From: Qipengyuania mesophila
Lineage (GTDB): Bacteria; Pseudomonadota; Alphaproteobacteria; Sphingomonadales; Sphingomonadaceae
Length of the DNA stretch: 64,000 nt
Direction of reading: 5' to 3'
Assembly: GCF_019711655.1 (NCBI RefSeq)
Contig: NZ_JAIGNU010000001.1
Location: forward strand, 1,459,501 to 1,523,500
Numbering within the stretch: the stretch's first letter is position 1; the number at the start of each line of letters is the position of its first letter. The notes beneath the pieces are model-generated. The model was given only the letters and a program-made list of their open reading frames with translations, had not been told where the DNA came from and ran no database searches. Shown here piece by piece: positions 1-64,000 of this stretch. The translations under genes and the position numbers were made by a program.

Positions 1-206
1 ACCTCGTTCTCCCCCCAACCGATCGGTTCGGCGATCGCCACCGTGGGGAAGCTTTCGGCAGCCGGCTCGTCGAGCTTCGGGTCGGTTCCGACCGTTTCGT
101 CGAAGGGAACGTCGGCCGTGTCGCCGCGGGTGAAGAAATAGCCTGCGACGAGAACCACCAGCAGGATGACGAGGAGCGCGATGCCCAGCTTCTTGAGGAT
201 ACCCAT
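1..206 (-). CDS. Sorbosone/PQQ-type sugar dehydrogenase, N-terminal part
   Basis: This is the first 68 codons of a leftward gene that leaves the window. The protein opens with MGILKK and a hydrophobic helix (residues about 7-25, LGIALLVILLVVLVAGYFF), then a periplasmic segment with a DPKLDEP stretch and IAEPIGWG. That layout resembles the start of membrane-anchored sorbosone dehydrogenase family proteins, which are PQQ-dependent beta-propellers that oxidise sugars in the periplasm. The propeller itself lies outside the window, so the family call rests only on the leader and linker. It is divergent from the methionine sulfoxide reductase gene. Confidence 0.5.
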   Translation of the reverse strand, partial: MGILKKLGIALLVILLVVLVAGYFFTRGDTADVPFDETVGTDPKLDEPAAESFPTVAIAEPIGWGENE

Positions 207-283
207 GGCGCGGGGAATAAGCGAGCGTGCCTGATCGGGCAATGGGGGTTGCAGCGGGGATTGCGCGCGCTACATCGCGCGGC

Positions 284-766
284 ATGTACGATTTTCGCCC
301 CCATGCCGAAACGCCCAAGCCCGAAGCCTATCGCCAGCTGGTCGACGCGGCCGACGCGCTCACCGCCGGCGAGCCCGACGGCGTAGCGAATATGGCCAAT
401 GTCGCCGCGTTGCTGGGCGATTTCCTGCCCGATCTGAACTGGGCGGGCTTCTACCGCGTCATCGACGGCGAATTGGTGCTCGGTCCCTTTGTGGGCCGCC
501 CGGCCTGCATCCGCATCCCGCTCGGCAAGGGGGTCTGCGGGGTGGCGGCGTCCGAGGGCAAGACCCAGCTGGTCGAGGACGTCCACGCCTTTCCGGGTCA
601 CATTGCCTGCGATGCGGTGACCAATTCGGAACTGGTTGTGCCCGTCAGCCGCAAAGGCACGGTGATCGCGGTTATCGACCTCGACAGCCCGCTGACCGCG
701 CGTTTCGATGAAGAAGATGCGGCGGGCATCGAAGCGCTTGCCGCCCTGCTGGCGGAACGGATCTGA
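284..766 (+). CDS. msrC: Free methionine-(R)-sulfoxide reductase (GAF domain)
   Basis: A 160-residue single-GAF-domain protein of the fRMsr family, which reduces free L-methionine-(R)-sulfoxide in the cytosol using a thioredoxin-type reductant. The signature LNWAGFYR lies at residues 51-58. The three family cysteines are all present (C75 in RPAC, C85 in GVC, C109 in HIAC), so catalysis and disulfide resolution should be intact. I chose the ATG at 284 (MYDFRP); an upstream in-frame start at 227 would add 19 residues unlike the family. It stands alone, divergent from the dehydrogenase gene. Confidence 0.88.
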   Translation: MYDFRPHAETPKPEAYRQLVDAADALTAGEPDGVANMANVAALLGDFLPDLNWAGFYRVIDGELVLGPFVGRPACIRIPLGKGVCGVAASEGKTQLVEDVHAFPGHIACDAVTNSELVVPVSRKGTVIAVIDLDSPLTARFDEEDAAGIEALAALLAERI

Positions 767-888
767 TCCCGCCTGCCCCATAGCGGCACAGCGCGGGCTC
801 CGCTTTTGCGCTCGGGCCGCGGAATGCTAACATCGCGGTAACCACAGCGGGTCGGCCATGCGCCGAGTCGCCTGAAGGAGCCCGAGTT

Positions 889-1806
889 ATGTTCGTTCGT
901 ACCGCCCTCGTCCTTTCCGCTTCCGGTCTCGCCGTGCTTCCCGGCGTGGCGCTGGCGCAGAGCACGCTGTCCTACGAGACCGGCCAGTACGAATATGCCC
1001 AGCCCAAGGCCGAGCTCGACGACGATGTCGTGACCGAAACCGTACCCAACGCCGAAGCGCCCGCCGTGGTCTTCGTCGAATCGCCGACGATCCAGTCGAT
1101 CGACCCGTCGGAGCCCCAGAGCACGATGCCGGTCACCGAAGCGGGTACCCCCCTGCCCGCGGCGCGGACCATTCCGGCGCGCAATGCGGCACCGGTCACG
1201 ACGGTAGCGCAAGTGCAGCCGACCTACGTCTACGTGCAGCAGCCGCCTCAGGTGCTCTATGCCTATCCGGCCCCGGTGACCTATGCGCAGCCCACTTCCG
1301 GTGCCTCGCGGGTGATCTATCGCGATGCGCCCGTGCAGCAGGTCCAGCCAGTCCAGCCGGTCGAATATGGCTACGGCTACCAGCCGGGCCAGGTCTCGAC
1401 CCAGCTCTATCTGCCCGCCGGTGCGCAGCTGGTTGCTTTCGATCGCAATTCCTGGCTCGAGGAATGTCGCTCGCGGCTCGATACCTACGAGAATGACAGC
1501 GACCGCGGGAAGGTAATCGGGGCGCTGGTCGGCGCAACCGCAGGTGGCGTCATTGGCAACCGCATTGCGGGACGCGGCAATCGCACTGCCGGCACGCTCA
1601 TCGGCGCGGGAGCCGGAGCGCTCGCCGGAATGGCCGTCGGCGACGCTATCGATGATCGCGCGGATCGGCGGACGAACAGCTACGGCCAGTGCGAGGCCTA
1701 TCTCGACGACTATATGCAGCAGGCCAACGCCAGCGCGGGCCGCGTGCAGTACAGCCAGCCCGGACAGTACATGCTCGTGCCGGTAACGGTCGCGATGCCG
1801 CGGTAA
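889..1806 (+). CDS. Glycine-zipper 2TM domain envelope protein
   Basis: A 305-residue exported protein. It has a signal peptide (residues 1 to about 24, ending ALAQ), a long low-complexity middle rich in Pro, Gln, Val and Tyr (about 105-185), and a glycine-zipper pair near 209-256 with GALVGATAGGVIGNRIAG followed by GAGAGALAGMAVGDAIDD. Such Gly-zipper domains (17-kDa antigen/SlyB-like) insert in or lie against the outer membrane. AAGGAG sits just upstream of the ATG at 889. The function is not known; a structural or stress role in the envelope is inference. No operon partner is visible. Confidence 0.75.
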   Translation: MFVRTALVLSASGLAVLPGVALAQSTLSYETGQYEYAQPKAELDDDVVTETVPNAEAPAVVFVESPTIQSIDPSEPQSTMPVTEAGTPLPAARTIPARNAAPVTTVAQVQPTYVYVQQPPQVLYAYPAPVTYAQPTSGASRVIYRDAPVQQVQPVQPVEYGYGYQPGQVSTQLYLPAGAQLVAFDRNSWLEECRSRLDTYENDSDRGKVIGALVGATAGGVIGNRIAGRGNRTAGTLIGAGAGALAGMAVGDAIDDRADRRTNSYGQCEAYLDDYMQQANASAGRVQYSQPGQYMLVPVTVAMPR

Positions 1807-1864
1807 GACGCTCTATCGCAACGGTTTTGCCGCCGGCGTGGCCGGTCAAATAGCCAAGTGCGGC

Positions 1865-2845
1865 TTAGATATCGCCGCCCGTAAGCCTCTGACAAATAAG
1901 GTCTAATTGATCGAGCGTCCGATAGCGGATGGTCACGCTGCCGGTGTTGGGCGTGCTCTCGGTGGTGATCTTCACCGGCATGCCGAGGAATTCCTCGAGA
2001 TGACCCTGCACGGCGGCAATGTCGGCGTTGTCTTCGCCCGTGGATGCGGCGGGCGGATTGCCCGCACCCGTGGCGGTGCTGCGCGGTTTGCGCGTCAGCG
2101 CTTCCATTTCGCGCACCGAAAGGCCGTCGGCGACCGCGCGGCGCGCGAGATCGACCGCTTCCTCGCGCCCGATGAGTGCGCGGGCATGACCCATCGACAG
2201 CGAACCATCGGCGAGCAGCGCAAGAACGGTATCGGGCAGTGCGAGCAGGCGCTGGAAATTGGCCACGTGACTGCGCGACTTGTCGACCAGCCGGGCGATC
2301 TCGGCCTGCGTCATTCCTTCGTCCTCGGCGAGCTTGTGATAGGCGCGCGCCTCTTCGACGGGATTGAGATCCTCACGCTGGAGGTTCTCGATCAGCGCCA
2401 GCGCCATCACCTCGCGCTGGTCGAGATCGCGCACCAGCGCGGGAATTTCGTGGAGCCGCGCCTTCTGCGCTGCCCGCCAGCGGCGTTCGCCCGCGACGAG
2501 GCGATAGCGACCGCGCCCGAGCGGCGTGACGATGACCGGCTGGATGACCCCGCGCGCCGCGATCGAGGAGGCGAGAGCATCGAGGCTCTCCTCGTCGAAA
2601 CGCGAGCGCGGCTGTCCCGGAAGCGGTTCGATGTCGGCTACGGGGATCGAGGCGAGCCCTTCGAGCGGTGTCGAACCCGCCGCCACGTCAGCCGGTCCGG
2701 CTGCGCCGCCGGCGTTGGCCGTCTGACCGGCCCGGACAAGCGGTTCCTCGCGCCGGGTCTCGCCCAGGAGAGCGCCCAGCCCCTTCCCAAGCTTCTTCTT
2801 GCGATCGATCGGTCGTGCTCCCGTATTCGCGGTATTCTCGCTCAT
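1865..2845 (-). CDS. parB: Chromosome-partitioning protein ParB
   Basis: A 326-residue CTP-dependent DNA clamp that loads at parS and spreads. An acidic/Ala-rich N-terminus with a Lys-rich LGKGLGALLGE motif (residues 19-29, the usual ParA-stimulating segment) precedes the ParB/Srx domain with PGQPRSRFDE (76-85) and the CTP-binding GERRWR motif (119-124). The ENLQREDLNP segment (153-162) and a helix-turn-helix (about 178-200) for parS recognition follow, then a C-terminal dimer domain. The start is the ATG at 2845, which overlaps the parA stop as ATGA. Three parS palindromes lie in the same gene block. Confidence 0.96.
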   Translation of the reverse strand: MSENTANTGARPIDRKKKLGKGLGALLGETRREEPLVRAGQTANAGGAAGPADVAAGSTPLEGLASIPVADIEPLPGQPRSRFDEESLDALASSIAARGVIQPVIVTPLGRGRYRLVAGERRWRAAQKARLHEIPALVRDLDQREVMALALIENLQREDLNPVEEARAYHKLAEDEGMTQAEIARLVDKSRSHVANFQRLLALPDTVLALLADGSLSMGHARALIGREEAVDLARRAVADGLSVREMEALTRKPRSTATGAGNPPAASTGEDNADIAAVQGHLEEFLGMPVKITTESTPNTGSVTIRYRTLDQLDLICQRLTGGDI

Positions 2846-3633
2846 GCCGCCTTCCTCTTCTCGGGCAGCCGCCCGATCAGTTCTCTTGCCAGCCCGATAT
2901 AGGCCCGGCTTCCCGGACAATTATGGTCGTAGACCAGTGCCGGCATGCCGTGGCTCGGCGCCTCCGACAGACGCACATTGCGCGGAATGACGTTCTCGAA
3001 CACGAGATTGCCGAGGCAGTCGCGCACATCGTCGGCGACCTGGTCGGTCAGCCGGTTGCGGCGATCGAACATGGTCAGCACCACGCCGACGATGCCGAGA
3101 TCGGAATTGAAGCCTTGCTGGACGCGCTCGACGGTCTGCAGCAGCTGGCTGAGGCCTTCGAGAGCGAAGAATTCGCATTGCAGCGGGACCATCAGTGTAT
3201 CGGCCGCGCAGAGCGCATTGAGCGTCAACAGGCCGAGCGAGGGCGGGCAATCGATGAAGCAGGCATCGTAACCGGCGAAACTACCGCGCGCCTGGGCCGA
3301 CAGCGCCTTGGTCAGCCGCCCGGTGCGGTCCTCGACCGACACCAGCTCGACCTCGGCGCCCGAAAGATCCTGCGTCGCGGGAACAATGTCGAGCCCGGGA
3401 ATCTCGGTTTCCTGCGCGCATTCGGCGAGGGTGGCTTGGTCAAGCAGCAGGTCGTAGCTCGTATTCTCGCGCGCCGCGCTCGGAATTCCCAGGCCCGTCG
3501 AGGCGTTGCCCTGCGGATCGAGGTCGATCAGCAGCGTCTTCCAGCCGGTCGCCGCCATCGCCGTGGCGATGTTGATGGCGGTGGTGGTCTTGCCCACCCC
3601 GCCCTTCTGGTTGGCGATTGCGATGGTGATCAT
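2842..3633 (-). CDS. parA: Chromosome-partitioning ATPase ParA
   Basis: A 263-residue Walker-type ATPase that forms the nucleoid-bound gradient pulling ParB-parS complexes during origin segregation. The deviant Walker A motif QKGGVGKTT is at residues 9-17 (signature lysine K10), with DLDPQGN at about 40-46. A GTG at 3648 could add five residues, but the ATG at 3633 overlaps the rsmG stop by four bases, as do the neighbouring junctions, so I chose it. It is co-transcribed with mnmG, rsmG and parB, the common alphaproteobacterial arrangement. Confidence 0.96.
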   Translation of the reverse strand: MITIAIANQKGGVGKTTTAINIATAMAATGWKTLLIDLDPQGNASTGLGIPSAARENTSYDLLLDQATLAECAQETEIPGLDIVPATQDLSGAEVELVSVEDRTGRLTKALSAQARGSFAGYDACFIDCPPSLGLLTLNALCAADTLMVPLQCEFFALEGLSQLLQTVERVQQGFNSDLGIVGVVLTMFDRRNRLTDQVADDVRDCLGNLVFENVIPRNVRLSEAPSHGMPALVYDHNCPGSRAYIGLARELIGRLPEKRKAA

Positions 3634-4259
3634 GACTTTTCGCTCCACTGCCCGCGGCCGACGACGATGCCCGCCTCAGGGTCCGTCAGCGATTGTTCCA
3701 CGTGAAACATGGCGCGACCGGCCCGGGGCAACCCCTGCACTTCTTGCTCTGCCGAACGCCCCTTGGGCAACACCCATGAGGTAGCGCCTGTGGAGAAGCG
3801 TGCAGATAAGCTGAGCAAACGATCGAGTGGAGCGAAGGCGCGCGCGGAGATCGTCCCCGCGGCGAAGCGCTCGACCTGCTCCAAGCGGCGACCTTCTACA
3901 CGGCAATTGGAGAGGCCCGTACGGGCCAAGGCGCGATTGAGCCATTCGACGCGCCGCTTGCGGGACTCCACGAGAACAACTGGCGCCTCGGGGCGCATTG
4001 CCGCGATCACCAGGCCGGGAAAGCCAGCGCCGCTCCCGAGGTCGAGCCAGGTACCCTCCGTGGGCGAACCTAGCGGGAGAAGCTGCGCCGAATCGGCGAT
4101 GTGCCGCTGCCAAACTGTCTCCAGCGTCGCCTTCGCGACGAGGTTCTGTTGCTGGTTTTCTTCGACCAGGTCTCCGACGAGCAAGGACAGACGGTCCATC
4201 GCCTCCTCGTCGCACAAGCTCCCGACATAGGCCCTTGCCTGTTCTTCGGACGCTATCAT
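3630..4259 (-). CDS. rsmG: 16S rRNA (guanine-527-N7) methyltransferase RsmG
   Basis: A 209-residue SAM-dependent methyltransferase of the GidB family that methylates G527 of 16S rRNA, the loss of which gives low-level streptomycin resistance in other bacteria. The SAM-binding motif [12 protein letters not shown] is at about residues 70-81, followed by VLVESRKRR. The C-terminal stretch MFHVEQ is encoded by a parS site. The ATG at 4259 overlaps the mnmG stop (ATGA), and its own stop overlaps the parA ATG. Confidence 0.95.
3694..3709. promoter_or_regulatory. parS: parS centromere site 1
   Basis: The 16-mer TGTTCCACGTGAAACA matches the bacterial parS palindrome (TGTTTCACGTGAAACA) with one change. 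It lies inside the 3' part of rsmG, about 60 bases upstream of the parA start, and encodes MFHVEQ there. ParB should nucleate on it. Confidence 0.9.
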
Positions 4260-6106
4260 GCGGCGCGATCGCGCTTGCGCGCATGAACCAGCAGGGCCGC
4301 GAGCGCCGCAGGCGTGATTCCCCGAATCCTCCCGGCCGCAGCAAGCGATTCGGGTCGCGCGAGCGACAGGCGTTCGATCATCTCGTTCGAGAGTCCGGGA
4401 ACGTCCGCAAAGGGAAAATCGGGCGATAGTGTCTGCGCCTCGCTGGTCCGCAGATCGGCGAGCTCGGCCTGCTGGCGGGCGAGATAGGGCGCGTAGAACG
4501 CATCTTCGGCCAGTTCGATGGCGAGGGGATCGGCCGGATCGACGCCCTCAAGCCAGGGCGCGAGCCCGGCGATGTCCGCATGCCCGCCTGCGAGCCAGTC
4601 CACCGCCGGACGCTGGCCGGCATCCTGTTTCACGTGAAACCCTGCCGCGACCAATTCCTTGGCGTGGATGGGGCTGGCGAGTTGTTCGTCGTATCGTGCG
4701 CGCCGCTCTTCGCGTCGCTCGTACCATTCGCTGCGCTCGCGTCCCACGAGGCCGCAAGCCATGCCCAACGGGGTAAGTCGCGTATCGGCGTTGCTGGCGC
4801 GGAGCCGCAAGCGATACTCGGCGCGCGAAGTGAGCATGCGATAGGGCTCGGTGATCCCCTGCAGCGTCAGATCGTCGAGCATGACCGCAATATAGGAGTT
4901 GGCCCGGTCGAGCGCGGCGGGCTCCATATCGAGAACCGAAGCCGCGGCTTGCATTCCCGCCACCAGGCCCTGCGCCGCCGCTTCTTCGTAGCCCGTCGTG
5001 CCGTTGATCTGGCCGGCGCAAAAGAGGCCGGGAATGGCGTGGAGTTCGAGCGAGGAACCCAGCGCGCGCGGGTCGATATGGTCGTATTCGACCGCATAGC
5101 CTGGGACGGCCATCTCGACGCGGCTCAGGCCATCCATCTCTCGCAGCATGGCGAGCTGCACGTCCGCGGGCAGCGAAGTCGAAATACCGTTCGGATAGAC
5201 CAGTTCGGTATCGAGCCCCTCGGGTTCGAGAAAGACCTGGTGCCCCTCGCGGTCGCCGAAACGATGGATCTTGTCCTCGATCGACGGGCAGTAGCGCGGG
5301 CCCGAAGCGCCGATCGCACCAGAAAACAGCGGCGAACGGTCGAGATTCGCGCGGATGATGTCGTGCGCGCGCGCGTTGGTGCGCGTAATCGCGCAGAAGA
5401 CCTGCGGATTGGCCCTGCCTTGGGTCAGCGAGGACATGGTCCATGCTTCGCCGTCAGAAGACTGTTCTTCGAGCGCTGCCCAGTCGATCGTCCGCCCGTC
5501 GAGCCGCGGGGGCGTGCCGGTCTTGAGGCGGCCCATCGGCAGGTCAGCCGCGCGCAATTGCTGCGCCAGACGGTGCGCGGCGCCCTCGCCGATCCTCCCG
5601 CCTTCGAAGCGCTCCTCGCCGCGGAAGAGCACTCCGCCGAGGAAGGTCCCGGTGCAGAGCACAACCGCCCTCGAGGCCAGTGCCGTGCCGTCGGCAAGCT
5701 CGATACCGGCGACCCTGCCCCCCTCGAGACGCAGCGCAGCCACCTCACCTGCGACCAAGTCAAGGTTCGGCTGAGCAGCAACCATCTCCTGCACGGCTGC
5801 ATGGAAGAGGTGCCGGTCGGCCTGGACCCGCGGGCCCCAGACTGCACTCCCCTTCGAGCGGTTGAGCATCCGATAGTGGATCGCCGCCGCATCGGCAGCG
5901 CGACCGATCACGCCGTCGAGCGCATCGACCTCGCGCACCAGATGGCCCTTGCCCAACCCACCGATCGCGGGATTGCAACTCATTGCGCCGATCTTGTCGA
6001 GTTCGAGCGTCACGAGCCCCGTGCGCGCACCCATCCGGGCCGCCGCGCAGGCCGCCTCGACCCCGGCATGGCCGCCGCCGACAATCAGGACATCGAATGA
6101 ATGCAT
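4256..6106 (-). CDS. mnmG: tRNA 5-carboxymethylaminomethyluridine synthesis enzyme MnmG
   Basis: A 616-residue FAD protein (GidA) that, with MnmE, installs cmnm5U at the wobble position of tRNAs. The N-terminal Rossmann motif [11 protein letters not shown] (residues 9-19) binds [13 protein letters not shown] (about 42-51) and KTGTPPR (about 196-202) are family signatures, and GYEEAAAQG precedes the C-terminal helical MnmE-binding domain. The length is normal. The FHVKQ segment in that C-terminal domain is encoded by parS site 2. Upstream of the gene are a short gap with parS site 3 and mnmE. Confidence 0.97.
4626..4641. promoter_or_regulatory. parS: parS centromere site 2
   Basis: TGTTTCACGTGAAACC matches the parS consensus at 15 of 16 positions. 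It is embedded in the mnmG coding sequence, where it encodes FHVK of GFHVKQ. Confidence 0.88.
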
Positions 6107-6152
6107 GGGATGCGCGCCTTAGCTCGCGCGGGGATTCGCGTCAAAGCCCGCA

Positions 6153-6168
6153 TGTTTCACGTGAAACA
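6153..6168. promoter_or_regulatory. parS: parS centromere site 3 (perfect)
   Basis: TGTTTCACGTGAAACA is a perfect 16-base parS palindrome in the mnmE-mnmG intergenic gap. It directly abuts the mnmE stop codon (6169-6171 on the minus strand). Confidence 0.93.
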
Positions 6169-7440
6169 TCACTTGCCGATGCAGAACCGCCCGAACAGCG
6201 CATCGAGCATTTCCTCGGTCGAATCACGCCCGACCAGCCGGTCGAGCGCATGCCGCGCGCTGCGCAGATTTTCCGCCGCCAGCAGCAGATCTCCCGTGAC
6301 CTCGACCGCTTCGATATATGTCGCGGCTGCAAGCGCCCACCCGCTTTGGCGGCGATTGAAGGCGAGCCGATCGACCGGAGGCAAGGCCGCCCGCCCCCTC
6401 TCGACGAGCAAATTCGTCAAATCATCGAGCCCCGAACCGGTTACGGCTGAAACTTCCAGGTCCGCCGCATAGTCGGGCTCTTCGAGATCGGCCTTCGAAT
6501 GGACGAGTACCGCGCCCTCCGGCTTGTCCGCAGCGTCACCAAGCCAGAGAACGATTTCCCCGCCTTGAACCGCGCGCCGGGCGCGCTCGATGCCGATCGC
6601 CTCGATGGCTCCCGCGCCCTCCTCGCGCATGCCTGCAGTATCGACCAGCACGAAGGGTATGCCACCGATCGCTACCGGGCGCTCCAGGACATCGCGCGTA
6701 GTTCCCGCCTCGGCGGTGACGATCGCCGCTTCATCGGCAAGCAAGGCATTGAACAACGACGACTTCCCGGCGTTGGGCGGTCCGGCCAGAACCACCCTGA
6801 TCCCGTCCCTCAGCCGTTCGGTCGCAGGCCGCTCAGCGACGCGATGGATGTCGCCCGCCAGTGCCCCCAGTTCATTCCCGAAATCGGCAGGCAGACTGGC
6901 GACATCGTCCTCGTCGGCGAAGTCGATCACTGCCTCGATGGCTGCAGCGAAACCCAGCAGGCGGTCGCGCCAGCCTTCAATGCGTCGCGACAATTCGCCG
7001 CCCGCAGCCATCATCGCCCCGCGGCGCTGCAATTCGGTTTCAGCGGAAAGCAGATCAGCCAGCCCCTCTGCCTCAGCGAGGTCGATCCGGCCATTGGCGA
7101 AGGCGCGGCGGGTGAACTCGCCCGGCTCGGCCTCGCGCAGCCCTTCGATCGCGCCGAGAGCAGCGAGGATGGCAGCAACGACCGCCCTGCCCCCATGGCA
7201 ATGCAATTCGGCGAGATCCTCCCCCGTCGCCGTGGCCGGGCCCGGAAACCACAACACCAGCGCGCGGTCGAGCATCTCGCCATCGCCATCGCGCAACTGC
7301 CGGAGGCGCGGCGAACGCGGCGGCGGCATCGTGTCGCAAAGCTGCGCCAGCGCCTCACCCGCGCGCGGACCGCTGATCCGGATCACCCCGATGGCGGCGG
7401 GCGGCGCCCCGCTCGACAGGGCATAGATCGTCTCGTTCAT
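6169..7440 (-). CDS. mnmE: tRNA modification GTPase MnmE
   Basis: A 423-residue homodimeric GTPase (TrmE) that works with MnmG on U34 of tRNA, using folate as one-carbon donor. An N-terminal folate-binding domain (MNETIYALSSG, about 1-115) is followed by a helical region. The inserted G domain has P-loop GPPNAGKSSLFN (about 215-226), a G2 EAGTTRD loop, DTAG (G3) and a divergent HSKAD (G4). The C-terminus is CIGK, whose Cys is a family hallmark. It is first in the leftward mnmE-mnmG-rsmG-parA-parB block, 62 bases before mnmG. Confidence 0.96.
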   Translation of the reverse strand: MNETIYALSSGAPPAAIGVIRISGPRAGEALAQLCDTMPPPRSPRLRQLRDGDGEMLDRALVLWFPGPATATGEDLAELHCHGGRAVVAAILAALGAIEGLREAEPGEFTRRAFANGRIDLAEAEGLADLLSAETELQRRGAMMAAGGELSRRIEGWRDRLLGFAAAIEAVIDFADEDDVASLPADFGNELGALAGDIHRVAERPATERLRDGIRVVLAGPPNAGKSSLFNALLADEAAIVTAEAGTTRDVLERPVAIGGIPFVLVDTAGMREEGAGAIEAIGIERARRAVQGGEIVLWLGDAADKPEGAVLVHSKADLEEPDYAADLEVSAVTGSGLDDLTNLLVERGRAALPPVDRLAFNRRQSGWALAAATYIEAVEVTGDLLLAAENLRSARHALDRLVGRDSTEEMLDALFGRFCIGK

Positions 7441-7455
7441 CGCGCCTGGGCGATC

Positions 7456-7716
7456 CTAGTCGTCGTCGGTCCTGGGCTTCGAAGCGCCCCTCGCGTTGTT
7501 CGCGCCTTCCATGAAGCTCTGGAACAGCTTGAAGCCGGCCTGCCCCATCGGCGCGAGCTGCTTGGCATATTCCTGCAGCTGGTCGGTGTTGCTGACGCCC
7601 TTCATCGCCTTCGACATCATCTCGACATAGATGTCGTTGGCCTTGCCGACATCGGGCAGCCCCATGAAGGTCCGCGCTTCTTCGGGCGTGCAGTCGATTT
7701 CGATATGGACCTTCAT
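7456..7716 (-). CDS. DUF6489 family small protein
   Basis: An 86-residue protein of the DUF6489 family, common in alphaproteobacteria and of unknown function. It begins MKVHIEIDCTPEEARTFMGLPD, has an amphipathic helical middle and ends in a charged tail (KPRTDDD). No signal peptide or membrane helix is visible, so it is probably cytosolic. It lies 15 bases upstream of mnmE on the same strand and may share its transcript. It is divergent from the dienelactone hydrolase gene. Confidence 0.75.
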   Translation of the reverse strand: MKVHIEIDCTPEEARTFMGLPDVGKANDIYVEMMSKAMKGVSNTDQLQEYAKQLAPMGQAGFKLFQSFMEGANNARGASKPRTDDD

Positions 7717-7809
7717 CGCGCTTTCTCCGTTACCTCTTGCAAGGCCCTATTTGGGTCCGCATCACGCGTCATGCAAGCGTAAGACACCAATCGCAGCGAG
7801 GGACCCACC

Positions 7810-8508
7810 ATGAGCGAGACCGTCACCATCGAAACCCTCTCGGGCAACGACAGCTTCACCGCCTATGTCGCCCGACCGGCCGACAGCCCGCGCGCCGCAA
7901 TCGTCGTCATCCAGGAGATCTTCGGGGTCAACGCCGGCATCAGGCGCAAATGCGACCGGCTAGCCGAGGAAGGCTATCTCGCGGTCGCGCCCGACCTGTT
8001 CTGGCGCCTCGAACCGGGAGTCGAGCTCGATCCCGATGTCGAACCCGAATTCCAGCGCGCGCTCGACCTGATGGGCAAGTTCAACCAGGACCAGGGCATC
8101 CGCGATATCGAGGCGACGATCCATCACATCCGCAACACCGAGGGCGTGCCCAAGGTCGGCTGCGTTGGCTACTGCCTCGGCGGCCGGCTTGCCTACATGA
8201 CCGCGGCACGCACCGACGTGAACGCCAGCGTCGGCTATTACGGCGTCGGCATCGACGGCCTGCTCGGCGAGAAGCACGCCATCGCGCATCCGCTCATGCT
8301 GCATATCCCGACCGAGGACGGCTTCGTCGACAAGGACACCCAAAAGGCCATGCACGACGGCCTCGACGACCATCCCAAGGTCACGCTCCACGATTACGAG
8401 GGCCTCGACCACGGCTTCGCCACCGAGTTCGGCAAACGCCGTAGCGAGGAAGCGGCCCAGCTGGCCGACAAGCGCACGGCGAAGTTCTTCGCCGAACACC
8501 TCGGCTGA
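7810..8508 (+). CDS. Dienelactone hydrolase family protein
   Basis: A 232-residue alpha/beta hydrolase of the dienelactone hydrolase family. The nucleophile is C122 in GYCLGG, as in carboxymethylenebutenolidase. The likely acid is D170 (PTEDGF) and the base H201 (LDHGFA). The catalytic set is therefore complete, but the natural substrate cannot be told from sequence, because most chromosomal members do not degrade chloroaromatics. Its TGA shares a base with the ATG of the next gene (TGATG), so the two are probably translated together. Confidence 0.88.
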   Translation: MSETVTIETLSGNDSFTAYVARPADSPRAAIVVIQEIFGVNAGIRRKCDRLAEEGYLAVAPDLFWRLEPGVELDPDVEPEFQRALDLMGKFNQDQGIRDIEATIHHIRNTEGVPKVGCVGYCLGGRLAYMTAARTDVNASVGYYGVGIDGLLGEKHAIAHPLMLHIPTEDGFVDKDTQKAMHDGLDDHPKVTLHDYEGLDHGFATEFGKRRSEEAAQLADKRTAKFFAEHLG

Positions 8509-10136
8509 TGCGCAACCTCGCAAGGATTCGCGGATCCTCGGAGCTGCTGATGCGCTTCGGGCCGACGGTGTCGGTCCTGCTCCTGACCAGCGTCTTCGCC
8601 ATCGTGACACCCCTCCGTGGGGGCCTGTTCGTCACCATGCCGCTGCTGATCCTTGCTGCTTACGACCTGCTCCAGCGGCGCCACACGCTGTGGCGCAACT
8701 ACCCGCTGCTGGCGCATATTCGCTGGATCATGGAAGACCTGCGGCCCTATGCACGCGCCTATTTCGTCGAAGGCGATCTCGAGGGGCGGCCCTTCAACCA
8801 CGACCAGCGATCACTGGTCTACGCCCGCGCCAAGGGACAGCTCGATGCGCACCCCTTCGGGACCGAGCTTGACGTTTATTCCGCTGAATATCAATGGCTT
8901 GCTCATTCCATCGTACCGAATGAAAGGGCCGAGATCGAATGGCGGGTCGATGTCGGGGGGCAACAATGCGCCCGGCCCTACTCCGCTTCGCTACTCAACA
9001 TCTCGGCGATGAGCTTCGGCTCGCTGTCGGCCAATGCGATCATGGCGCTGAACAAGGGCGCGGCGGCGGGCAATTTCTATCATGACACCGGCGAAGGTGG
9101 CTTGTCGCGTTATCACCGCTCGCACGGAGGCGACCTCGTCTGGGAAATCGGCAGCGGCTATTTCGGTTGCCGCGACGACGACGGCAATTTCGATCCGGCC
9201 CGCTTCGCCGACACCGCGCAGGCCGACCAGGTCAAGATGGTCGAGATCAAGCTCAGCCAGGGCGCCAAGCCCGGCCACGGCGGGGTCCTGCCCGGCGCCA
9301 AGGTAACCGAGGAGATCGCCGAAGCGCGCGGCGTACCGGTAGGCAAGGACTGCATCAGCCCGGCCGCCCACTCGACATTCTCGACTCCCACCGAACTGCT
9401 CGAATGGGCAGCCAGGCTCCGCGATCTGTCGGGCGGAAAGCCGGTCGGCATCAAACTCTGCGTCGGCAAGCCGCACGAGGTCTTCGCGATCATGAAGGCC
9501 ATGCGCGAGACCGGCATCCGGCTCGACTACATCGTCGTCGACGGGGCCGAAGGCGGGACCGGCGCCGCACCAGTCGAATTCTCCAACCGCGTCGGCATGC
9601 CGCTGCGCGAAGGGTTGATCATCGTTCGAAACGCTCTCGTCGGCACGGGTCTCAAGGGCGAGGTCAAGCTCGCGGCGGCGGGCATGGTCCACTCGGGCGC
9701 CGGCATGGCGATGAATCTCGGGCTTGGTGCCGACTGGTGCAATGCGGCCCGGGCGATGATGTTCGCCCTGGGGTGCGTCCAGTCGATGAAGTGCCATACC
9801 GATGCCTGCCCCACCGGCATCGCGACGCAGGATTCGACTCGCCAGCGCGGCCTGGTCGTCGGCGACAAGGCCGAACGTGTCGCTCGTTTCCAGCGTCACA
9901 CGCTCCATTCGCTGCGCGAGATGGTGGTCGCCATGGGCCTCGACAATCCGTGGCACATCGAACCGTGCCACATCTCCGAACGGCTCGATTCCGCCCGCGC
10001 GGCGAGCATCGACCATATCTACAGCTTCCTCGAACCGAACCAGCTGCTCGACGATCCCGGATCGACGCCATATGCTGCCGATTGGGACGCCGCACAGGCG
10101 GCTAATTTTGGGGAGGCGACATGTCGGCAGAACTAG
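8508..10136 (+). CDS. FMN-binding glutamate synthase-like (GltS domain) membrane protein
   Basis: A 542-residue protein with one or two N-terminal hydrophobic segments (residues about 17-50) followed by the FMN-binding TIM barrel of glutamate synthase. Visible features are SLLNISAMSFGSLS near 165, KPGHGGVLPGAKV, VVDGAEGGTGAAP and a Cys cluster ALGCVQSMKCHTDACPTGIAT near 420-440 that matches the 3Fe-4S ligands of GltB. The glutaminase domain is absent, so it is not a full GOGAT. Members are annotated as FMN-binding glutamate synthase family; the electron donor and substrate are unknown. It is coupled to the upstream hydrolase and the downstream NTF2-like gene. Confidence 0.85.
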   Translation: MRNLARIRGSSELLMRFGPTVSVLLLTSVFAIVTPLRGGLFVTMPLLILAAYDLLQRRHTLWRNYPLLAHIRWIMEDLRPYARAYFVEGDLEGRPFNHDQRSLVYARAKGQLDAHPFGTELDVYSAEYQWLAHSIVPNERAEIEWRVDVGGQQCARPYSASLLNISAMSFGSLSANAIMALNKGAAAGNFYHDTGEGGLSRYHRSHGGDLVWEIGSGYFGCRDDDGNFDPARFADTAQADQVKMVEIKLSQGAKPGHGGVLPGAKVTEEIAEARGVPVGKDCISPAAHSTFSTPTELLEWAARLRDLSGGKPVGIKLCVGKPHEVFAIMKAMRETGIRLDYIVVDGAEGGTGAAPVEFSNRVGMPLREGLIIVRNALVGTGLKGEVKLAAAGMVHSGAGMAMNLGLGADWCNAARAMMFALGCVQSMKCHTDACPTGIATQDSTRQRGLVVGDKAERVARFQRHTLHSLREMVVAMGLDNPWHIEPCHISERLDSARAASIDHIYSFLEPNQLLDDPGSTPYAADWDAAQAANFGEATCRQN

Positions 10137-10516
10137 GGCTGAAACGCTGGCACGAGGTGATCGAAAGCGGTTCCTCGCCCCAGGCGCTCTCTGCCATCAT
10201 CCACGAAGACGCGGTGTTCCACTCACCCGTTGTCCATACGCCGCAAAGGGGCCGCGCGATCGTGGTCGCCTATCTCTCGGCTGCGGGACAGACTCTCGGC
10301 AACGACAGTTTCGAATACGTTCGCGAACTGGTCGACGGCGAGAACGCCATGCTTGAGTTCACCACCGAGATGGACGGCATCCACGTCAACGGGATCGACC
10401 TGATCCGCTTCGACGCGGACGGTATGATCGTCGATTTCAAGGTGATGGTGCGCCCGCTGAAGGCGGTGAACAAGGTGTGGGAGCAGATGGCCGCGCAGCT
10501 CAAGTCGCAGCAATAG
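10121..10516 (+). CDS. NTF2-like (SnoaL-fold) protein
   Basis: A 131-residue single-domain protein of the nuclear transport factor 2-like fold, a cone-shaped alpha+beta barrel used by many small enzymes and binding proteins. The pattern is an N-terminal helix with WHEVIESG, then AIIHEDAVFHSPV, and beta strands ending in GMIVDFKVMVRPLKA. It starts inside the last 16 bases of the upstream gene. No catalytic assignment is possible; a role with the hydrolase and FMN protein is inferred only from linkage. Confidence 0.72.
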   Translation: MSAELGLKRWHEVIESGSSPQALSAIIHEDAVFHSPVVHTPQRGRAIVVAYLSAAGQTLGNDSFEYVRELVDGENAMLEFTTEMDGIHVNGIDLIRFDADGMIVDFKVMVRPLKAVNKVWEQMAAQLKSQQ

Positions 10517-10534
10517 GAAGCCGCTGACGGTCTG

Positions 10535-10918
10535 TTAGGCTTGCAGGAAACGCCCGATTTCCACGGCGAATTTTTCGTCCAGCCCGGCGGCGCGCATTGC
10601 ATCGGTTAGTTCGGCAATTGCCTGGTCGTCAGAGCCGATGCGCTGCATGCGCCATTTGGGAAAACATCGCCGAGATGCCGGAGTGTCCACGAGCACTTCG
10701 ACATCGTGGTGACGCGGATCCTTTGCGAGTTGGCTCAGCAGCACTCCGAGATTCTCTTGCGGGCCCTCGATGAACTGCAGGAATCGGCCCGCTTTGTAGA
10801 GCAGGAACCCGGTGACATCGCGTTCGGGATTGTTCCGGGCCGAAACCTCGATGACCTTGAACAGATCGTCCGAACGGAAATCGTCGGAGGCCACCGACCG
10901 GTAGAGAATTCGATGCAT
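10535..10918 (-). CDS. Stand-alone BLUF blue-light sensor
   Basis: A 127-residue protein made of one BLUF domain, which binds FAD and senses blue light. The photocycle residues line up: Y6 in ILYRS, N29/N30 in ARNNPERD, Q48 in RFLQFIEG, and W89 in FPKWRMQ. These are shifted by two from the residues of cyanobacterial PixD, to which short BLUF proteins belong. I chose the start MHRILYRS at 10918; an 18-residue N-terminal extension is possible. No output domain is fused, so it should act through a partner. It lies downstream of rho on the same strand. Confidence 0.88.
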   Translation of the reverse strand: MHRILYRSVASDDFRSDDLFKVIEVSARNNPERDVTGFLLYKAGRFLQFIEGPQENLGVLLSQLAKDPRHHDVEVLVDTPASRRCFPKWRMQRIGSDDQAIAELTDAMRAAGLDEKFAVEIGRFLQA

Positions 10919-10987
10919 CGCTAGACCTTGCGCCTTTCTTTGACGGGAAAGCCTCGTCTCGCAGAAGCGCAAGGCATGAGCGAACGC

Positions 10988-12253
<1,266 letters not shown>

Positions 12254-12449
12254 ATGTTTTACTCGGTATTCGGGTTTGGATGGCCGGCGGGTCGGTAAGG
12301 GCTTGGAGAAAGCGGACCCGGCCTCGTGGGAGACGAAGCCCGTAGCCGGTAGATGGTGTGCAGTTACGCCCGCGCAGATGGGGCGTCAATTCACAAAGCG
12401 ACGTGTGGTTTCTCGGCGGCTACGAGCACCGCATTCGGTGCGGCACGCG

Positions 12450-12893
12450 TCAGAAGGGTTTGACGACGACCAGCACGACGATGATCGCCAGCGCGATCCC
12501 CGGGAACTCGCCCCAGATCCGCAGCTGCTTCTCGGTCATCGGTCGTTCGCCGGCGGCCATCTTCTTCGACCGGGCGACCATCATGCCGTGGAATGCCGTC
12601 AGAGCCACGACAATGGCCAATTTGGCGTGGAACCATCCCTGGCTCCATGCGCCGATCGATTGTGCCAGCAGCAGGCCCAGAACCCAGACCACGATCACGC
12701 TGGGGGTGAGAATGACCTTGCGCAGCAGCCCCATCCGCTTCGCCCACAGCGCCGCTTCCTCGGATTCGGGCGCGGCGGAATGGAGGTAGATCATCTGGCG
12801 CGGCAGCATGAACAGGCCCGCCATCCAGAACACCATGAAGATGATGTGGCCGGCCTTGATCCAGTAATAGGTCATCGCGAGGACATCCTGCAT
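12450..12893 (-). CDS. hemJ: Protoporphyrinogen IX oxidase HemJ
   Basis: A 147-residue membrane protein of the HemJ (UPF0093) family, the oxidase many alphaproteobacteria use instead of HemG or HemY. About four helices are visible. The heme-linked histidine motif IKAGHIIFMVFWMAGLF is near the N-terminus and WFHAKLAIVVALTAFHGMM lies mid-protein. I chose MQDVLAMTYYW at 12893; an ATG six codons later has a better-placed AGGA, and a GTG at 12917 is also possible. It follows hemE by about 33 bases, two neighbouring steps of heme synthesis. Confidence 0.85.
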   Translation of the reverse strand: MQDVLAMTYYWIKAGHIIFMVFWMAGLFMLPRQMIYLHSAAPESEEAALWAKRMGLLRKVILTPSVIVVWVLGLLLAQSIGAWSQGWFHAKLAIVVALTAFHGMMVARSKKMAAGERPMTEKQLRIWGEFPGIALAIIVVLVVVKPF

Positions 12894-12926
12894 CGCGCCA
12901 TCATGTAGGGATCGCACATGCCCGCG

Positions 12927-13952
12927 TCACCCCTCGAAAGCGCGGACGACCGCGATCAGCCGCTCGACATGCTCGATCGGCGTCCGGCGATCGATCCCGT
13001 GGCCGAGATTGAAGACATGCGGCCGGTCGGCGAAGGCCTCGAGGATGAAACGGGCCCGGCTCTCGAGCCGGTCGCTTCCCGCGAGCAGCAAAAGCGGATC
13101 GAAATTCCCCTGCACCGGCATCCCGGCTGGTAGCTCGCGCGCGGCCCAGACCGGATCGATCGTCTCGTCGACTCCGACCGCCTGCACCCCGGTCTCGCGC
13201 GCATAGGCGGGAAGCTTCTCTCCCGCGCCCTTGGGAAAGCCGATGACCGGCGTATCGGGGTGCTTCTCGCGCAGTGCCGCGACGATCCGCGCATTGGGTG
13301 CGATCACCAGCCGCTCGAATTCGTCGGGTGCCAGGCTGCCCGCCCAGCTGTCGAACAATTGTACCGCTTCCGCACCCGATTCGATCTGGCCCGAGAGATA
13401 TTCGATAGTCTCTGCAACGATCCGGTCGAGGATTGCATCGAGCTTCGCAGGATCGCGATAGGCCATCGCGCGCGCCTCGTGCTGATCGCGGCTGCCCTCG
13501 CCCGCCACCATGTAGGTCGCGACCGTCCACGGGCTACCCGCAAAACCGAGCATGGTCGTTTCCGCGCCCAGCCGTTGGCGACAGAGGCGCACCGTTTCGT
13601 AGATCGGCTCGTAGCGCGAGCGGTCGGGGGTGAGCCCTTCGAGCTCCGCATCGACCAGCGGCGGCGACAGCTTGGGTCCTTCGCCTGCCAGAAATTCGAG
13701 ATGCTGGCCCATCGCATGCGGCACGATGAGAATATCCGAGAAAAGGATCGCCCCGTCGAAGCCGAAGCGATCGATCGGTTGCAGCGTGATCTCGCAGGCT
13801 GCCTCGCTGTCGTAGGCCATGGCGAGAAACCCGCCCTTCTCTTCCCGCAGCGCGCGATATTCGGGCAGATAGCGACCGGCCTGGCGCATGAGCCAGAGGG
13901 GTACGCGATCACCGCGTTTGCCATTCAGCGTATCGAGGAGGAGACCGGGCAT
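12927..13952 (-). CDS. hemE: Uroporphyrinogen decarboxylase HemE
   Basis: A 341-residue enzyme converting uroporphyrinogen III to coproporphyrinogen III in the cytosol. The N-terminal signature PLWLMRQAGRYLPEYR (about 18-33) carries the substrate-binding arginines. AILFSDILIVPHAMG contains the catalytic Asp, and GFAGSPWTVATYM and NLGHGI are also present. A TTG at 13964 could extend it by four codons, but the ATG at 13952 fits the family. It points away from the probable replication origin, directly on its left flank. Confidence 0.96.
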   Translation of the reverse strand: MPGLLLDTLNGKRGDRVPLWLMRQAGRYLPEYRALREEKGGFLAMAYDSEAACEITLQPIDRFGFDGAILFSDILIVPHAMGQHLEFLAGEGPKLSPPLVDAELEGLTPDRSRYEPIYETVRLCRQRLGAETTMLGFAGSPWTVATYMVAGEGSRDQHEARAMAYRDPAKLDAILDRIVAETIEYLSGQIESGAEAVQLFDSWAGSLAPDEFERLVIAPNARIVAALREKHPDTPVIGFPKGAGEKLPAYARETGVQAVGVDETIDPVWAARELPAGMPVQGNFDPLLLLAGSDRLESRARFILEAFADRPHVFNLGHGIDRRTPIEHVERLIAVVRAFEG

Positions 13953-14237
13953 CGAGGAGTCCAATCCAATAAATAATGATATTTATATAAGGGTTGAAGG
14001 AGTCTGTTGGCCCTGTGGATTTCAGGGATAACCGGGCCCTGCCCGATTTCTCCCGCGCTGCAAAGGGCCGAAGCCGGATTGCGACTCGCCAGCGTGCATG
14101 AGTCGAGTCAAACTTATCCTCGCTGTCCCCACCCCTGCGCATAAATCACATTTGCTGTGCGGGAATCGCCCCGTGAATGACTCGCATTGGGGAGGCTTTT
14201 CCGTCCCGAACTTGTCGCCAGCTTTCTCCCGTGGTTT
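13953..14237. other. oriC: Probable chromosomal replication origin (oriC) region
   Basis: This 285-base gap separates leftward hemE from rightward PPSR-maf-aroE-coaE-dnaQ, the known location of the origin in Caulobacter and proposed for alphaproteobacteria generally. It holds a very AT-rich tract (13967-13990, aataaataatgatatttata...), a hairpin CCCTG/CAGGG at 14011-14027 with TGTGGATTT in it (14014-14022, reverse of AAATCCACA), and TTATCCTCG at 14114-14122. TTCTCCACA at 14248-14256, just inside the next gene, fits the DnaA box at 8 of 9. The individual boxes are weak; the call rests mostly on gene order, divergent strand bias and nearby parS. Confidence 0.6.
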
Positions 14238-15116
14238 ATGCCTCGCGTTCTCCACAGGCCGCAGGACCCCGAAATCTCCAACCGCGTCCATCTCCATCTC
14301 TTGTCCGACTCCACCGGCGAAACGCTCGAGATGCTCGCCAAGGCAGCGCTCGCGCAGTTCGAGGATGCCGATGTCGTGCGCCATTTCTGGCCGATGGTGC
14401 GCAGCCGCCAGCATCTCGAACGGATCCTCCCCGAACTCAAGGCCAATCCGGGCTTGGTGCTGTTCACGCTGGTCAATCCCGAGACCCGCGAAAGGCTCGA
14501 GGAGGCCTGCACCCAGCTCGGCCTGCCGGCGGTGCCGATTCTCGATCGGGTGACCGAGGCTTTGGAAAAGGCGCTGGGGCAGGAGGCGCATGGCCGGCCG
14601 GGGCGGCAGCACGCGATGGACCAAGCCTATTTCGCCCGGGTCGAGGCGATCCAGTTCACCATCGCGCATGACGACGGGGTGGGGTGGGAGAATTGGGACG
14701 AAGCGGACATCGTGCTCGCCGGTGTCTCGCGCAGCTCGAAGACGCCGACCAGCATCTATCTCGCCAACCGCGGCTACAAGGTCGCCAATATCCCGCTGGT
14801 GGTCGAAAGTCCGCCCCCGCCCAAGTTGTTCGAACTCGAACGCGCAATGGTGGTTGGCCTCACCACCGCCCCCGAGCGGCTGGTCCAGATTCGCCGCAAC
14901 CGACTGCTGACGCTCAACGAAGAGCGCGAAACGCATTATGTCGACAACGAGCGCGTGAAGGACGAGGTCAAGTTCGCGCGGAGGATGTTCGCCGACAATG
15001 GCTGGCCGGTGATCGACGTCACCCGCCGCTCGATCGAGGAGACCGCCGCGGCGGTGATCCGCCTCTATAACGAACGCGAAGCGCGGGGCACGCGCCAAGG
15101 AGCCAAGCCGATATGA
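14238..15116 (+). CDS. Pyruvate, phosphate dikinase regulatory protein (DUF299/PPSR family)
   Basis: A 292-residue bifunctional kinase/phosphorylase family member (PPSR/PSRP) that toggles PPDK or PEP synthase activity by threonine phosphorylation. Visible motifs are [13 protein letters not shown] (about 18-30), [10 protein letters not shown] and the nucleotide-binding [20 protein letters not shown], then [12 protein letters not shown] at the C-terminus. I chose the ATG at 14238 (MPRVLHRP); in-frame TTG at 14187 would extend it into the origin region. Its TGA overlaps the maf ATG. This is the right-hand neighbour of the origin, as in Caulobacter. Confidence 0.88.
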
Positions 15117-15718
15117 CCGATCTGACGGGAAGCGAGATCCTGCTCGCCTCGAACAGCGGATCGCGCAAGGCCATGCTCGAAGCGGCGGGGATCGCCTTTA
15201 CCGCGCTCGGCGCCGATGTCGACGAGCGCGCGCTCGAAGCCGAGATGGAGGGTGCCGAGCCGGGCGAAATCGCGCAGGCGCTCGCCGCAGCCAAGGCGGC
15301 GACGGTTTCGGCTGCACGTCCAGACGTGTTGGTCCTCGGCTCGGATTCGCTGGTCGAGGTGGCCGGCCGGCGCTTCGACAAGCCGGGCAGCCGCGAGGAA
15401 GCGGCCGAACACCTGCGCTTCTTCTCGGGCCAGATCATGACACTGCACAGCGCCGCTGCGCTGGCGCGCGGGGGACAGATCGTCTGGATCGGCTCCGATT
15501 TCGCGCGCCTGCGGGTGCGGGCGCTGAGCGAGGACTTCATCGCCGCCTATCTCGCGGCCGAATGGCCCGCCGTTTCGTATTGCGTCGGCGTGTTCCGCAT
15601 CGAGGGGCCCGGAGTGCAATTGTTCGAAAGCATCATGGGAGACCAGTTCACCGTGCTCGGCATGCCGCTGCTGCAGGTGCTCGAGGCCCTGCGGGCGGAA
15701 GGCGCCTTGCTGTCGTGA
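15113..15718 (+). CDS. maf: Maf family nucleotide pyrophosphatase
   Basis: A 201-residue Maf/YceF-like protein that hydrolyses modified or canonical nucleoside triphosphates. Family pieces are [17 protein letters not shown] (residues about 9-25), [10 protein letters not shown] in place of the usual ADTVV strand, RFDKP, and the C-terminal [17 protein letters not shown] and VLGMPL. The substrate class cannot be decided. It starts in a four-base ATGA overlap with the upstream regulator and ends in a GTGA overlap with aroE. Confidence 0.88.
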
Positions 15719-16569
15719 CCGTTTACGCCGAAGTTATCGGCGATCCGATCGCCCAGTCGAAGTCGCCCGCGATCCATGGCTTCTGGATCGAGAAGCTGGG
15801 GCTCGATGCCGAATATCGTGCCACTCGCCTGACCGCCGCAGACCTTCCTGACTTTTTCGCCGAGCGGCAGCTGGACCTGAACTGGCGAGGGTGCAACGTC
15901 ACCATGCCGCTCAAGCAGTCGGTTCAGCCCTATTTGCACAGTGTTGATGCTCACGCCCGTGCGATCGGCGCTGTCAATACAGTGTACCCTGCCTTTGATC
16001 GACTACTCGCAGGGACAAACACCGATATGGCGGGCTTCCTCGAACCACTCGCCGAGCGGCTGCGCGACCGGCACTATTTCCGTATGGCGCGGGTCCTCGG
16101 CACAGGCGGTGCGGCGCGCGCGATCATTGCAGGGCTCGCGAATGAGGGCTTCACGCTCGTGCTCGCCGGTCGCAATTCCGACAAGGCGCGTGCTCTGCTC
16201 GAAGAACTCGATTCCGGCGGCGTACATCATGCCGTGCGACTCGATCATTTTGCCGATGCCACCGATTTCGCCTTCGACGATCGCGAGGGGTGTTGCGACC
16301 TTATCGTTAACGCCAGCCCGCTGGGCATGCGCGGGCAGCCGCCGCTGGCATTCGACTGGAGCCATGCACCCCCCGGATCCATCGCCTACGACATCGTCAC
16401 TGATCCGCTTGAGACCGAATTCCTCAAGAACGCGCGGGTGGCCGGTTTCGAGACCATCGACGGCCTCTCCATGCTGATCGGCCAGGCGGCGGCGGCCTTC
16501 GCCCATTTCTTCGGGGTCGAACCGCCGCGCGAATATGACGGCGAATTGCGCGAGAGGCTCACCGCATGA
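15715..16569 (+). CDS. aroE: Shikimate dehydrogenase AroE
   Basis: A 284-residue NADPH-dependent enzyme of aromatic amino acid synthesis. The substrate-binding SKSPAIHG is at about 15-22, the catalytic lysine is in NVTMPLKQ (about 62-69), NTDMAGF carries the partner Asp, the dinucleotide site is [10 protein letters not shown], and NASPLGM and [12 protein letters not shown] follow. I chose GTG at 15715 because it overlaps the maf stop by four bases and gives the family N-terminus ([16 protein letters not shown]). The coaE start overlaps its stop. Confidence 0.94.
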
Positions 16570-17180
16570 CCCGCCCGCTGATCGTCGGCCTCACCGGCTC
16601 CATCGGGATGGGCAAATCGACCGTCGCCGCGATGTTCGAGGCGGCCGGAGTGCCGGTGTTCGATGCCGATGCCGAAGTGCGCGCAATGCAAGGTCCGGAT
16701 GGCGAGCTGGTGCCCGCGATCGAATCCGCTTTCCCGGGCAGCACCGATGAAGGAGGCGTGTCGCGCGACCGGCTCGGCGCGCTGGTCTTTGGTAATCCCG
16801 AAGAGCTCGCCCGGCTCGAGGCGATCGTTCATCCCGCTGTGGCGCGCAGGCGCGAGGCGTTCCTGATCGAACATGCAAGCGCTCCGGTGGTGGTTTTCGA
16901 CATTCCGCTGCTGTTCGAGAAGGGCGGCGCATCGGCGGTCGACCGGGTCGTCGTGGTTTCCGCTCCCGCCGAGGCGCAGCGCAAGCGCGTCCTCGCGCGT
17001 CCGGGCATGACCGAGGACAAGTTCGCCCATATCCTCGCGCTGCAGACGCCCGACAGCGAGAAACGTGCCCGCGCCGACCATGTCGTCGATACCGGAACCA
17101 CGCTGGCACGGACCGAGGATGCGGTGCTGGCGCTGGTGGCCGAATTGCGCGCCGCGAGCCGTGCGCGCCCCTCATTGTAA
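16566..17180 (+). CDS. coaE: Dephospho-CoA kinase CoaE
   Basis: A 204-residue P-loop kinase that makes CoA from dephospho-CoA and ATP. The P-loop GLTGSIGMGKST is at residues 8-19, followed by FDADAEVRAM (about 34-43), HPAVARRREAF, and VVFDIPLLFEKGG with the acceptor-binding segment. The start ATG overlaps the aroE stop (ATGA). dnaQ follows after a 41-base gap. Confidence 0.95.
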   Translation: MTRPLIVGLTGSIGMGKSTVAAMFEAAGVPVFDADAEVRAMQGPDGELVPAIESAFPGSTDEGGVSRDRLGALVFGNPEELARLEAIVHPAVARRREAFLIEHASAPVVVFDIPLLFEKGGASAVDRVVVVSAPAEAQRKRVLARPGMTEDKFAHILALQTPDSEKRARADHVVDTGTTLARTEDAVLALVAELRAASRARPSL

Positions 17181-17221
17181 CCCTCTTGTAATCTGAAGGT
17201 ACGAGGCCGATAGAAGACTCG

Positions 17222-17917
17222 ATGCGCGAAATCGTATTCGATACCGAAACCACCGGACTAGACCCCAAGACGGGGGACCGGCTGGTCGAAATCGGCTGCA
17301 TCGAGCTGGTCAATCTCGTCCCGACCGGCGCTCACTACCACGCCTATTTCAACCCCGAACGCGACATGCCGGCAGGCGCCGAAGCGGTGCACGGCCTTTC
17401 GGCCGCTTTCCTTTCGGACAAGCCGCTGTTTCGCGAGCATGCTGCCGAACTGCTCGATTTCATCGGCGATGCCCCGCTGATCGCGCACAATGCCGGTTTC
17501 GACTTCGGCTTCCTCAACGCCGAGCTCGCACTGTGCGCGCTCGATCCGGTCTGCACCAGTCGCATGGTCGACACTGTCGCGTTGGCGCGCAAGCGCCATC
17601 CAGGTGCCAAGCTCTCGCTCGATGCGCTGTGCACGCGCTACGGGATCGATCGTAGCCACCGCGTGAAGCATGGCGCGCTGCTCGATGCCGAGCTGCTCGC
17701 GCAGGTCTATGTCGAACTCAAGGGCGGTCGCCAGATCGGCCTCGAACTCGCTGCCGAGGCGTCCGCCGCTGAGACGGGTCCGGTCCAGCTGGACCAGGTC
17801 GTGCGCCAGGCGCCGGCAGGGCCACGCCGCGAGCCGCGTCCGCACCAGGCAAGCGCGGCGGAACTGGCGCGCCATCGCGAATTCTTGGCCGCGATAGAGA
17901 ATCCCCTGTGGGGGTGA
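17222..17917 (+). CDS. dnaQ: DNA polymerase III epsilon subunit (3'-5' exonuclease)
   Basis: A 231-residue proofreading subunit of the replicative polymerase. The three exonuclease motifs are clear: ExoI FDTETTGLDP (residues 6-15), ExoII AHNAGFDFGFLN (about 92-103) and ExoIII VKHGALLDAELLA (about 148-160) with the DEDDh histidine. A Pro/Gln/Ala-rich C-terminal tail would bind the alpha subunit. The order aroE-coaE-dnaQ beside the origin is conserved in alphaproteobacteria. Confidence 0.94.
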   Translation: MREIVFDTETTGLDPKTGDRLVEIGCIELVNLVPTGAHYHAYFNPERDMPAGAEAVHGLSAAFLSDKPLFREHAAELLDFIGDAPLIAHNAGFDFGFLNAELALCALDPVCTSRMVDTVALARKRHPGAKLSLDALCTRYGIDRSHRVKHGALLDAELLAQVYVELKGGRQIGLELAAEASAAETGPVQLDQVVRQAPAGPRREPRPHQASAAELARHREFLAAIENPLWG

Positions 17918-17996
17918 TTGGGGCCCGATCGGAAACCGACGGGCGGGCTGGCGAGTTGGGATCGCACGGGGGACGGTAGAAGGAGAAAACGCCAAG

Positions 17997-18566
17997 ATGG
18001 ATATTCGTGTTTCGGGCCACCAGATCGATACCGGTGCAGCGCTTCAGGAGCATGTCGGCGATCGGTTGAACTCCATCGTCGAAAAGTATTTCAACAGGGC
18101 GATTTCTTCGCACGTTACCTTTGGAAAGGGCCCGGGCGGCGCGTTCACCTCGGACATCGTCACGCATGTCATGCAGGGCCTGATCCTCAAGGGACACGCC
18201 GAGGCACACGACGTCCACCAGGCTTTTGATGCCGCCGCGGGCAAGATCGAAAAGCAGTTGCGCCGCTACAAGCGCCGGATCAAGGATCGTCATGAACAGG
18301 CCGATCATGCGGTGCGCGAAGCCGAGGCGGCCTACACCATCCTCGCTGCCCCCGAGCCCGACAACGACGAGGAAGTTACCGCCGACAGCCCGCCCGTGAT
18401 TGCGGAGACCAAGGCGATCATTCCCGAATGCAGCGTGGCCGACGCGGTGATGATGCTCGACCTGCAGAATGCCAATGGCCTGCTGTTCAAGAATGCGGGT
18501 AGCGGCGAACACAATATGGTCTATCGCCGCCACGACGGGTCGATCGGCTGGGTCGAACCGCGCTAA
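17997..18566 (+). CDS. hpf: Ribosome hibernation promoting factor, long form
   Basis: A 189-residue long-type HPF. The N-terminal S30AE domain (residues 1 to about 100, MDIRVSGHQIDTGAALQEHV) binds the decoding centre, and the C-terminal domain (about 130-189) with SVADAVMMLDLQNANGLLFKNAGSGEHNMVYRR drives 100S dimer formation. AAGGAGA lies 8-13 bases upstream of the ATG. In many relatives hpf sits near rpoN and ptsN; here it is followed instead by a thioesterase gene. Confidence 0.92.
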   Translation: MDIRVSGHQIDTGAALQEHVGDRLNSIVEKYFNRAISSHVTFGKGPGGAFTSDIVTHVMQGLILKGHAEAHDVHQAFDAAAGKIEKQLRRYKRRIKDRHEQADHAVREAEAAYTILAAPEPDNDEEVTADSPPVIAETKAIIPECSVADAVMMLDLQNANGLLFKNAGSGEHNMVYRRHDGSIGWVEPR

Positions 18567-18581
18567 GGAGGCGAAGCAGCA

Positions 18582-19046
18582 ATGACCGGGGCCGCATCAA
18601 GCGGGGCGGAGCGCCATTACCGTGCGCTCGAAAGTCTCTATGCCTCGGCCCCGGTCAATGCGCTGTTTTCCTCGCACCTCGAAATCACCGGTGAGGGCGC
18701 GTCGCGCATCACCTTCGACGTGACCGAGGAGGTCTACCACGCGGCTGGCGCCGCGCATGGCACGATCTATTTCAAGATGCTCGACGACGCCGGCTTCTAC
18801 GCCGCGAATACCTTCGTGACCGATCGCTTCCTGCTGACAACCTCGTTCAACCTGCATTTCACCAAGCCGGTCCGGGTGGGCCAAGTGGTGGCCGAGGGGC
18901 GCTGGGTCAGCGGGCGAAAGCGGGTGTTCGTGGCCGAATCGCGGCTGGTCGATGCCGAAGGCGACGAGATCGGCCGGGGGACAGGCACCTTCATGCGCTC
19001 GCACATTCCGCTCTCGAGCCTGCCCGGCTATCTCGCCGACGCCTGA
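18582..19046 (+). CDS. Hotdog-fold thioesterase (PaaI family)
   Basis: A 154-residue single hotdog domain. The long helix-preceding loop HAAGAAHGTIYFKMLDDAGFYAA (about 47-69) matches the PaaI active-site region, where a His/Gly turn and an acidic residue on the central helix act on acyl-CoA. TTSFNLHFTKPVRVGQVVAEG is the following strand pair. The substrate is unknown. It starts 15 bases after hpf, with AAGGAGG close upstream, and is followed after five bases by the DUF1491 gene. Confidence 0.8.
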   Translation: MTGAASSGAERHYRALESLYASAPVNALFSSHLEITGEGASRITFDVTEEVYHAAGAAHGTIYFKMLDDAGFYAANTFVTDRFLLTTSFNLHFTKPVRVGQVVAEGRWVSGRKRVFVAESRLVDAEGDEIGRGTGTFMRSHIPLSSLPGYLADA

Positions 19047-19051
19047 GTGCC

Positions 19052-19387
19052 ATGGACGCTCGCCTGCCTGCCCACCTCGAAGTTTCCGGCCTTATCCGCG
19101 CGGTAGAGGCCGCGGGCGGCTTTGGCGTCGTGCTCCAAAAGGGGGAAAAGGACGCGGGCGTCATTCTCATATTAACCACGCATTGTGGCAAAAATACCCG
19201 CCTGTGGGAGCGCATGCCGAGCCTCGACGGCTCGCGCGCATTCGTTTGCGCGCGCGATCAAAGTGATGGAAAAAAAGAAGAATTTGACGAATATTTGAGT
19301 CGCCGCAGGCGTTCCGACCCCGATTCCTGGCTGATCGAGCTGGATATCGAAAATGCGGAACGGTTCGTCGCAGGGGTGCCGCGTTAA
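19052..19387 (+). CDS. DUF1491 family protein
   Basis: A 111-residue protein that fits DUF1491: an N-terminal RLPAHLEVSGLIRAVEAAGGFGVVLQKG, a sheet with AGVILILTTHCGKNTRLWERM, and the typical end EYLSRRRRSDPDSWLIELDIENAERFV. The function is unknown. It is cytosolic by appearance and is placed five bases after the thioesterase stop, so probably in the same transcript. Confidence 0.72.
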   Translation: MDARLPAHLEVSGLIRAVEAAGGFGVVLQKGEKDAGVILILTTHCGKNTRLWERMPSLDGSRAFVCARDQSDGKKEEFDEYLSRRRRSDPDSWLIELDIENAERFVAGVPR

Positions 19388-19388
19388 C

Positions 19389-19416
19389 TTGACTTGATTT
19401 CATTTGCGACTATTTG
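19389..19416 (+). promoter_or_regulatory. Possible sigma-70 promoter for the cell-wall hydrolase
   Basis: TTGACT at 19389-19394 and TATTTG at 19411-19416 are 16 bases apart, in the 201-base gap upstream of the cell-wall hydrolase gene. The -35 is good and the -10 is only fair. I see nothing else in this gap. Confidence 0.3.
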
Positions 19417-19588
19417 GCCGCGAACTTCGATGCGCAGGCGGCGTTTGGACGACAATGGGGTCGACACGCAAGCACGCAGACGGGGGGTGGCCGGCAGGCC
19501 AGCAACGGATCCGACTTTCGGGACGCTAGAAACGCGCCATGGATCCCAGCCTGCGACAGACCGCCAACCGCTCAGTTGTCAGTGACAA

Positions 19589-20245
19589 ATGATTCGCAAG
19601 GCTACCGGGTTCACCGCGATTATCGCGGCGATTGCCCTTACTACTTTTGCCGGGGCCGAAGGTTCCGGCGCCAACGCCCAAGTGGGGGCCGCGGCAACCG
19701 AAGACACCGCCAGCCAGGCACAGCTCACCGAAGAGGTGGTGCCGGTTTTCGTCGAGAAGGCGGTGGTCCAGGAGCTTCCCGATCAGTCGGAAGCCAACTC
19801 CGAAACACAGGATGAAGAGCAGCAGGTAGGCAGCCTGCGCGAACTCGTCGACACCATGCCCGCCGCAGGCCAGCTCTCGGACGAGCTGCAGTGCCTTGCC
19901 GGAGCAATCTATTTCGAATCGCGCGGCGAGCCGCTCGAAGGCCAGCTTGCGGTCGCGCAGGTCGTGGTCAACCGCGCCGAGGACGGCCGCTGGCCCTCGA
20001 GCTATTGCGGTGTCGTCTACCAACGGGCGCAGTTCTCCTTCGTGAAAAACGGCCGCATGCCCCATATCCGGACCGGCTCGAAGGCCTGGAAGCGCGCCGA
20101 GGCGATTGCCCGCATCGCGCATCGCGGGCTGTGGGACAGCAGTGCGCAGGATGCCGTCTATTTCCATGCGCGTTACGTCCGGCCGAGCTGGAGCCGCCGC
20201 AAGGTGGCGCTCGCCACGATCGATACGCACATCTTCTATCGTTGA
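19589..20245 (+). CDS. Cell wall hydrolase (SleB/Hydrolase_2 domain)
   Basis: A 218-residue exported protein. A signal segment (residues 1 to about 23, with FAGAEG) leads into a Glu/Gln/Val-rich linker and the SleB-type hydrolase domain (about 97-218). Motifs are CLAGAIYFESRGEPLEGQ, with the likely catalytic Glu in YFESRGE, then AVAQVVVNRA, YCGVVYQRAQFSF and the closing THIFYR. This family cleaves peptidoglycan glycan strands in spore cortex lysis, and in non-sporulating proteobacteria probably in wall remodelling. It stands alone, convergent with xth. Confidence 0.85.
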   Translation: MIRKATGFTAIIAAIALTTFAGAEGSGANAQVGAAATEDTASQAQLTEEVVPVFVEKAVVQELPDQSEANSETQDEEQQVGSLRELVDTMPAAGQLSDELQCLAGAIYFESRGEPLEGQLAVAQVVVNRAEDGRWPSSYCGVVYQRAQFSFVKNGRMPHIRTGSKAWKRAEAIARIAHRGLWDSSAQDAVYFHARYVRPSWSRRKVALATIDTHIFYR

Positions 20246-20308
20246 GCGTGCTGTTCCCGTGATCGGAGGCCATCGCCTTGCGTGGCGGCCTCGGTCACCG
20301 AGCGCGCG

Positions 20309-21094
20309 CTAGCCGCGCAGCTCGACCCACACCGGCGCATGGTCGCTGGCCTTCTCGCGCCCGCGGTGCTCCTTGTCGACGCCCGCGCCGACCATCCGGT
20401 CGGCGAGCTCGGGGGAGAGCAGCACATGATCGATGCGGAAACCGTGATCGCGTTGCCACGCCCCGGCCTGGTAGTCCCAATAGGTCCAGACTCCGCCGCG
20501 CGGATTGAGCGTGTCGATCGCATCGGTCCAGCCATCGCCGAGTAGCCGGCGATAGGCGTCGCGCGATTCGGGCTGCATCAGCGCGTCGGACGCCATGGCA
20601 CTGACCGACCAGACGTCCTTGTCTTCGGGAATGACGTTGAAATCGCCCAGCACCACCGCGGGGACCTCTTCCGCCCAGACCTCCCGCATGCGCGCGCGCA
20701 ATCTATCCATCCAGGCGAGCTTGTAGTCGAACTTGGGCCCCGGATGCGGATTGCCGTTGGGCAGGTAGAGGTTGCAGATACGGACACCGTTGACCTCGGC
20801 TTCGAGATAGCGGGCCTGCTCGCCCTCGCCGTCCTTGGGCCCGTCGATGCCCAGCCCCCGCCGGATTTCCTTCGGCGCGACGCCATCGGCAAGGATCGCG
20901 ACGCCGTTGAAGGCCTTCTGGCCGTGCCAGATCGCGTGATAGCCGATCGCTTCGAATTCCTCCGCCGGGAAGCCCTCGTCCATCGTCTTGATTTCCTGCA
21001 GGCAGGCGACGGCGGGTCGGGTCTCCTCGAGCCACTCCTTGAGGCGCGGCAGGCGGGCCTTGATTCCGTTGATATTGAAGCTGGCGATAAGCAT
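20309..21094 (-). CDS. xth: Exodeoxyribonuclease III
   Basis: A 261-residue Mg-dependent AP endonuclease/3'-exonuclease of base-excision repair. The metal ligand residues are visible: ASFNINGIKARL (N7), CLQEIK (E34), the VVLGDFNVIPEDKD motif (Asp/Asn) near 151-164, and SDHAPV with the catalytic His near the end. It is last of a leftward group after the CBS and ErpA genes, 38 bases downstream of erpA. Confidence 0.95.
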   Translation of the reverse strand: MLIASFNINGIKARLPRLKEWLEETRPAVACLQEIKTMDEGFPAEEFEAIGYHAIWHGQKAFNGVAILADGVAPKEIRRGLGIDGPKDGEGEQARYLEAEVNGVRICNLYLPNGNPHPGPKFDYKLAWMDRLRARMREVWAEEVPAVVLGDFNVIPEDKDVWSVSAMASDALMQPESRDAYRRLLGDGWTDAIDTLNPRGGVWTYWDYQAGAWQRDHGFRIDHVLLSPELADRMVGAGVDKEHRGREKASDHAPVWVELRG

Positions 21095-21132
21095 GGCGGA
21101 CCTGATGCCCGAAACGCCAGCGCGGGTCTAAC

Positions 21133-21462
21133 CTAAATCCCGAAGCTCGAACCGCAGCCGCAGCCCGCTGCGGCCTGGGGATTTTCCACCCTGAAGGCGG
21201 CACCGCTGAGCGATTCGACGAAATCGACGCTGCTGCCCGCGACAAGGTCGAGGCTGACCGGGTCGACCACCAGTTTCACGCCGGCATTCTCGCTCACCGC
21301 ATCGTCGCTCTCTGGCGCGTCGGCGAGTGCGAACTTGTATTGGAAGCCCGAACAGCCGCCGCCCTCGACCGACAGGCGCAGGATGGCCGGTTGGGCCTGC
21401 TTGGCGGCGATCGCGGCAACACGTGCGGCGGCAGCGTCGGTCAATTGGGGGGCGGGTGTCAT
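21133..21462 (-). CDS. erpA: Iron-sulfur cluster insertion protein, A-type (ErpA-like)
   Basis: A 109-residue A-type carrier that passes Fe-S clusters to target enzymes. The three ligand cysteines are C37 (GGGCSGF), C101 and C103 (GCGCGSSF). With SufA encoded at 50,684, the genome has at least two A-type carriers; the N-terminal sequence and distance from the suf operon make ErpA the better guess. It lies between the CBS gene and xth on the same strand. Confidence 0.88.
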   Translation of the reverse strand: MTPAPQLTDAAAARVAAIAAKQAQPAILRLSVEGGGCSGFQYKFALADAPESDDAVSENAGVKLVVDPVSLDLVAGSSVDFVESLSGAAFRVENPQAAAGCGCGSSFGI

Positions 21463-21493
21463 GGCTGCGATGTAGGAAGCCGGCGCGCCCGTC

Positions 21494-21925
21494 TCAAGCG
21501 GTCTGGATATAGGTGCGCATCTGCTCGGCCTCGTGCTCGATCTGGTCCAGTCGCGCCTTGACGAGGTCGCCGATCGAAATGAAGCCGCACATCGCGTCGC
21601 TGTCGACCACCGGCAGGTGGCGAATGCGCCGCCGGGTCATCAGCGCGAGCGCGTCGAGGATCGCCGTGTTCAGTTCGACCGTGATCGCCGGAGCGGTCAT
21701 GACTTCGCCGAGCGGGCGCGAGAGACAGGCATCGCCTTCCTCGGCGAGGCGATAGATGACGTCCCGTTCGGAGAAGATGCCGGCTACACGGTCGCCATCC
21801 ATGACGGGAACCGCCCCGATCCGTTTGGAGGCGAGCAAGGCCACCGCTTCGCGAACCGAGGTGCCGATGGCGCAGGAAACCACGTCGGAAGTCGAACGCC
21901 CCTCGAGCAGCGTGGCGATGTCCAT
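21494..21925 (-). CDS. CBS-domain pair protein
   Basis: A 143-residue protein formed almost entirely of two CBS motifs (about 10-65 and 75-130), a module that binds adenosine nucleotides. CBS1 shows GTSVREAVALLASKRIGAVPVMDGDRVAGIFSERDVIYRL; CBS2 shows TAILDALALMTRRRIRHLPVVD and GFISIGDLVKARL. The start is the ATG at 21925 (MDIATLLEG), since the longer frame upstream covers the divergent gene's leader. It probably opens a CBS-erpA-xth transcript. The regulatory target is unknown. Confidence 0.85.
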   Translation of the reverse strand: MDIATLLEGRSTSDVVSCAIGTSVREAVALLASKRIGAVPVMDGDRVAGIFSERDVIYRLAEEGDACLSRPLGEVMTAPAITVELNTAILDALALMTRRRIRHLPVVDSDAMCGFISIGDLVKARLDQIEHEAEQMRTYIQTA

Positions 21926-22040
21926 ATATGCGTGCCTCTCTCTTTTTCGGGGCGACAGAATGCCATCTCCGCCGCGAAAAAGCCAGTCGAGCCGCACCCC
22001 GGCGTTGCAACTTGCCCCGAATCCCACCATCTCGCGCGCG

Positions 22041-22331
22041 ATGGCCCGCAAGTCTCCCCTCGACGATCCCAGGAATGCCGCCTTTGCCTGGGCGCGCTAT
22101 CGGCGCATCATGCGCTTCATGTTCCTGCTCACGGTGGGCGTGGTGGCGATCGCCATGGCGCTGCTCTACAAGCAGGGCAACGACGAGGTCTCGATCCACT
22201 ATTACATTGCCGCTGCGCTTGGCATCGGCTTCACCATGTTGTTGACGAGCGCGCTGATGGGGCTGGTTTTCCTGTCCTCGGGCACGGGTCACGACGATTC
22301 GATCGACGACCCGCTTTCCGACCAGGACTAG
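22041..22331 (+). CDS. Small two-helix membrane protein, unknown function
   Basis: A 96-residue protein starting [22 protein letters not shown]. It has two hydrophobic helices (residues about 26-42, [17 protein letters not shown], and about 55-78, [22 protein letters not shown]) and an acidic tail ([12 protein letters not shown]). I do not recognise a named family, although similar short proteins are common in sphingomonads. It is divergent from the CBS gene. Its TAG stop overlaps the TAG of the convergent ferredoxin gene in a shared CTAG. Confidence 0.65.
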
Positions 22332-22702
22332 TCGGCCGGCCTGAGCCGGTACTCTTCCACCGGTACGCCACCGATCAGGTGCCGCTGGATGATCGCCTCA
22401 AGCACGTCGGGCGTGCAGGAATGATACCAGACATTATCGGGCCAGATGACCGCGATGGGCCCCGCCTCGCAGATTTGGAGGCAATCGGCCTTGGTCCGCT
22501 GCACCATGCCGTCGCGCCCGACCAGGCCGAGCTCCTTGAGCCTGCGCTTGAGGTAATTCCAGGCCTCCTTGCCCTCCTCGTAACGGCAGCATTTCTGCTT
22601 CTCGGAGATCGCGCAGAGGAAAATCTGCCGCTGGGCCGTGGCGCCACCGGTCTTGGCCAGCGCTTCTTCGGCCTTGCGCAGGGATTTCGCCTTGGCAGTC
22701 AA
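22328..22702 (-). CDS. Thioredoxin-like [2Fe-2S] ferredoxin
   Basis: A protein of about 124 residues with the thioredoxin-like ferredoxin fold. The first ligand block is [13 protein letters not shown] and the second is [10 protein letters not shown], followed by [14 protein letters not shown], typical of the (2Fe-2S) ferredoxin domain family. The start is uncertain. I took TTG at 22702, 18 bases after the PopZ-like stop; any ATG farther upstream would overlap that gene by about 80 bases. Likely an electron-transfer or cluster-binding protein; the partner is unknown. Confidence 0.72.
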
Positions 22703-22719
22703 TTCGGGAGCGGCAAGGC

Positions 22720-23187
22720 CTAGCTGCGTTTGCCGGCGATCCGCGCGATCTCGGCCTTGACCAGATCCTCGACCATTCCGGGAAGATTGTCGTCGAGCCA
22801 CTGGGCGAGCATCGGACGCAGCATCTCGCGCGTCAGTCCCTCGAGCGAGGTTTCGCCCGAGCGGACGATCTGCGGCTGCTTACCCGGCTTGGCGAGCATG
22901 GCGAGCGCGGCGAAATTCTGGCGCATGGCCTCACGCGTGTCGCCGCGGGTCAGCGCGTCGGCCTCGCTCTCGTCGTCATGCAACTCGTCGTCGAGGACGC
23001 TTTCCTCGGCGAGCTCGAGAACTTCCTCCGCTTCCTCCGCGTCGGCGGGTTCGGCGGGACCGTGGCTCGCCGTCGGCGCAGCGCGCCGCCGACGCTCGAG
23101 CAGAGCGCCCTCGCGGTTGTCGCGCGCAATCACCTTCTTGATCGAATCGAGGATCTCCTCGACCGAAGGTTCACCCGGCTGTTGCAT
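22720..23187 (-). CDS. popZ: PopZ-like polar organizing protein (DUF2497)
   Basis: A 155-residue protein with the PopZ layout. A short N-terminal helix [18 protein letters not shown] (about 6-23) binds clients. A disordered middle rich in Glu, Asp and Ala (about 35-80) includes the [13 protein letters not shown] stretch. A C-terminal oligomerisation region [30 protein letters not shown] (about 118-147) follows. In Caulobacter PopZ forms a polar matrix that tethers ParB-parS; this genome has ParABS 19 kb away. The symbol is by family resemblance. Confidence 0.75.
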
Positions 23188-23239
23188 CGTTACTCAGGCC
23201 CCCATTGCGAATCGGCGTGTCCCGATTCGATACAAGAGT

Positions 23240-24721
23240 TCAATAGCCTGAAACAGTTTCGTTTTCACCAACTTCGGGAACGCTCGCATCGGGCGCGGCC
23301 ACATCGACCGTGCTCGTGGCGGTGGCGACAGGGTCGGGATCACGGTCCCAGTCCCAAACCTTGCCACGCACTCGGTCGTAATTTTCGACCGGGTCGTAGA
23401 GCAGGCCTTCGCCTATGAAACCGAGGTCGCGCGCTTCTGCTCGGCCCATGGCGGCGAGCAGGCTGAAGCCCGCGACATAGGCGTTGCGCCGCGCAGTCAC
23501 CAGCTGGACTCGCGCGCTCAGCAGTTCCTGCTCGGCGTTGAGCACGTCGAGGATCTGGCGGCTGCCGATCGAATTCTCGGCGCGGACACCTTCGAGGCTC
23601 AACGACGCGGCATCGACGGCCACCTGGCTGCTCTCGATGACCGCGAGCGATGCCTGCCAGCTCGACCATGCCGAGCGGACCTGCGCGATCGTGTCGCGCT
23701 CGGCGCCGATGACCTGCTCGAGTGCAGCCGCCGAGCGGGCCTGGGCCTGCCGTTCGAGCGCCGCCGGTCGTCCGCCCTGGAACAGCGGCATGCGGAGCGA
23801 CACGCCGATCTGAGCGTCCTTGCCGCTCTGTATCGGGGAGACGGTGCCGTCGAGCTGGCGCAGGGAATTGAGCGTGTTCTGGTAATCGTAACCGGCAAAG
23901 ACCGAGACCTGCGGCAGGCGCCCCGAACCGGCGACGTCGATGTCATAGCTCGAGGCTTCGGCCCGTTCCTTGGCTGCGATCAGGTCGGGATTGTTAGCGA
24001 GTGCGTAATCGACCGCCTCGTCGACGCTGGCCGGCAGGTTGGGCAGCGGCGGCGGCGGCTGGAGATCGTCGGGCGCCTTTCCGACAAGCGCAATGTAGTT
24101 CTCGCGCGCGGTGATGAGGTTGGCTTGCGAATTGCGATAGTCGCCCTGCGCAAGCGCGAGGCGCGACTGCGACTGGGCCACATCGGTGCGGGTCAGATCG
24201 CCGATCTCGAAGCGATCACTGGTGGCCTGCAAATTGACGGTCAGCACGTCGACCTGGTTGCCCGAAAGCGACGCCAGAGCCTCGCCACGCAGCACATCCA
24301 TGTAGGCGGCAACCACCTGGGTGAAAATCGAGCTTTCTGTCCCGCGAAGGTCGGCCTGACCCGCTTCGACGCGGCTCTTGGCTCCGCGGATCGAATTGCG
24401 CACCGCACCGCCCGAATAGATCGGCACACCGAGGTCGACGCCCGCACCGAAGAAGCGGTTGGGACCGCTTGTCGATGCTCCTTCGACGATCTCGGTATAG
24501 CTTGCGGTGCCGGTGACGCTGGGCAGGCCCGCGCTACGTTCGATGGCGACGTTTTCGTCGGTCGCGCGCTGGCCCGCACGTGCGGCGAGCAGCGTGGGAT
24601 TATGCAGATATGCTTCGGTCAGGGCCTCCTGCAGCGTGTCAGCCCAGGCAGCGGCAGGCAGCGACAGCGCTGCGACGCTCGCCCCAAGAATCAGCGATTT
24701 TACGATCCCTCCGCGATGCAT
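23240..24721 (-). CDS. tolC: TolC-family outer-membrane efflux protein
   Basis: A 493-residue outer-membrane channel of type I secretion or tripartite efflux. It has a signal peptide (residues about 7-27, LILGASVAALSLPAAAWA) and two OEP repeats with long coiled-coil helices. Typical segments are LTEAYLHNPTLLAARA, GVDLGVPIYSGGAVRNSIRGAKSRVEAGQ and MPLFQGGRPAALERQAQARS. The ATG follows directly on the TGA of the upstream methyltransferase gene, so translation is coupled. No periplasmic adaptor or pump gene is nearby. Confidence 0.92.
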   Translation of the reverse strand: MHRGGIVKSLILGASVAALSLPAAAWADTLQEALTEAYLHNPTLLAARAGQRATDENVAIERSAGLPSVTGTASYTEIVEGASTSGPNRFFGAGVDLGVPIYSGGAVRNSIRGAKSRVEAGQADLRGTESSIFTQVVAAYMDVLRGEALASLSGNQVDVLTVNLQATSDRFEIGDLTRTDVAQSQSRLALAQGDYRNSQANLITARENYIALVGKAPDDLQPPPPLPNLPASVDEAVDYALANNPDLIAAKERAEASSYDIDVAGSGRLPQVSVFAGYDYQNTLNSLRQLDGTVSPIQSGKDAQIGVSLRMPLFQGGRPAALERQAQARSAAALEQVIGAERDTIAQVRSAWSSWQASLAVIESSQVAVDAASLSLEGVRAENSIGSRQILDVLNAEQELLSARVQLVTARRNAYVAGFSLLAAMGRAEARDLGFIGEGLLYDPVENYDRVRGKVWDWDRDPDPVATATSTVDVAAPDASVPEVGENETVSGY

Positions 24722-25318
24722 TCAGAAACTCCAGCTTTGCGGCCGGTCGAATGCACCGAGCCGCGGGATTCCCATTTCGGCAAGCGGCAGAAGCGCCAGC
24801 GCCTTGCCCGATTTGCGGCCCGTCGCGAGGCGGGTAACGCCGCGATCGACCATGCCGGTGACGATCCGGCCACCTTCGGTGACCAGCTTGGCCAGCGCAG
24901 GCGGGACATGTTCGATAGCCCCGTCGACAAGGACGAGCGTATAGTCGCCGCGCTTGCCGCCATTGGCCGCCGTGTCGGGCGCGATGGTGTCGAGCTTGCC
25001 GACCAGCGGTTCGACCAGCGCAGGCAGATAGCCGCTGCCGGCATCGATCACGAGCACACGGTCTTCCACTGAGGGGCGCGCTTCGGCGAGCATCGCTCCA
25101 TGAAACACCGGGGCGGGCAGGAAGCCGCCATCCTCGAGCCGGATCGCGCGGTCCATATAGGCGGTCGCCTTGGCATTCTCGGGCACGAAATCCTCGCGCG
25201 CGACAGCATTCATGCGCTCGAGCACGAAGGCGTCGTTGACGCCGCTGGTGCGCAGCTGGCTGTCGATCATCGCCTTGCGGGCGGCAGCGAAATCGGGGCG
25301 AGTGGTGGTCAGGGTCAT
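24722..25318 (-). CDS. Protein-L-isoaspartate O-methyltransferase-like protein
   Basis: A 198-residue SAM-dependent methyltransferase of the PCMT family, which repairs isoaspartyl residues. Visible are MIDSQLRTSGVNDAFVLERMNAVAREDFVPE (16-46), then the SAM motif VLVIDAGSGYLPALVEPL and TLVLVDGAIEHVPPAL. The canonical GTGSGY reads DAGSGY. Sphingomonad genomes carry this gene upstream of tolC, and whether it is a true repair enzyme there is uncertain. It shares a stop-start junction with tolC and is divergent from fumarase. Confidence 0.82.
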   Translation of the reverse strand: MTLTTTRPDFAAARKAMIDSQLRTSGVNDAFVLERMNAVAREDFVPENAKATAYMDRAIRLEDGGFLPAPVFHGAMLAEARPSVEDRVLVIDAGSGYLPALVEPLVGKLDTIAPDTAANGGKRGDYTLVLVDGAIEHVPPALAKLVTEGGRIVTGMVDRGVTRLATGRKSGKALALLPLAEMGIPRLGAFDRPQSWSF

Positions 25319-25469
25319 GGTCGTTCCGCGAGCTGTATTACAACAATAACACGCTTATGCAAGCTCCGGTTGCCTTAGGCGCAAGGCCCCTTGCGGCCAA
25401 GCGCTTTGACCGATGGCGGCAAACGCGCCTATCGGGGAGCGCAAATCTGCAACATGGGAATTTGCGGCG

Positions 25470-26996
25470 ATGAGCGACATGACCGTCATCAGCGAAGACG
25501 ACCTGATCGAGAGCGTGGCCGACGCGCTCCAATATATCTCCTATTACCACCCGATGGATTATATCCGCGCGCTCGGCGAAGCCTACGAGGCCGAGAAAGG
25601 GCCCGCGGCGAAAGACGCGATCGCGCAAATCCTGACCAACAGCCGCATGTGCGCCGAAGGGCATCGGCCGATCTGCCAGGACACGGGCATCGTCAACGTC
25701 TTCGTCAAATGGGGCATGAACTGCCGCCTCGACAGCGAGCGTTCGTTGCAGGAGGTCGTCGATGAGGGCGTACGGCAAGCCTACAACCATCCCGACAACA
25801 AGCTGCGCGCCTCGATCCTCGCCGATCCGGCCTTCACCCGCCGCAACACGCGCGACAACACGCCCTGCGTCCTGTCGGTCGACATGGTACCGGGCGACAC
25901 CGTCGGTGTCGACGTCGCGGCCAAGGGCGGCGGCAGCGAGAACAAGTCGAAGTTCAAGATGATGAACCCGTCCGACAATATCGTCGACTGGGTGATCGAG
26001 CAGATTCCCTCGATGGGCGCCGGCTGGTGCCCGCCGGGTATGCTCGGCATCGGTATCGGCGGCACCGCCGAGCATTGCATGAGGCTCGCCAAGCTCAGCC
26101 TGATGGACCCGATCAACATGGCGCAGCTGAAGGCGCGGGGGGCGCAGAGCGATATCGAGCAGTTGCGGATCGACATTTTCGACGCGGTCAACGCGACAGG
26201 CGTGGGCGCGCAGGGACTCGGCGGCCTGTCGACCGTGCTCGACGTCAAGATCCTCGACTGGCCTTGCCATGCCGCGGGCAAGCCGGTGGCGATGATCCCC
26301 AATTGCGCCGCGACGCGTCACGCGCATTTCACGCTCGACGGATCGGGACCTGCCTATCTCGATCCCCCCAACATAGCGGAGTACCCGCAGGTAACATGGA
26401 AACCGGATGCGGCGGCGAAGCGCGTCAATCTCGACGCACTCACGCCCGAGGAAGTGGCCAGCTGGAACCATGGCGACCGCCTGCTCCTTTCGGGCAAGAT
26501 GCTCACCGGGCGCGACGCGGCGCACAAGCGCATCCACGACATGCTGGATAAGGGCGAGGAGCTGCCGGTCGATTTCAAGGGTCGCGCGATCTACTACGTC
26601 GGGCCGGTTGATCCGGTTATGGGCGAGGTCGTCGGCCCGGCAGGCCCGACCACAGCCACGCGGATGGACAAGTTCACCGAGATGATGCTCGACCTCGGTC
26701 TGCTGGCGATGATCGGCAAGGCCGAGCGCGGGCACAATGCAGTCGAGGTGATCAGCAAGTTCAAGGTCGCCTATCTCATGGCGACCGGCGGCGCGGCCTA
26801 TCTAGTCAGCCGCGCGATCAAGGGCGCCAAGGTCGTCGCCTTCGAGGATCTCGGCATGGAGGCGATCTACGAGTTCGAGGTGCAGGACATGCCGGTCACC
26901 GTCGCCGTGGATGCGGAGGGCAACAACGTCCACACGCTCGCTCCCGCCGAATGGCGCCGCCGTATCGCCGAAGGCGACCTAGAACCCGCCGAATAG
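25470..26996 (+). CDS. Fumarate hydratase, class I (Fe-S)
   Basis: A 508-residue single-chain class I fumarase, an oxygen-sensitive [4Fe-4S] hydro-lyase of the TCA cycle. The N-terminal alpha region carries C69 in HRPICQDTGIVNVF and GIGIGGTAEHCM. The C-terminal region carries ITEPRN-like GRAIYYVGPVDP, GPAGPTTATRMDKF and MIGKAERGH. Length and order match FumA-type enzymes. I chose ATG at 25470 (MSDMTVISEDD). It depends on Fe-S supply from the SUF operon in this window. Confidence 0.93.
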   Translation: MSDMTVISEDDLIESVADALQYISYYHPMDYIRALGEAYEAEKGPAAKDAIAQILTNSRMCAEGHRPICQDTGIVNVFVKWGMNCRLDSERSLQEVVDEGVRQAYNHPDNKLRASILADPAFTRRNTRDNTPCVLSVDMVPGDTVGVDVAAKGGGSENKSKFKMMNPSDNIVDWVIEQIPSMGAGWCPPGMLGIGIGGTAEHCMRLAKLSLMDPINMAQLKARGAQSDIEQLRIDIFDAVNATGVGAQGLGGLSTVLDVKILDWPCHAAGKPVAMIPNCAATRHAHFTLDGSGPAYLDPPNIAEYPQVTWKPDAAAKRVNLDALTPEEVASWNHGDRLLLSGKMLTGRDAAHKRIHDMLDKGEELPVDFKGRAIYYVGPVDPVMGEVVGPAGPTTATRMDKFTEMMLDLGLLAMIGKAERGHNAVEVISKFKVAYLMATGGAAYLVSRAIKGAKVVAFEDLGMEAIYEFEVQDMPVTVAVDAEGNNVHTLAPAEWRRRIAEGDLEPAE

Positions 26997-27056
26997 CAGG
27001 ACGCTCGACCAACCGCGTTGCCCGTTCGACCGCCGCGCTGGCATTTGCCGGTGCAA

Positions 27057-28310
27057 ATGGGCACATCGCAAAGCGTGTCGATCGATGAACGCCAGATGAA
27101 TCCCGAAAGCGAACGCCTCTCAGGCAAGGTCGTGCTGGCCTCGATGGTCGGCGTCTGGCTGTGCTATTTCCTGCTCATCACCCTGCGCGGTGTGATCGTC
27201 GGGCTGGAATTTCAGGACGAACTGCTGTGGCGCCGCGCGCTGGTCTGCACGTTCGGTGTCGGGGTGACTGGCCTGTTGTGGCTGCTGCTGCGCGCGGTCG
27301 AGAACCGGGCGCTGGGAATCAAGATCGCCGTGGCGCTGATCGCGGCGATGCCCGGTGCCATCATGATCGCCCAGGTCAATCGCTGGATCTTCGATTCGAT
27401 CGAAGCCAAGGTCGAAGAGCAAATGGGCAAGGAACGCGGCATCGCGCTCCGTCGGGACGATGCCGGCAATCTGCTCATCGACCTGCCGCGCAAGCAAATG
27501 GATGAAGACGTCGAAGATGCCGAAGAGGCGACTCCGCAGAGCGTGGTCATCGCGCCCGCGCCCACCTCGCTCGACCAATGGCGCATGACTTTCGACCTCG
27601 CCATCGGGCGGTATTTCCTGCTGCTCGCCTGGGCTGCCCTGTTTCTCGCCCTGCTGGCGGGGGCGCAGGCCCGGGCAGCCGAACGGCGGGGCGAGCGGTT
27701 CCGCAGCGCGGCCAAGGCGGCCGAACTCCGTTCGCTGCGCTACCAGGTGAACCCGCACTTCCTGTTCAACACGCTCAACTCGCTCTCGGCGCTGGTGATG
27801 ACGGGCAAGGCCGAGCGGGCCGAGCAGATGATCCAGACCATCTCGCGTTTCTACCGCCACAGCCTTGCCGACGATTCGACCGGCGACGTCAGCCTTGAGG
27901 ACGAGATCGACTTGCAGGAGCACTATCTCGAAATCGAATCGGTGCGCTTTCCCGAGCGGCTCAGGGTGCGGGTCGACCTGCCTTCCGAACTGGCGGGCTA
28001 CAAGGTGCCCGGGATGATCCTCCAGCCACTGGTCGAGAACTCGGTCAAATACGGCGTATCCGCCTCGAGCAAGCCGGTGACGATCACGATAGCCGCGCGC
28101 GAGGAATATGGCCGGCTGGTTTTGACGGTCAGCGACGACGGACCGGGCGTGGCGAATTCCACGGAGAACAAGCACGGTTTCGGCATCGGTCTCGCCAATG
28201 TCCGCGACCGGCTCGAAGCGCGTTTCGGCAATGCCGCCACAATCGTCTCGGGCCCTTCGTTGACCGGCTATGAAACCGAACTGAGGCTACCGATGGTGAA
28301 GCATGGCTGA
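27057..28310 (+). CDS. LytS-type sensor histidine kinase
   Basis: A 417-residue membrane kinase of the His_kinase (LytS/YehU) group. Four hydrophobic segments lie before residue 215 (including VVLASMVGVWLCYFLLITL and a helix near 185-200), with a charged periplasmic or cytoplasmic stretch between. The phospho-acceptor His is about residue 234 in YQVNPHFLFNTLNSLSALV, followed by the ATPase N box ENSVKYG and SDDGPGVANS. The start is 27057, with an ATG at 27096 as alternative. It overlaps its response-regulator gene by eight bases. The signal is unknown. Confidence 0.88.
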   Translation: MGTSQSVSIDERQMNPESERLSGKVVLASMVGVWLCYFLLITLRGVIVGLEFQDELLWRRALVCTFGVGVTGLLWLLLRAVENRALGIKIAVALIAAMPGAIMIAQVNRWIFDSIEAKVEEQMGKERGIALRRDDAGNLLIDLPRKQMDEDVEDAEEATPQSVVIAPAPTSLDQWRMTFDLAIGRYFLLLAWAALFLALLAGAQARAAERRGERFRSAAKAAELRSLRYQVNPHFLFNTLNSLSALVMTGKAERAEQMIQTISRFYRHSLADDSTGDVSLEDEIDLQEHYLEIESVRFPERLRVRVDLPSELAGYKVPGMILQPLVENSVKYGVSASSKPVTITIAAREEYGRLVLTVSDDGPGVANSTENKHGFGIGLANVRDRLEARFGNAATIVSGPSLTGYETELRLPMVKHG

Positions 28311-29052
28311 CGAAGAGAATGAGAAACTCAAGACGCTGATCGTCGATGACGAACCGCTCGCGGTCGAGCGGATGCAGGTCATCTGCGCTAAGATCGGCGA
28401 GTTGCAGGTCGTCGGCACTGCGAGCGATGGCGCACAGGCCCTGAGGCTGGTCGATGCCCTTCAGCCCGATCTCATCCTGCTCGACATGACCATGCCCGAA
28501 GTCGACGGCATTTCGGTCGCCAAGGCACTCGCGAAGAAAGGGCAGCGCCCGGCAGTGATCTTCGTCACCGCACATGACAATTATGCGGTGGAGGCCTTCG
28601 ATCTCGACGCGGTCGACTACGTCCTCAAGCCGGTCAAGCCCGAGCGGCTCGAGCGGGCGGTGGCTCGGGCGATGGCGCGACGCGGAGACGGCGAACGCTC
28701 GGAGAGCGCCTGGCTGGAAGAATTGTGGATCCCGCATCGCTCGGAGCTGATCCGCATCGCGACATCGGAGGTTGGCCGGATCGACGCCGAACGCGACTAT
28801 GTGCGCCTGCATGTCGGAGAGGGCGAAGCGGCCCGGACCTACTTGCTGCTGCAGACCATCGCAGGGTTGGAGAAGCGTCTCGATCCCGAAAAGTTCATCC
28901 GCATCCATCGATCGACTATCCTCCGCAAGGACCGCATTTCCGGCTTGCGACACGACGGCCTGGGAGTCTGGTCGGTCGAACTGGACGATGGCGAAACGCT
29001 CCGCATCGGTCGCACGTATCTGCCCAAGGTCAAGGCGATGGCGGGACGCTGA
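28303..29052 (+). CDS. LytTR-family response regulator
   Basis: A 249-residue regulator. The receiver domain (1 to about 125) has acidic pair DDE at 15-17, phospho-acceptor D61 in LLDMTMPEVDG, and the switch lysine in VLKPVKPERL. The C-terminal LytTR DNA-binding domain (about 145-249) shows SEVGRIDAERDYVRLHV, FIRIHRSTILRKDRIS and IGRTYLPKVKAM. Such regulators bind direct repeats through beta strands. It is encoded with, and overlaps, its LytS-type kinase; targets are not evident here. Confidence 0.92.
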   Translation: MADEENEKLKTLIVDDEPLAVERMQVICAKIGELQVVGTASDGAQALRLVDALQPDLILLDMTMPEVDGISVAKALAKKGQRPAVIFVTAHDNYAVEAFDLDAVDYVLKPVKPERLERAVARAMARRGDGERSESAWLEELWIPHRSELIRIATSEVGRIDAERDYVRLHVGEGEAARTYLLLQTIAGLEKRLDPEKFIRIHRSTILRKDRISGLRHDGLGVWSVELDDGETLRIGRTYLPKVKAMAGR

Positions 29053-29083
29053 TCGCGTCCGCGCAAGCCAATCCAGGCGATCC

Positions 29084-29127
29084 AAAAAAATGGACCCCGG
29101 CCGGGGGACTGCATCCGGCCAGGGTCC
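29084..29127 (-). terminator. Rho-independent terminator of the UrcA gene
   Basis: The inverted repeat 29092-29127 (arms GGACCC-x-GGCCGG and CCGGCC-x-GGGTCC, about 12 pairs) is followed on the minus strand by seven T residues (29084-29090 read as A on plus). It ends the leftward UrcA transcript 22 bases after that gene's stop. Confidence 0.85.
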
Positions 29128-29149
29128 GCAGGTGGGCGGACTCGGGGTA

Positions 29150-29443
29150 TTAGCCGCCCAAGGCCTCGTCGTTGACGCGCGCGGCCATTTCGGCCCCGGC
29201 GCTCGCCTTGGCCTTTTCGAAACAGGCGCGGGTTTCCATGTCGAAGCGCAGGTTGCGTGTGCCGCCGCGCTTGTGTCCGCAGACTTCGCGCGCGGCCTTG
29301 TCGATCCGCTGCGTGAGCACGTTCTGGCCGGCGACACTGCCGAGATCGAGATCGTCATAGGTGACCAAGACCGATTTGGCCTGGGCCGTGGTGGCCGACA
29401 GGGCGAGGCCTGCGGCGGCCAGGATTGCGAGGGTCGTCTTCAT
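29150..29443 (-). CDS. UrcA family exported protein
   Basis: A 97-residue small exported protein of the UrcA family. A cleavable signal peptide (residues 1 to about 22, ending TTAQAKS) is followed by VLVTYDDLDLGSVAGQNVLTQRIDKAAREVCG and a second cysteine in TRACFEKA, so one disulfide is likely. GGAGGAGAACCC precedes the ATG at 29443, a strong ribosome site. The function is unknown. It is a monocistronic unit with its own terminator. Confidence 0.82.
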   Translation of the reverse strand: MKTTLAILAAAGLALSATTAQAKSVLVTYDDLDLGSVAGQNVLTQRIDKAAREVCGHKRGGTRNLRFDMETRACFEKAKASAGAEMAARVNDEALGG

Positions 29444-29634
29444 GGGTTCTCCTCCGGGTCTGCGGCGGACCCGATCATTGGGGGGAGAGGCCCGCCGCAC
29501 GAACTGTATTGCATGGCTACAACTGTAGTCGCACGTTGTGATCGACCGACAGCCAATACAATGGACCGGTAGCGGATGATCGCCGACCAACCGCGATTGG
29601 CAATCGGCGGGCGACGGGCGTAAGGCGTTGATCG

Positions 29635-29901
29635 ATGCCGATCATCGTCCTCTTCCTTCTCGGAACAGCGAATTTCGCCATTCACAAGGCCGTGCTCGAA
29701 TCGGGGCATCCGCTTGTCGGCACGCTACCCGCAGCCTTGCGGGCGCGCGGCGGCCGTCTCTCGCTCCTATTCGAGTTCCTCATGCTGCTCGCCAGCATGT
29801 TGCTGACCGCCAATGGCTGGCCGACTGCGGCCTGGGTCTATGGTTTCTACAGCGTCCTCAATGCCATAACCGGATGGCTGCTGCTGACCGAGCGATTTTG
29901 A
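29635..29901 (+). CDS. Small hydrophobic membrane protein
   Basis: An 88-residue protein with about three hydrophobic segments (residues 2-17 IIVLFLLGTANFAIHK, about 42-57 LSLLFEFLMLLASMLL and about 66-84 WVYGFYSVLNAITGWLLL). It starts MPIIVLFLLGTANF and ends LLLTERF. I do not recognise a family. A weak purine-rich site precedes the ATG. It lies 40 bases upstream of the lipid-kinase-like gene on the same strand, so they may be co-transcribed. Confidence 0.6.
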   Translation: MPIIVLFLLGTANFAIHKAVLESGHPLVGTLPAALRARGGRLSLLFEFLMLLASMLLTANGWPTAAWVYGFYSVLNAITGWLLLTERF

Positions 29902-29941
29902 ACGGGCGGGAACCGCGATCGCGGCTCGGCGCTTCATCGAC

Positions 29942-30796
29942 ATGGCAGCAACGAAAGCATGGCTGGTCGTCAATGCGCGCAGCGGCAGCAACAGCGATGC
30001 TGCGCGCGACGCGCTCGAGCAGATGCTGGCGGCGCGCGACCTGTCGCCCGAGAAGACGATCGAATTTCCGACCGAGGACCTGCCGCGCTGCAGCGCGTTG
30101 CGCGATGCGGATGTCGACCGGCTGATCGTCTTTACGGGCGACGGCAGCCTCAATGCCGTGATCGAGGCGGTGGCAGGCTGGGAAGGCGAAGTGCTCGTCT
30201 TGCCGGGTGGCACGATGAATCTCCTGTGCGCGCGGCTCCATGGCGAGGAGACAGACTGCGAGGCAATCCTCGACTGCATCCATCGCGGTGCCTATCGCGC
30301 GGTCCGCCCGATGATGGCGAGCTGTAGCGCAGGCCACGCGCACGCCGGGCTGCTCGTAGGGCCCGGTACCGCCTGGGGCGAAGTGCGTGAAGCGATGCGC
30401 GATTTCGACATTGGCGGCCTCGCCCGCGGGACGGGCGAGGCCTTTGCGGAGACCACGGGCGGTCCGCGGGTGTGCATGGTGGATCCGGTGATCGGTCACG
30501 AAGACGGCTACCCGCTGATCGAGCTCGTCCCGAGTCATCGCGGCCTGCAGGTCGACGGCTATCGCCCCGAGACCACCGGTGAATTCCTTCAGCAAGGCTG
30601 GGCCTTGCTGCGGCGGCGTTTCCGCGAAGGTCCGCACGAACGGCTCGGCCTTTACGATCGGCTGGTGATCGAGAACTGCGCGGGCGAGGACCTCGATGTC
30701 CTTCTCGACGGCGAACCCGGGACGCTCGGCTCCCGCGCCGAATTCTCGGTGGTGGAATGTCCCGTCGATCTGCTAGCGACCGCGCATGGCTTCTGA
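29942..30796 (+). CDS. Diacylglycerol/sphingosine kinase-like protein
   Basis: A 284-residue protein of the DAGK catalytic fold (YegS/LCB5-like). VVNARSGSNSDAARD (9-23) is the first strand. The nucleotide motif reads FTGDGSLN (64-71) in place of the usual GGDGTxN, and PGGTMNLLC (88-96) stands for PxGTxNxxA. The variant glycine loop leaves activity uncertain. A family lipid substrate (diacylglycerol, sphingoid base) is plausible because sphingomonads make sphingolipids, but that is inference. The next gene starts 11 bases before its stop. Confidence 0.75.
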   Translation: MAATKAWLVVNARSGSNSDAARDALEQMLAARDLSPEKTIEFPTEDLPRCSALRDADVDRLIVFTGDGSLNAVIEAVAGWEGEVLVLPGGTMNLLCARLHGEETDCEAILDCIHRGAYRAVRPMMASCSAGHAHAGLLVGPGTAWGEVREAMRDFDIGGLARGTGEAFAETTGGPRVCMVDPVIGHEDGYPLIELVPSHRGLQVDGYRPETTGEFLQQGWALLRRRFREGPHERLGLYDRLVIENCAGEDLDVLLDGEPGTLGSRAEFSVVECPVDLLATAHGF

Positions 30797-31646
30797 CTTC
30801 CGCCGGATATTCCACCTCTCCGACATCCATTTCGGGCTCGAAAACAATCGCGCACTCGACTGGGTCAAGCGGGAGATTGCCGAGAAGCGGCCCGACGCGG
30901 TGGCGATCACCGGCGACCTGACGATGCGTGCGCGCCATCGCGAATTCGCGGCGGCGACGCAGTGGATCAACACGCTCGAAGCACCGGTCACAGTCGAAGT
31001 GGGCAATCACGACATGCCCTATTTCAATCCGATCGAGCGGTTTTTCGCGCCTTATCGCCGGTTCCGCGGCATGCAGGAAAAGGTCGAAAGGGAGCTCGAC
31101 ATCGGTTGCCTCGCGATCGTCCCGCTCAAGACCGCGGTGCGGATGCAGCCCCGGCTGAACTGGTCGAAGGGCTGGGTCAGCAGCACTGCTCTCGAGCGCT
31201 GTCTGGCGGCACTCGATGCCCTGCCCCGCGGGACGAGGGCGCTGGTCGCGGTTCACCACCCTCTCCGCGAAGTCGGGACACAGGGCACCGCGCTCACGAA
31301 GCATGGCGGCAAGGCGCTGCGCGAACTGGCGCGGCGCAGTGTCGCCGCGGTCCTCTCGGGTCACGTCCACGATGCCTTCGACATCATGGAAGATACTGCT
31401 GAAGGCCCGGTGCGGATGATCGGCGCAGGCACGCTGTCGCAGCGCACGCGCTCGACCCCGCCGAGTTTCAACGAGATCGAATGGGATGGCGAGAAGCTGA
31501 AGGTTTCCGTGCGCAACCTCCACGCCGTCGATACGCCCGACATGCAAATTGACGATGTGCCCGAAAACGCTCTGCCGCCGCGCAGGCCCGGCGAGCCCGT
31601 GGCACCGGTCCATCAGATACCGCGCGTCGATCCGCCGGTGCATTGA
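30786..31646 (+). CDS. Calcineurin-like metallophosphoesterase
   Basis: A 286-residue phosphoesterase with all five metal-ligand motifs: LSDIHFG (D13, H15), ITGDL (43-44), VGNHD (73-76), AVHHPL (about 156) and SGHVHDAFD (about 199). The layout is that of class III cyclic-nucleotide phosphodiesterase-like proteins, and the substrate is open. The C-terminus is a Pro-rich tail. No signal peptide is visible. It overlaps the lipid-kinase-like gene, suggesting a linked phospholipid or nucleotide task. Confidence 0.85.
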   Translation: MASDFRRIFHLSDIHFGLENNRALDWVKREIAEKRPDAVAITGDLTMRARHREFAAATQWINTLEAPVTVEVGNHDMPYFNPIERFFAPYRRFRGMQEKVERELDIGCLAIVPLKTAVRMQPRLNWSKGWVSSTALERCLAALDALPRGTRALVAVHHPLREVGTQGTALTKHGGKALRELARRSVAAVLSGHVHDAFDIMEDTAEGPVRMIGAGTLSQRTRSTPPSFNEIEWDGEKLKVSVRNLHAVDTPDMQIDDVPENALPPRRPGEPVAPVHQIPRVDPPVH

Positions 31647-31765
31647 ATTTCGGCGACTCCGTTAACCGCCTTGCCAAACCACGAGCGCTAAGCGCGCCCA
31701 GCATCCTTGCCGAAAGGATACGCACCTAGGCTCGGCCCCGGAAACTGAGGGGAAGGCTCAGGTCG

Positions 31766-31963
31766 ATGGAACTCGTCAAAGCAGCGCCAATGGGCGCGAT
31801 ACTTACCTTTGTCGTGGCGCTGGCGATCGGATCGCAGGGCTCCAGGGGCGGCCAACTCGCAATCTATAGGGCCGAGCTCTACCAGTACGACGTCTGGTGG
31901 TCTTGGCCGCTGTTCTTCACCGCGACCGCGCTCGCCTGGGGCATCATGCTGCTGCAGCGCTAG
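31766..31963 (+). CDS. Small two-helix membrane protein
   Basis: A 65-residue protein with two predicted helices (residues about 8-24, PMGAILTFVVALAIGSQ, and about 45-62, WPLFFTATALAWGIMLL) around a YRAELYQYDVWWSW loop. GGGGAAGG lies upstream of the ATG at 31766. I do not recognise a family. It is convergent with rpsI, whose terminator lies between them. Confidence 0.6.
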   Translation: MELVKAAPMGAILTFVVALAIGSQGSRGGQLAIYRAELYQYDVWWSWPLFFTATALAWGIMLLQR

Positions 31964-31970
31964 GCGGCAA

Positions 31971-32004
31971 CAAACAAGAAGGGCGGCTCCTTGCGGAACC
32001 GCCC
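31971..32004 (-). terminator. Rho-independent terminator after rpsI
   Basis: A hairpin of GGGCGG (31981-31986) with CCGCCC (31999-32004) plus an inner GGA/TCC pair is followed on the minus strand by TTCTTGTTTGTT. It is 26 bases past the rpsI stop. Confidence 0.72.
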
Positions 32005-32029
32005 CCTGGTGATCGAAAGATCGGTAGCC

Positions 32030-32554
32030 TTAGCGCTTCGAGAACTGGAAGCTGCGGCGGGCCTTGGCGCGGCCGTACTTCTTACGCTCGACCACGCGGC
32101 TGTCGCGGGTCAGGAAGCCGGCGGCCTTGACCGTGCTGCGCAGCGCCGGTTCGTATTTGGCTAGAGCCTGGCTGATGCCGTGCTTGACCGCACCGGCCTG
32201 GCCCGACAGGCCGCCGCCGCGGACGGTGGCGACGACGTCGTACTGGCCCTGACGATCGGTGATCGTGAAGGGCTGGTCGATGATCAGGCGCAGCGTCGGA
32301 CGCGCGAAATAGACTTCCTGGTCCTTGCCGTTGACGATGACCTTGCCGCTGCCGGGCTTGAGCCAGACGCGTGCGGTGGCGTCCTTGCGGCGACCGGTGG
32401 CATAGGCACGACCCTGCGCGTCGAGTTCCTGCTCGCGCAGCGGAACGTCGGCGCTTGCAGCGATGTCTGCCGAATCGCCCTCGGGCGCGTCACCGGCGAT
32501 GTCCTTCAGATCGGCGAGATCCGAGACGGTTTCGTTCTTGGTTTCGTCGGCCAT
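32030..32554 (-). CDS. rpsI: 30S ribosomal protein S9, with acidic N-terminal extension
   Basis: A 174-residue S9. The core (about 46-174) has [18 protein letters not shown] and ends [17 protein letters not shown], the C-terminal tail that reaches the P-site tRNA. The first about 45 residues are an acidic Asp/Glu/Ala-rich extension ([19 protein letters not shown]) beyond the usual 130 residues, as in other sphingomonads. Its ATG shares a base with the rplM stop (TAATG). Confidence 0.96.
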
Positions 32555-33033
32555 TATGCGACAACCTTGTTCTTGCGGTTCATCGAGGCAACGTCGAGCG
32601 TTTCGGGCTTCTGGCCGTCATAGGGGTGCTCGGTGCCGGCGAATACGTGGAGCGCGCGCATCTGCGCACGGCCGAGCGGGCCGCGCGGGATCATGCGCTC
32701 GACAGCCTTCTCGAGGACGCGCTCGGGGAACTTGCCACCCAGCACCTTGGCCGGAGTGGTTTCCTTGATGCCGCCCGGATGGCCGGTGTGCTTGTAATAC
32801 ACCTTGTCGTTCAGCTTCTTGCCGGTGAACTTCACCTTGTCGGCATTGATGACGACGACGTGGTCGCCGCAATCGACATGCGGGGTGTAGCTCGGCTTGT
32901 GCTTGCCGCGCAGGTGGTTGGCGATGATGGCGGCGAGACGACCGACGACGAGACCTTCGGCGTCGATGATGTGCCACTTCTTTTCGACCTCGGCCGGCTT
33001 GATCGACCGGGTGGCCTTCGTAAGAGCCTTCAT
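32554..33033 (-). CDS. rplM: 50S ribosomal protein L13
   Basis: A 159-residue L13, an early assembly protein that binds 23S rRNA domain II. Motifs include [17 protein letters not shown] (about 20-36), [31 protein letters not shown] and [20 protein letters not shown]. It is first of the rplM-rpsI pair, which is the universal order, and is preceded by a 168-base gap in which I see no other gene. Confidence 0.96.
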
Positions 33034-33201
33034 GGCTGGTTTCCGTTCCTAGTGTTCGTGCCGTGCCTTTTCGGGGCAGCGGCGCCAATCGGCGAATCCG
33101 TAGCTACGGACCCGCGAAGCGCGCGGCAAATGGCGCCGGATCGGCTGACAGTCAAGTATTTCCGCGCTTCTCGCGTGGGGTAAAATAAAACCCCAACTGT
33201 T

Positions 33202-33927
33202 TCAGGTCACGCGCAGGTGCCAGGTTTCGCGCGAATTGCGGGCATCCTCGCCGATCCGGGTGGAAATCCGGCGATCGAGGCTTTCGAGCAGGCCGCCCGG
33301 TCCCGCACGGGCGGCCAGTTGAACCAAAACCTCGCCCTTCACACCGCCCGGCAGCGCGAGGTCGCGACGCTCGCTCGCCTCTCCGACGACGGGGAAGAAG
33401 AGATCGGGCGGAATTTCGCTGATGATCGTGCCGGATGCCTCGGCGAGCTGACCGAGATATTCGCGCGCCTCGCTCATTTCGGTGCTCGAGGTACCCAGCC
33501 GCTCGAGCACGACTAGGGCGGCCCGCACCGCAGCGGTCCTGCCAGTTCCCACCGTGACGGCCGGATCGTCGACAATTCTTCCCTCGGCATCGAGTTCCGC
33601 CGGAAAGGGCCCGGGTGCGATGCGTTCGCGTTCGATGGCCGCGATCGGTTCGAGCACCGCCGGCGCGTCGACCGTGCATGAAATCTGCGCTCCATCCACC
33701 AGCGTGCCACGCTCGGAGTGCTCGAAGTGACCCCGCCATTCGCGGATCACCAGCAGCGAGTCTCCATGGGCAAGTCCGCGCTCGAGCTCGCGGCGCAGGA
33801 TGAATGGGCGGTGTGGGATGACGAAGGTCGCAGCAGAGGCCCAGGCCTTCGGGTTGGCGCCCCAGGCGCAAGCCGCAGCGAGCGCACCCATGGCTCGCAG
33901 GACCATGCGACGGTCGTATGCGGTCAA
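33202..33927 (-). CDS. Exported protein with likely Tat signal, unknown function
   Basis: A 241-residue protein starting TTG at 33927, with GGGGGAGGGAGC directly upstream as ribosome site. The leader DRRMVLRAMGALAAACAWGANPKAWA looks like a twin-arginine signal (RRxVL then a hydrophobic stretch, AWA cleavage). The mature part has VIREWRGHFEHSERGTLVDGAQISC, then repeated charged segments with GVKGEVLVQLAARAGPGG. I do not recognise a family. A gene order next to cutA and rplM gives no functional hint. Confidence 0.62.
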   Translation of the reverse strand: MTAYDRRMVLRAMGALAAACAWGANPKAWASAATFVIPHRPFILRRELERGLAHGDSLLVIREWRGHFEHSERGTLVDGAQISCTVDAPAVLEPIAAIERERIAPGPFPAELDAEGRIVDDPAVTVGTGRTAAVRAALVVLERLGTSSTEMSEAREYLGQLAEASGTIISEIPPDLFFPVVGEASERRDLALPGGVKGEVLVQLAARAGPGGLLESLDRRISTRIGEDARNSRETWHLRVT

Positions 33928-33953
33928 TGCTCCCTCCCCCTGAACGACGACGC

Positions 33954-34259
33954 CTAGAGTGCGTCGAGCCAAGCCTGCGTCGCGGCCCCCGCCGCGTCGC
34001 AATGCCAGCCTGTTATTGCGGGCGCTTCATAGGGGTGCAAGACCTCGAGCCGCGCAATGGCGCGTTCGAGCAGTCTGGCCGTCGTCTTGAGCAGGCAGGG
34101 CACCTCCTCGCCTTCGTCGACCGCGCCCTTCCAGGCGAAGATCGAGCGGACCGGTCCACCGATGTTGATGCAGGCGATCAGTCGCTCGTCGATCAGCGTG
34201 CGACCGATCGTCTCCGCGCTCGCGGCGTCGGGAAAGGGGCAATAGATCAGCGCGGTCAT
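33954..34259 (-). CDS. cutA: Divalent-cation tolerance protein CutA
   Basis: A 101-residue trimeric CutA1-type protein of unclear cellular role, with the PII-like fold. Features are YCPFPDAASAETIGRTLIDERLIACINI (7-34) with the conserved Cys, SIFAWKGAVDEGEEVPCLLKTT, and HPYEAPAITGW (about 77-87). The ATG at 34259 overlaps the ctaA stop (ATGA), so it is read together with the heme A synthase gene. Confidence 0.92.
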   Translation of the reverse strand: MTALIYCPFPDAASAETIGRTLIDERLIACINIGGPVRSIFAWKGAVDEGEEVPCLLKTTARLLERAIARLEVLHPYEAPAITGWHCDAAGAATQAWLDAL

Positions 34260-35278
34260 CGCCGGCCAAGGACGTGGGCGCACCAAGCGAAGCTCGCCAC
34301 GAGCAATGCGCCGACGATCTGGTGCGCCACCGCCACCCATAAGGCGACGCCGGTGACGACCGCGGCGATGCCGAGCAGGATCTGCGTCCCGAAAGCCGAG
34401 TGGATGGCAACCGATGCCTTGCGCTCGAGCGGCTTTACGCGGCGTGCCATCACCACAAGCGCGACAACCGCGACCCACGCCCACCAGCGGTGGAGGAAGT
34501 GGATGAGGAAGGGATCGTGCGTCGCGGCCCAGAATAGGCCCTTCGAGCCGTCGTATTCGGGTATGAGGCGGCCCTGCATGAGCGGCCAGCTGTCCGATGC
34601 GAGCCCGGCGTTGAGCCCGGCCACCCAGGCGCCGAGCAGCAACTGGAGGAAGACGATCGCTCCGACCCAGCTGGCCGTGAGCGTCCAGCGCGCGGGCGCG
34701 GCATCGCGCGCTGCAAGCTGCCTCAGGTCGAGCGCGGTCCAGACCAGACCACCGAGCGTGACAAGCGCGGTCAGCAGGTGGATCGACAGCCAGAAGTGGC
34801 TGACGTCGGTCATCGTCCCCGAAAGTCCGCTGCGCACCATGAACCAGCCGAACACGCCCTGCAGCCCGCCCAGCGCGAGCAGGGCTAGGAGGCGGCCCTT
34901 GTAGCCTGCGGGGATGGCGCCCCTGATCCAGAACCAGGCGAGGGGTAGCGCGAAGGCGAGTCCGATCAACCGGCCCCACAAGCGATGGAACCATTCCCAG
35001 AAGAAGATGAACTTGAAGGCGGCTAGGTCCATGCCTGCCGGCCCTGACACGTTCTTGTATTCGCCCGTCGCCTTGTAGAGGTCGAACTCGGCCTGCCAGG
35101 CGCTTTCGGAGAGCGGTGGGATGGCTCCGGTGATCGGGCTCCAGTGGGTGATCGACAACCCGCTTTCGGTGAGGCGGGTGATCCCGCCCACGGCCACCAT
35201 GATGATGACCATCGCCGCGGTGACCAGCAGCCAATTTGCCAGAGCGACCGGGCGCCCCTGCTTGAATGTATCCGACAT
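34256..35278 (-). CDS. ctaA: Heme A synthase CtaA (COX15)
   Basis: A 340-residue integral membrane enzyme that oxidises heme O to heme A for cytochrome c oxidase. About eight helices are visible. TRLTESGLSITHWSPITGAIPP (about 29-50) is the family signature. Heme-ligand histidines lie in FWEWFHRLWGRLIG, HFWLSIHLLTALVT, FLIHFLHRWWAWV and AVAHQIVGALL. I chose ATG at 35278 (MSDTFKQGR). cutA overlaps its end. It is divergent from the MerC-like gene. Confidence 0.95.
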   Translation of the reverse strand: MSDTFKQGRPVALANWLLVTAAMVIIMVAVGGITRLTESGLSITHWSPITGAIPPLSESAWQAEFDLYKATGEYKNVSGPAGMDLAAFKFIFFWEWFHRLWGRLIGLAFALPLAWFWIRGAIPAGYKGRLLALLALGGLQGVFGWFMVRSGLSGTMTDVSHFWLSIHLLTALVTLGGLVWTALDLRQLAARDAAPARWTLTASWVGAIVFLQLLLGAWVAGLNAGLASDSWPLMQGRLIPEYDGSKGLFWAATHDPFLIHFLHRWWAWVAVVALVVMARRVKPLERKASVAIHSAFGTQILLGIAAVVTGVALWVAVAHQIVGALLVASFAWCAHVLGRR

Positions 35279-35393
35279 GGTCCCGTCTGTGGTTGGCGCG
35301 TCGCCCCGGCGCAAGTGCAAATCTCGAAAGCGCCGGTCCGGTGGCTGCAACCGCCGAACGGAGGAGAGCTTTTCACGGTTCCGCTTGAAAGAG

Positions 35394-35406
35394 GTTACAC
35401 CATAAC
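35394..35406. promoter_or_regulatory. Possible Zur-type operator
   Basis: GTTACACCATAAC is a 13-base imperfect palindrome close to the alphaproteobacterial Zur box pattern GTTATNNNATAAC (one change). A further half-site ATAAC follows directly. It lies 15 bases before the MerC-like gene, in the ctaA-merC divergent gap. Binding is inferred only. Confidence 0.35.
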
Positions 35407-35420
35407 ATAACTGGCATGTC

Positions 35421-35825
35421 ATGTTGCAACGCGCCATTTCGCCGATTCGTCGGAGGCTCGACCGTGCCGGGATATTCCTCTCCGGCGCCTGTGCGGTGCA
35501 TTGCCTGCTCTCGATCGTGCTCGTGTCGGGCCTCGGTCTGGGCGGCGAAATGTTCCTCTCGCCCGATATCCATCGCTTCGGCCTGCTCCTGGCGACGTTG
35601 ATTGCGGGCGTCGCGATCGGCTGGGGCGCGCTGCGCCATCGCGTTGCCGCGCCCTTCGTCGTGGCCATGACCGGGCTCACCTTCATGGGTGGGGCGCTGG
35701 CGGTCCCGCACGGGGTCGAGGAAGCCGTGCTGACCATCATCGGGGTTGCGCTGGTGTCGCTCGGACACATCCTGAATATGCGCCATTCCCATGCCTGCGC
35801 TTGCAAGGACGGCCACGCCGACTAA
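35421..35825 (+). CDS. MerC-domain membrane protein
   Basis: A 134-residue protein with four helices. The first carries the metal-binding Cys pair in [20 protein letters not shown] (about 20-39), as in MerC transporters, and the C-terminus is a His/Cys tail ([15 protein letters not shown]). Chromosomal MerC-domain proteins in alphaproteobacteria often belong to zinc regulons rather than to mercury operons, and there is no mer gene near. The Zur-like palindrome upstream fits that view. The ThiS-ThiG gene follows after ten bases. Confidence 0.8.
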
Positions 35826-35835
35826 GTGGGCGGGC

Positions 35836-36807
35836 ATGATTGCCCTCACCGTCAATGGCGAAACCCGCCGCACCGCTGCCGCCACCATCGCCGAGCTTGT
35901 GCGCGAACTCGAGCTCGATCCCGCAAAGGTCGCGGTCGAACATAATGGCGTGATCGCGCCGCGCAGCGCGCTGGCCGAACACGCGATTGCCGACGGCGAC
36001 ACGCTGGAGATCGTCCACTTCGTCGGTGGCGGCCAAGGCGACGACACCTGGAGCGTCGCCGGACGGACCTTCAGGAGTCGCCTCATCGTCGGTACCGGCA
36101 AATACAAGGATTTCGAGCAGAATGCCGCTGCGCTCGAAGCGAGCGGCGCGGAGATCGTCACCGTCGCGGTGCGGCGAGTCAATGTCAGCGATCCCAAGGC
36201 ACCGATGCTGACCGACTACATCGACCCGAAGAAGGTCACCTACCTCCCCAATACCGCGGGCTGCTTCACAGCCGACGAGGCGATCCGCACGCTGCGGCTG
36301 GCGCGTGAGGCGGGCGGCTGGGACCTCGTCAAGCTCGAGGTGCTGGGTGAGGCGCGCACGCTCTATCCCGATATGCGCGAAACGCTCACCGCGACCGAAA
36401 CGCTCGCCAAGGAAGGCTTCCTGCCGATGGTCTATTGCGTCGACGATCCGATCGCGGCCAAGCAGCTCGAGGATGCCGGTGCGGTTGCCGTGATGCCGCT
36501 GGGCGCGCCGATCGGTTCGGGGCTTGGCATCCAGAACCGCGTGACGATCCGCTTGATCAAGGAAGGCGCGAACGTACCGGTGCTGGTCGATGCCGGCGTC
36601 GGCACGGCGTCGGATGCGGCGGTGGCGATGGAGCTGGGTTGCGACGGCGTGCTGATGAACACCGCCATCGCCGAGGCGAAGGATCCCATCCGCATGGCCC
36701 GTGCGATGAAGCTGGCGGTCGAGGCGGGGCGCGATGCCTATCTCGCCGGTCGGATGGCGACGCGCAAATATGCCGATCCGAGCAGTCCGCTCGCCGGGTT
36801 GATCTAG
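35836..36807 (+). CDS. thiSG: ThiS-ThiG fusion: sulfur carrier/thiazole synthase
   Basis: A 323-residue protein joining two thiamin-pathway proteins. ThiS (residues 1 to about 66) begins [15 protein letters not shown] and has [11 protein letters not shown] and the terminal VGGG (63-66). ThiG (about 72-323) is a TIM barrel with GTGKYKD, Schiff-base K166 in LVKLEVLG, and [23 protein letters not shown]. The ThiS Gly-Gly end, normally free for thiocarboxylation, is here internal. A bifunctional family of this type is known in sphingomonads. No thiamin riboswitch is visible. Confidence 0.9.
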
Positions 36808-36980
36808 CGCCTCCTGCAGATTCGTGCGCGGCGACTCTTTATCTCGCATGTGCTCGGGCCGTCCTTGTTAACGAGGCCGTTTGGCTCGAAGACCGGCACG
36901 ACGGCGGCGAGATGCGACGCAGATCACCGCTTGTTAACCATATTCGGCGACACTCGGCCTCGCAGCAGGGGAGTGCCATC

Positions 36981-37508
36981 ATGGCCGTTACGCATACCGC
37001 ATCGCTGACTATCGCCGAAATGCGCGAGTTCGCCGGCTTCACCGCCGCCGAACAGCGTTATATCCGCCGCAGTCTCGACATCGGTCTGAGCCGCTGCGAC
37101 GCCTTTCGCATCTGGGGTCGCAATCCCGGCGAAAATGCCGCGATCCGCAGCCAGTATGTCGCCTATCAGGAGCTGAAGGCGCTGCGCAGCTCGATCCCCG
37201 AACAGTCGGGCTTCGACAGCATCGAGGGTTTCGTCGGCAAGCTCACCCGCGTGGCCGCCTTCGACCTCGCGCAGGAACGGATCGACAGCTTCTCCGCCTT
37301 CCGATTCCTCTACGAGCGCCTGATTTCCGCCGATGTGCGCCCCTGGCTGCCGAGCGCCTTCTGTGCCGCCGCCGCGCTACCGCAGATCCGCCCCGAGCGC
37401 CGCAAGATGCTGCTCCAGTCGCTCAGCGAAGCCGCCGCCACCGCGCCCGGCTGGAGCGATCGCCAGCCGAGCTTCTACCCCGAGTTCATCGAGGAAGCGG
37501 CGGCCTAG
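36981..37508 (+). CDS. Hypothetical protein, alpha-helical
   Basis: A 175-residue soluble protein of unknown family, start ATG at 36981 with AGGGGAG upstream. It is helical by pattern, with TIAEMREFAGFTAAEQRYIRRSLDIGLSRCDAFRIWG near the N-terminus and RQPSFYPEFIEEAAA at the end. Base and codon use match the neighbours. The 173-base gap upstream includes TTGTTAACCAT at 36932-36942, which resembles a CtrA half-site; I place no weight on it. Confidence 0.6.
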   Translation: MAVTHTASLTIAEMREFAGFTAAEQRYIRRSLDIGLSRCDAFRIWGRNPGENAAIRSQYVAYQELKALRSSIPEQSGFDSIEGFVGKLTRVAAFDLAQERIDSFSAFRFLYERLISADVRPWLPSAFCAAAALPQIRPERRKMLLQSLSEAAATAPGWSDRQPSFYPEFIEEAAA

Positions 37509-37545
37509 TTGGACGGAGTTGTGTTTCGCGCCTAGGAAATAGGCG

Positions 37546-37853
37546 GTGTTTGATTTCTTCTTATTCTATGCCGCGGGTCTGGTGGCCGGCCTTATTGCCG
37601 GAATACACGCAGGATTGAGCAGGACGCGAAGCAATCGTGGCCATTCGCTTGGCCTTGCGCGCTCGCAGTCCTGGGCGTTGGCGGCGCTCTGGTCTTGCCC
37701 TCACTGGGTGCAGATAGCTCTTTGACAGAGGCATCAATAGTGGCTGCAATAGTTGCAGTTTACGCCCTCGCCTTTGCGCTTCTCGGCCTAGCGCTTGGTC
37801 GCGCCATGGTCTGGTTTCTTCAAGCCCTGTTTAGAGCCATCAAGGGCGAGTAG
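37546..37853 (+). pseudogene. Frameshifted small membrane-protein gene
   Basis: A GTG at 37546, with TAGGAAATAGG upstream, opens a frame MFDFFLFYAAGLVAGLIAGIHAGL that stops at a TGA near 37721. A second frame (+2) carries WPFAWPCALAVLGVGGALVLPSLGADSS and continues, with two more helices, to ALFRAIKGE and the TAG at 37851-37853. The two hydrophobic halves fit one protein of about 102 residues split by a frameshift between about 37620 and 37660. The total length is two bases above a multiple of three, as a single lost base would give. A sequencing error is equally possible. Confidence 0.5.
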
Positions 37854-37862
37854 CGAACCAAA

Positions 37863-39665
37863 CTAGCTCCGGTACAGCCCGTCGAGCCGCTCGGCGTAGC
37901 GTTCCTTGATCTTGTGCCGGCGGATCTTCATCGAGGGGGTCATTTCCTCGTTCTCGATGGTGAAGGGTTCGTCGGCGAAGGCGAACTGGCGGACCTTCTC
38001 GACCACCGACAGATCCTTGTTGACCCGGTCGACCGCGGCGCGCACCGCGTTGCGGAATTCGGGAAGCTCCTGCACCTTCTTGCAGTCGAATTGCTTGCCC
38101 TGCTCGCGGCACCATTCGAGCGTCCATTCGGCGTCGGGCACGATCAGTCCGACGATGTAGGGCTTCTTGTCCCCGGCCACCATCGCCTGCCCGATCTCGG
38201 GCTGGAGCGTCAGCATGCCCTCGACCTTCTGCGGGGCGACATTGTCGCCCTTGTCGTTGACGATCATGTCCTTCTTGCGGTCGGTGATGACGATCCGGCC
38301 CTTGTCGTCGACATGACCGATGTCGCCGGTATGCAGCCAGCCGTCCTTGATCGTGCGTTCCGTCTCGGCCTCGTTGTGCCAGTAGCCCTGCATCACGAGT
38401 TCGCCCTGGACGAGGATTTCGCCGTCCTCCGCGATACGGATATCGACGCCGCGCATTGCCGGGCCGACCGAATGCATGGCAATGCCCGCGGCAGGGCGGT
38501 TGCAGCTGATGACCGGACCGGCTTCGGTCTGGCCGTAGCCCTGCAGCATGGTCAGCCCCATCGATTCGAAGAAGATGCCGACTTCGGGATTGAGCGGGGC
38601 GCCTCCCGAAACCATCGCCTTGATCCGGCCGCCGAAGCGCTGGCGGATCTTGGGTTTGAGCAGGCGCCCGACAAGCGCATCGCGCAGGCCGTCGCCGAAC
38701 TTGGGCTTGCCTGCGGCGCGGCGCTCGCCAACCTCCAGCGCGGTGTTCATCAGCTTCTCGGCCAGCCCGCCCTGCTTCTGGACCTGTTTCATGATGCGCG
38801 TGCGCAGCACTTCGAACAGGCGCGGCACCACGACCATGATCGTCGGGCGGGTTTCCTCGATGTTGCTGGCGAGCTTCTCGAGACCCTCGGCATAGTAGAT
38901 CTGCGCGCCGACGCTGATCGGCAGGAACTGGCCGCCGGTATGTTCATAGGCATGGCTCAGCGGCAGGAACGACAGGAACCGCTCGTCGTCGGCGATGCCG
39001 AAGTCCTCGATCAGGATTTCCGCCGCGCCTGCCACGTTGCACAGGATCGCGCCGTGATGCTGCATCACGCCGCGCGGCGCACCCCCGGTTCCGCTGGTGT
39101 AGATGATGCAGGCGGTGTCGCCGCGACCGATCCCGGCAATGCGCTGTTCGACCGCCTGGCGCGCCTCGGCGGCGTCGCCTGCGAACATGCTGTCCCAGCG
39201 ATGGAAGAGGAACCCGCTCGACTGCTGGCGATGAAGGTCGTCGATGCCGATGACATGGTCGGCAATGCCCGAGGCCTGCAGCGCGCCGTGCAGCGGCCGG
39301 AGGAGCTTTTCGGTCGAGACGATGACCGCCTTGGCTCCCGAATTGTCGAGAATATGGGCGTGGTCGCGCTCGGTATTGGTGATGTAGGTCGGTACGGTAA
39401 TGCAACCCGACGCCATGATCGCGAGATCGGCGATGCACCATTCGGGCCGGTTCTCGGACACCAGGCAGACGCGATCGCCATCTCTCAGGCCCAGCGCGCG
39501 CAGGTTCTCCGCCAGCAGGCAGACCTGCTCGGCCGCCTCTTTCCAGCTGATGGTCTGCCAGCTTCCCCCGATCATGGCGCCGAGGAACGGCAGGTCGCCC
39601 TTCTCGGCAGCGCGCTTCAGGAAGAGTTCGACGAGGTTGTTGGCGGAATCGATATCCGACAGCAC
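37863..39665 (-). CDS. Long-chain acyl-CoA synthetase (AMP-forming)
   Basis: A 600-residue member of the ANL superfamily (ACSL/FadD type). The adenylate motif IIYTSGTGGAPRGVMQHHGA (about 175-194) is a variant of YTSGTTGxPKG. MLQGYGQTEAGPVISCN is A5, and the hinge GDIGHVDDKGRIVITDRKKDMIV (about 440-462) and MKIRRHKIKERY with the catalytic Lys follow. I chose GTG at 39665 (MLSDIDSANN) because GAGGAG lies 7-12 bases upstream. It activates fatty acids for beta-oxidation or lipid synthesis; the chain length is unknown. Confidence 0.9.
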   Translation of the reverse strand: MLSDIDSANNLVELFLKRAAEKGDLPFLGAMIGGSWQTISWKEAAEQVCLLAENLRALGLRDGDRVCLVSENRPEWCIADLAIMASGCITVPTYITNTERDHAHILDNSGAKAVIVSTEKLLRPLHGALQASGIADHVIGIDDLHRQQSSGFLFHRWDSMFAGDAAEARQAVEQRIAGIGRGDTACIIYTSGTGGAPRGVMQHHGAILCNVAGAAEILIEDFGIADDERFLSFLPLSHAYEHTGGQFLPISVGAQIYYAEGLEKLASNIEETRPTIMVVVPRLFEVLRTRIMKQVQKQGGLAEKLMNTALEVGERRAAGKPKFGDGLRDALVGRLLKPKIRQRFGGRIKAMVSGGAPLNPEVGIFFESMGLTMLQGYGQTEAGPVISCNRPAAGIAMHSVGPAMRGVDIRIAEDGEILVQGELVMQGYWHNEAETERTIKDGWLHTGDIGHVDDKGRIVITDRKKDMIVNDKGDNVAPQKVEGMLTLQPEIGQAMVAGDKKPYIVGLIVPDAEWTLEWCREQGKQFDCKKVQELPEFRNAVRAAVDRVNKDLSVVEKVRQFAFADEPFTIENEEMTPSMKIRRHKIKERYAERLDGLYRS

Positions 39666-39760
39666 GGCTGGGCTCCTCAACAGTTATTTTCTTGTGCGAC
39701 CATTCAATAGCGCGGGCTTAGGCCGCCCGCAGCGCCTCGGCAAGCGGATGGCTGGCGCGA

Positions 39761-41479
39761 TCAGGGCGTTTCGATCTTGCCGTCGAGCCGCGGATCGCGC
39801 GCGCTGTCCCAACCTTTCGGGCCCCGCAGCACCGCGCCGGCCTTCACCGGAGCTTCGCGCACGAAGACCTCGCCATGTCCGAGCGCGCGGAAGGCCGATG
39901 CCTGTTCTTCCAGCCAGGTGCCCTCCTCCACCATCACCTTGTCATCGAAAGCCATGATGAAGGGCAGGCCGAGGATGGCGCGCGCCGAAAGGCCGAAATC
40001 GATCGCTCCGACGATGCTGCGCGCAGTCTGCACGGGGATGGTGGCTCCGCCCGCGGCGCCCACTGCGAGGAAGGGCTTTCCTTCGGGGTCCCAGATCACC
40101 GTGGGCGACATCGAGCTGCGCGGACGCTTGCCGCCCTCCACGCGATTGGCGACAGGCTTCCCGTCGACCTCGGGCGAGCGGCTGAAGTCGGTCAGCTCGT
40201 TGTTGAGGAAGAAACCGCCGACCATGAGGCCCGACCCGAACGGACCCTCGACGGTCGAGGTATAGCTGACCATGGTGCGCTGAGCGTCGACCACCGCGAA
40301 GTGCGTCGTGCCATGCTCGACAGGCTCGTCCCCATCGGAGAGCGACTGCGGCGCTCCGCGCGGCGTGCCGGCGACCGCATTCGGCAGCGTTGCATCTGCC
40401 GAGATCAGCGCGCTGCGCTGCGCCAGATAGTCCGGATCGACGAGCCCCGCGACGGGCACGGAGACATAGTCGCTGTCGGCGAGATAGAGTTCGCGATCGG
40501 CATAGGCGAGCCGCTGCGATTCGACGAACAGGTGCCAGGTGACCGGGTTCTGCTCGCCCAGCGCGGCGAGATCGAAGCGTTCGAGCTGACCCAGGATTTG
40601 CAGCACCGCGACCCCGCCGGAAGTCGGCGGCCCCATCGTGCAGATGCGATAGCCGCGATAGCTGCCGCAGACACCTTCGCGCGCCTTCGCCTCGTACGAC
40701 GTGATATCACTATAGGTCATTGCACCGTCGTGCGGCGTGTCGGCCGCAACCGTCGCGGCAATTTCCTGGGCAAGGTCCCCCGAATAGAACGCCTCGGGAC
40801 CCGCGGCGGCGATCTTCTCGAAGGTCCGTGCGAGCGGCTCGTTGGTAATGCGCGTGCCCACGGGCTTCGGATTGCCGGAGGCGTCGAAGAACAGCGCGCG
40901 TGCGGCGGCCGTATGCGCCGAGCGGTCCTTGGCCATGGCGAGCATGCCATTGAGCCGCGGGTTCATCTCGAACCCCTCGCGCGCCAGCCGGATTGCGGGG
41001 CCGAAGAGCTCGGCCCAGGCGAGCTTGCCGTGCTCCCGATGTGCCTTGGCGGCGAGCGCGACATTACCCGGCACGCCCACCGATAGTCCGCTGCGGACCG
41101 ACTCGATGAAGGGCGGAACCTTCCCGTCGGGGTCGAGGAACCATTCGGGGGTCGCTCCGGCAGGGGCAGTCTCGCGCCCGTCGAAGGTCTCGACACCGCC
41201 TGCCTCCGTGCCGCGAACCATGAAGCCGCCGCCACCGATGCCCGAACTCTGCGGCTCGACCACGGTCAGCGCCAGCATCACCGCGATCGCGGCATCGGTG
41301 GCGCTGCCGCCCCGTGCAAGCATTTCCTCGCCCGCAGCCTGCGCGCGCGGATCGGCGGCAGAAACGGCTCCGGCGAATGCGATAGGCGTGGCGGCAGGGG
41401 AGGAGGCGAGTGGGGGAGTGGTGGCGCAGCCGCACAGGGTGAGCGCCAGCAGGGTGGACGAGACGAGAGGTTTGATCAT
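39761..41479 (-). CDS. ggt: Gamma-glutamyltransferase, lipoprotein-like leader
   Basis: A 572-residue Ntn hydrolase that cleaves glutathione and gamma-glutamyl amides in the periplasm. The N-terminus MIKPLVSSTLLALTLCGCATT has a lipobox-like LCGC. The catalytic Thr after self-cleavage is T391 in HGTTHFAVVDAQRTMVSYTSTVEGPFGSG. RSSMSPTVIWDPEGKPFLAVGAAGG and VEPQSSGIGGGGFMV are the other family blocks. The start is the ATG at 41479. It lies ten bases past the pyrD stop, on the same strand. Confidence 0.9.
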   Translation of the reverse strand: MIKPLVSSTLLALTLCGCATTPPLASSPAATPIAFAGAVSAADPRAQAAGEEMLARGGSATDAAIAVMLALTVVEPQSSGIGGGGFMVRGTEAGGVETFDGRETAPAGATPEWFLDPDGKVPPFIESVRSGLSVGVPGNVALAAKAHREHGKLAWAELFGPAIRLAREGFEMNPRLNGMLAMAKDRSAHTAAARALFFDASGNPKPVGTRITNEPLARTFEKIAAAGPEAFYSGDLAQEIAATVAADTPHDGAMTYSDITSYEAKAREGVCGSYRGYRICTMGPPTSGGVAVLQILGQLERFDLAALGEQNPVTWHLFVESQRLAYADRELYLADSDYVSVPVAGLVDPDYLAQRSALISADATLPNAVAGTPRGAPQSLSDGDEPVEHGTTHFAVVDAQRTMVSYTSTVEGPFGSGLMVGGFFLNNELTDFSRSPEVDGKPVANRVEGGKRPRSSMSPTVIWDPEGKPFLAVGAAGGATIPVQTARSIVGAIDFGLSARAILGLPFIMAFDDKVMVEEGTWLEEQASAFRALGHGEVFVREAPVKAGAVLRGPKGWDSARDPRLDGKIETP

Positions 41480-41489
41480 GCGTGCGAGG

Positions 41490-42518
41490 CTATTCGCTTC
41501 CGACCGCTTCGGCAATCGAAGCGAAACCATCGCGGTGCATCAGTTTTTCGAGCCCGCGCAAGATCCGACACGGCAGGCCCGGTCCCTCGTAGACCATCGC
41601 GCTGTAGAGCTGGACGAGGCTCGCACCGGCGCGGATCCGCGCCCAGGCATCCTCTGCACTGGTGATCCCGCCGACTCCCACGAGCGGGATCGCGCCGCCG
41701 GTCGCCTTGCGGAAGTCGCGCAGGCGCTGCTGCGCCAGATCGCGCAACGGAGCGCCCGACAGGCCGCCCGTTTCTCCCGCATGGCGCGAGTGCAGGGTGG
41801 GTCGCGAGATCGTCGTGTTCGAGACGATCAGCGCACCGAGTTGCCGTTCGATCGCGATGCGCGCGATCGCATCTACATCCGCCGGTTCGAGATCGGGTGC
41901 GACCTTGAGGAAGACCGGCGGTCCGCCCTCGCCGCGCGCGTCGATCACCGCGTCGAGCAGGCCGGTGAGCGCGCCCTCGTCCTGCAGCGCGCGCAGCCCC
42001 GGCGTGTTGGGACTGGAGATGTTGACCGCGAGATAGGAGGCGAGCGGGGCCATGAGCCGGCTCATGACGGCGTAGTCTGCTATGCGATCCGAGCTGTCCT
42101 TGTTGGCGCCGATATTGATGCCGACGATGCCGGGGCGTCCCTTGCGCCGCGCGAGTCGCTTACGCGCCTGCTCGGCCCCGCCATTGTTGAAGCCCATGCG
42201 ATTGATCACTGCGCGGTCCTCGACCAGCCGGAACAGGCGCGGCTTCGGATTGCCCGCCTGCGATCGCGGGGTAATCGAACCGACCTCGGTAAATCCGAAG
42301 CCCAGCCCCAGCAATTGGTCGGGCACTTCGCCGTCCTTGTCGAAACCGGCGGCCATGCCGAGCGGGTTGGGGAAGTCCAGACCGGCGATTGTGGTCGCCA
42401 GTGGCCCCGGGGCCGGCGGCCCCGAACGCGGCGAGAGTGCCAGTGAGCGGACGGTCAGGCGGTGGGCGCGTTCGGGATCGAGCGCGAACAGGGCGGGACG
42501 GGCGAGATCGAACAGCAT
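41490..42518 (-). CDS. pyrD: Dihydroorotate dehydrogenase (quinone), class 2
   Basis: A 342-residue membrane-associated FMN enzyme of pyrimidine synthesis that passes electrons to quinone. It has an N-terminal membrane-contact helix (MLFDLARPALFALDPERAHRL), PNPLGMAAGFDKDGE, GSITPRSQAGNPKPRLFRL, NRMGFNN, the SSPNTPGLRALQ loop with catalytic Ser, SNTT, and GVGGI/AGASLVQLYSAM phosphate motifs. I chose ATG at 42518 (MLFDLARP). ggt follows. Confidence 0.95.
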   Translation of the reverse strand: MLFDLARPALFALDPERAHRLTVRSLALSPRSGPPAPGPLATTIAGLDFPNPLGMAAGFDKDGEVPDQLLGLGFGFTEVGSITPRSQAGNPKPRLFRLVEDRAVINRMGFNNGGAEQARKRLARRKGRPGIVGINIGANKDSSDRIADYAVMSRLMAPLASYLAVNISSPNTPGLRALQDEGALTGLLDAVIDARGEGGPPVFLKVAPDLEPADVDAIARIAIERQLGALIVSNTTISRPTLHSRHAGETGGLSGAPLRDLAQQRLRDFRKATGGAIPLVGVGGITSAEDAWARIRAGASLVQLYSAMVYEGPGLPCRILRGLEKLMHRDGFASIAEAVGSE

Positions 42519-42639
42519 GGTGTGCGCAATGCCGTCTCCCCGAGTGGCTGTCGAGCCCATTCCCCGCTCCCGGACCGGCGCCGCATCTCCCGGCAAAGCA
42601 AGAAAAAAACCGCCGCCCGTCGCCTTGTCGCTTGCATAC

Positions 42640-42754
42640 AATCAATCGTCGCGGAGTCGGGCTAACACAATGTTGCGACCCGAAGGGCTCGGTGCAGTTT
42701 GCAACGAGTTCTCGACTTCAACGGGGGCGGCTTAATCGGCCGCCCCCCTTTTTT
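42640..42754 (+). ncRNA. Possible small RNA ending in a strong terminator
   Basis: The gap between pyrD and the AraC-type gene (42519-42860) holds no convincing long ORF. Its rightward strand ends in a strong terminator. Before it lie a TACAAT -10-like hexamer near 42640 and a stretch able to fold (GTTGC at 42673-42677 with GCAAC near 42701-42705, inner CCCGAAGGG). A 21-codon ORF from the ATG at 42670 reads MLRPEGLGAVCNEFSTSTGAA. It could be a small RNA, a leader peptide or an mRNA end; nothing else lies upstream on this strand. Confidence 0.3.
42723..42754 (+). terminator. Strong Rho-independent terminator
   Basis: GGGGGCGGC (42723-42731) pairs with GCCGCCCCC (42739-42747) across a seven-base loop and is followed by C and six T. 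Direction is rightward. No upstream protein gene on this strand uses it, which points to a short RNA in the gap. Confidence 0.9.
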
Positions 42755-42860
42755 GTCCGAGATCCATGCGCAGCCGGATTCGCCTACAAGGTCATTGCGA
42801 TGCGGTACGGTTTGGCGTATTTATACAATTCTTTGGGGCTGAAAGAAACGGAACAGGGGT

Positions 42861-43784
42861 TTGTCGGGTCCGCAAGGTGACACTGCGTCACATTCATTCG
42901 AATTCGTTGCGGCGCCGAGCGATCTGACGCCGTATCTCAACTCGCTCTATATCTGGCGCAGTCCGAGCGAGCAGCTCGACGACGTGCTGCCCGCCTATTC
43001 GGGCCAGATGGTCGTGTTCGGCCAGGGCGTGGGGCGGATGCAATTCGAAGACGAAACCGTCGCCGAAACCCGCGATGCATTCTTCCTCGCGCCGCTCTGC
43101 CAGGCACGCCATTTCAGCGTCAGTGGGCCCGCCGTTCTGTTCGGCGTTTCGCTCAACTTTCGCGGTTGGGCAGCTCTGTCGGGCCTTTCGGTCAATGATT
43201 ACCACGATTGCTTCCTCGAACCGGCGATGGTGCTCGGGGATGCGCTCGCAGGAAAGTTCCAAGGCTTGGCTACGCGCTGGCGCGAGGGCGAGCTCGACGA
43301 CGGCGCCTTGCTTGACGCGATGAGCGACATCGTCCGGCAGGGGATTTCACAACTGCCCGACCAGCATCTGACCGTCATCGATCGGACGCTTGAGTGGCTT
43401 TCGAGCTCGTTCAAACCGGACCTCGACCGGCTTTACGACCAATTGCCCTATTCGAAGCGCCAGGCGCAGCGACTGGTGGCGCAGTTCTTCGGCCAATCGC
43501 CGGTGCGGCTCGTGCGGCGCTATCGTGCGGTCCGTGCCGCCACGCTGCTGTCGATGCCGCAGCTGCCCGAGGAGCTCGAAGCGGAAATCCGCGAGGCGTT
43601 CTACGACCAGGCGCATCTCATCAAGGAAATCCGCTTCTTCACCGGGCGCACGCCCAAGCGTCTCCAGCCCAGCGGCGAATCGAACATCAACGACATGCTC
43701 GGGCCCGATGGCTACGGCTCGGTCGACCTGTTCGGGTCGGGCGAGGCCGAGCAGCTCGGTCGCGACATGCTCGACGAGCTCTGA
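42861..43784 (+). CDS. AraC-family transcriptional regulator
   Basis: A 307-residue regulator. The N-terminal part (about 1-170) resembles the sensing domain of AraC proteins that carry a short anti-repeat of Asp/Tyr. The C-terminal DNA-binding domain (about 195-270) has a recognition helix region LPYSKRQAQRLVAQFFGQSPVRLVRRYRAVRAATLL and a second helix-turn-helix near YDQAHLIKEIRFFTGRTPKRLQP, the classical AraC ending. I chose TTG at 42861 with AGGGG just upstream. The effector and targets are unknown; it ends about 90 bases before the suf regulator. Confidence 0.82.
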   Translation: MSGPQGDTASHSFEFVAAPSDLTPYLNSLYIWRSPSEQLDDVLPAYSGQMVVFGQGVGRMQFEDETVAETRDAFFLAPLCQARHFSVSGPAVLFGVSLNFRGWAALSGLSVNDYHDCFLEPAMVLGDALAGKFQGLATRWREGELDDGALLDAMSDIVRQGISQLPDQHLTVIDRTLEWLSSSFKPDLDRLYDQLPYSKRQAQRLVAQFFGQSPVRLVRRYRAVRAATLLSMPQLPEELEAEIREAFYDQAHLIKEIRFFTGRTPKRLQPSGESNINDMLGPDGYGSVDLFGSGEAEQLGRDMLDEL

Positions 43785-43843
43785 CTGCTAACGACTCGCA
43801 ACAAGTGGTTTCCCGTTGAAATGGCAGTTTCGCACGCCTAGCT

Positions 43844-43870
43844 GACCAATCGGAACGATTTGGTCCGATT
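43844..43870. promoter_or_regulatory. Possible operator of the suf operon (interleaved inverted repeats)
   Basis: Two overlapping inverted repeats lie 6-32 bases before the suf regulator start: GACCAA (43844-43849) with TTGGTC (43860-43865), and AATCGG (43848-43853) with CCGATT (43865-43870). Their location fits autoregulation by the Rrf2/IscR-like protein encoded next. The pattern does not match the enterobacterial IscR type 1 motif. Confidence 0.45.
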
Positions 43871-43875
43871 AACGC

Positions 43876-44286
43876 ATGCGCCTATCCAATCTCGCCGATT
43901 ACGCCGTCGTCACGATGAGCGCCGCGGCCCGCCATTGTGGTGGGGGCCGGACCAGTGCGGCGGAACTCGCCGCTGAAACGGGCCTGCCCGTTCCCACGGT
44001 GCAGAAATTGGTCAGCAAGCTCTCGGCGGCAGGTTTGCTGCGGTCGACGCGCGGCAGTGGCGGCGGACTGCAACTGGCGCGCCCAGCCGCTGCGATCAGC
44101 GTCGCCGATATCGTCGAGGCAGTAGAGGGCCCCATTGCCCTCACCGCCTGCATTGAAGGCACAGACTGCACTGTAAGTCACGATTGCAGCGTCCGCCCCC
44201 ACTGGCCGGTGGTCAACCAGGCCCTTCGCGGCGCACTCGCAGGCATCCCTCTGACACAGCTCGCACTCGAGAAAGAACCCGCATGA
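43876..44286 (+). CDS. SUF operon Rrf2/IscR-family regulator
   Basis: A 136-residue winged-helix Rrf2 regulator. The helix-turn-helix is at about 27-58 ([29 protein letters not shown]), followed by the wing [15 protein letters not shown]. Cluster ligands C92, C98 and C104 ([14 protein letters not shown]) match the E. coli IscR numbering, so it should bind [2Fe-2S] and sense Fe-S demand. It opens the suf operon; its TGA overlaps the sufB ATG. An operator-like repeat lies directly upstream. Confidence 0.92.
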
Positions 44287-45764
44287 GCGAAGAGATCGAC
44301 ATCCAGGACCGCGAAGCGAAGGAGGCCGCTGCGAAGGCGGCCGAATACGAGCACGGCTGGTCGGCCGAGATCGACACCGAATTCGCCGAGAAGGGTCTCA
44401 CCGAGGACACCGTCCGCTTCATCTCCGCCAAGAAGGGCGAGCCGGAGTGGATGCTCGACTGGCGCCTCAAGGCCTTCCGCCTGTGGCAGGAGATGGAAGA
44501 GCCCGACTGGGCCAAATTGGGCTATCCGGCGATCGATTACCAGGACGCCTATTATTACGCCGCGCCGAAGAAGAAGGAGAAGCTCGCCTCGCTCGACGAG
44601 CTCGATCCCGAGATCAAGGCGGTCTACGACAAGCTCGGCATTCCCGTGGCGGAGCAGGAAGTGCTCGCCGGGGTCGAAGGCGCGCGCAAGGTCGCGGTCG
44701 ATGCGGTGTTCGATAGTGTCAGCGTCGCCACCACCTTCCGCGAGGAGCTGAAGAGGGCGGGCGTCATCTTCCTGTCGATCAGCGAGGCGGTGAAGGAATA
44801 TCCCGAGCTGGTGAAGAAGTGGCTCGGCAAGGTGGTGCCGCAGCACGACAATTTCTTCGCCACGCTCAACAGCGCGGTCTTTTCCGACGGCACCTTCGTC
44901 TATGTGCCCGAGGGCGTGCGCTGCCCGATGGAGCTTTCCACCTATTTCCGCATCAATGCCGAGAACACGGGCCAGTTCGAACGCACGCTGATCGTTGCCG
45001 AACCGGGCAGCTATGTCAGCTATCTCGAAGGCTGCACCGCGCCGATGCGCGACGAGAACCAGCTCCACGCCGCGGTGGTCGAACTGGTCGCGCTCGAAGA
45101 TGCCGAAATCAAATATTCGACCGTGCAGAACTGGTACCCCGGCAATGCCGAAGGCAAGGGCGGGATCTACAATTTCGTCACCAAGCGCGGGCTGTGCCAG
45201 GGCGCGCGCAGCAAGATCAGCTGGACGCAGGTCGAAACCGGCAGCGCGGTGACATGGAAATATCCCAGCTGCGTGCTCAATGGCGAAGACAGCGTGGGCG
45301 AATTCTACTCGGTCGCGGTGACGAACAATTACCAGCAGGCCGATACCGGCACCAAGATGATCCACAACGGCAAGGGCAGCCGCTCGACGATCATCTCCAA
45401 GGGCATATCGGCCGGCAAGAGCAACAACACCTATCGCGGCCTCGTGCGCGTGGCGGCCAATGCCGACGGCGTGCGCAACCGCACCGAATGCGACAGCCTG
45501 CTGATCGGCGACCAGTGTGGCGCGCATACCGTGCCCTATATCGAGGTGAAGAACCCCTCCGCGCAGATCGAGCACGAAGCGACCACCAGCAAGATCAGCG
45601 ACGACCAGCTGTTCTACGCCATGCAGCGCGGGTTGGATGATGAGGAGGCGATGGCGCTGATCGTCAACGGTTTCGCCAAGGACGTGCTCAAGGAGCTGCC
45701 GATGGAATTTGCCGTCGAGGCGCAGAAGCTGCTGGCGATTTCGTTGGAAGGGAGTGTGGGGTGA
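44283..45764 (+). CDS. sufB: Fe-S cluster assembly scaffold subunit SufB
   Basis: A 493-residue SufB, part of the SufBC2D scaffold on which clusters are built. The N-terminal helices [25 protein letters not shown] are followed by the beta-helix core with [66 protein letters not shown], and the C-terminal [26 protein letters not shown] with the key Cys-bearing segments. The ATG overlaps the regulator stop; its own stop touches the start of an unrelated small gene. Confidence 0.97.
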
Positions 45765-46267
45765 TGTCCGCTCCAATTTACCTTGTATGCGAAGAGGCGA
45801 ATGTCCCGGACGTATCGTCCATCAACGCGGCATTGCGTGGGATGAACTATGAGACGCAAATCCAGCATGACCGTCTGTGGGGCGATATGATCTACGGGAA
45901 AACCCGTGTGTCACGAGCCGGCAGGGAATCGGACGTTTATCTGCTGAAATCGCCTCTCGAAATCAAAGTTGATCATTTGAATAGCATGTGTGCGAATCTG
46001 CCCGACCATCAAATCGGGGAGCAGGAAATAGCCGAACTGCGGCAAACTTGCGGGGGGATAGTGATTGAGACATGCTATTCCACTTGGAACGGCGACACGG
46101 TTGCCGATGCTGAAATCCATTATGCTGTGGCCTATGCCAGCAAAGGATGTCTCTGGCGTAGCTTCGGAAAGCGCAATGCGCTTACCCATGCGGAGACTTT
46201 GACGGAGCTCGGTGTACGGCTGGGATACCAATATTCTCGTGCAAGTCATGAGGGCTACGCGCGATGA
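45764..46267 (+). CDS. Hypothetical protein inside the suf operon
   Basis: A 167-residue soluble protein I do not recognise. It begins [30 protein letters not shown] and includes SDVYLLKSPLEIKVDHLNSMCANLPDHQIGEQEIAEL. It has four cysteines and no signal peptide. Base composition and codon use are noticeably less GC-rich than in the neighbours (ATA, AAA, TAT, TTG codons), a sign of more recent arrival. The ATG at 45764 shares a base with the sufB stop (TGATG), and its own TGA overlaps the next ATG, so it is fully built into the operon. Confidence 0.7.
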   Translation: MSAPIYLVCEEANVPDVSSINAALRGMNYETQIQHDRLWGDMIYGKTRVSRAGRESDVYLLKSPLEIKVDHLNSMCANLPDHQIGEQEIAELRQTCGGIVIETCYSTWNGDTVADAEIHYAVAYASKGCLWRSFGKRNALTHAETLTELGVRLGYQYSRASHEGYAR

Positions 46268-46809
46268 CACCTCGCAAGACCCTCCAGCTTCGCGATCCCA
46301 GCGAAACCACCGACGACACTCCTGCGCTCAAGAAGAAGGGCCGCGGGTGGGAGATATCGGAGAAGCGGCTCGACAAGATCCACGAGCGCGCGCGCTATCT
46401 GCGGCGGCATGCGAGCCCGGCGCACAAGGCGCTCGCGGCGCGCTTCGCCAAGGAAGATTTCGGCAAGTACAAGTTCACCCGCCACACGGTGGTGGGCTCG
46501 GCGATTCTCGATTTCGTCTCGCACCCGCTCGGGCTTGCGATCGCGATCGACGAGGAAAACCAGAACGATACGCTGGCCAAGCGCCGCGACAAGAGCCTCG
46601 CCAGCGTCGGCATCGAGGTGTTCCGCGTGCCCGCAGCGACCATCCTCGAGGATGTCGAGGTCGCGATGCAGCCGATCTTCGCCGCGATGAATGCGCGCTA
46701 CCGCGAGAAGCAAACCGCGCGCCGCGAACACCAGTCCAAATACGGCTCGACGCCGCGCCGCCCGCGCACGCCGCGCCGCGATGGCGACCGGGAAAGGCCG
46801 CGCCGATGA
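46264..46809 (+). CDS. DUF559-like endonuclease-fold protein
   Basis: A 181-residue protein with a DUF559 (Vsr/restriction-like) core at about 44-145: YLRRHASPAHKALAARF, KYKFTRHTVVGSAILDFVSHPLGLAIAID, then KRRDKSLASVGIEVFRVPAATILEDVE. The D in ILDF and the E/D that follows match the nuclease acidic pair in position, but the usual EDG strand reads AIDEEN. The C-terminus is Arg/Lys-rich. It is coupled by ATGA overlaps to the genes on both sides. Its role in Fe-S assembly, if any, is unknown. Confidence 0.72.
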   Translation: MTPRKTLQLRDPSETTDDTPALKKKGRGWEISEKRLDKIHERARYLRRHASPAHKALAARFAKEDFGKYKFTRHTVVGSAILDFVSHPLGLAIAIDEENQNDTLAKRRDKSLASVGIEVFRVPAATILEDVEVAMQPIFAAMNARYREKQTARREHQSKYGSTPRRPRTPRRDGDRERPRR

Positions 46810-47141
46810 GATATCTCGCACTCGTCCCCGCTCTGGCCCTGATTCTCGCCGCGCCCGTTGCGGCCGAGAAGGACATCTCGCCCGAACTCGCCGAATCGCG
46901 CCTCAATGGCTGCCTGCTCGCCGGGTCCACCGCTGCACCGCGGTCGGACCTGCGCGCAGCGGTCGTGTCGGTGCGGGCCTTCTGTGCGCCGCAGATCAAG
47001 CGCGTGCGCACCAACCGCGTCGCGAAGGCCACCGCAGGCCTCTCGGGTGCCGCCCGCAAGGCGGCCGACGACGCCGCCACCCGCAAACTCAACGACGAGA
47101 TCGCGCTCGTCATCGCAAAATATACCGGACTGACGCTCTGA
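46806..47141 (+). CDS. Small exported protein in the suf operon
   Basis: A 111-residue protein with a signal peptide (MRYLALVPALALILAAPVAAEK) and two cysteines (C near 39 in NGCLLAG and C near 60 in AFCAPQ), then a basic, helical C-terminus (KRVRTNRVAKATAGLSGAARKAADDAATRKL). The family is unknown. It starts in an ATGA overlap with the DUF559-like gene and ends one base before the sufC ATG. A periplasmic product in an otherwise cytosolic assembly operon is odd. Confidence 0.65.
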   Translation: MRYLALVPALALILAAPVAAEKDISPELAESRLNGCLLAGSTAAPRSDLRAAVVSVRAFCAPQIKRVRTNRVAKATAGLSGAARKAADDAATRKLNDEIALVIAKYTGLTL

Positions 47142-47142
47142 C

Positions 47143-47889
47143 ATGCTGAAAATCGACAATCTTCACGCCGAAATCGACGGCAAGAAAATCCTCAACGGCC
47201 TCTCGCTGACCGTTCCCGCGGGCGAGGTTCATGCGATCATGGGCCCCAATGGTGCGGGCAAGTCGACGCTCGCCTATGTGCTCGGCGGGCGCCCCGGCTA
47301 CGAAGTGACGCAGGGCTCGGTCGAGTTCAACGGCGTCGACCTGCTCGACCTCGAGCCGCACGAGCGCGCGGCGGCCGGCCTGTTCCTCGGCTTCCAGTAC
47401 CCGGTCGAGATCCCCGGCGTGTCGAACCTGCAATTCCTGCGCGAGGCGCTCAATTCGCAGCGCAAGGCGCGGGGGCAAGAGCCGCTGACCGGCGGCGAAT
47501 TCCTCAAGCTGGCGAAGGACAAGGCCGGCCTGCTCAAGCTCGACCCCGAAATGCTCAAGCGCCACGTCAATGTCGGCTTCTCGGGCGGCGAGAAGAAGCG
47601 CGCCGAGATGGTCCAGATGGGCATCCTCGACCCGAAATTCGCCGTGCTCGACGAGACCGACAGCGGGCTCGACATCGATGCGCTGCGCGTGGTCGGCGAG
47701 GGCATCAACGCGATCATGCGCGCGCCCGACAAGGCGGTGTTGCTGATCACCCACTACCAGCGCCTGCTCGAGGTGGTGAAGCCCGACAAGGTCTCGATCC
47801 TGTCGCAGGGACGGATCGTCCAGACCGGCGGGCCCGAGCTTGCGCTGCGCCTCGAGAGCGAGGGCTACGACGCGGTGATGGCGGCATGA
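47143..47889 (+). CDS. sufC: Fe-S cluster assembly ATPase SufC
   Basis: A 248-residue ABC-type ATPase that drives conformational change in SufBC2D. Walker A is GPNGAGKS (residues 36-43), the Q-loop region is GLFLGFQYPVEIPGVSNLQFLREAL, the signature is FSGGEKKRAEMVQM (about 146-159), Walker B is FAVLDETDSGLDID (about 166-179), and the H-switch is ITHYQR. The YQ and ETDSGLD blocks are specific for SufC. It lies between two small exported-protein genes. Confidence 0.97.
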   Translation: MLKIDNLHAEIDGKKILNGLSLTVPAGEVHAIMGPNGAGKSTLAYVLGGRPGYEVTQGSVEFNGVDLLDLEPHERAAAGLFLGFQYPVEIPGVSNLQFLREALNSQRKARGQEPLTGGEFLKLAKDKAGLLKLDPEMLKRHVNVGFSGGEKKRAEMVQMGILDPKFAVLDETDSGLDIDALRVVGEGINAIMRAPDKAVLLITHYQRLLEVVKPDKVSILSQGRIVQTGGPELALRLESEGYDAVMAA

Positions 47890-48212
47890 TCGGCGCACTC
47901 ATCCTGCTGGCCGCGCAAGCGGCACCCGTGGCGGAGGCGAGCGCCCCGCCACCTGCCGAAGCGGATCCGATTGTCGTGATCGGTCGCCGTTTGCAGGCGA
48001 TCACCGTCAGTGTCGGCCAAGGTCCGGACGGCAAGTGGTATTGCGGAATGGAAGAGACGACCGGCCGGCTTTCGCTCGACAAGAAGCTCTGCAAGGCGGT
48101 CACCAAGTGCGTTCGCAAGGGTGCGCTGGACGATGCCTCGATCCATGCCTGCGTGAGCGGCACCAAGAAGCGGCTCATGCGCGAACTCGAACGCGAGAGG
48201 GCAGGCCGATGA
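47886..48212 (+). CDS. Small Cys-containing exported protein in the suf operon
   Basis: A 108-residue protein with a short hydrophobic N-terminus (MIGALILLAAQAAPVAEA) that looks like a signal peptide, then PIVVIGRRLQAITVSVGQGPDGKWYCGMEETTGR. It has four cysteines (near 53, 69, 75 and 89), which could pair into two disulfides. The family is unknown. It overlaps sufC at its start and sufD at its end by four bases each. Confidence 0.65.
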   Translation: MIGALILLAAQAAPVAEASAPPPAEADPIVVIGRRLQAITVSVGQGPDGKWYCGMEETTGRLSLDKKLCKAVTKCVRKGALDDASIHACVSGTKKRLMRELERERAGR

Positions 48213-48967
48213 ATAGTGTCATCGAACTTCCCACCCGCCGCGAGGAGGCTTGGCGCTATTCGCGCGTCGAGCGCCTGCAGGGCGAGAATCTCGACGACTG
48301 GCGCATCATCGACATCGCGGAGGGCGAGAGCTTCCGCGACACGCTGTTGATTGCCGACGGTCCGGACACCAGGCCGACCGAACTCCACCGCTGGCGCGTG
48401 ACGGTCGGCGAAGGGGCGCGATGCGAGCTTTTCGCTGTGCTCTCTTCGGCCGAATACGCGCGGCTCGAAATCGAGGTGACGCTGAAACAGGGCGCGCATT
48501 TCGAGCTTGGCGGGATCACCGTCGGCGGGCGCGAAACGGTGCGCGAATTCGTCACGCGTGTGGTCCATGCCGAACCCGAGGCGACCAGCAACCAGACCGT
48601 CCGCAGCGTCCATTGGGGCCACGGCACGGGCAATTTCCTCGGCAATATCGACGTCGTGCGCCATGCGCAGAAGACCGACGCGGCGCAGGACTTCAAGGGC
48701 CTGCTGCTCGAAAAGGGCGCGAGCGTGAACGCCGTGCCGCAGCTCGAGATCTTCGCCGACGACGTGAAATGCGCCCATGGCGCCAGCGTCGGCCAGCTCG
48801 ACGAAACCGCGCGCTTCTACATGGGTGCGCGCGGCCTGTCGCCCGACCTTGCGCGGCGCCTGCTGGTGCAGGCCTTTCTCGGCGATGCGCTGGTCGCATG
48901 GGACGATGAGGGAGCGCGCCAGGCGATGATGCAGGTCGCGCTCGACAAGGTGGACAAGGCGCTGTGA
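48209..48967 (+). CDS. sufD: Fe-S cluster assembly scaffold subunit SufD (short form)
   Basis: A 252-residue SufD, the partner of SufB in the scaffold, with the beta-helix core and C-terminal helical domain: HWGHGTGNFLGNIDVVRHAQKTDAAQDFKGLLLEKGA, the HGASVGQLDE segment with the conserved His, and FYMGARGLSPDLARRLLVQAFLGD. Family members in other bacteria have about 420 residues; the N-terminal helical domain is largely missing here, as in other sphingomonads. The start overlaps the upstream gene and the end overlaps sufS. Confidence 0.9.
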   Translation: MNSVIELPTRREEAWRYSRVERLQGENLDDWRIIDIAEGESFRDTLLIADGPDTRPTELHRWRVTVGEGARCELFAVLSSAEYARLEIEVTLKQGAHFELGGITVGGRETVREFVTRVVHAEPEATSNQTVRSVHWGHGTGNFLGNIDVVRHAQKTDAAQDFKGLLLEKGASVNAVPQLEIFADDVKCAHGASVGQLDETARFYMGARGLSPDLARRLLVQAFLGDALVAWDDEGARQAMMQVALDKVDKAL

Positions 48968-50181
48968 GCGACGCCGCCACCCTCACCCGCAAGGCGGATT
49001 TCCCCGGCCTGCTGACCGCCGATGGCAAGCCGTGGCACTATCTCGACACGGCCGCCTCGGCGCAGAAGCCGCAGGCGGTGATCGATGCCATGACCCGTGC
49101 GCTGGGCCGCGACTACGCGACCGTGCACCGCGGGGTCTATGGCCGCAGCGCGCAGATGACGCTCGGCTACGAGGCGGCCCGCAAGCGCGTCGCCGAATTC
49201 ATCGGGGCGCGAAGCGAGAACGAGGTGGTCTTCGTGCGCGGGGCGACCGAGGCGATCAACCTCGTCGCTTCGAGCTGGGGCATGACGCATATCGGCGAAG
49301 GCGACCGGATCGTCCTCTCCACGCTTGAGCATCACTCGAACATCGTGCCTTGGCAGATGGTCGCCGAGCGCACCGGCGCGCAGATCGAGGTCTGCCCGCT
49401 GACCGAGGACGGGCGGATCGACCTCGGTGCGCTCGAGGCACTGCTGACCCCGCGAACCAAGCTCGTCGCGCTGGCGCATGTCTCGAACGTGCTCGGCAGC
49501 GTGCTCGACGCGCGCGCCGCGGCCAATCTCGTGCATGCCTTCGGGGCAAAGATTCTGCTCGACGGCTGCCAGGCCGCGCCGCGGATGGCACTCGACATGG
49601 CCGCGCTCGATTGCGACTTCTACGCCTTCTCGGGCCACAAGCTCTATGGGCCGACCGGTATCGGCGTGCTGTGGGCGCGCGAGGAGATTCTCGATGCCAT
49701 GCCTCCCTGGCAGGGTGGCGGCGCGATGATCGATCGCGTGACCTTCGAGAAGACCACCTACGCCCCGCCGCCGCAGCGCTTCGAGGCGGGCACGCCGATG
49801 ATCACCGAGGCGATCGCGCTGCATGCGGCGATCGATTATGTCGACGCGCTCGGGCCCGATCGCCTGTTCGCGCACGAGAGTGCGCTGGCGCAGCAGCTGC
49901 GCGATGCACTCCGCGGCCTCAATTCGGTTACGCTGTTCGGGCCCGAGCAAAGCGCGGGCATCGTGAGCTTTGCGATCGAGGGGGTTCATCCGCACGATCT
50001 CGGCACCATATTGGACGAAGAGCACGTCGCGATCCGCGCCGGGCATCACTGCGCGCAGCCGCTGATGGACCATCTCGGCGTTCCCGCCACCGCCCGCGCG
50101 AGCTTCGGGCTGTATTCCGACGAAAGCGACATCGCCGCGCTGCTGCGCGGCATCGAACGGACCCAGAGGATCTTCGGATGA
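48964..50181 (+). CDS. sufS: Cysteine desulfurase SufS
   Basis: A 405-residue PLP enzyme that takes sulfur from cysteine for cluster assembly. The PLP lysine is K226 in FSGHKLYGPTGIG. The persulfide Cys is C363 in RAGHHCAQPLMDHLG. FVRGATEAINLVA and LDGCQAAPRMALDM are other family blocks. It begins with a GTG in a GTGA overlap with sufD. No sufE gene is seen in the operon. Confidence 0.96.
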   Translation: MSDAATLTRKADFPGLLTADGKPWHYLDTAASAQKPQAVIDAMTRALGRDYATVHRGVYGRSAQMTLGYEAARKRVAEFIGARSENEVVFVRGATEAINLVASSWGMTHIGEGDRIVLSTLEHHSNIVPWQMVAERTGAQIEVCPLTEDGRIDLGALEALLTPRTKLVALAHVSNVLGSVLDARAAANLVHAFGAKILLDGCQAAPRMALDMAALDCDFYAFSGHKLYGPTGIGVLWAREEILDAMPPWQGGGAMIDRVTFEKTTYAPPPQRFEAGTPMITEAIALHAAIDYVDALGPDRLFAHESALAQQLRDALRGLNSVTLFGPEQSAGIVSFAIEGVHPHDLGTILDEEHVAIRAGHHCAQPLMDHLGVPATARASFGLYSDESDIAALLRGIERTQRIFG

Positions 50182-50684
50182 ACGAAGAAGCAAATACCGA
50201 TACGGACTTCATCGCGGCCCCGTCGCCCGCCGACGCGTTGGCCGGCAAGCCGCCGCGCGCGCGGGTCGAGGATGCCGTCGATCCCGAGGAAACGCCGCGC
50301 GAGACGATGGAGCGCAAGCGCGACTATCTCGAAGGCTTCCTGCAGAAGAAGCCCGAAGATGTGCCCGCCGGCGCACCTGGGGGCGAACTCTACGAGGCGG
50401 TGATCGCCGCGCTCAAGGAAATCTACGACCCCGAGATCCCCGTGAACATCTACGATCTCGGGCTGATCTACGGCGTCGAGGTCGACGACGAGAGCGACGT
50501 GACCGTCACCATGACGCTGACGACGCCGCATTGCCCGGTGGCCGAGACCATGCCGGGCGAGGTCGAATTGCGCGCTGCCAGCGTGCCCGGCGTGCGCGAT
50601 GCCGAGGTCAATCTCGTCTGGGATCCGCCCTGGGGCCCCGACAAGATGACCGACGAGGCACGCCTCGAACTGGGGATGCTGTGA
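50178..50684 (+). CDS. sufT: SUF system maturation factor SufT (MIP18/DUF59)
   Basis: A 168-residue protein with an N-terminal acidic, Pro-rich arm (about 1-75) and a DUF59/MIP18 core (about 75-168): EAVIAALKEIYDPEIPVNIYDLGLIYGVEV, then TTPHCPVAETMPGEVELRAASVPGV with the conserved cysteine, and NLVWDPPWGPDKMTDEARLELGML. In the SUF context it is the SufT-type maturation factor. It is joined to sufS by an ATGA overlap and to sufA by TGATG. Confidence 0.9.
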   Translation: MNEEANTDTDFIAAPSPADALAGKPPRARVEDAVDPEETPRETMERKRDYLEGFLQKKPEDVPAGAPGGELYEAVIAALKEIYDPEIPVNIYDLGLIYGVEVDDESDVTVTMTLTTPHCPVAETMPGEVELRAASVPGVRDAEVNLVWDPPWGPDKMTDEARLELGML

Positions 50685-51043
50685 TGAGCGAGACCACGAC
50701 CCGCCCCGCACCCAAGGCCGCCGTGGTGCTGACCGAGGCCGCCGAGCAGCGCGTCGCCGACCTCATGGCCAAGGCGCCGGAAGGTGCGATCGGCGTCAAG
50801 CTCTCGACCCCGCGTCGCGGCTGTTCCGGCCTCGCCTATTCGGTCGACTATGTGACCGAGGAAGCCAAGTTCGACGAGAAGATCGAAACGCCCGGCGGCA
50901 TCTTCTACATCGATGGCGCGAGCGTGCTCTACCTCGTCGGCAGCACTATGGACTGGGTCGAAGACGATTTCACAGCCGGCTTCGTGTTCGAAAACCCCAA
51001 CGCCAAGGGCGCCTGTGGGTGCGGCGAGAGTTTCATGGTCTGA
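50684..51043 (+). CDS. sufA: A-type Fe-S carrier SufA
   Basis: A 119-residue HesB/IscA protein that accepts clusters from the SufBCD scaffold and hands them on. Ligand cysteines are C47 (RRGCSGLAY), C111 and C113 (ACGCGESF). It is last in the suf operon. A short GC-rich hairpin (GAGCGC/GCGCTC) follows the stop at about 51043-51058 but has no T tract. Confidence 0.93.
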   Translation: MSETTTRPAPKAAVVLTEAAEQRVADLMAKAPEGAIGVKLSTPRRGCSGLAYSVDYVTEEAKFDEKIETPGGIFYIDGASVLYLVGSTMDWVEDDFTAGFVFENPNAKGACGCGESFMV

Positions 51044-51061
51044 GCGCTGCGGCGCTCGGAT

Positions 51062-51991
51062 CTAGTCTTCGGCGAGGAAATCGAGCAGCGCGCGCTCGTA
51101 TTCGTCGATTTCGCCATCGGCATCGATGCGGGCGTCGAGCCATTCGCGTTCCGCGTGCGTCACCGCATGTGCCGCGGCGACATCGCCCTCGCGCGACGGT
51201 CCGTCGGGCGTGCTCCCGAAGATCCTTCCAAAGACATCGGGCGAGGTTTTCGCCATGCGACCGAGGAACCGCCCGACGCCGACCTGCGTCTCGGCCATGA
51301 AGGCCTCCAGTTCGGCAGCACGCTCGCGGCTGATCTGCGCATCGGGGTCGGCATAGCCCTGAAGGCAATTGGCGACGCCCTGGACGAAGAGCTGCTTCCA
51401 TTCGGGCGCATTGTCGGCGCCGAGCGTCGCGTCCTTAAGGCGGAACAGCATGTCGGCTTCCTTCGGGCCGACTGCGGCGGGACGCTCGCTCGCCGGCGCG
51501 AAGATAGCGCGGCGTAGCAACCGCGCTTCGGTCGCATTGACATTGCCAGCTTCCAGCTCGCCGCCATCGCGCGTCGGACCGGTGCCCTCGAGCACCGCCA
51601 GCTCCATTTGCGAGATCGCATAGTCCTTGAGGGCAGAAGGCACATTGAGCGCGCGTTCGAAAACGCGAACCAGCAGTTCGATCTCGGCCATCGATCCGAG
51701 CTCGCCGTCTTCGTCGATCCGCTCCATCAGCCAGGTTGCATTTTCGGCGTCGACATAACCGGCAGGCGCGCGCTGGTTGACGATATACTCACCCAGCGCC
51801 TCGACGAAGAAGTCGACCCATTCGGTGCTCTTCGATGCCAGCTGTCGGTTGAGCGCGAAAATCGCCTCGGCCTCGGCCTGCGAAATGCGGCCGTCGGACC
51901 AGGCCTCGCGTCGCAGCGAGAGTATCTCTTCGGAGGAAATCGCGCCGTCCGCGCCGACCTTCTTCGTCAATTCGCCGAAATGCACACTCAT
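51062..51991 (-). CDS. Acidic helical protein with TerB/EF-hand-like segments
   Basis: A 309-residue soluble, acidic, all-helical protein. Short stretches look like EF-hand loops or TerB-type acid clusters: VGADGAISSEEILSLR near the start, IDEDGELGSMAE (about 92-103), and IDADGEIDEYERALLDFL near the C-terminus. A central block has EARLLRRAIFAPASERPAAVGPKEADMLFRLKDAT. I do not recognise a named family. It is convergent with the suf operon and probably monocistronic. Calcium binding is a suggestion only. Confidence 0.6.
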   Translation of the reverse strand: MSVHFGELTKKVGADGAISSEEILSLRREAWSDGRISQAEAEAIFALNRQLASKSTEWVDFFVEALGEYIVNQRAPAGYVDAENATWLMERIDEDGELGSMAEIELLVRVFERALNVPSALKDYAISQMELAVLEGTGPTRDGGELEAGNVNATEARLLRRAIFAPASERPAAVGPKEADMLFRLKDATLGADNAPEWKQLFVQGVANCLQGYADPDAQISRERAAELEAFMAETQVGVGRFLGRMAKTSPDVFGRIFGSTPDGPSREGDVAAAHAVTHAEREWLDARIDADGEIDEYERALLDFLAED

Positions 51992-52052
51992 TGGGATCGA
52001 ACTCCTGCTGGATTTCGGTCCGATGGGTTAGCGCAGTATGTTTAAGGCCGGG

Positions 52053-52469
52053 TTAGCGCCTCAGCGCTCGAACACAGGCTGCACGGTCGACATCGAGCCC
52101 GTCGCTCGCCCGCCGCGCATCGACATAGGTTGCGCTCGGCTCGCCGCCCGGCGTCAGCGGATAGAGATAGACATCGAGCACGCAGGCTTCGCCCGTGAAT
52201 TGCAGCTTCTTCGCGTCGCCTTCCTTCACCGTCAGGCGCGGCGGGCCGAAGAGGTTGGCCAGCGCGGTTTCGTTGCGACCGATCACGCCTTCGAGCCCGG
52301 GCACATTCATCACCCGCGGCGCGCGGAACGCGGTCGTCGAGGGAGCCACGCGAACCTGCTGCGGAGGCGGCGCCGCAGTGGGCGCACGGGCAGGCGCGGT
52401 TCCGCCCGGATCGGGGCCCGTGGCGCAAGCGCCCAGCAGGGGAAGCAGGAGGAGGGCGGTCTTACGCAT
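52053..52469 (-). CDS. Small lipoprotein, unknown function
   Basis: A 138-residue protein with an N-terminal lipobox (MRKTALLLLPLLGACATG, C at 15), a Pro/Ala-rich linker, then VMNVPGLEGVIGRNETALANLFGPPRLTVKEGDAKKLQFTGEACVLDVYLYP, a small domain with two or three cysteines. A Lon- or BamE-like shape is conceivable but not supported. It overlaps the EI24 gene end by eight bases and lies 61 bases from the acidic-protein gene. Start: ATG 52469. Confidence 0.65.
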   Translation of the reverse strand: MRKTALLLLPLLGACATGPDPGGTAPARAPTAAPPPQQVRVAPSTTAFRAPRVMNVPGLEGVIGRNETALANLFGPPRLTVKEGDAKKLQFTGEACVLDVYLYPLTPGGEPSATYVDARRASDGLDVDRAACVRALRR

Positions 52470-53151
52470 GAAGCTCTTTCTCGCGAGCGCGGTGGACGAG
52501 GTGCGTGGCACTGGCTGCGCCCACTATCGGAGCAAGGAGGTTCAGGAAAGGTATCGCAAGCAGCGCGACCACCGTTCCGCCGAGCAAGAGGCGCGTTCCG
52601 CCGCTTATCGGGGCGCGTTCAGCGGGATCGGCGCGGTGCCGCAACCAGACCATGTCGCGCAATTCGCGCCCGATCAGGAAGGCGTTGACCGCCCAGAAGA
52701 CCGCCGGTGCGCCCACGCCCGTCGCCAGCAGCACGCCCGCGACCGGCAGCGCCGCGGCATTGGCGAGGACCGTGCGCAGCAGCGAGCGCGACGCGTGGGC
52801 CACTTCCTCACCCAAGGGGATTTCACGCAGCGAATGCGCCGTTTCGGGATAGTGTTTCGCCTCGACCGTCCGCACCACGTCTTCGACAAAGAACTGCAAA
52901 ACGAACATCGCGACCACGCGGAAGAAGAACCAGCCCGCCAGGACGGTGATCACGATGGCCAGCAACCCGCTCAATTCGGCACTGAAGGCAATGCCGGCCG
53001 AGACGAGGTAGCGGTAGAGGCCGGCGAGCAGTATGCCGCCAAGCGAGGCGAAGAGCGCCAGCGTGACGAGCGCGGTCTTGCCCAGCACCTTGAGGATGCG
53101 CGGATCGCCAAGCTGGCGGAGAGCGAGGGCAAGGGCGCGGGGAAGCGACAT
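52462..53151 (-). CDS. EI24/CysZ-domain membrane protein
   Basis: A 229-residue integral membrane protein of the EI24 (CysZ-like) family. About four to five helices are visible: VLGKTALVTLALFASLGGILLAGLY, LSGLLAIVITVLAGWFFFRVVAMFVL, TVLANAAALPVAGVLLATGVGAPAVFWAVNAFL and a C-terminal GGTVVALLAIPFLNLLAPIVGAASATHLV. CysZ imports sulfate; members in sphingomonads have no assigned substrate. I chose ATG at 53151 (another one three bases earlier). It is divergent from adenosine kinase. Confidence 0.82.
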   Translation of the reverse strand: MSLPRALALALRQLGDPRILKVLGKTALVTLALFASLGGILLAGLYRYLVSAGIAFSAELSGLLAIVITVLAGWFFFRVVAMFVLQFFVEDVVRTVEAKHYPETAHSLREIPLGEEVAHASRSLLRTVLANAAALPVAGVLLATGVGAPAVFWAVNAFLIGRELRDMVWLRHRADPAERAPISGGTRLLLGGTVVALLAIPFLNLLAPIVGAASATHLVHRAREKELHA

Positions 53152-53266
53152 CATCGGACTGCCCGGATGCGCGCGGCGCGATTCCAAGTCAACGCCGCCC
53201 TTGGACTCCGTCCCTCGAACCGCTAACGGCGCGCGAGAAATAGATTCTGATCCCGCCGGAGTATTC

Positions 53267-54262
53267 ATGACTGCACCCCGCTACGACGTAATCGCGATCG
53301 GCAATGCCATCGTCGATGTGATGGCCCCTTGCGACGAAGAGCTGATCGACGAACTCGAGCTCAACAAGGGCGGCATGACCCTGGTCGATGAAGAGGGTGC
53401 GCGGCGCCTCTATTCGGCGATGGGGCCGGCGCGCGAGATTTCTGGCGGCTCGGCGGCAAACACGCTGGCCGGGATGAGCGCACTGGGGGCGCAATGCGCT
53501 TTCGTCGGCCAGGTCGCCAAGGACCAGCTGGGTGACGTCTTCACCCACGACATCCGCGCCGTCGGTATCGATTTCGACACGCCGCCGCGCGAGGGTGAGC
53601 CTTCGACCGCGCGATGCCTCATCTTCGTGACGCCTGATGGCGAGCGCACGATGAACACCTTCCTTGGCGCGAGCCAGTTCCTGCCGCCTGAAGCGCTCGA
53701 CGACGAGCTGATCGCCAGCGCGGGCATCCTCTACCTCGAAGGCTATCTCTGGGATCCCGAAGAACCGCGCAGCGCCATGCGCCGGGCGATCGAGGTTGCG
53801 CGCAACGCCGGCCGCAAGGTTGCGTTCACCGCCTCCGAAAGCTTCGTCATCGAACGCCATGGCGACGATTTCCGTGCGCTGATCGAAGAGGGACAGATCG
53901 ACATCCTCTTCGTCAACGAACACGAACTCGCCACGCTCACCGGCACGAGCGATTTCGACGAAGGCCTCGCGATGGTCGAGGGCAAGGTCCCCGTGCTCGT
54001 CGCGACCCGCAGCGCCAAGGGCGCGGTCGGCATCGCACAGGGCGAACGCGTGACCATCACCGCCGAGCCGATCGACAAGGTGGTCGACACCACCGGGGCT
54101 GGCGATCTCTTCGCTGCGGGCTTCCTGACCGGCCATGCGCGCGGCGAAAGCCTCGAGACCTGCCTGCGGATGGGCGCGATTTGCGCGGCCGAGATCATTT
54201 CGCATTATGGCGCGCGGAGCGAGGCCGACCTCAAGGCGCTGGTGGCCGACAAGCTCGGCTGA
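53267..54262 (+). CDS. Adenosine kinase (PfkB family)
   Basis: A 331-residue ribokinase-fold enzyme. It has the N-terminal YDVIAIGNAIVDVMA (5-19), GGSAANTLAGMSALG with the purine-side contacts, FVTPDGERTMNTFLGA, and the PfkB signature DTTGAGDLFAAGFLTG (about 279-294) with the catalytic Asp. In sphingomonads the enzyme is usually annotated as adenosine kinase, which salvages adenosine to AMP; inosine or ribose specificity cannot be ruled out. I chose ATG at 53267. Confidence 0.88.
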   Translation: MTAPRYDVIAIGNAIVDVMAPCDEELIDELELNKGGMTLVDEEGARRLYSAMGPAREISGGSAANTLAGMSALGAQCAFVGQVAKDQLGDVFTHDIRAVGIDFDTPPREGEPSTARCLIFVTPDGERTMNTFLGASQFLPPEALDDELIASAGILYLEGYLWDPEEPRSAMRRAIEVARNAGRKVAFTASESFVIERHGDDFRALIEEGQIDILFVNEHELATLTGTSDFDEGLAMVEGKVPVLVATRSAKGAVGIAQGERVTITAEPIDKVVDTTGAGDLFAAGFLTGHARGESLETCLRMGAICAAEIISHYGARSEADLKALVADKLG

Positions 54263-54337
54263 CAGCGCGCTCGATACGCCGAGAACCATCGAATCTTAGG
54301 GATTGCGTGGTAGAGGGCGCGCGAAAGGGAAACGCGC

Positions 54338-55435
54338 TTGCGCTACGAACCGTTCGCAGAACGCCGTGCCACTCCGGGGCTGACGAGCCGCGCGCTGGCG
54401 CACGTCCAGGCCTGGGCGGAGATCGGCGAAGCGGCCACGCTGCCGACACAGCATCCCGATTTCGGCCAAGCGGCCGCGCAGGCCCTCTTGCCCTCGACCC
54501 CGCTGATCCTGGTCGAGCAATCGGGGCCCGCGGGCTGCGAAGCGATGGCCCCGCTGGTGCGCGATCGCGGACGGCTGGCGCGCTGGCGGCTGCTAGGCGA
54601 TCGCGAAGTGCACGAACCCGGGGCCCCGCTGGTGCGCGATGCGGAAGCCGCGGCGCGGCTCGCCGAAGCGCTCTGTGCGCTCGAGCGACCGGTCGAGCTC
54701 GCCCGCGTTCCGCTCGATTCACCGATCGTCGCCGCGCTGCGCGAGGCGGCTCCGGCATGCGGCACGCTGATCGTTCGCGAGGCCGATCCATGCCCCTTCC
54801 TCGCACTCGACGCGGGCTGGAGCGAGGCCGAGAGCCAGTTCTCCTCGCGCCGCCGCTCCGATTTCCGTCGTGCGCAGCGCAAGGCGGAAGCGCTTGGCGA
54901 GGTGAGCTACGCCATGCATCGCCCGACGCCGGTGGAATTCGACGGTCTCTTCGCCGAGGCGATCGCGGTCGAGGCGAAGAGCTGGAAGCGCGCGGCGGGC
55001 ACGGCGATTCTGTGCGATCCGGAGAAGGAGCGCTTCTTTCGCAGCTATTTGCGCGCCTGCGCCGAACGCGGCGAGACACGCGTCGCCGCAATGCGGATCG
55101 ACGGAACGATGGTGGCCATGCAGCTCGCCGTGGCCTGGCGCGGGCGCTACTGGCTCTACAAGATCGGCTTCGACGAGGACGTTGCCAAATGCTCTCCCGG
55201 CACCTTGCTGATGCTCCACGCGCTCGGCGAAGCGGCGCGTGAGGGCCTCACCGGGTTCGAGATGATGGGCGAAACCGACAGCTGGATCAGCGACTTCTGG
55301 ACTCGTGAGGCACATCCCTGCGTGCGATTGCGATTCTATCCACGCACTCTCGCGGGCTTTGCCGGCCTGGTGCAGGATGGAATCGGTTGGACAAGGGCGA
55401 AGGTCTTCCAAGGGCGTAGGCCGCACCAGTCGTGA
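54338..55435 (+). CDS. GNAT/CelD-like acyltransferase
   Basis: A 365-residue protein of the CelD/BcsL-type N-acetyltransferase group (Acetyltransf_6). Strands and helices with SSRRRSDFRRAQRKAEALG (about 168-186), then FFRSYLRACAERGETRVAAMRIDGTMVAMQLAV and the acyl-CoA side RYWLYKIGFDEDVAKCSPGTLLMLHALGEAAREGLTGFEMMGETD carry the core. I chose TTG at 54338 with AAAGGGA upstream. Targets could be polysaccharide or lipid precursors; there is no exopolysaccharide cluster in the window. The next gene starts in its stop codon. Confidence 0.75.
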   Translation: MRYEPFAERRATPGLTSRALAHVQAWAEIGEAATLPTQHPDFGQAAAQALLPSTPLILVEQSGPAGCEAMAPLVRDRGRLARWRLLGDREVHEPGAPLVRDAEAAARLAEALCALERPVELARVPLDSPIVAALREAAPACGTLIVREADPCPFLALDAGWSEAESQFSSRRRSDFRRAQRKAEALGEVSYAMHRPTPVEFDGLFAEAIAVEAKSWKRAAGTAILCDPEKERFFRSYLRACAERGETRVAAMRIDGTMVAMQLAVAWRGRYWLYKIGFDEDVAKCSPGTLLMLHALGEAAREGLTGFEMMGETDSWISDFWTREAHPCVRLRFYPRTLAGFAGLVQDGIGWTRAKVFQGRRPHQS

Positions 55436-56250
55436 AGTTTCCGGGCAAGGCAATGCTGCGCAAGGCTCGCTATGCGCTGCCCGTTGTGCTGGGCGCGTGC
55501 CTGCCGATCCAATCGAGCGAAGCCGCGGCCTCGGCCTGCGTGCGGATCGCTGCAACGACGAACGCGAGGATCACGCTCGGCTATTTTGCGCAGCCCGACG
55601 AAGAACCCGCCGCTGTGGCGCAAGCCTTCATCGAAGCGGCGCGGGCGCTGAGTGAACTCCAGCCGATCGATGCCGAACTGGCGGTGAAGGCGCCGCCGCT
55701 CGGCTTCGACCCGGCACTGCTCGAAAGCATCGCGGCCGAAGGCATTCCGCTGATCCTCGATGCTCTGACGCCCGAGCAGGCTCCGCAGGCCCTGGCGTTG
55801 GCCGAGGCGCTCGGCTGCGGCATCGCGCTGCCCGCGCGCTGGCGGCGCAGCGTGGACGACGCGCGCATCTTGCGAGAGAAAGCCTGTCGCATCCGGGTGA
55901 TAAAGGGCGAATGGGCCGACCCGGACGACGAGCCGGAAGATGCTGCCAAGGCCTATCTCGAAGTGGTTCGCGCGCTCGCAGGGCGCACCGCTTCGGTCGA
56001 GGTAGCGACGCACGATCCACAGCTTGCCGAAGCCGCGCTGGCAATCCTCGCCGCGAGCGGGACCCCTGCCGAACTCGGCCAGCTGCGCGGGCTGCCGCAA
56101 CGCCGCGGCCGTGCGGTGGCGCTGCGCCACAAGGTGCCCGTGCGCTACTATTACCCCTACGGTCCCGGCTGGTGGCCCTATGCGATCGAGCAGGCCCTGC
56201 GGAAACCCTACTTGCCCGTCTGGGCGCTGCGCGACACTATCGCGCGCTAG
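55432..56250 (+). CDS. Proline-dehydrogenase-fold protein, catalytic Arg pair missing
   Basis: A 272-residue protein with the PRODH TIM-barrel pattern. LAVKAPPLGFD (K86), LILDALTPEQ (D110), IRVIKGEW (154-161), VEVATHD (189-195) and VPVRYYYPYGPGWWPY (235-250) match bacterial proline dehydrogenase in order and spacing. The C-terminal helix that should carry two adjacent arginines for the substrate carboxylate reads AIEQALRKP, so both are absent. FAD binding may remain; proline oxidation is doubtful. The start is GTG in a GTGA overlap with the acyltransferase. It is convergent with purD. Confidence 0.68.
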   Translation: MKFPGKAMLRKARYALPVVLGACLPIQSSEAAASACVRIAATTNARITLGYFAQPDEEPAAVAQAFIEAARALSELQPIDAELAVKAPPLGFDPALLESIAAEGIPLILDALTPEQAPQALALAEALGCGIALPARWRRSVDDARILREKACRIRVIKGEWADPDDEPEDAAKAYLEVVRALAGRTASVEVATHDPQLAEAALAILAASGTPAELGQLRGLPQRRGRAVALRHKVPVRYYYPYGPGWWPYAIEQALRKPYLPVWALRDTIAR

Positions 56251-56266
56251 GACGGGTGGGGTTTTG

Positions 56267-57541
56267 CTACCCCTGCTCGCGCCGCACCTCGCGCTGGCCG
56301 ATGTCGCGGCGGCAGAACCCGTCGGGGAAGGCAATCGCGTCGACTGCGGCATAGGCCCTGCGCTGGGCTTCGGTGGCGCTGGTACCGCGCGCGGTGACGT
56401 TGAGCACGCGGCCGCCGCTGGCGGTCAGCGTGTCGCCCTCCAGCTTCGTGCCCGCATGAAAGACCTTCGCGCCGTTCGCCTCGGCGTCGCCCAGCTCGAT
56501 CGCACCCCCCGCCTTGGGCGTCCCGGGATAGCCCTCGGCCGCCATCACCACGGTCAGCGCGTAATCGTCGGACAGCTCCGGCGTGCCGATGTCGCCCAGT
56601 CGCCCCTGCGCGCAGGCCTGCATCAGCTCGACGAGATCGCTCTCGAGCCGCATCATCAGCACCTGGCATTCGGGATCACCGAAGCGCGCATTGTATTCAA
56701 TCAATTGTGGACCGGTCTTGGTCAGCATAAGCCCCGCGTAGAGCACGCCAGAATAGGGCATGCCTTCCTCGCGCATCGTCTTGACGGTGGGCTCGACGAT
56801 CTCGCGCATCACCTGTGCCTGTAGTGCCTCGCTCAGCACCGGGGCAGGCGAATAGGCGCCCATGCCGCCGGTGTTGGGACCGGTATCGCCCTCGCCCACC
56901 CGCTTGTGGTCCTGCGCGGTGCCGATGGGCACGATCGTAGTTCCGTCGGTCAGCGCGAAGAAGCTCGCCTCCTCGCCCGTCAGGAACTGTTCGATCACCA
57001 CTTCGCTGCCCGCGCTGCCGAACCTGCCGTCGAACATTTCGTCGAGCGCGTGCTGCGCCTCCTCGCGGGTTTCGGCGATCACCACGCCCTTGCCAGCGGC
57101 CAGGCCGTCGGCCTTGAGCACGAAGGGCGGGTCGAACTTCTTGAGCGCGCCCCAGGCCGCCTCGAGCGAGGTGCATCGTTCGTAGCGCGCGGTGGGGATG
57201 TTCGCGCGGCGGCACAATTCCTTGGTAAAGCCCTTGCTGCCCTCGAGCTGCGCAGCCTTGCGCGAGGGGCCGAAGGTGTCGAACCCTTCGGCCCGCAGCG
57301 AATCGGCGAGGCCGTCGACCAGCGGCGCCTCGGGACCGATGACGACGAGGCCGACTTCGTTCTGCTGGCAGAAGTTGATAACCGCCTCGTGGTCGGTCGC
57401 ATCGAGCGCGATGCAGGTCGCATCCTGCGCGATGCCCGGGTTGCCCGGCGCCGCCCACAGCTTGTCGCAGAGCGGCGATTGCGCCAGTTTCCAGCTCAGC
57501 GCATGTTCGCGCCCGCCCGACCCGAGCAAAAGGATATTCAT
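56267..57541 (-). CDS. purD: Phosphoribosylamine-glycine ligase PurD
   Basis: A 424-residue GAR synthetase of purine synthesis. It has the ATP-grasp layout: N-domain [21 protein letters not shown] (1-21), [18 protein letters not shown], then [17 protein letters not shown] (about 144-160), [32 protein letters not shown] and the C-terminal [14 protein letters not shown]. The start is ATG at 57541; upstream in-frame codons run into xseA. Its ATG overlaps the xseA ATG on the other strand. Confidence 0.96.
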
Positions 57542-59000
57542 GGCCAGCCACTTTCCGTCAGATAGCGAGGATGGGGGCTTGGTAGCGAAGGGGCGCGCGG
57601 GCGACAACGCCGAGCCGCTCTCGATCAGCGAAATCTCCAACCTGCTCAAGCGCACGGTGGAGGACCGCTTCGGGTTCGTCCGGTTGCGCGGCGAGCTTTC
57701 GGGGGTGAAGCGCGCTGCGAGCGGCCACCTCTATTGCGCGCTCAAGGACGACAAGGCGGTGCTCGACGGGGTGATGTGGCGCGGCAATGCCGAACGGCTG
57801 CCTTTCCGACCCGAGGACGGGCTCGAGGTCGTCGCCAGCGGCAAGCTGACGACCTATCCCGGCCGCTCGAAATACCAGATCGTGATCGAGCGGATGGAGC
57901 TGGCGGGCGAAGGCGCGCTGCTCGCCCTGCTCGAGAAGACGCGCGCGCGGCTGGCGGCGGAGGGGCTGTTCGCCGCCGAGCGCAAGCGGTCCCTGCCCTT
58001 CCTGCCGCGCACCATCGGCGTGGTCACCTCGCCGACCGGGGCGGTGATCCGCGACATCCTTCACCGGCTGGCGGATCGCTTCCCCAGCCGCGTGGTGGTC
58101 TGGCCGGTGCTGGTCCAGGGCCAGGGCGCCGCCGACCAGGTGGCCGGTGCGGTGCGCGGCTTTGCCGCCATGCCCGACGGCCATCCCGACCGGCCCGACC
58201 TCGTCATCGTTGCGCGCGGTGGTGGTTCGATCGAGGATCTGTGGAGCTTCAACGAGGAGGTAGTCGTCCGCGCCATCGCCGAGTGCTCGATCCCGACGAT
58301 CAGCGCGGTCGGGCACGAGACCGACACCACGCTCGCCGACTACGCCGCCGACCGCCGCGCGCCCACGCCCACCGCCGCCGCCGAGATCGCGGTGCCCGTC
58401 CGCGCCGAGCTGGCCGCGACGCTGGCCGATTTCGAGGCGCGCAAGAAGCGCGCGATCCTGCGCCCGGTCCAGCTGGGCCGCGAGCGACTGCAGGCGCGCG
58501 CCGAGCGCCTCCCCGCCCCCGACGCCTTGTTGCAACCGCAGGCGCAGCGGCTCGACGAGCTCGCCGAGCGGCTGCGGCGAGGCCTGCGCGATCGCGCGGC
58601 GCAGGGGCGTGAGCGGCTTTCCGAACTTCGACTGTCCCCCGCCATACTGACCCGCAATCTGCGCGAGGCGCAGCGCGCGCTGGCGGGGCAGAAGCTGGCG
58701 CCTGGGCTGGTCGAACGACTGCTCGCCGAGCGACGCGAGCGGCTCGCGGCGCTGCAGCGGGTGATGCGCTCGCTCGATCCCGACACGGTTCTCAGGCGCG
58801 GCTATGTCCGCGTGACCGGGCCCGACGGGCGGACCCTCACCGACAAGGCGGCTGCCGCGAAGGAAGCGAAGCTCACTCTCAAGTTCCGCGACGGCGATCT
58901 CGATGTGGCGTCTGCGGGCAGCCCGCTGCCGCCCACCCCGCCGCGCCGCAAGCTGCCGAAAAAAGGAACCGTGCCGAAGCAGGATGATTTGTTCGGTTAA
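57540..59000 (+). CDS. xseA: Exodeoxyribonuclease VII large subunit
   Basis: A 486-residue XseA. It has an N-terminal OB fold for ssDNA ([30 protein letters not shown], about 28-57), the nuclease core with [75 protein letters not shown], and the C-terminal coiled-coil (about 300-440). The ATG at 57540 has AAAGGATATTC directly upstream; a TTG at 57579 is a less likely alternative. It cuts ssDNA to short oligomers with XseB, whose gene is not near. Confidence 0.93.
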
Positions 59001-59024
59001 GGTGGAGCTGCTAGGATTCGCGCC

Positions 59025-59234
59025 ATGCTGATGAACAAGAATTCGGGTCCGTCGAACGGCGAGGCCAAACTGCATTACGGCCCCTCGGGCTTTCGCGTGC
59101 TGCGCGCGGGCAGCCATGTCTTCTGCGCGATGAGCGGCGTGCCGATCCCGCTCGAGGAACTGCGCTACTGGTCGGTCGACCACCAGGAGGCCTACGCCAG
59201 CCCCCGACTCGCGACCGAGCGGCTGGCGCCGTGA
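59025..59234 (+). CDS. DUF2093 family protein
   Basis: A 69-residue protein of the DUF2093 family, unknown function, restricted to alphaproteobacteria: EAKLHYGPSGFRVLRAGSHVFCAMSGVPIPLEELRYWSVDHQEAYASP. The single Cys and the HVFCAMSG motif are typical. It lies 24 bases after xseA and overlaps the peptidase gene by four bases (GTGA), in the arrangement commonly seen with xseA. Confidence 0.82.
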   Translation: MLMNKNSGPSNGEAKLHYGPSGFRVLRAGSHVFCAMSGVPIPLEELRYWSVDHQEAYASPRLATERLAP

Positions 59235-60145
59235 ATTTCGCGAAGGTCGCGCCGCTCCTTCTGCTCACCACCGCCTGCGTCCCCGCTGCCGAACCCCAAT
59301 TTTCGGGCAGCACCGCGGTGGTGCAGCCTGTACGCGTTTCCCCCCCGCCATCTCCAAGCCCGACCGTGGAAGCGGCTCAGCCACGCCCTGCGGCCTTCTC
59401 TTTCGCCGGCGAACTCGAGCAGGGCGGCTGGATCCGCGGTACGGTGCCCGGCGGTACGGTCGAGGCCTTGCTGGGGGCCGAAAGGCTCGCTTTCGATGCG
59501 CAAGGTCGCTTCTTCGCTGCCTTCGACCGGGATGCGTCGCCCGCGACCAAGCTGACCGCTCGGCTCGCTGACGGACGGACGATCGCGTCGCCGCTCGCCA
59601 TCGCTCCGCGCGACTGGGAGATCGAGCACGTCAATATCGCCCGCACACCCGGTGGCGTGTCGGCGGCCTTAATGAAGATTCGCCAGCCCGAACTCGACGC
59701 CATCTGGAATGCGCGGCTGAAGGAAACCGGTGCGCAAGGATGGCGGCAGAGCTTCATCTGGCCAGTGACGGGGCGCATCTCGGGCCGCTTTGGCTCGCAG
59801 CGGATCTATCGCGGCGAACCGGGCAGCTACCATTCGGGTATCGACATCACCACCGGCACGAGCGGTACTCCCTATGTCGCGCCGGCCGATGGCGTGGTGG
59901 TGCTCGCGGCCGACGATTTCAGCCTCGAGGGCAAGCTGCTGATCATCGATCACGGGCAGGGGCTCAACAGCGCCTTCCTCCACTCCTCGCGGCTCTACGT
60001 CAAAGAGGGCGACCGGGTGACCCAAGGCCAGCATGTCGGCGACATCGGCTCTTCCGGCCGCGCGACGGGTCCACATCTCCACTGGAGCCTCAAATGGCGC
60101 AATGCGCGGCTCGATCCGCTGCTCTTCACCGGGCCGATGCACTGA
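59231..60145 (+). CDS. M23 family metallopeptidase, lipoprotein
   Basis: A 304-residue peptidoglycan endopeptidase of the LytM/M23 family. The leader LLLLTTACVPAAE has a lipobox-like TAC, so it may be anchored to a membrane. A central linker with IRQPELDAIWN precedes the peptidase domain (about 175-300) with the zinc motif YHSGIDITTG and the second motif HLHWSLKWRN. The start is GTG in an overlap with DUF2093. Catalytic ligands are complete; the activity target is the peptidoglycan stem peptide by family. Confidence 0.88.
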   Translation: MNFAKVAPLLLLTTACVPAAEPQFSGSTAVVQPVRVSPPPSPSPTVEAAQPRPAAFSFAGELEQGGWIRGTVPGGTVEALLGAERLAFDAQGRFFAAFDRDASPATKLTARLADGRTIASPLAIAPRDWEIEHVNIARTPGGVSAALMKIRQPELDAIWNARLKETGAQGWRQSFIWPVTGRISGRFGSQRIYRGEPGSYHSGIDITTGTSGTPYVAPADGVVVLAADDFSLEGKLLIIDHGQGLNSAFLHSSRLYVKEGDRVTQGQHVGDIGSSGRATGPHLHWSLKWRNARLDPLLFTGPMH

Positions 60146-60189
60146 GCGCTTGACGCTCGGTCGCTCGTGCCCAAGACCGCCTTCCGCCC

Positions 60190-61170
60190 ATGCGCCGCAA
60201 GCGTCTCGCCCTCGCCATCCTGCTCGCTGCCGCGCTCGCGCCCGGTACCTGGCTGCGTGTGCCCATCAAGCCGCACCGCTTCGAGCCACTGGTGACGATC
60301 ACTCCGTTGGCCGTCGAATCGACGCATGCCGGGCCATTCCAACTTGTCGCCGGGTGGCAGATGACCGGCGATCGCCTGCAGTTCGGGGGTTGGTCAGCGC
60401 TCGTGGTACTCGACGGCCAGCGCTTTCTCGCGGGATCGGACGGCGGGCGCCGGCTTGTCTTCGAGAGGCCCGACCGGAGCCGGCTGCCCGGCCTGCTCGA
60501 CCGCTTCCACGACAACGAGGAAAGCATAAAGGAAGGACGGGACCTCGAATCGCTGGCGATCGATCCGTCCAGCGGCACGGTGTGGGGCGGCTTTGAATAC
60601 CGCCAGTCGATCGTCCGTTTCGACGCAGAGTATCGACCCGATGGCGAGGTTCATCCGCACACCATGCGCCGATGGGACGACAACGCCGGACCGGAGAGCC
60701 TCGCGCGGCTTTCGGACGGGCGATTTCTGGTGATCGAGGAGGGGGCCCAGCTCTGGCGAGGGCACCACCACGCGGCGCTGCTTTTCACAGGCGATCCGAT
60801 CGATGATCCGCATCCCGAGAATCTGGTGGTCGAGATCCCGCAAGGTTACCGACCAGTCGATGCGACCCCGCTTGGTGGCGGAAAGGCGCTCGTACTGTTG
60901 CGGCGTCTCATCTGGGGGATCCCGCCGACATTCGAGACGGCGCTGGCGGTGCTCGATGTCGACCGCCGGGATGACCGGGGCATCGCGCAGGCACGACTGC
61001 TTGCCGAACTCGGGAATTCGATCCCGCAGGACAATTACGAGGGTCTGGCGATCACCGAAGATAGCGATGGTCGGCACGTCTGGTTGATCTCGGACGACAA
61101 TTTCATGTCGTTTCAGCGGACCCTGCTGCTCGAGCTGCGGTGGAATGCACGCGAAAAGGCGCGCGAGTAG
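60190..61170 (+). CDS. Esterase-like phytase-domain protein
   Basis: A 326-residue exported protein with a signal segment (residues about 4-20, KRLALAILLAAALAPGT) and a beta-propeller of the 'esterase-like activity of phytase' family: GWSALVVLDGQRFLAGSDGGRRLVFERP, DLESLAIDPSSGTVWGGFEYRQSIVRF, SLARLSDGRFLVIEEG, LPQDNYEGLAITE. The name is from the domain and not from proven activity. It ends in a strong two-way terminator, with the stop codon in the loop. Confidence 0.8.
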   Translation: MRRKRLALAILLAAALAPGTWLRVPIKPHRFEPLVTITPLAVESTHAGPFQLVAGWQMTGDRLQFGGWSALVVLDGQRFLAGSDGGRRLVFERPDRSRLPGLLDRFHDNEESIKEGRDLESLAIDPSSGTVWGGFEYRQSIVRFDAEYRPDGEVHPHTMRRWDDNAGPESLARLSDGRFLVIEEGAQLWRGHHHAALLFTGDPIDDPHPENLVVEIPQGYRPVDATPLGGGKALVLLRRLIWGIPPTFETALAVLDVDRRDDRGIAQARLLAELGNSIPQDNYEGLAITEDSDGRHVWLISDDNFMSFQRTLLLELRWNAREKARE

Positions 61171-61185
61171 CCCTCGCGCGCCTTT
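61155..61185. terminator. Bidirectional terminator between the phytase-like gene and rpmB
   Basis: AAAGGCGCGCGAG (61155-61167) and CTCGCGCGCCTTT (61173-61185) form a perfect 13-base stem with a five-base loop; the phytase-like stop codon TAG lies in the loop. The A/T ends of the stem give the U-rich side in both directions, so it can serve the rpmB transcript too. Confidence 0.85.
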
Positions 61186-61222
61186 CGAATTCTCGCTGCG
61201 GCGCCGAAGCGCGCGCCAGGGC

Positions 61223-61510
61223 TTACGAGGCCGCGGCGGCCTTCTTCAGCTCGCGCTTCACCTTGAGCGCGTTGGCCGACAGCTTCTCGTCGCTGGTCTT
61301 CAGGAGCCAGTTGTCGAGGCCGCCATTGTGCTCGACCGAGCGCAGGCCGTGCGTCGACACGCGGAACTTGAAGCTGCGGTCGAGCTTCTCGCTCATCAGC
61401 GTGACGTTCTGCAGGTTCGGCAGGAAGACCTTCTTGGTCTTGTTGTTGGCGTGGCTCACATTGTGACCGACCTGGCGGCCCTTGCCGGTGAGTTCGCAAA
61501 TGCGCGACAT
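61223..61510 (-). CDS. rpmB: 50S ribosomal protein L28
   Basis: A 95-residue L28 with [33 protein letters not shown] (1-33) and [21 protein letters not shown]. The alphaproteobacterial form, without the zinc Cys set. The start is ATG at 61510; the frame upstream runs into tadA. Confidence 0.95.
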
Positions 61511-61669
61511 GATACGTCTCTCGTTCGAATGGGCGGGCGAGCTTTCCCGTGCTGCTCTCGCGGCGGCGTGGGTCCGTTCTTGTCCCGGAAAGCGGCGCGC
61601 ATAGCGGCGAGGGTGCGAATCGTCAAGCACGTTGCGCGCCCGCCCACCGGGGGCTAGCGCGTCCGCACT

Positions 61670-62125
61670 ATGAGCGCCTGGACCCTTCCGCAACCCATGA
61701 ACCGCGCGCTCGCGCTCGCGGAAGAGGCCGCTGCGCTCGGCGAGGTGCCGGTCGGGGCTGTGGTCGTGCGCGGCGGCGAGGTGATCGCGGAGGCGCACAA
61801 TGCTCCGCGCGAAACGCACGATCCGACCGCGCATGCCGAAATTCTCGCGATTCGCCGCGCGGCGCAGGCACTGGGCGACGAACGTCTCACCGATTGCGAA
61901 CTCTGGGTCACGCTCGAGCCTTGCGCCATGTGCGCCGGCGCGATCGTCCACGCGCGGATCGGCAAGCTTTACTACGCCGCCAGCGACCCAAAGGGCGGCG
62001 CGGTCGAAAATGGCGCGCGCGTGTTCGAGCAACCACAGTGTCTGCACCGGCCCGAGGTCTATTCGGGCATGGGCGAAGGGCGTGCGGCGGACCTGCTGCG
62101 CGGGTTCTTCAAGGAACGGCGCTGA
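61670..62125 (+). CDS. tadA: tRNA adenosine(34) deaminase TadA
   Basis: A 151-residue zinc deaminase that turns A34 of tRNA-Arg(ACG) into inosine. The zinc/catalytic set is H55-A-E57 (TAHAEIL) and P84-C85-x-x-C88 ([16 protein letters not shown]). The C-terminal [16 protein letters not shown] is near the typical end. It is divergent from rpmB. A guanine deaminase or similar is possible, but the EPCAMC block and length fit TadA. Confidence 0.9.
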
Positions 62126-62243
62126 GCAGGCGGCGAGAGCCCGTATAGCGCCGGGTTCCATAGCAATTCGGCCGTGAGCGCAAAACAAGGGTCGGTTAAC
62201 CGAATTTCCCTATAAGAGGGGAAAGAGGAGTGGGCCCGCACGC

Positions 62244-63428
62244 ATGAGCAGCGCAGTCAAGACTGACACCGACGGACTGTGTCATGTCCAGCGTGATGCG
62301 TCTTGGGGCCCCGAGGTGCGTCGCGAAATCCTGCAAGGCATCGCCGACGCCGAAAAGGGTGCCGCGATCGCGAATCTGGTTTGCTGGATTATCGTCGCAC
62401 TCGCAGCGTCCAACCTGCCAAATGCAGAGCACTATGTCGCGCCGTTGCTTCTCCGGATCGCGGCGATGATCGCTTCGCGAATGTCCTTCAGTGCTCTCCG
62501 GCGCCGACTGGCGACGAGGCAGCGGCTCGACTCCGCCCTGAACTGGATGCTGCTGTCGCTCTTCTTCGGCGGGTTCGCCTGGGGCGCGACCATGGTTCCG
62601 GTGGTCGTGGAACCCTTTCTCAATCCCGGCCGCATGCTGGTGGGAGGGGCGACCATTGCCGGTGTCAGCATCATCGTCTCGCTGCTGCTTCCCGAGCCCC
62701 GTTTCGCGGGCGCCTATATCGCCGGGTTCTTTCTCGCCTACGGCCTCGGTCTGGTCTGGGCGCCCGAACAGTTCGCGATCAAGGGCGCCTTTGGCATCCT
62801 CGGCCTGTTCGCCATCTTCCTCGCTTATGGTGCGGTCACTGCCATTCGTCACCGGAAGGCGGCGGAAACTCTGGTCGAGAACCGGCGGCTGGGCGAGGAA
62901 CTCTCCGAGGCCCTCGCGCATGCCGAATTCCTCGCCTATCGCGACCCCCTGACGGGGCTGGCCAACCGCCGCGCCTTCTTCCAGCATGGCGAACTGGTCG
63001 ATGGCTCGCGCGCACGGCACGTGCTGGCGATCGACCTCGATCATTTCAAACGAATCAACGACACATTCGGGCATCCGGTCGGGGATCGCGTGCTGATCGG
63101 CGTCGCGCAGGCGATGGGCCTGGCCTTGCGCGAGCTCGAATCGGGCGACCATTGCATGGCCCGGATCGGCGGGGAGGAATTCGCGATCATCCTCGATGTC
63201 GCCGACCAAAAGGTCGTCCAGATGATCGCCGAAATGATTCGCCTCGAGATTGCCTTGGTCTCGACGCAGATCGCAGTGGAAGGCCTTGTCACGACTGCCT
63301 CGACCGGCGTTTCGCCGTGGTTGCCGGGCGAGCGGCTGGACACCGTCCTGAGCCACGCCGACCACGCGCTTTATCGGGCGAAAGCGCGCGGGCGTGACCG
63401 TATCGAGCTTGCGGTAAGAGCTGGCTAG
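62244..63428 (+). CDS. Membrane diguanylate cyclase (GGDEF)
   Basis: A 394-residue protein with an N-terminal membrane part (six hydrophobic segments, residues about 40-210, including LNWMLLSLFFGGFAWGATMVPVV and AGVSIIVSLLLPEP) and a C-terminal GGDEF domain (about 225-394). The active-site loop is RIGGEEFAII (GGEEF at 309-313), and DPLTGLANRRAFF begins the domain. The RxxD inhibition site at the usual distance reads ESGD, so product inhibition is probably absent. It synthesises cyclic di-GMP by family; no phosphodiesterase is near. Confidence 0.9.
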   Translation: MSSAVKTDTDGLCHVQRDASWGPEVRREILQGIADAEKGAAIANLVCWIIVALAASNLPNAEHYVAPLLLRIAAMIASRMSFSALRRRLATRQRLDSALNWMLLSLFFGGFAWGATMVPVVVEPFLNPGRMLVGGATIAGVSIIVSLLLPEPRFAGAYIAGFFLAYGLGLVWAPEQFAIKGAFGILGLFAIFLAYGAVTAIRHRKAAETLVENRRLGEELSEALAHAEFLAYRDPLTGLANRRAFFQHGELVDGSRARHVLAIDLDHFKRINDTFGHPVGDRVLIGVAQAMGLALRELESGDHCMARIGGEEFAIILDVADQKVVQMIAEMIRLEIALVSTQIAVEGLVTTASTGVSPWLPGERLDTVLSHADHALYRAKARGRDRIELAVRAG

Positions 63429-63440
63429 GCTATCCAGCGC

Positions 63441-64000
63441 CTAGAGCCCCCGCCATATCTTCGCATTGGTGTCATCCCGCGCCCCGAAACGTCGGCGATC
63501 GCAGGCGACCGGCATGAAGCGCTTGTCGTAGCAGAGCTGCAATTCTTCCAGCCATCCACGTGCATTCAGATGCACGCCCACCGCTTCGCGTGGCCAGTCG
63601 GGATTGGCGTCGGTGAAGCGGGTGCGGATCGTGCCTGCGGTGAGGCCATCCTCGCGACTCACCCGGTCGAGGTCGGGAATGCGGAGGCCCTGCCACAGGA
63701 TGCGCGTGACCTTGAAATAGGTCGCCGGGCGCTTCGTCATGCAGGCGCCGTGTTTCGCCCATTGCCGCGCGAGCAGGGCGGCAGACGGCGTCAGGCACAT
63801 GTTCGCCGCCGCCTCGCGCGGCAGCGGGTCGCGGGTGGCGCTGCACCATTGCGGCCAGCTTCGCCCGCTCTCTGGCCACAACCCATGCACCACGAGACCG
63901 AAAAGGCCCGCCTGTCCGCTGCACTGGCGCGCATGAGACGGCTGGCGCTTGCGTGGCTTGCAGAATTCGGGGCTCCAGCTCAGCGCGAGGGTATAGCCGG
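63441..64000 (-). CDS. Ribonuclease T2 family protein, partial
   Basis: A leftward gene whose 5' end lies outside the window. The visible frame of 185 codons has YTLALSWSPEFCK near the window edge, the first active-site block VVHGLWPES, the second block QWAKHGACM, and cysteines for the family's disulfides (RQCSG, WCSAT, MCLTP, LCYDK, VACDR). RNase T2 enzymes cut RNA via 2',3'-cyclic phosphates, usually outside the cytoplasm; the signal peptide would be past base 64,000. It is convergent with the GGDEF gene. Confidence 0.9.
   Translation of the reverse strand, partial: GYTLALSWSPEFCKPRKRQPSHARQCSGQAGLFGLVVHGLWPESGRSWPQWCSATRDPLPREAAANMCLTPSAALLARQWAKHGACMTKRPATYFKVTRILWQGLRIPDLDRVSREDGLTAGTIRTRFTDANPDWPREAVGVHLNARGWLEELQLCYDKRFMPVACDRRRFGARDDTNAKIWRGL

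Follow-up and report, generated by a model that had tools for sequence, protein, structure and literature searches.

A probable chromosomal replication origin with a dense cluster of GANTC sites between hemE and the PPSR gene of Qipengyuania mesophila

The stretch of DNA analysed here (the window) comprises 64,000 nucleotides of contig C1 of Qipengyuania mesophila (G000:C1:1459501-1523500), whose genome of 3.13 Mb is distributed over 7 contigs. In this window, hemE (12927-13952, minus strand; TIGR01464, 384.6 bits) and a PPSR gene (PF03618; 14274-15116, plus strand) diverge from an intergenic gap. The PPSR coordinates are counted from 14274, where an AUC start is proposed; the first in-frame ATG is located at 14238. 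To the left of the gap, the minus strand carries parB (1865-2920), parA (2842-3648), mnmG (4256-6106), mnmE (6169-7440), rho (10988-12253), and hemE; to the right, the plus strand carries PPSR, a maf-like gene, aroE, coaE, and dnaQ, as well as genes for an S30AE protein and a thioesterase. This is the gene order that an earlier sequence-only reading had likened to the Caulobacter origin neighborhood, except for rsmG, which is unconfirmed: the respective frame (3676-4344, minus strand) gave zero matches. The same reading had held that conserved genes point away from the gap on both sides. Most of them do, but a GltB-like gene (8508-10136, plus strand) is oriented toward the proposed origin while its neighbors are not; it matches the glutamate synthase large subunit model only partially and far under the cut-off. 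A gene for a BLUF blue-light sensor (10535-10972, minus strand) adjoins rho.

The gap occupies the conserved alphaproteobacterial hemE position. Sixty-one genomes were searched for PPSR, of which G055 had no PPSR match and G049 has a contig that begins at the locus. In all 60 testable related loci (from 59 genomes, the locus of the window being counted), hemE and a divergent PPSR gene bracket the gap, whose size is 315-514 bases when measured to PPSR codon 15. The same flanks were found in 79 of 80 named loci, the remaining one (L106) being cut off by a contig end, and in 20/20 distant loci of the family; the named and related-loci sets share some members. Among the best matches listed, PPSR is 91-93% identical to the proteins of Qipengyuania species. 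Conservation of the gap among relatives, which the sequence-only reading had demanded of an origin, was indeed observed: the gap DNA is present beside PPSR in 22/22 same-genus genomes searched, and the 14 order-level genomes of the same search gave chance-level matches only. Compared to six relatives the gap is 70-89% identical and is as conserved as the flanking genes (hemE 76-83%, PPSR 79-85%), the other stretches compared being 10160-10980 (38-66%; partly the BLUF gene), 17918-17996 (37-73%), and 12260-12925 (67-78%). The conserved unit extends beyond 14237 to approximately 14256, and TCCACAGGGCCAACAGACTC, a conserved sequence, occurs only once in its own genome with up to three mismatches allowed. 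Rfam gave zero matches in the window at gathering thresholds.

From hemE outward, the gap contains an AT-rich tract, a nearly G-free tract, a GC cluster, and a putative DnaA box. The AT-rich tract (13968-13990; 22 of 23 positions are A or T), which is AT-rich in relatives too, is a candidate DNA unwinding element. It is followed on the minus strand by the G-free tract with a period of three (13991-14008) and by the GC cluster GGGCC (14009-14013), found in all 38 genus sequences and directly adjoining putative box 1 (14014-14022, minus strand, AAATCCACA; plus strand TGTGGATTT). The TCCACA core of box 1 is kept in 38/38 genus sequences, and core and GC cluster together occur in 79/79 named gaps, but in this form in only 1/20 distant gaps of the family. 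A weak putative box 1b (14023-14031, minus strand, TTATCCCTG) abuts box 1; it has three mismatches to TTATCCACA, and its TTATCC start is shared by 14/38 genus sequences. Putative box 2 (14114-14122, plus strand, TTATCCTCG) is also weak, with the TTATCC start in 24/38, and putative box 3 (14248-14256, plus strand, TTCTCCACA) retains a TCCACA core in 36/38 genus sequences and 72/79 named gaps. The AT-rich tract and the sequences of boxes 1, 2, and 3 had already been pointed out in the sequence-only reading and are located at these positions. Its impression that the boxes are individually weak and the box set unusual was borne out as well: an exact TTATCCACA is present at site 1 in 2/38 genus sequences versus 13/22 gaps from other families of the order, where every gap (22/22) holds at least one box with at most one mismatch. 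The three putative boxes are conserved in place, although their number is at chance level, with three sites of at most one mismatch to TTATCCACA in 64 kb and 2.97 expected. A hairpin (CCCTG-N7-CAGGG), likewise proposed at first as part of the origin, exists in the window but in only 14/38 genus sequences, and was rejected as an origin element.

The published rule for DnaA-trio elements requires at least three consecutive trios within 16 bases of a box (PMC8287927). Two consecutive motifs, not three, are found in the window, and the rule is passed by 2/38 genus, 17/79 named, and 9/22 order-level gaps, compared to shuffle averages of 7.2, 14.2, and 8.4, respectively. The G-free tract is therefore not called a DnaA-trio element and is trio-like at best. 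Its period of three exceeds that of shuffles (0/500 in each of three sets, the sequences in each being related), and in the genus set a lag of seven equals the lag of three in height. CtrA sites (TTAA-N7-TTAA) are absent from the gap, which lacks any TTAA, and no match to the IHF consensus was found in it.

On the side of PPSR, a candidate promoter element (TTGTCG-17-TTTATG; 14212-14240, plus strand) is directed toward this gene. The spacing TTGTCN-17-TTTAT is invariant in 79/79 named gaps and was found in none of the 20 distant gaps of the family; a consensus-based promoter and terminator scan of 13800-14400 called none. Transcription from this element would start near box 3. In the Qipengyuania clade, translation of PPSR apparently starts at AUC, AUU, or AUA. 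Among 38 distinct clade sequences from 50 loci (L002-L030, L064-L084), codon 13 (14274-14276) is ATC in 22, ATT in 13, ATA in 2, and CTG in 1, and never ATG, GTG, or TTG. Conservation of codon positions 1 and 2 jumps at this codon, and no codon pattern is seen upstream. In L002-L030, TTTAT and codon 15 are separated by 39, 40, or 41 bases, which breaks the frame, and L080 carries an in-frame TGA ahead of codon 13. A Shine-Dalgarno-like four-mer precedes codon 13 by 3-10 bases in 19/32 distinct sequences (1000 shuffles: mean 2.7, maximum 8) and is missing in 13/32, the sequences being related to each other. ATG, GTG, or TTG occurs at or near the place of codon 13 in many sequences from other genera, as well as in several of the more remote members of the genus set. 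Codon 13 may alternatively be an internal isoleucine codon, because most sequences contain an in-frame ATG, GTG, or TTG further upstream. For sigR of Streptomyces, a conserved GTC start is reported whose use is held down by initiation factor 3. Titles and abstract openings of the literature yielded nothing on PPSR start codons, which does not establish absence from print.

The strongest signal of the gap, absent from the sequence-only reading, is a cluster of seven GANTC sites, the target of the cell-cycle methylase CcrM, within 285 bp. These are site 1 (GAGTC, 13957-13961; conserved in 24/38 genus sequences), site 2 (GAGTC, 14000-14004; 34/38), which is located next to box 1 within the G-free tract, site 3 (GACTC, 14083-14087; 38/38), the abutting sites 4 and 5 (GAGTCGAGTC, 14100-14109; 37/38 and 34/38) just ahead of box 2, site 6 (GAATC, 14163-14167; 28/38), and site 7 (GACTC, 14179-14183; 29/38). 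Seven sites were reached by 0/20000 letter shuffles of the gap. With the surroundings of the gap excluded, no other 285-bp step of the window reaches five, and the maximum per step is five over 340 kb of samples from this genome and four over 400 kb of its relative G014. The 79 named gaps contain 425 GANTC sites versus an expectation of 57.4 based on the remainder of each locus, a 7.4-fold enrichment that lies above expectation in 79/79; the ratio to shuffled gaps is 4.35. Six of seven base-permuted control palindromes had ratios of 0.53-1.27, and the seventh, AGNCT, reached 3.32, for which its overlap with the conserved AGACTC is the probable cause. The 20 distant gaps of the family hold 91 sites versus approximately 14.4 expected, and all 20 exceed expectation. 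In other families of the order, 20/22 gaps have only 0-3 sites, whereas two loci from one genus of another family (L042 and L055) have 13 each; the enrichment is thus not order-wide. The hemE-PPSR gaps of these two loci also contain many near-boxes. The genome encodes GcrA as well as a methylase that, like CcrM, combines PF01555 and RAMA domains.

GC skew was determined from 20-kb samples of four genomes rather than from whole-chromosome sums. In 4/4 genomes mean skew is positive to the right of the gap and negative to its left. Samples were positive on the right and negative on the left in 9/10 and 8/10 cases, respectively, for G014, in 8/10 and 8/10 for G004, in 9/10 and 7/10 for G031, and in 3/3 and 9/11 for the own contig C1, and equally extreme values occurred in 3 (G014), 83 (G004), 528 (G031), and 353 (C1) of 20000 permutations. 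The best antipodal fit places the origin at 2170-2295 kb in G014 (gap at 2185 kb) and at 1950-2065 kb in G004 (gap at 1996 kb), so that it includes the gap in two of the three single-contig genomes. In the third, G031, the best fit is at 2340-2470 kb and the gap at 2568 kb; this distance of approximately 100-230 kb counts against an origin in the gap. Within the 64-kb window the skew is flat. A skew minimum elsewhere had been named in the sequence-only reading as an argument against its proposal, and the sampled skew, with a change of sign in four genomes and an offset in G031, does not refute it.

The parAB genes and three parS sites (3694-3709, 4626-4641, and 6153-6168; 0/100 shuffles reach three) are located 8-12 kb from the gap. 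A dif site, which would have placed the terminus, was not found in any of 10 genomes with up to three mismatches to a consensus that may be wrong for this group, and this negative result counts against the proposal. In bacteria in general, the origin tends to lie beside dnaA. That it does so here is hardly credible: dnaA is approximately 532 kb away from the gap, its 4368-base locus holds a single near-box, and skew along contig C1 stays mostly negative from dnaA up to the gap. A position of dnaA distant from the origin has also been published for Sphingomonadales (PMC8116508).

The gap might instead serve only as a conserved region of divergent promoters for hemE and PPSR that is read by CcrM and GcrA, with the origin elsewhere. 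The promoter-like element of fixed spacing in 79/79 named gaps, the chance-level number of DnaA boxes, and the known targeting of GANTC at promoters by GcrA (PMC8116508) would fit such a role. However, it would account neither for the switch of skew near the gap in four genomes nor for putative boxes that are conserved in place and exact in 13/22 gaps of other families, nor for the parS sites close by, and this explanation is very improbable. Synteny, skew, parABS, and conservation all support the proposal of the sequence-only reading, and we are highly confident that the gap between hemE and PPSR is the chromosomal replication origin. The predicted oriC region (13953-14273) is bounded by the start codon of hemE and the start proposed for PPSR, and 13953-14237 very probably represents the core of oriC in this Qipengyuania-like chromosome. 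As an origin type it is already known, because hemE-COG1806 origins have been published and a hemE-side oriC has been predicted for most Sphingomonadaceae (PMC4741004). Titles and abstract openings contained no report on the origin of Qipengyuania or on GANTC at sphingomonad origins; this does not establish absence from print.

The role of the GANTC cluster in this predicted origin is more ambiguous. There is an even chance that the sites serve transcription of hemE and PPSR through GcrA and have no part in initiation. Site 1 is close to the promoter side of hemE and site 7 to that of PPSR, and C. crescentus without CcrM is reported to have a normal DNA content profile (PMC3973325), a result that bears directly on this question and determined the weight given to this possibility. 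The scarcity of GANTC in other families of the order also counts against a methylation step. In contrast, the best-kept sites (14000 and 14083-14109; 34-38 of 38 genus sequences) lie beside boxes 1 and 2, which is no more than suggestive of a function in initiation.

If the gap functions like known origins, DnaA would bind box 1, assisted by the weaker boxes 1b, 2, and 3, and would spread from there, over the GC cluster and the G-free tract, to reach the AT-rich tract next to hemE. The latter would then melt and take up the helicase. CcrM would methylate the dense GANTC sites, which would become hemimethylated when the origin fires. Through GcrA, hemimethylation could signal to the flanking promoters how much time has passed since firing, and it might do the same for access of DnaA. 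Taken further, the origin might double as a methylation-timed switch in the family of the host: CcrM sites, approximately sevenfold denser than background, stand beside boxes 1 and 2, the promoter of fixed spacing would start transcription at box 3, and PPSR in Qipengyuania would additionally be held down by a conserved AUC, AUU, or AUA start, a type of codon disfavored by initiation factor 3. Firing would thus be tied to the adjacent regulator of pyruvate and phosphoenolpyruvate metabolism. This combined scheme is speculative and, as a whole, rather unlikely. A precise and testable predicted origin is available for Qipengyuania, and the strong enrichment of GANTC in the examined sphingomonad gaps makes CcrM timing of initiation directly testable outside Caulobacter. 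If the AUC, AUU, or AUA start of PPSR is genuine, its retention across the clade would make it one of the rare examples of conserved non-canonical initiation.

Compared to known systems, the arrangement of a box, a GC spacer, a strand-biased tract of period three, and then AT-rich DNA resembles the basal unwinding system, but the window has two instead of three consecutive trio motifs, and its relatives pass the rule no more often than shuffles. The origins of Caulobacter crescentus (Cori) and Rickettsia (hemE/COG1806) are described as having both divergent flanking genes, an AT-rich tract, and DnaA boxes (PMC1914354). The gap shares the flanking genes and the AT-rich tract and has putative boxes, and GANTC sites are known from the Caulobacter origin as well (PMC3973325). 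Unlike Cori, the gap has no CtrA or IHF consensus site; moreover, it differs from the Caulobacter and Rickettsia origins in that its boxes are only weak, dnaA is far away, and GANTC is denser than in any other stretch sampled. The closest counterparts are the oriC predictions near hemE for Sphingopyxis and other Sphingomonadaceae (Ori-Finder, DoriC; PMC4741004), which agree in position, conserved putative boxes, and a putative DNA unwinding element. The GANTC cluster, the GC cluster, and the fixed promoter-like element are features described in the present analysis.
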